The notes under the pieces are model-generated. The model had not been told where the DNA came from. It saw only the letters and a list, made by a program, of their open reading frames with translations, and did not search any database. The translations under genes and the position numbers were made by a program. Positions 1 through 10,133 of a stretch of DNA of 10,133 bases are shown piece by piece (positions within the stretch are counted from its first letter, which is position 1; each line of letters opens with the position of its first letter). Source of the DNA: Thermoplasmata archaeon (lineage in GTDB: Archaea > Thermoplasmatota > Thermoplasmata > Thermoplasmatales > Thermoplasmataceae); the NCBI GenBank assembly GCA_021835185.1, contig JAKBQO010000011.1, positions 11,371 through 21,503 of the forward strand, given 5' to 3'.

Positions 1-106
1 TGGTTAATCCCTATCTTCGTATATCTGCCAATAATCGCGAATATAGCACACTTTTGGGATATTATAATATTTTTATATATTCTCAATTATAACCGTCCTA
101 AATTAA
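1..106. other. Unassigned AT-rich left edge, possibly the tail of another transposon
   Basis: No complete gene is visible. Frame 1 on the plus strand is open from base 1 across this stretch (stop at 148-150) and near 85-111 reads NYNRPKLSG, faintly like the YNxxRPH region at the C-terminus of IS3-type integrases. That is too little to call. The stretch ends in a 26-base sequence shared with the end of the IS3-type remnant near 6076-6101, so it may be the right end of another copy of that element, inserted into the transposase remnant that begins at about 107. Confidence 0.25.
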
Positions 107-118
107 GTGGAACAGATC
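93..118 (+). repeat. Putative IS3-type element end, shared with 6076-6101
   Basis: Bases 93-118 and 6076-6101 match at 22 of 26 positions by eye, centred on the shared core AAATTAAGTGGA. At 6076-6101 this sequence is the right boundary of an IS3-type remnant. Here it falls where the homology to the large transposase of the tandem array begins. The likely reading is a second copy of the same element end that has truncated the transposase remnant. Confidence 0.4.
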
Positions 119-232
119 AAACTCATAGATACCGGTATTAATATGATCCTTGAGAATAATTTGAGTGATAATCCATACAGTGATAATGTAATGGCTCTGG
201 CAAAAGCATCACGGGACATGCATGCTTCTTAA
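107..232 (+). pseudogene. C-terminal remnant of DDE transposase (tandem-array IS family)
   Basis: The frame beginning at 107 reads to a TAA at 230-232 and encodes about 41 residues, including GINMILENNLSDNPYSDN. This aligns with the end of the intact transposase at 2996-4678 (GTRMILEDNLSDTPYNDQ), and the last residues (ALAKASRDMHAS against AAQASRNIQAA) also correspond. The same frame is closed by TAA at 104-106, and nothing of the catalytic domain is present. It is a dead fragment whose value is to show that three related elements once stood in tandem. No start codon or promoter is assigned. Confidence 0.8.
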
Positions 233-433
233 TAGATAAAATATCCATATGCAATAATATCCAGGATATATGTTTAACCGCAGGGTATTGTAAAAATAGC
301 TATTTATCAGCAATAACAGTTGAAAGTAAATAATTCTTAACATAAGTTTTAGAAATCACTGGAGATTATATGATTCCTAACAATATCAGAAGGTGTTGAT
401 ATTATTTATCCAACGGTATATAATTGCCATAGC
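107..433 (+). mobile_element. Truncated right end of a third IS of the tandem-array family
   Basis: The left part of the element is missing. What remains is the transposase C-terminus (107-232), about 170 bases of noncoding sequence, and the right terminal repeat at 403-433. The terminal 31 bases match the right end of the downstream element (4724-4754) at 26 of 31 positions, including the outermost run AATTGCCATAGC. The gap between stop codon and element end (about 200 bases) is longer than in the downstream element (76 bases), so extra sequence has been gained or the subtype differs. It is followed directly by ATTTTA and the next element. Confidence 0.75.
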
Positions 434-448
434 ATTTTAGCTATGGCA
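425..448. repeat. Perfect palindrome formed by abutting IS ends
   Basis: TGCCATAGC (425-433) is followed by the six bases ATTTTA and then its exact reverse complement GCTATGGCA (440-448). The left arm is the right terminus of the truncated element and the right arm is the left terminus of the next. The arrangement resembles the joined ends of a circularised or tandem-dimer IS. Confidence 0.85.
433..440. repeat. Target duplication or spacer copy 1 (cATTTTAg)
   Basis: ATTTTA (434-439), flanked by C and G, separates the truncated element from the first full element. The same eight bases recur at 2570-2577 and 4754-4761. The duplication is six bases (ATTTTA) or eight (CATTTTAG), depending on whether the terminal G/C belongs to the inverted repeat. 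Confidence 0.75.
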
Positions 449-510
449 GCCATTGAGTGTTGAATAATTTGTGAATTTTGTATAATTTTCATTGAAAATA
501 CATGATTTCG

Positions 511-522
511 AAAGGTTTATAT
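511..522 (+). promoter_or_regulatory. TATA promoter of first OrfA
   Basis: AAAGGTTTATAT combines a purine-rich BRE-like segment with a TATA box (TTTATAT, 516-522). The OrfA ATG at 544 lies about 25 bases from the TATA centre, so the message is probably leaderless. The segment from CGAAA through TTTATATTG is conserved at 2649-2662 in the sister element. Confidence 0.7.
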
Positions 523-524
523 TG

Positions 525-544
525 TATGTGGTAATTACCACATA
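525..544. promoter_or_regulatory. Perfect 20-bp palindrome, candidate operator over the transcription start
   Basis: TATGTGGTAATTACCACATA is a perfect dyad centred between 534 and 535. It fills the space between the TATA box and the first base of the OrfA start codon, so a bound protein would cover the expected transcription start. The sister element has an imperfect version at the same place (2662-2685). Autoregulation by an element-encoded protein is the inferred role. Confidence 0.6.
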
Positions 545-855
545 TGACATTAGTGCCACATAAGGTTAGGAGAAATGGAAAAGAATATTATGAACTGATA
601 GAGGAGAAGAGGGTTAATGGGAAGGTTGTGCAGAAGTACATAGGATACCTTGGAAAGGACCCTAAGGCAAAGAATGAGTTAAAGGCTTCAGATATATTGC
701 CATATGTGGAGAGGCTGTTAAAGCACGGAATATCACAGGAAGAGATTGATGAAATATTGAAGAAGATAGGGATAGAATACGATGCATGGCCAATAACTAA
801 AATAATTATAGAGAATGATCTGAAGCTGGATAAAATATATTTGAAGCTAAAATGA
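544..855 (+). CDS. IS accessory protein OrfA (split transposase N-terminal module)
   Basis: A 103-residue protein. Residues 7-38 (KVRRNGKEYYELIEEKRVNG to IGYLGK) match the pattern of the N-terminal arm in IS1634/IS4-type transposases: charged residues, GKxYYxLxE, a basic turn, GKVxQ, then a YLGK end. Here that arm is a separate polypeptide. The second half has an amphipathic helical stretch (GISQEEIDEILKKIGIEY) and a conserved WPITKIIIENDLKL segment shared with the sister protein at 2685-2999. It has no DDE residues, so it cannot be a transposase alone; DNA end binding or repression of its own promoter is inferred. The ATG sits at the edge of the palindrome and about 25 bases from the TATA box, which supports this start. 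Its TGA overlaps the OrfB ATG (ATGA), so the two are translationally coupled. Confidence 0.8.
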   Translation: MTLVPHKVRRNGKEYYELIEEKRVNGKVVQKYIGYLGKDPKAKNELKASDILPYVERLLKHGISQEEIDEILKKIGIEYDAWPITKIIIENDLKLDKIYLKLK

Positions 856-2429
856 TTAAAATTGCATTCAGCACTGTTCTTAATAAATGCCCTTTATGTG
901 GCAATAAGTTAAGGTTTTACAGGCCATACAGGAGAACTGCAAAATCCATTGAAGGGGATTTCATTGCTGTGCACAGGCTAAAGGTATGCAAGAATGATGG
1001 CATTGTATATAAGTCAGATAAACTGGAAGATATAATAAGGAATAAATGCACATATGCAAATGATGTAATATTAAAGGCAGCCAGGGATAGGTTCGTATAT
1101 GGGAGATCATGTTCGGAGATATCATCATATGCAGGAATATCCGAAAGGCATGCGGGAAGGGCAGGCAATAGTATTATTGAAGCATTCAGAATAAACCATT
1201 ATGGGAATATAGCAAAAATAAAAGAATTCATGGAATCGTACATACTCCAGATAGATGGCACAGCAGATTCTGAATATAATATTATAGTTGCAGCAAAGGA
1301 TGCCATTACAGGATTTGTTATAGATGCACAGCATATATTCCCGGAATCATATGGCAATATCAGGAATGTGCTTGTTAATATTAGGGAAAGGTTTGGAACA
1401 CCTTCAGGATCAATATCGGACATGAGGTCTGGAATACTGGAAGCATTGAAGGATGCATTTCCAGGAATGCCTGTAAGAATATGCCTGATGCATTTCTTAA
1501 GGGATATAGGAAAGGATTTAATGGAAATACTGCACACAGAACTGGGAATAGCTATTAGCAGGATAGGGATAAAATCGCCATTAAAGGCTATTCTGAGGGA
1601 AATGCCAGAGTATAGCCAGAAAACATTATATGATATTGAAAATGGCTATTGCAGTGACATAAATAATATGGAAATAATGGGAATAAGGCATATACTTGAG
1701 GGATTGCTATTAATAAAATCATCAGGGTATGGCTTTCCATTCACATTAAGGCATTTGAATTTCTATAATGCATGCAGGGAAGCAGAGAATAGATTGCTAA
1801 AACTATATGCAAATGTTAAGTCGAAAGAATCATTAAATTATATCAATAATATTATGCAATTATTGCAGAAAATTACGGGCAATGGTAAAATTAAAGAGAA
1901 TGCAGATAAATTGTCAAATATCAATGCAATATTCAATAAATTGAGGAAAGCCTTCAATGTGCCTGACCATGGAAATCTATCCGATGATTTAAAGGATGAT
2001 ATTGCTGCACATGAACAGTGCAATAACATTATGGATGAACTGAAAGTATACACACATGCGGATATTCCTGGATATTTAATGAAAGCAATAAAGCTTGTAA
2101 TATCAAGGTACAGGAACAGGGAAACAATGTTATTTGCCAATAATAATGAACATAGCATACCAAGGACAAACAATGGAATGGAGCAGTTCTTCAGGAAACT
2201 GAGAAGGAATATACGCAAAAGGTGTGGCAATATAGCTACAGGAAACATGCTTGCAAATAATGGCGTTTCACTTGCAATATTCCAGAATATAGAGAATAAG
2301 GATTATGTAAAGGCAGTATTTGGAAACAACAATATTGCTTCAGTACTGGCAAAGCACATTATGCCATACAGGAATAATGGAATGACACATAAAAGATTAT
2401 ACAGCTTGTTGAAAAGGGCACTGATATGA
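852..2429 (+). CDS. DDE transposase OrfB, AT-rich copy, C-terminus truncated by frameshift
   Basis: A 525-residue transposase. It has an N-terminal zinc-ribbon-like set (C13, C16, C46, C66), then a helix-turn-helix around residues 84-108 (GRSCSEISSYAGISERHAGR). The catalytic core carries D135 (QIDGT), D190 (SISDMRSG), a C211-x2-H214 motif (RICLMHFLRD) and the probable catalytic E444 (NNGMEQFFRK). The C/H motif between the second D and the E is typical of the IS256/MULE/ISL3-like group of DDE enzymes. It starts at the ATGA overlap with OrfA. Compared with the copy at 2996-4678 it stops early: the missing tail lies in the minus-one frame just downstream (2426-2503). The core looks intact, so partial function is possible. 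Codons are strongly AT-biased (ATA, AAT, TTA), unlike the sister copy. Confidence 0.9.
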   Translation: MIKIAFSTVLNKCPLCGNKLRFYRPYRRTAKSIEGDFIAVHRLKVCKNDGIVYKSDKLEDIIRNKCTYANDVILKAARDRFVYGRSCSEISSYAGISERHAGRAGNSIIEAFRINHYGNIAKIKEFMESYILQIDGTADSEYNIIVAAKDAITGFVIDAQHIFPESYGNIRNVLVNIRERFGTPSGSISDMRSGILEALKDAFPGMPVRICLMHFLRDIGKDLMEILHTELGIAISRIGIKSPLKAILREMPEYSQKTLYDIENGYCSDINNMEIMGIRHILEGLLLIKSSGYGFPFTLRHLNFYNACREAENRLLKLYANVKSKESLNYINNIMQLLQKITGNGKIKENADKLSNINAIFNKLRKAFNVPDHGNLSDDLKDDIAAHEQCNNIMDELKVYTHADIPGYLMKAIKLVISRYRNRETMLFANNNEHSIPRTNNGMEQFFRKLRRNIRKRCGNIATGNMLANNGVSLAIFQNIENKDYVKAVFGNNNIASVLAKHIMPYRNNGMTHKRLYSLLKRALI

Positions 2430-2503
2430 TAATAAACAGCAGAATAAAAGACAATCCATATACAGATAAACTGTTTCAATCAATAAAATCTGTTAAAACA
2501 TAG
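2426..2503 (+). pseudogene. Frameshifted C-terminal tail of the first transposase
   Basis: Beginning at an ATG that overlaps the OrfB stop (ATGA, 2426-2429), this 25-codon frame encodes MIINSRIKDNPYTDKLFQ and ends at TAG 2501-2503. It aligns with the C-terminal segment MILEDNLSDTPYNDQMM of the intact sister transposase. The simplest reading is a one-base change that moved the tail out of frame. A programmed minus-one shift at the join cannot be excluded, but I see no heptameric slippery site there. Confidence 0.7.
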
Positions 2504-2550
2504 AATTCTGACATGTTAATTACTGGTATAAATACTATATACAGCACAGA

Positions 2551-2570
2551 CAGTCAATGTCCGGCATAGC
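2551..2570. repeat. Right inverted repeat of the first full element
   Basis: The reverse complement of this segment begins GCTATGCCGGACATTGACTG and matches the left end at 440-459 (GCTATGGCAGCCATTGAGTG) at 16 of 20 positions. It abuts ATTTTA and then the left end of the next element. The innermost six bases of the two abutting ends (2565-2570 and 2577-2582) also form a palindrome around ATTTTA. Confidence 0.75.
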
Positions 2571-2577
2571 ATTTTAG
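2570..2577. repeat. Target duplication or spacer copy 2 (cATTTTAg)
   Basis: The same ATTTTA as at 434-439 and 4755-4760 lies exactly between the right end of the first full element and the left end of the second. It is shared by both as their flanking repeat. Confidence 0.75.
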
Positions 2578-2607
2578 CTATGGCAATTATATTCCGTTAG
2601 ATGAATA
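2577..2607. repeat. Left inverted repeat of the second full element
   Basis: Begins GCTATGGCAATTATATTCCG and pairs with the complement of 4724-4754 with only two mismatches in 31 bases. Confidence 0.85.
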
Positions 2608-2648
2608 GCAATGTTTTGTATCATTTCTTGCGTAAAATACGGCGTACC

Positions 2649-2662
2649 GAAACATTTATATT
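2649..2662 (+). promoter_or_regulatory. TATA promoter of second OrfA
   Basis: CGAAACATTTATATT contains a TATA box (TTTATAT, 2655-2661) and is almost identical to the promoter of the upstream element. The centre lies about 27 bases before the ATG at 2685, which fits a leaderless transcript and argues against the longer reading frame that opens at 2601 upstream of the TATA box. Confidence 0.7.
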
Positions 2663-2685
2663 GTGGGATGTAATTACAGTCCACA
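2662..2685. promoter_or_regulatory. Imperfect palindrome, candidate operator
   Basis: A dyad centred between 2673 and 2674 with ten of twelve base pairs matched: TGTGG on the left answers CCACA on the right, around a GTAATTAC core. It occupies the same place as the perfect 20-bp palindrome at 525-544. Keeping the dyad while the coding sequences diverged suggests selection. Confidence 0.55.
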
Positions 2686-2999
2686 TGACAGTGAGACCTA
2701 AAAAAGTAACAAGAAAGGATGGAAATACCTATTACAGCCTTGTTGACGAAAAGCGTGTGAAAGGAAAGGTTGTGCAGAAGTATGTTGGATACCTTGGAAA
2801 GGACCTGCATTCGAAGAATGAGATCAAACTGGAGGACATACTGCCCTATATCAAAAGGCTCCTGGACAAGAAGATAAGCCAGGAGGATATAGATTCGATC
2901 CTGAAGAAGATCGGGATCGAGTATGATTCATGGCCAATAACAAAGATCATGATAGAGAACGATCTCAAGCTGAAGAAGACCTTCCTGAGGCTGAAATGA
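2685..2999 (+). CDS. IS accessory protein OrfA (split transposase N-terminal module)
   Basis: A 104-residue protein starting MTVRPKKVTRKDGNTYYSLV. It is homologous along its length to the protein at 544-855, with the same GxxYYxLxxEKRVxGKVVQKYxGYLGKD arm and the same C-terminal block IGIEYDSWPITKIMIENDLKLKK. The arm resembles the N-terminus of IS1634-type transposases. A frame open from an ATG at 2601 would add 28 residues, but that start lies inside the terminal repeat and upstream of the TATA box, and it has no counterpart in the sister element, so 2685 is preferred. The TGA overlaps the transposase start in ATGA. DNA-end recognition or repression at the adjacent dyad is an inference. Confidence 0.8.
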   Translation: MTVRPKKVTRKDGNTYYSLVDEKRVKGKVVQKYVGYLGKDLHSKNEIKLEDILPYIKRLLDKKISQEDIDSILKKIGIEYDSWPITKIMIENDLKLKKTFLRLK

Positions 3000-4678
3000 T
3001 CTCGGAGATCATATTCCGGACGGATCGCACTGTCTGCCCTCAGTGCCATTCCCGTCTTGTGGAATACAAGACGGAGAGGAGGACGATCAGATCATGGGAG
3101 ATGGGCGAGTTCACCGCAGTCCATAAAATCATGGGATGCAGAAGACATGGAACAATGTTCAGATCCGAAAGGCTGAAGTCCATCGTTAATCCACACTGCA
3201 TATACGCCAATGACATCATGATTGAGGCCTCCATGGGCAGGTTCATCCATGGACTTAGCTGCTCGGAAATATCCGAACAGGGCGGGATGAGGGGAATAAG
3301 CGGGAGCCATGCAAGGAATGTGACGAACATGGCACTCCGCATATTATCCAGGATTCATGAGGAAAGCTGGAAAAAGCTGAAGGGTGCCATGCATAATTAT
3401 GTGTTGCAGATAGACGGAACGACGGATTCGAAGTTTGACATGATCGTCGTTGTAAGGGATTCGATATCTAATTTCACTCTCCATGCGGAGAAATACGCCT
3501 CGGAATCATATGAGAACATCAAGGACATCCTGATGAAGGTGAAGGAAAGATTCGGATCGCCATCAGGATCCATATCCGATATGAGATCGGGCATACTCAC
3601 CGCCCTTGCAGAGGTCTTCCATGGAATGCCCATAAGGATCTGCTTGATGCACTTTCTCAGAGACCTTGGAAAGGGTCTGATGGTGGACATGCATAACAAT
3701 CTCGGTCTCAAGATAAACAGGAAGGGGATAAAATCGGCATTGAAATCCATTCTGAGATCAATGCCTGATTACGATCAGAATACACTGGAAGAGATAGAAA
3801 ACGGGTTCTGTTCCGACCGGGGAAAGATGGAGATCATGGCCATAAGGAGAATAATTGAACCGGTTCTTTCGGTTAACGGTAGTTCAGGCTATGGATTCCC
3901 GTTCTCCCTGAACCACCTGAACTTCTTCACTTCACTGAAAGAAGCGGGAAAGCTCTTATCTGAGCTTTCAGAAAAGGCAGCAGGCGAAGAATCCATGGAA
4001 CTGATCAGCAGTGCAAGGAAATACATAGGCCGCATAGTAACCGATCAGAGCATAGTGGAAACTGCAAAGAAACTCTCCGAGGTGAACATGCTCTTCCAGA
4101 AGCTTCGATTTGCCTTCCGGATCCCGGAAAAGGGCAATCTGTCGGATGACATTCCGGATGATGCATCCATTCACGATCAGTGCAACACGGTCATAGGGGA
4201 GATGGAAGTATACCTTCATGAGAACATAGCTCCTCACATAATCAGGGCTGCGAAACACATCATTGAAAGGTACCATGAGCGTGAAATCATGCTGTTTGCA
4301 AACAACGCAGATGGAACCATGCCAAGGACGAACAACGGCATGGAGAGGTTCTTCAGGAAGATCAGGAGGAATGTGAGGAAACGAAATGGCAATACAGCAA
4401 CAGGGCATGTTCTGGCACAGAGCGGTGTCCAGCTTGCCCTGTTCCAGAACCTGGACAACCCGATCTACGTGAAAACTGTCTTTGGTTCGGATGGGATCTC
4501 CGCTGTATTTGCAAAGCGGAGAGAACATTTCAGGAAACCTGGTATGACAGTGAGCACTGTTAATAAACTCGTAGCTGATGGAACAAGAATGATACTTGAG
4601 GACAATCTGAGCGATACTCCATACAACGATCAGATGATGAATGCGGCTCAGGCGTCAAGAAATATTCAGGCCGCTTAG
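2996..4678 (+). CDS. DDE transposase OrfB, intact GC-richer copy
   Basis: A 560-residue transposase. It has a zinc-ribbon-like cysteine set (C14, C17, C48, C68) and a helix-turn-helix around residues 86-110 (GLSCSEIS to ISGSHARN). The DDE core has D140 (QIDGTTDS), D195 (SISDMRSG), C216-x2-H219 (RICLMHFLRD) and E450 (NNGMERFFRKIRRN). The frame is open from an ATG at 2930, but the start at 2996 matches the homologue and gives the same ATGA coupling to OrfA; the extra 22 residues would be OrfA sequence read in another frame. The C-terminus (ILEDNLSDTPYNDQ) is complete and serves as the standard for the two damaged relatives upstream. I place it in the broad IS256/MULE-like DDE superfamily and do not claim a named IS family. 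Confidence 0.9.
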   Translation: MISEIIFRTDRTVCPQCHSRLVEYKTERRTIRSWEMGEFTAVHKIMGCRRHGTMFRSERLKSIVNPHCIYANDIMIEASMGRFIHGLSCSEISEQGGMRGISGSHARNVTNMALRILSRIHEESWKKLKGAMHNYVLQIDGTTDSKFDMIVVVRDSISNFTLHAEKYASESYENIKDILMKVKERFGSPSGSISDMRSGILTALAEVFHGMPIRICLMHFLRDLGKGLMVDMHNNLGLKINRKGIKSALKSILRSMPDYDQNTLEEIENGFCSDRGKMEIMAIRRIIEPVLSVNGSSGYGFPFSLNHLNFFTSLKEAGKLLSELSEKAAGEESMELISSARKYIGRIVTDQSIVETAKKLSEVNMLFQKLRFAFRIPEKGNLSDDIPDDASIHDQCNTVIGEMEVYLHENIAPHIIRAAKHIIERYHEREIMLFANNADGTMPRTNNGMERFFRKIRRNVRKRNGNTATGHVLAQSGVQLALFQNLDNPIYVKTVFGSDGISAVFAKRREHFRKPGMTVSTVNKLVADGTRMILEDNLSDTPYNDQMMNAAQASRNIQAA

Positions 4679-4723
4679 AGGAAATTATGAACTTTGAGGC
4701 AATGATCCAGAGAGGCATACAAT

Positions 4724-4754
4724 TATTCACCTAACGGAATGTAATTGCCATAGC
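4724..4754. repeat. Right inverted repeat of the second full element
   Basis: Ends AACGGAATGTAATTGCCATAGC; pairs with 2577-2607 at 29 of 31 positions. It also resembles 403-433, the right end of the truncated element, at 26 of 31. Confidence 0.85.
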
Positions 4755-4761
4755 ATTTTAG
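4754..4761. repeat. Target duplication or spacer copy 3 (cATTTTAg)
   Basis: The third copy of ATTTTA (4755-4760), at the outer right edge of the tandem array, where no further IS end follows. This is likely the original host target. The G at 4761 favours the eight-base CATTTTAG reading but does not prove it. Confidence 0.7.
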
Positions 4762-4774
4762 GAAAGCTTTAATA
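4762..4774 (+). promoter_or_regulatory. Promoter of the membrane-protein gene, adjacent to the IS end
   Basis: GAAAGCTTTAATA reads as a BRE-like purine run followed by a TATA element (CTTTAATA). The expected transcription start is near 4796, just before the ATG at 4809. The array inserted immediately upstream of this box. Confidence 0.45.
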
Positions 4775-4808
4775 GTTCTCTCGGATATTGGAATATACAG
4801 GTAAAATC

Positions 4809-5291
4809 ATGACGTCTAGAGGACACGTGTTTCAATTCAATGGGCAGGGCACTCACTTCTTGTCCATAGCCATAGTGGCTGAATTATCTCTTCTTGCAGT
4901 GCAGTTCATAATCGGAATGTGGATGAATCTCTTTGCAGTCTATCCTTCATATAACAATGCCTTTCCGATGTATGGAATGATGGATATTATGTTTTCAATT
5001 CCTGAACTTATGGTTCATATGATGATTGGCGTTCTTATTGGACTGTTGTCATTAATGATATTTATGATGACCCTGATGCTGGGGGACTATAAATCGATGG
5101 TCGTAAGTGCAATAGCATCAATCTCGATTTTACTTGCTGGATTAAGCGGTCTCGAATTCATATTTTCTAACTTCCAGAATAATACTTTCTCTTTCACTAT
5201 GTCCATTGGGTTTATCATCGCAGTCATTTCGTTCGTTTTTCTGCTTTATTCAATTTCGATAGAATCCAAGGCTGCGCATTTGCATTCATGA
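4809..5291 (+). CDS. Four-helix integral membrane protein of unknown function
   Basis: A 160-residue hydrophobic protein. Four likely transmembrane helices lie, counting from the ATG at 4809, at about residues 17-42 (LSIAIVAELSLLAVQFIIGM), 66-91 (LMVHMMIGVLIGLLSLMIFM), 96-120 and 126-149, with a short soluble N-terminus and a basic/His-containing tail (ESKAAHLHS). A histidine lies in helix 2 (VHMMIG) and a polar Q in helix 1 (VQFIIGMWMNLF). I do not recognise the family. An in-frame TTG at 4788 would add seven residues but lies before the expected transcription start, so ATG 4809 is preferred. No clear Shine-Dalgarno is present. No neighbour on either side suggests a function, and the upstream neighbourhood has been replaced by the IS array. 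Confidence 0.7.
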   Translation: MTSRGHVFQFNGQGTHFLSIAIVAELSLLAVQFIIGMWMNLFAVYPSYNNAFPMYGMMDIMFSIPELMVHMMIGVLIGLLSLMIFMMTLMLGDYKSMVVSAIASISILLAGLSGLEFIFSNFQNNTFSFTMSIGFIIAVISFVFLLYSISIESKAAHLHS

Positions 5292-5337
5292 CAAGTCATA
5301 TGTATTAAGCGGAATTAACTTTTGGCAGCGTCCCGAT

Positions 5338-5350
5338 TTACATTTATTAA
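5338..5350 (+). promoter_or_regulatory. TATA promoter of the decayed zinc-ribbon ORF
   Basis: TTACATTTATTAA contains a TATA-like box about 25-30 bases before the ATG at 5375, the same leaderless spacing seen for the other genes in the window. Confidence 0.4.
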
Positions 5351-5374
5351 GATACCTCCTCGTTATTGCCTCTC

Positions 5375-5582
5375 ATGGGCAAGCCATGTGAAGTCTAGTC
5401 TGTAACCTGCCTGAATGTGCGTTGCAGATACTACAATAAGGATAGGGGAAAAGATATCATCAAATGATGCAGCAACTCAGCCGGTCACCAACTGTACAGG
5501 TGTATGCCCTGCAAACACATGTCCGGCAAAGAGTTCTTTTTCGGACAACAAAAAATAGATCAGGGGGTATATAAATAACTCC
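5375..5582 (+). pseudogene. Decayed zinc-ribbon protein, probably an IS1-like transposase N-terminus
   Basis: From ATG 5375 the frame opens as MGKPCEV and stops at once. Downstream, in another frame (5424-5582), the translation reads CRYYNKDRGKDIIK, a stop, then CSNSAGHQLYRCMPCKHMSGKEFFF and QQKIDQGVYK before a TAA. The pattern of paired cysteines, a GxQLYRC segment, CxxCxH and a basic/aromatic end is that of the zinc ribbon opening IS1-like and related archaeal transposases. At least one frameshift and one in-frame stop are needed, and no catalytic domain follows. This is a short dead fragment; another zinc-ribbon protein cannot be excluded. Confidence 0.4.
5567..5577 (+). promoter_or_regulatory. 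TATA-like box upstream of the IS3-type remnant
   Basis: GTATATAAATA is a near-ideal archaeal TATA box. The expected start would be near 5600, just before the left inverted repeat of the IS3-type remnant, so it could feed transcription into that remnant and, further on, the metal efflux gene. No intact ORF begins at the right distance. Confidence 0.4.
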
Positions 5583-5610
5583 TTAATTTTAATGTGTAGT
5601 GGTGCATACC

Positions 5611-6095
5611 CTTTATTATTTGGACAGTTACCAAGTGGAATATGAGGAAGTGATATAATGGAGAAATTTACATCAGATGAAAAGGTAGAATAGTAATAGA
5701 ATCATTTACAACTAATAGTATAGCAGAGCTATGCAGGAGGCATGGGAGTATTAGGAGCCAACTTCTATAAATGGAGGGATAAATTTATAGAATCTGGGAA
5801 AACGGGATTCTATGGAGCCGGCAGATCTGGAGATAATGAATACCAGAAAGAATGAAAAATTGAAAAGGCTGGTAGGTGACCAAGCACTGGTTATCGATGA
5901 GTAAAAAAAATTATAGAGGAAAGAGATAATGGGAACAGTAAACAGCCTTAGAAATAAACGGAATTCAGGAACAGGTTTATGGATGGGATAAAGAAAAAAG
6001 AGGAAAGGAGATTGAGAAACAGGAAAATTAATATGAAGAGGATGAATAGAAGTGTCTCAACATTACACTAAAAAACTGTCCAAAATTAAGTGGAG
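5611..6095 (+). mobile_element. Degenerate, internally deleted IS3-type element
   Basis: An 11-bp perfect inverted repeat, TTTGGACAGTT at 5619-5629 and AACTGTCCAAA at 6074-6084, brackets a decayed OrfA and the beginning of an OrfB. The right end continues into AATTAAGTGGA, also seen at 93-118. The interior is only about 450 bases, so most of OrfB is gone. Outer limits are approximate because no clear target duplication could be seen. Confidence 0.55.
5658..6041 (+). pseudogene. IS3-family OrfA with a vestige of OrfB, multiply frameshifted
   Basis: Patching the frames together gives MEKFTSDEKVE, then VIESFTTNSIAELCRRHG, FYKWRDKFIESGKTGFYGAG, EYQKE, KLKRLVGDQALVIDE and KKIIEE. This is the canonical layout of an IS3-type OrfA: a helix-turn-helix (IAELCRRHG followed by FYKWRDKF) and then a leucine-zipper-like coiled coil. 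At least four frame changes or stops interrupt it. From about 5940 another frame reads TALEINGIQEQVYGWDKEKRGKEIEKQEN, resembling the start of OrfB (a NGIxxxxYYxW motif), but no integrase core follows before the element end. It is non-functional. Confidence 0.75.
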
Positions 6096-6927
6096 CAGGT
6101 CGGAGAACAATGTTATCACTGCTTTATTATATTGGATTATTCTCGGTTTGTTCCTCTATTCTTACCTGGAGTCCGATAATCCACTATCCCTTTCCGTGGT
6201 ATCCGACCGTCTGGTAGACGCCTTGTCGATATCAATGATTTTCCTGGTTAACCGAATTTCGAATAAACCTACGGATGAATTTCACTCATACGGTTTCCAT
6301 AGAGTCGAGGCACTGCTGAATATCACGATTATCACACTGTTCATTGCAATCTCAGCATATTCTGCAATACTCACAACGGAATTGCTGATACACGGCATTC
6401 CAATCTCAAGTGGCAGCACCGCCTTATCGGCTATAATAGCCATTCCGTTGCTGATAGTGGCAGGAGTTACTATTGAACATGACGAAAAGTCCAACTTCAG
6501 GATTATGTTCATTCATACACTGCAGGACCTTGCAATAATGATTATAGTACTGGCATTCTCGCTACTGCCGTTCTACTTCTTCAGCCAGTATCTTGACTAC
6601 CTGGGGAGCTACATTGTTCTCTTCATAATACTATACGGAAACCGCAATATGTTCAGGAGAAACGTTAACATACTGCTCGAAGGCTCTTCCGTCAGTGTCA
6701 AAGAGGTTGAAGAGATGATTAGGAAGGAGTTTCCAAGTGTACATCATCTGCACATCTGGGACATATGCCAGCACCAGAGAGTGGCCACCCTGCATATGAG
6801 TATACCTTCTCAGATGCAGATAGGTGAACTTGATTCCGTGAGGAAAGACATCGAAAGAATACTGTCAAAATACGGTGTCAATCATGTTACAGTACAATTT
6901 GAGTCCAACAATGGAGACAATATCTAA
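6052..6927 (+). CDS. Cation diffusion facilitator (CDF) family metal efflux transporter
   Basis: A 291-residue membrane protein that likely exports Zn2+ or a similar divalent metal in exchange for protons. Site A is intact: D52-x3-D56 in helix 2 (SDRLVDALS) and H155-x3-D159 in helix 5 (FIHTLQDLA). The loop after helix 2 carries PTDEFHSYGFHRVEALL, the CDF signature around DxxH. About six transmembrane helices precede a cytoplasmic domain (from about residue 213) with VHHLHIWDICQHQRVATLHM, the family's metal-binding fold. The GTG at 6052 is the only plausible start: an in-frame stop lies at 6043-6045, and the next in-frame ATG is inside helix 2. The first roughly 17 codons lie in the right end of the IS3-type remnant, so the N-terminus and promoter may be IS-derived. 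Metal specificity cannot be read from the sequence. Confidence 0.9.
   Translation: MSQHYTKKLSKIKWSRSENNVITALLYWIILGLFLYSYLESDNPLSLSVVSDRLVDALSISMIFLVNRISNKPTDEFHSYGFHRVEALLNITIITLFIAISAYSAILTTELLIHGIPISSGSTALSAIIAIPLLIVAGVTIEHDEKSNFRIMFIHTLQDLAIMIIVLAFSLLPFYFFSQYLDYLGSYIVLFIILYGNRNMFRRNVNILLEGSSVSVKEVEEMIRKEFPSVHHLHIWDICQHQRVATLHMSIPSQMQIGELDSVRKDIERILSKYGVNHVTVQFESNNGDNI
6076..6101 (+). repeat. Right end of IS3-type remnant, overlapping the CDF reading frame
   Basis: Matches bases 93-118 at 22 of 26 positions (shared core AAATTAAGTGGA) and includes the 11-bp inverted repeat partner of 5619-5629. It encodes LSKIKWSRS of the predicted CDF protein. Confidence 0.45.
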
Positions 6928-6970
6928 ATCATATAAATTCTTAATGACACATACCACGTATAGTATACTC

Positions 6971-6980
6971 CAAATATAAG
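6971..6980 (+). promoter_or_regulatory. TATA promoter of the HsdM fragment
   Basis: CAAATATAAG lies 25-34 bases before the ATG at 7005, giving a leaderless start. Just upstream, GTATAGTATAC (6958-6968) is a small odd-length dyad that could bind a regulator. Confidence 0.5.
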
Positions 6981-7004
6981 AGTGCACTGATACTTTAGAG
7001 TTCT

Positions 7005-7424
7005 ATGGCAGTTGACTGTTTTCGCAAAATTACAAAAAATGATCTGGTTAAATTGATGGATAATGCTGCAGATCTAGTACGGACATCTGTGGATTACAAA
7101 TATATTCTGATTCTCTTATTTATTAAAAGACTGAGTGACGGGTGGAAAGAGGAAGTTGAGGATGCCATGTCAAAAATCATGGAGGAAGCAGGCATTGACG
7201 AATCAGAGGCAGGCAAACGTGCAGTCAGCAATGAATTCCATAACTTTATGGTTCCTGAGAATGCTCTCTGTAACAATATAAGGAAAGATAGGGAAAAGCT
7301 CAAAGAAAACATGTCAAGGGGTATAAATGAAATAGCAAAGGAAAACAAAGAGCTTGATGAAATAGTAAATAGAATAGATTTCATAGATTTGAGATTACAG
7401 AGTATATTTTATTATATGATTTGA
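7005..7424 (+). pseudogene. Type I restriction-modification HsdM, N-terminal domain only
   Basis: A 139-residue product. Residues 12-37 (DLVKLMDNAADLVRTSVDYK to LFIKRLSD) match the N-terminal helical domain of HsdM, the DNA methyltransferase subunit of type I systems (family pattern: a helix, LR...vda.dYk.viL.LiFlK.lSd). Residues 70-125 (VSNEFHNFMVPENA to VNRIDF) continue that domain, including the F-x-VP-x-x-A segment and the long helix ending in RIDF. Intact HsdM proteins are usually around 500 residues and then carry a SAM-binding domain with an NPPF/Y catalytic motif; neither is present, and the frame ends IFYYMI-stop. No hsdS or hsdR is visible. The promoter and start look intact, so a short peptide may still be made, but it cannot methylate DNA. 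Deletion of the rest of the locus is the likely history. Confidence 0.75.
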
Positions 7425-7497
7425 TAGCATGATTTACCTTATACATTCAATCCCATTCTTAAGCTCAGGTAGGTCAATTTTAGTTCTCCCTGCTAAA

Positions 7498-7504
7498 TTT
7501 TTTT
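7498..7504 (+). terminator. Oligo-T run after the HsdM fragment
   Basis: Seven consecutive T residues about 75 bases after the stop codon. Archaeal RNA polymerase terminates at such runs without needing a hairpin; this is a weak call in AT-rich sequence. Confidence 0.25.
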
Positions 7505-7753
7505 GGATAATCTAACATAGAAAATGATAATCCCAACCAAGGTTGCTTTATTTTGAAAACCATGACTATAAGTTTAACTGAATATTTTATAGAAAGGTAG
7601 ATAGAAAAATACCTCATACCTTAAATAACTGTATATAACCAAAATATTGTGGAGGGTTGGAATTATCTCCATGTCAATTATATACCATTGGGTGAAATCC
7701 AGGTTTATGCCGGTTTCTGTATGTATTTCTTAAGGGGAAGTTAATCTCTTTTA

Positions 7754-7834
7754 TTTTCGCATTTTTTTGCATTTACGAAATTTTAAACATAATAATTTCA
7801 ATGGATTTTGCTTATTTTTTGCATTTTCGCATTT
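7754..7834. repeat. Two-module repeat in swapped order
   Basis: TTTTCGCATTT occurs at 7754-7764 and 7824-7834, and TTTTTTGCATTT at 7763-7774 and 7815-7826. The order of the two overlapping modules is reversed between the two sites, so this is not a simple direct duplication. It could be a paired protein-binding site or AT-rich slippage. Confidence 0.5.
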
Positions 7835-8012
7835 GCTTGACGCAAGAGAGAGGGATATAGGGGATTGCTATATGGAGATTTTTTTCTCTGGATCCTTTAT
7901 GAAATATCTAACATGGCGGCGGCTGCTTTCCTATTATTATATAATTGTGAATCAAGAGGTAAAGGTTAAGATTTCTGCATGAGTTGTTTTATGTATGTTA
8001 AAATTGGCAGAT

Positions 8013-8035
8013 AACCTGGAAAAAAATAACAGGTT
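8013..8035. repeat. Small inverted repeat (hairpin potential)
   Basis: AACCTG (8013-8018) and CAGGTT (8030-8035) are separated by an A-rich loop of 11 bases. It is a short stem with no clear role. Confidence 0.3.
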
Positions 8036-8095
8036 TCCTTTATGATTTTGGAGCATGACTTACTTTTAGGGTGTAGTTATACCAGTAAATGACTT

Positions 8096-8121
8096 TGCCT
8101 TGTAAAATTGCCTTGTAAAAT
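8096..8121. repeat. Perfect tandem duplication of 13 bases
   Basis: TGCCTTGTAAAAT is repeated twice without a spacer (8096-8108 and 8109-8121). It is most simply a slippage product in noncoding DNA. Confidence 0.8.
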
Positions 8122-8192
8122 GGCATTATAGGGTATGAAAATTAAGGCAAGATTAAAAGTTGCAATTATGGCCATATTTTTTATAACTCAAG

Positions 8193-8207
8193 GGTTAAAT
8201 TTTAACC
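8193..8207. repeat. Palindrome GGTTAAATTTTAACC
   Basis: Seven-base arms around a single central base. It could be a regulator site or chance in AT-rich DNA. No gene starts beside it. Confidence 0.4.
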
Positions 8208-8278
8208 TGGCTTAAAACTATAAAATAATCATGCGATTATATAATTGTATTTTTATATTACAAAAACCGGATCGTGAG

Positions 8279-8286
8279 TATATAAA
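8279..8286 (+). promoter_or_regulatory. Orphan plus-strand TATA box
   Basis: TATATAAA is a canonical archaeal TATA box. The expected start is near 8308, and no plus-strand ORF follows. A transcript from it would run antisense to the 3' end of the radical SAM gene at 8365-9390. It may also be accidental. Confidence 0.3.
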
Positions 8287-8298
8287 GAAAAAAAATAA
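8284..8298 (-). terminator. Probable terminator of the radical SAM gene
   Basis: On the minus strand this reads as eight consecutive T residues (complement of 8288-8295) with T-rich flanks, about 70 bases past the stop codon. Oligo-T is the usual archaeal termination signal. Confidence 0.4.
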
Positions 8299-8364
8299 TT
8301 TAGGTATTTTTAGCTTATAGCTTTAACCTTTTAATGTTAATCCCGTCGGCGGCTTATAAATAGT

Positions 8365-9390
8365 TTAAAAATTTCTCTTTGACGCACTGAATTTTATGTA
8401 ATCTATAGTGGCATCTATTATTCTGCTTTTTACCATTGCCGGCCTTGTCCATTTAAACAGGGAAGGTTCAAGGTAACATGATAATGCACATTTATTGCAG
8501 GTTCTGTAGGGTTCCCAGTCAAATGTGTTCCACATCTTTTTAATGTCTATGTTCCATACATAATCAGATCCTGAATATTCGTTGATGATATAGCATGGGG
8601 TCACAACCCTGCCCTCCGGGTCAATGTTTATGGTAAGCCATGGCCTGCATTCCCATTTATATCCGTAAAACCAGGAATCCCTTATTGCCTCAAAATACTG
8701 TACAGTATTCATTATAGGGCCATCGGCTTTCTTCCTATCAATAAGCATATTCAGAGCGCCAAGGAGTTTTTCCTTTTCGGGTGATATTTTCTCTGCTGTT
8801 GAATAGTCATATTCTATCTGAAAATTTATCGGGACTTCTAACTTATCACCTAGATCAAGTATATCTCCTATGCTATCTATGTTTTCTCTTGTAATTGTTG
8901 AACTCATGGCAACTGGTACCATATGTTTTGATGCATTGATTCCCCTTACTGCATGCTCAAATGAACCCTGCATTCCCCTCATGGTATCGTGCACCTCTTT
9001 GCTTCCATCAATAGAGACAAAAAGGAAATCTAAAGAATTGTGTATTTCATTTATTTTCTTCTCAAGGCGCCATCCATTTGTTACCATGGATGTATGAAAT
9101 CTCTTGTGGCTTTCTTTCAATATTTCCGGGGTATCATTTCTAAGAAGGGGCTCACCGCCCTCAAATCCAAGGTATGACACTCCACCCTCTTTCAGTTTTT
9201 CCATCATTGCTATTTCCTGTTCCATAGACAGAAGTTTGCTATCTGGCCTCCTCCAGAACGGACACATTTTGCATCTTAAGTTGCATTCATACAATAGCTT
9301 ATGGCCTGCTATTGTAGGTAACTTTTTATTCTTAACTCTCGACATGTTTCTTTTTATGGATCTTAAAACAACTGCATTATAAACCGACAT
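8365..9390 (-). CDS. Radical SAM protein with SPASM-like C-terminal cysteines
   Basis: A 341-residue protein from the ATG at 9390. The radical SAM motif C36-x3-C40-x2-C43 (ECNLRCKMCPFW) binds the 4Fe-4S cluster that cleaves S-adenosylmethionine. GFEGGEPLLR (about residues 75-84) is the SAM-binding GGE motif, and FLFVSIDGSKEVHDTMRG is a typical middle block of the barrel. The C-terminus has C248, C266 (PCY) and C298-x2-C301-x3-C305, a SPASM-like pattern expected to hold auxiliary Fe-S cluster(s). The reaction and substrate are unknown; relatives include peptide-modifying and HpnH-like lipid enzymes, and no precursor peptide or lipid gene lies alongside. An in-frame TTG at 9402 would add four residues. 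The gene is monocistronic with its own TATA box, downstream of the DHH gene on the same strand. Confidence 0.85.
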   Translation of the reverse strand: MSVYNAVVLRSIKRNMSRVKNKKLPTIAGHKLLYECNLRCKMCPFWRRPDSKLLSMEQEIAMMEKLKEGGVSYLGFEGGEPLLRNDTPEILKESHKRFHTSMVTNGWRLEKKINEIHNSLDFLFVSIDGSKEVHDTMRGMQGSFEHAVRGINASKHMVPVAMSSTITRENIDSIGDILDLGDKLEVPINFQIEYDYSTAEKISPEKEKLLGALNMLIDRKKADGPIMNTVQYFEAIRDSWFYGYKWECRPWLTINIDPEGRVVTPCYIINEYSGSDYVWNIDIKKMWNTFDWEPYRTCNKCALSCYLEPSLFKWTRPAMVKSRIIDATIDYIKFSASKRNF

Positions 9391-9418
9391 AAAACTACCC
9401 AACTAATAATAACCTATC

Positions 9419-9431
9419 AGCCTATATAAGC
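9419..9431 (-). promoter_or_regulatory. TATA promoter of the radical SAM gene
   Basis: Read on the minus strand, AGCTTATATAGGC contains TTATATA centred near 9426, with an A-rich BRE-like stretch upstream. The predicted start is near 9401, leaving a leader of about 11 bases before ATG 9390, or a leaderless TTG at 9402. Confidence 0.55.
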
Positions 9432-9573
9432 TTTTAGAATAATAGATAGAATTGCCCGGATAATTATTAAAAAGTGGATTAATTGATGATATATGTGATA
9501 ATTCCGGAAAAATATTCATCAAGTAAAATTGTACTGAAACATAAGTTAAATATGGAAACAACGCAATTAAAGC

Positions 9574-10133
9574 TTAAAATATCTTAATCTGTGATTTTAT
9601 CATTTCATTGGCAGCGTCCAGAAATTGTTTCTCCCTGCCCTTTGGAATTACTCCACCTGCTGCAATGTCATGCCCGCCACCGGAGCCTCCGGCAGCAGCG
9701 CATGCGGTTTTCATTACTTCAGAAAGGTTTAATCCCCTGCTGACTGAGTATCGTGATCCCCTGGATGATATTTTGACGTCGTCTGTGCCGCTGTTAAATC
9801 CAATTACAGGCTTATCTGGCTTTACTGTGTAGAGAGCTATTGCCCCGGCTATAGGACCGGCCATTTCAGATTCCGGTGCATAAAAATAGCGGAGGTATTT
9901 TTCCTCCTTCAAATCTGATTTTGCCCTGTATATGTAATCGATCAACTTTGTCTTGAATATTTTTACATTGGCCACCATATCATTTCCTGCGCTGTTATCT
10001 CCCAGAAAATACTGAACCGGCAGGGATTGCAAACCTATTCTTGCATTGCCATCTATAATTGAATTCAATTCTTTGGATGAGAATCCTAAATTGTCAAAAT
10101 AAAGAACATCCCCCTCAAGATATTTTATTGCAT
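9574..10133 (-). CDS. DHH/DHHA1 phosphoesterase (RecJ-like), C-terminal part
   Basis: The frame is open from the window edge to TAA 9574-9576, giving at least 186 residues; the start and the N-terminal DHH domain lie outside. The C-terminal DHHA1 signature is clear: AAAGGSGGGHDIAAGGVIPKG, the glycine-rich loop with a histidine that contacts nucleic acid in RecJ and NrnA-type enzymes. Upstream of it, GPIAGAIALYTVKPDKPVIGFNSG and VKISSRGSRYSVSRGLNLSEVM follow the usual order of this domain. Family members hydrolyse single-stranded DNA, RNA or oligonucleotides; some archaeal ones associate with the replication GINS complex. Which type this is cannot be decided from the C-terminus. A TTG at 10068 is not the start, since the frame and homology-like sequence (LYFDNLGFSSKEL) continue upstream of it. 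Confidence 0.85.
   Translation of the reverse strand, partial: AIKYLEGDVLYFDNLGFSSKELNSIIDGNARIGLQSLPVQYFLGDNSAGNDMVANVKIFKTKLIDYIYRAKSDLKEEKYLRYFYAPESEMAGPIAGAIALYTVKPDKPVIGFNSGTDDVKISSRGSRYSVSRGLNLSEVMKTACAAAGGSGGGHDIAAGGVIPKGREKQFLDAANEMIKSQIKIF

Follow-up and report, generated by a model that had tools for sequence, protein, structure and literature searches.

How three related members of one insertion-element family came to stand end to end, with the same few bases at every junction, is the question raised by this window, a 10,133-nucleotide stretch of DNA from a Thermoplasmata archaeon. A single 8-bp repeat, CATTTTAG, occurs at 433-440, 2570-2577 and 4754-4761; family ends flank both sides of the first two copies, and host DNA lies to the right of the third. 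A sequence-only reading had placed ATTTTA at 434-439, 2571-2576 and 4755-4760. These positions are correct and the same sequence does stand at each junction, but the repeat is 8 bp long rather than 6. A 6-bp duplication is ruled out because copies elsewhere show the tips CTATGG..CCATAG followed by duplications of 8 bp, which sets the element bounds at 441-2569 and 2578-4753. The array comprises the following features.

1-118, minus strand: end fragment of another IS, here named ISX, which interrupts the oldest array member (sequence matches)
119-432, plus strand: tr, the right part and right end of a third, older family member (tip at 432; right-tip PWM score 32.4)
433-440, no strand: CATTTTAG, 8-bp target copy at the junction of tr and the AT-rich element (junction comparison)
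441-2569, plus strand: AT-rich element, 2129 bp, ends CTATGGCAGCC.. / CTATGCCGGAC.. (target duplication 8/8; G+C 34.7%)
544-855, plus strand: AT-rich element ORF1, 103 aa (shares 70% identity with its GC-richer counterpart)
852-2429, plus strand: ORF2 of the AT-rich element, DDE transposase, 525 aa (homology)
2570-2577, no strand: CATTTTAG at the junction of the AT-rich and GC-richer elements (also present in Fer1, G036 and UBA567)
2578-4753, plus strand: GC-richer element, 2176 bp, near-perfect terminal inverted repeats, 29/31 (repeat search 94%; G+C 45.8%)
2685-2999, plus strand: GC-richer element ORF1, 104 aa, counted from ATG 2685 (sequence; 70% identity to the other ORF1)
2996-4678, plus strand: ORF2 of the GC-richer element, DDE transposase, 560 aa, overlapping ORF1 by ATGA (homology; D140, D195, E450, C216 and H219 invariant)
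4754-4761, no strand: CATTTTAG, right outer target copy (junction comparison)
4762-4771, no strand: host half-site GAAAGCTTTA, fitting the nAAAnnTTTA preference in full (sequence, preference scoring)

The elements belong to a family of Thermoplasmata that encodes an ORF1 protein of 103-104 aa and a DDE transposase of 525-560 aa, has ends starting CTATGGC and duplicates 8 bp of its target. In our table of target duplications, where rows were retained only if at least 6 of the 8 positions matched, the two copies were identical in 11 of the 12 elements with both ends and matched at 7 of 8 positions in one. The five residues listed above are invariant in 52 transposase sequences, and a match to PF10551 falls below its cut-off; the DDE triad with the C..H pair is what we take to be the motif of the MULE-type fold. 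ORF1 has no family in Pfam or NCBIfam. Among the 60 matches listed in a PDB sequence search there were only influenza haemagglutinin stem chains, with E-values of 0.003 or worse, which we judged to be chance coiled-coil similarity.

As the earlier reading held, the array members are diverged and not the product of simple tandem amplification: the AT-rich and GC-richer copies fall on separate lineages of the family, with transposases 49% and ORF1 proteins 70% identical, and the G+C content of tr is 30.6%. The right end earlier ascribed to a truncated element is indeed present, but tr is larger than a mere end. In UBA567 it resumes upstream, beyond the ISX fragment, and its pieces on the two sides of that fragment correspond to ORF2 residues 398-521 and 524-560. 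The C terminus of the AT-rich ORF2 in the window is probably frameshifted, since the Fer1 copy has one extra A and a longer reading frame. Decay of the copies suggests insertion in the order tr, AT-rich, GC-richer, as the last has the best repeats and open ORFs.

The array is not an assembly collapse, one of the conditions under which the earlier claim would have fallen: UBA567, 99.3% identical over 8.7 kb, carries every one of the three junctions, and junctions 2 and 3 are present in the complete F. acidarmanus Fer1 genome and in G036. Positions 1-124 of the window are matched at 98.4% in all three, in inverted orientation. In Fer1 the tail of the AT-rich element is a mosaic, its left alleles being those of a second AT-type copy and its right alleles those of the array copy. 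The array is reduced in Fer1 and G036, a pattern that recombination between copies could produce. A search for an empty site gave none; in relatives, conservation of the right flank begins only at about query base 123, and therefore the empty-site junction could not be aligned.

Six genomes hold seven further loci with end-to-end abutments, each locus with its own 8-mer, so the arrangement reflects more than chance insertion. Eight of the nine junctions are spaced by exactly 8 bp, and the ninth sits 1 bp inside the resident tip. A pattern scan of 400 genomes of the class, allowing spacers of 4-12 bp, gave 26 end-to-end candidates, ten of them at 8 bp. When both ends were scored with a 24-nt end profile, all eight confirmed sites, representing five loci and five different 8-mers, were at 8 bp, and none of the 16 candidates at other spacings was confirmed; at a score of 10 the profile yielded 158 matches in real against five in reversed sequence. 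Two candidates at 8 bp were rejected (G368, end scores 5.8/-13.2; G164, 4.1/-11.3), as were G105 and G296 on end scoring. One-mismatch scans with inspection added two more loci at 8 bp, G260 C34 and G091, the latter with one end scoring just 6.5 and mismatched outer flanks. The 7-bp control of these scans produced 18 sites, and scoring of 12 distinct ones and one duplicate revealed a single true family abutment, G260 C169, which is the junction that falls 1 bp within the resident's end; another 7-bp site (G384, 11.4/12.5) lacked element structure on inspection. The 9-bp control gave five sites, none passing. A scan of the order (117 genomes) revealed no new locus among 28 sites scored, G343 and G293 being rejected. 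None of 13 pattern matches in viral contigs was confirmed, and plasmids gave 12 records with remote matches below 30% identity, none covering 80%.

G278 has no outer flank. The outer 8-mer equals the spacer in Ferroplasma (CATTTTAG), in G397 (GTCCAATG, at an IRL-IRL junction) and in G160 (GGTTCTAA), while at G260 C34 the outer copies of the spacer ACATCAAA match at 8/8 on the right and 6/8 on the left. A separate copy, with the flanks GGTACATA/GGTACACA, shares 90% identity over 1055 bp with the G397 element. In G188 the sequence to the right of the second 312-bp copy differs from the spacer and a matching 8-mer lies at another family end 2.9 kb on; the far-side 8-mer equals the spacer there only if a 3.2-kb unit moved. 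At one locus (L003), we observed that the flank is duplicated and that two left ends lie about 700 bp from each other.

Abutting is a minority habit. At loci found by transposase homology it involves 6 of 52 distinct ends, or 2 of 47, both from one locus, when the array in the window is excluded. A relative was abutted by three of the eight full copies of a 181-bp derivative, which, like the 312-bp one, had been picked as a query after copies were seen abutting; a 222-bp derivative picked without that knowledge abutted in none of six rows. The setting is that of acid-loving archaea in which different family members pile up in rows, only sometimes landing on relatives' ends.

The sequence-only reading had asked whether CATTTTAG or neighbouring IS ends are in excess as targets. 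An excess of family ends is present, the outcome that it had named as support, whereas insertions elsewhere have unrelated 8-mers, which it had set as evidence against a sequence preference. All 18 tabulated targets differ, the closest pair sharing 7 of 8 positions on opposite strands, which rules out CATTTTAG as a specific target. The family does have a weak symmetric (palindromic) host preference, with nAAAnnTTTA flanking the 8 bp on either side.

We conclude, with a probability of roughly 0.78, that the family chooses targets of two kinds and that the three different members in the window were stacked in this way. The first kind would be AT-rich, weakly palindromic host sites carrying the above motif, and the second the position directly against the end of a resident family member. 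In the latter case, the incoming element would make its two joins at the resident tip and 8 bp farther out, duplicating the resident's own 8-bp target copy and giving the structure end-8bp-element-8bp; repeated rounds would yield an array with the same 8-mer at every junction. This supports the earlier suggestion that the family inserts beside copies already present, duplicating one and the same target at every round, with the resident end rather than CATTTTAG as the feature that recurs. The pattern suggests that the family enzyme treats relatives' ends as landing sites, and presumably the resident inverted repeat is a docking point for the transposase itself. We slightly favour a version in which any related inverted repeat already in place, including those of short derivatives and of members about 50% different in transposase, can be captured by the strand-transfer complex and serve as a target half-site, whichever way it faces and with the normal 8-bp duplication.

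The same arrays might arise if the original AT-rich target simply stayed a hot spot, its host half-site and 8 bp remaining available to later members that need not recognise the resident. Besides the existence of the host preference, this is favoured by the right flanks of Ferroplasma (GAAAGCTTTA) and G260 C34, which fit it fully, and by the order proposed for the window, which always leaves the newest member next to the host half-site. Moreover, the host half-site alone is good in four of the five scored abutting events (top 0.1-4.3%), and host sequence may therefore contribute to the choice of abutting sites. When the resident tip makes up the second half, however, 1.4%, 7.7%, 8.6%, 26.5% and 62.4% of genomic positions score equally well in the five events, by arithmetic some tens of thousands of alternatives per 1.9-Mb genome, so host preference does not account for that choice. 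As a half-site the tip ranks from ordinary to poor, equalled by 31-54% of genomic 8-mers, which leaves it unsupported as a mimic of the preferred host half-site; at G260 C169, where the insertion is offset by 1 bp into the resident, the host half-site is a poor one (65% as good). Simple re-use of the site thus seems unlikely to us.

An IS30-like reaction is also conceivable, in which a circle or tandem dimer recombines through its joined ends with a resident end by single-strand transfer and imports the circle's own spacer. IS256 relatives do use circles, with spacers of 6-8 bp in ISCth4 and of 5, 6, 7 and 19 bp in IS256 (PMC7780238, accessible part), and IS30 inserts beside its own inverted repeats. 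Against this, the spacer in readable cases equals the outer 8-mer and has the length of the duplication, as expected of two-strand insertion with target duplication, whereas a circle-borne spacer need not match; moreover, the IRL-IRL junction in G397 departs from the IS30 pattern given below. Integration of circles or dimers, which the earlier reading had proposed, is therefore not needed and appears quite improbable, although circles may serve as the donor form. Unequal recombination, tandem amplification or misassembly is very improbable: family copies do recombine, as the Fer1 mosaic shows, but for the window such an origin is already contradicted by the divergence of the members and the junctions in other assemblies, and in another genome derivatives of different size abut with matching 8-mers. 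Hardly more credible is random insertion with survival of those copies that landed harmlessly beside residents. Compact genomes dense in essential sequence would, on general knowledge, favour such an outcome, yet it predicts many positions in and around residents, while the profile-confirmed divergent ends within 0-200 bp at the loci examined are all at 8 bp (a count without the 7-bp case G260 C169), and this peak itself contradicts it.

Dual targeting has parallels in several known systems. The double insertions of the Drosophila P element, where a second copy enters the existing 8-bp duplication beside the resident one, are similar, although this element is eukaryotic. IS30, according to the accessible part of PMC9333248, has two target modes, hot spots and its own inverted repeats, and inserts flush with resident ends; the resulting IR-IR junctions have a 2-bp spacer, are exclusively IRL-IRR and were proposed to form by single-strand transfer. 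Our family likewise has two modes, one flush with resident ends. Unlike IS30, it has 8-bp spacers, an IRL-IRL junction, outer 8-mers equal to the spacer and diverged members that target each other. Our best reading is that end-targeting here resembles the IS30 mode, the new features being the fresh 8-bp duplication, both orientations and crossing between diverged members.

By profile search, the transposase is remotely similar to those of IS256 and ISH6. IS256-family elements such as ISCth4 transpose by copy-out/paste-in and make 8-bp A/T-rich target duplications (PMC7780238, in part), as the family does; the consulted part of that paper describes no abutment habit. The family differs in scoring far below the curated cut-off of the NCBIfam IS256 profile NF033543 (32.5 and 28.5 bits against 150), in having two ORFs, and in ends that start CTATGGC and lack the subterminal TGTAAA quoted for IS256 in the same source, a motif absent on reading from all 19 end sequences (24 nt). 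ISH6, an archaeal Mutator-type element, also duplicates an AT-rich 8-bp target but prefers AANATNTT inside the duplication (PMC3942029, accessible part), whereas the strongest preference of our family lies outside it; the match to the ISH6 profile is weak (24 bits, cut-off 240). In the targeted conservative reaction of IS26 a resident copy likewise serves as the target for an incoming one (PMC4894685, in part); that reaction occurs between IS26 copies with no target duplication, whereas our family duplicates 8 bp and its members differ. In the literature searched, mostly without subscription papers, we recognised no report of this family's arrays.

Target choice in IS256/Mutator-type elements has so far been poorly explained. 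If the proposed reading is true, resident copies are landing pads, or "safe harbours", where different lineages stack. A family that follows a soft host motif, also targets the ends of relatives precisely and still duplicates its target normally would uncouple the recognition of ends from the kind of junction reaction proposed for IS30. Natural arrays would record the order of insertions, and the same habit would explain clusters of unrelated IS copies, which annotators may take for composite transposons. Such clusters feed rearrangement, and the reduced array in Fer1 and G036 may be an example.

Three elements stand in the same orientation in the window: two are complete, with two genes each, and the third is represented by its right part. 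Comparison with copies elsewhere set the element tips as CTATGG..CCATAG and the duplication as 8 bp, which makes the junction unit CATTTTAG. The three junctions with a repeated target, seen in the sequence-only reading as a shared ATTTTA, were thus borne out with this longer unit, and the whole array is also present in a second assembly, UBA567 (contig DAUP01000041.1).

Array features in the window, all elements in the same orientation
119..432, right part of the oldest element, broken by a fragment of another IS (ISX, 1..118); its upstream part is visible in UBA567
433-440, CATTTTAG
441..2569, AT-rich element
2570-2577, CATTTTAG
2578..4753, GC-richer element
4754-4761, CATTTTAG

ORF1 shares an ATGA overlap with ORF2 in each full element and is preceded by a TTTATATT box ~25 nt 5' of its start. 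A palindrome directly 5' of ORF1 in the AT-rich element (GTGGTAATTACCAC, 529-542) is a possible operator. The ORF2 frame of this element stops early (525 aa; region 2411-2429), as an A-run in it is one A shorter than in Ferroplasma acidarmanus Fer1.

The transposases matched the IS256, IS256 Zn-variant, IS1249, and ISH6 profiles weakly (best 32.5 bits, cut-off 150), and D140, D195, E450, and C216/H219 are invariant in 52 aligned sequences. The AT-rich and GC-richer transposases fall on separate branches of the tree. A word-limited protein search yielded at least 111 relatives. Scanning genomes produced 18 loci, and the titles of their records are all Ferroplasma, Ferroplasmaceae, Thermoplasmatales, Thermoplasmata, or Thermoplasmatota; with up to three candidates per genome scored and weak matches counted, at least 63 of 400 genomes of the class have a match (E 0.001 or better).

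To find abutting ends, we scanned the 400 genomes for diverging tips 4-12 bp apart. This gave 26 sites (spacing:sites, 4:4, 5:1, 6:4, 7:1, 8:10, 9:0, 10:1, 11:1, 12:4). Both tips passed the 24-nt end profile at eight sites, every one spaced by 8 bp, and at none of the 16 sites with other spacings. The eight sites represent five loci.

Profile-confirmed loci with 8-bp spacers
Ferroplasma locus, three genomes, two junctions
G397, spacer GTCCAATG
G188, spacer GTTTAACA
G278, spacer GATGAACC
G160, spacer GGTTCTAA

When one mismatch was tolerated, a scan of 38 genomes, mostly ones with a family match, turned up 10 sites with 8-bp spacing, 18 with 7-bp spacing, and five with 9-bp spacing. Those at 8 bp included two further cases of stacked short derivatives, one arranged as ACGTTAAA-[222-type]-ACATCAAA-[181-type]-ACATCAAA (G260, contig C34), the other a decayed pair with spacer TATGAAAC (G091). 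None of the five 9-bp sites passed end scoring, and one of the 12 distinct 7-bp sites scored was real (G260, contig C169). There, the 181-bp derivative is flanked by an 8/8 duplication, TCTGATAC, that overlaps the neighbor's tip by one base, its own last and the tip's first, so the insertion point lies 1 bp within the resident end. In G188 (contig C81), a 3169-bp stretch (L112:321-3489) delimited by two different family ends has GTTTAACA on each side and adjoins a 312-bp derivative; it may be a compound unit moved as one. At L003:2857-3556, a flank of ~700 bp is present twice, each copy closed by a family left end.

The loci identified through transposase homology have 52 distinct ends (profile score at least 13, flank at least 32 bp), of which 6 abut another end; the figures fall to 2 of 47 if the window's own array is set aside. 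A search of 117 genomes from the order covered three short derivatives; every candidate was scored for the 181-bp one and up to six per genome for the others. The 181-bp derivative has eight full copies in two genomes; seven have 8/8 duplications, no two alike, and three abut a family end. Among the matches listed, abutment was seen in none of six rows for the 222-bp derivative, and the 312-bp one gave one abutting pair in 10 rows, partial copies counted. The 181- and 312-bp rates are biased upward, as these queries were chosen for already known abutments.

The duplications do not share a sequence. Of 12 elements with both ends, 11 have 8/8 and one 7/8 duplications (the list took in only pairs with at least 6/8), and all 18 tabulated targets differ, the nearest two having 7/8 in common on opposite strands. 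Over 1055 bp, the stacked G397 element shares 90% identity with a shortened stand-alone copy in I-plasma, which has another 8-mer. Of the two explanations in the sequence-only reading, the first, that the family inserts beside existing copies into the same target and duplicates it each time, is supported, with the resident end rather than a shared sequence as the target.

Outside the duplication, we found a symmetric preference, nAAAnnTTTA (31 half-sites; 26 without the abutting events). With both half-sites scored together as one site against 47,876 positions from four stretches, 1.4-62.4% of positions score equal to or better than the five abutting events, and 0.13-24% do so for stand-alone targets, each left out in turn; the host half-site taken alone is good in four of five abutting events. 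These scores indicate that the host motif probably guided the initial insertion at several loci and may assist subsequent ones, but that it does not set the resident edge apart.

Most likely, the incoming complex docks on a resident inverted repeat. One strand would then join at the resident tip and the second at a point 8 bp outward of it, so that the resident's 8-mer, of any sequence, is copied anew. This fits the head-to-tail junctions in Ferroplasma and G278, the head-to-head one in G397, and the 1-bp shift. An IS30-like circle reaction would produce IRL-IRR junctions exclusively and could leave a foreign spacer (PMC9333248). This geometry may plausibly stem from figure-eight formation of the ISCth4 type, in which an end attacks the DNA flanking the other end, 6-8 bp away from it (PMC7780238).

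Elsewhere in the window, 5619-6101 is a remnant of another IS with inverted ends TTTGGACAGT../..AACTGTCCAAA, one of which resembles 91-118; a CDF transporter ORF called at 6052 begins within it. A solo decayed family-like end, CCATGTCAATTATATACCATTGGG, lies at 7669-7696 (profile score 11.3 in UBA567). A lone HsdM N-terminal domain (7005-7424, 139 aa) is probably what is left of a type I modification gene, and 8365-9402 encodes a PTO1314-family radical SAM protein (NCBIfam TIGR03961, 523.6 bits).

In the complete Fer1 genome (NC_021592.1) and in G036, the GC-richer element has CATTTTAG on both sides, and the AT-rich one is reduced to a tail, cut by ISX at window position 2289. About 5 kb upstream, UBA567 carries a second tail of the AT type, whose right flank differs. 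The Fer1 tail is chimeric: two positions in its left part have the alleles of the second copy, and array-copy alleles follow further right; the G036 tail has array alleles all along. The simplest reading is that AT-type copies recombined and that part of the array was thereby probably lost in Fer1 and G036. We found no reports of arrays of this family in the open-access literature searched. The finding appears to be a case of IS-end targeting, in a new variant. The second tail and the chimeric Fer1 tail (G002:C86, reverse coordinates 6013-6657 and 9033-11760; Fer1; G036) suggest that the array became shorter when family copies recombined.
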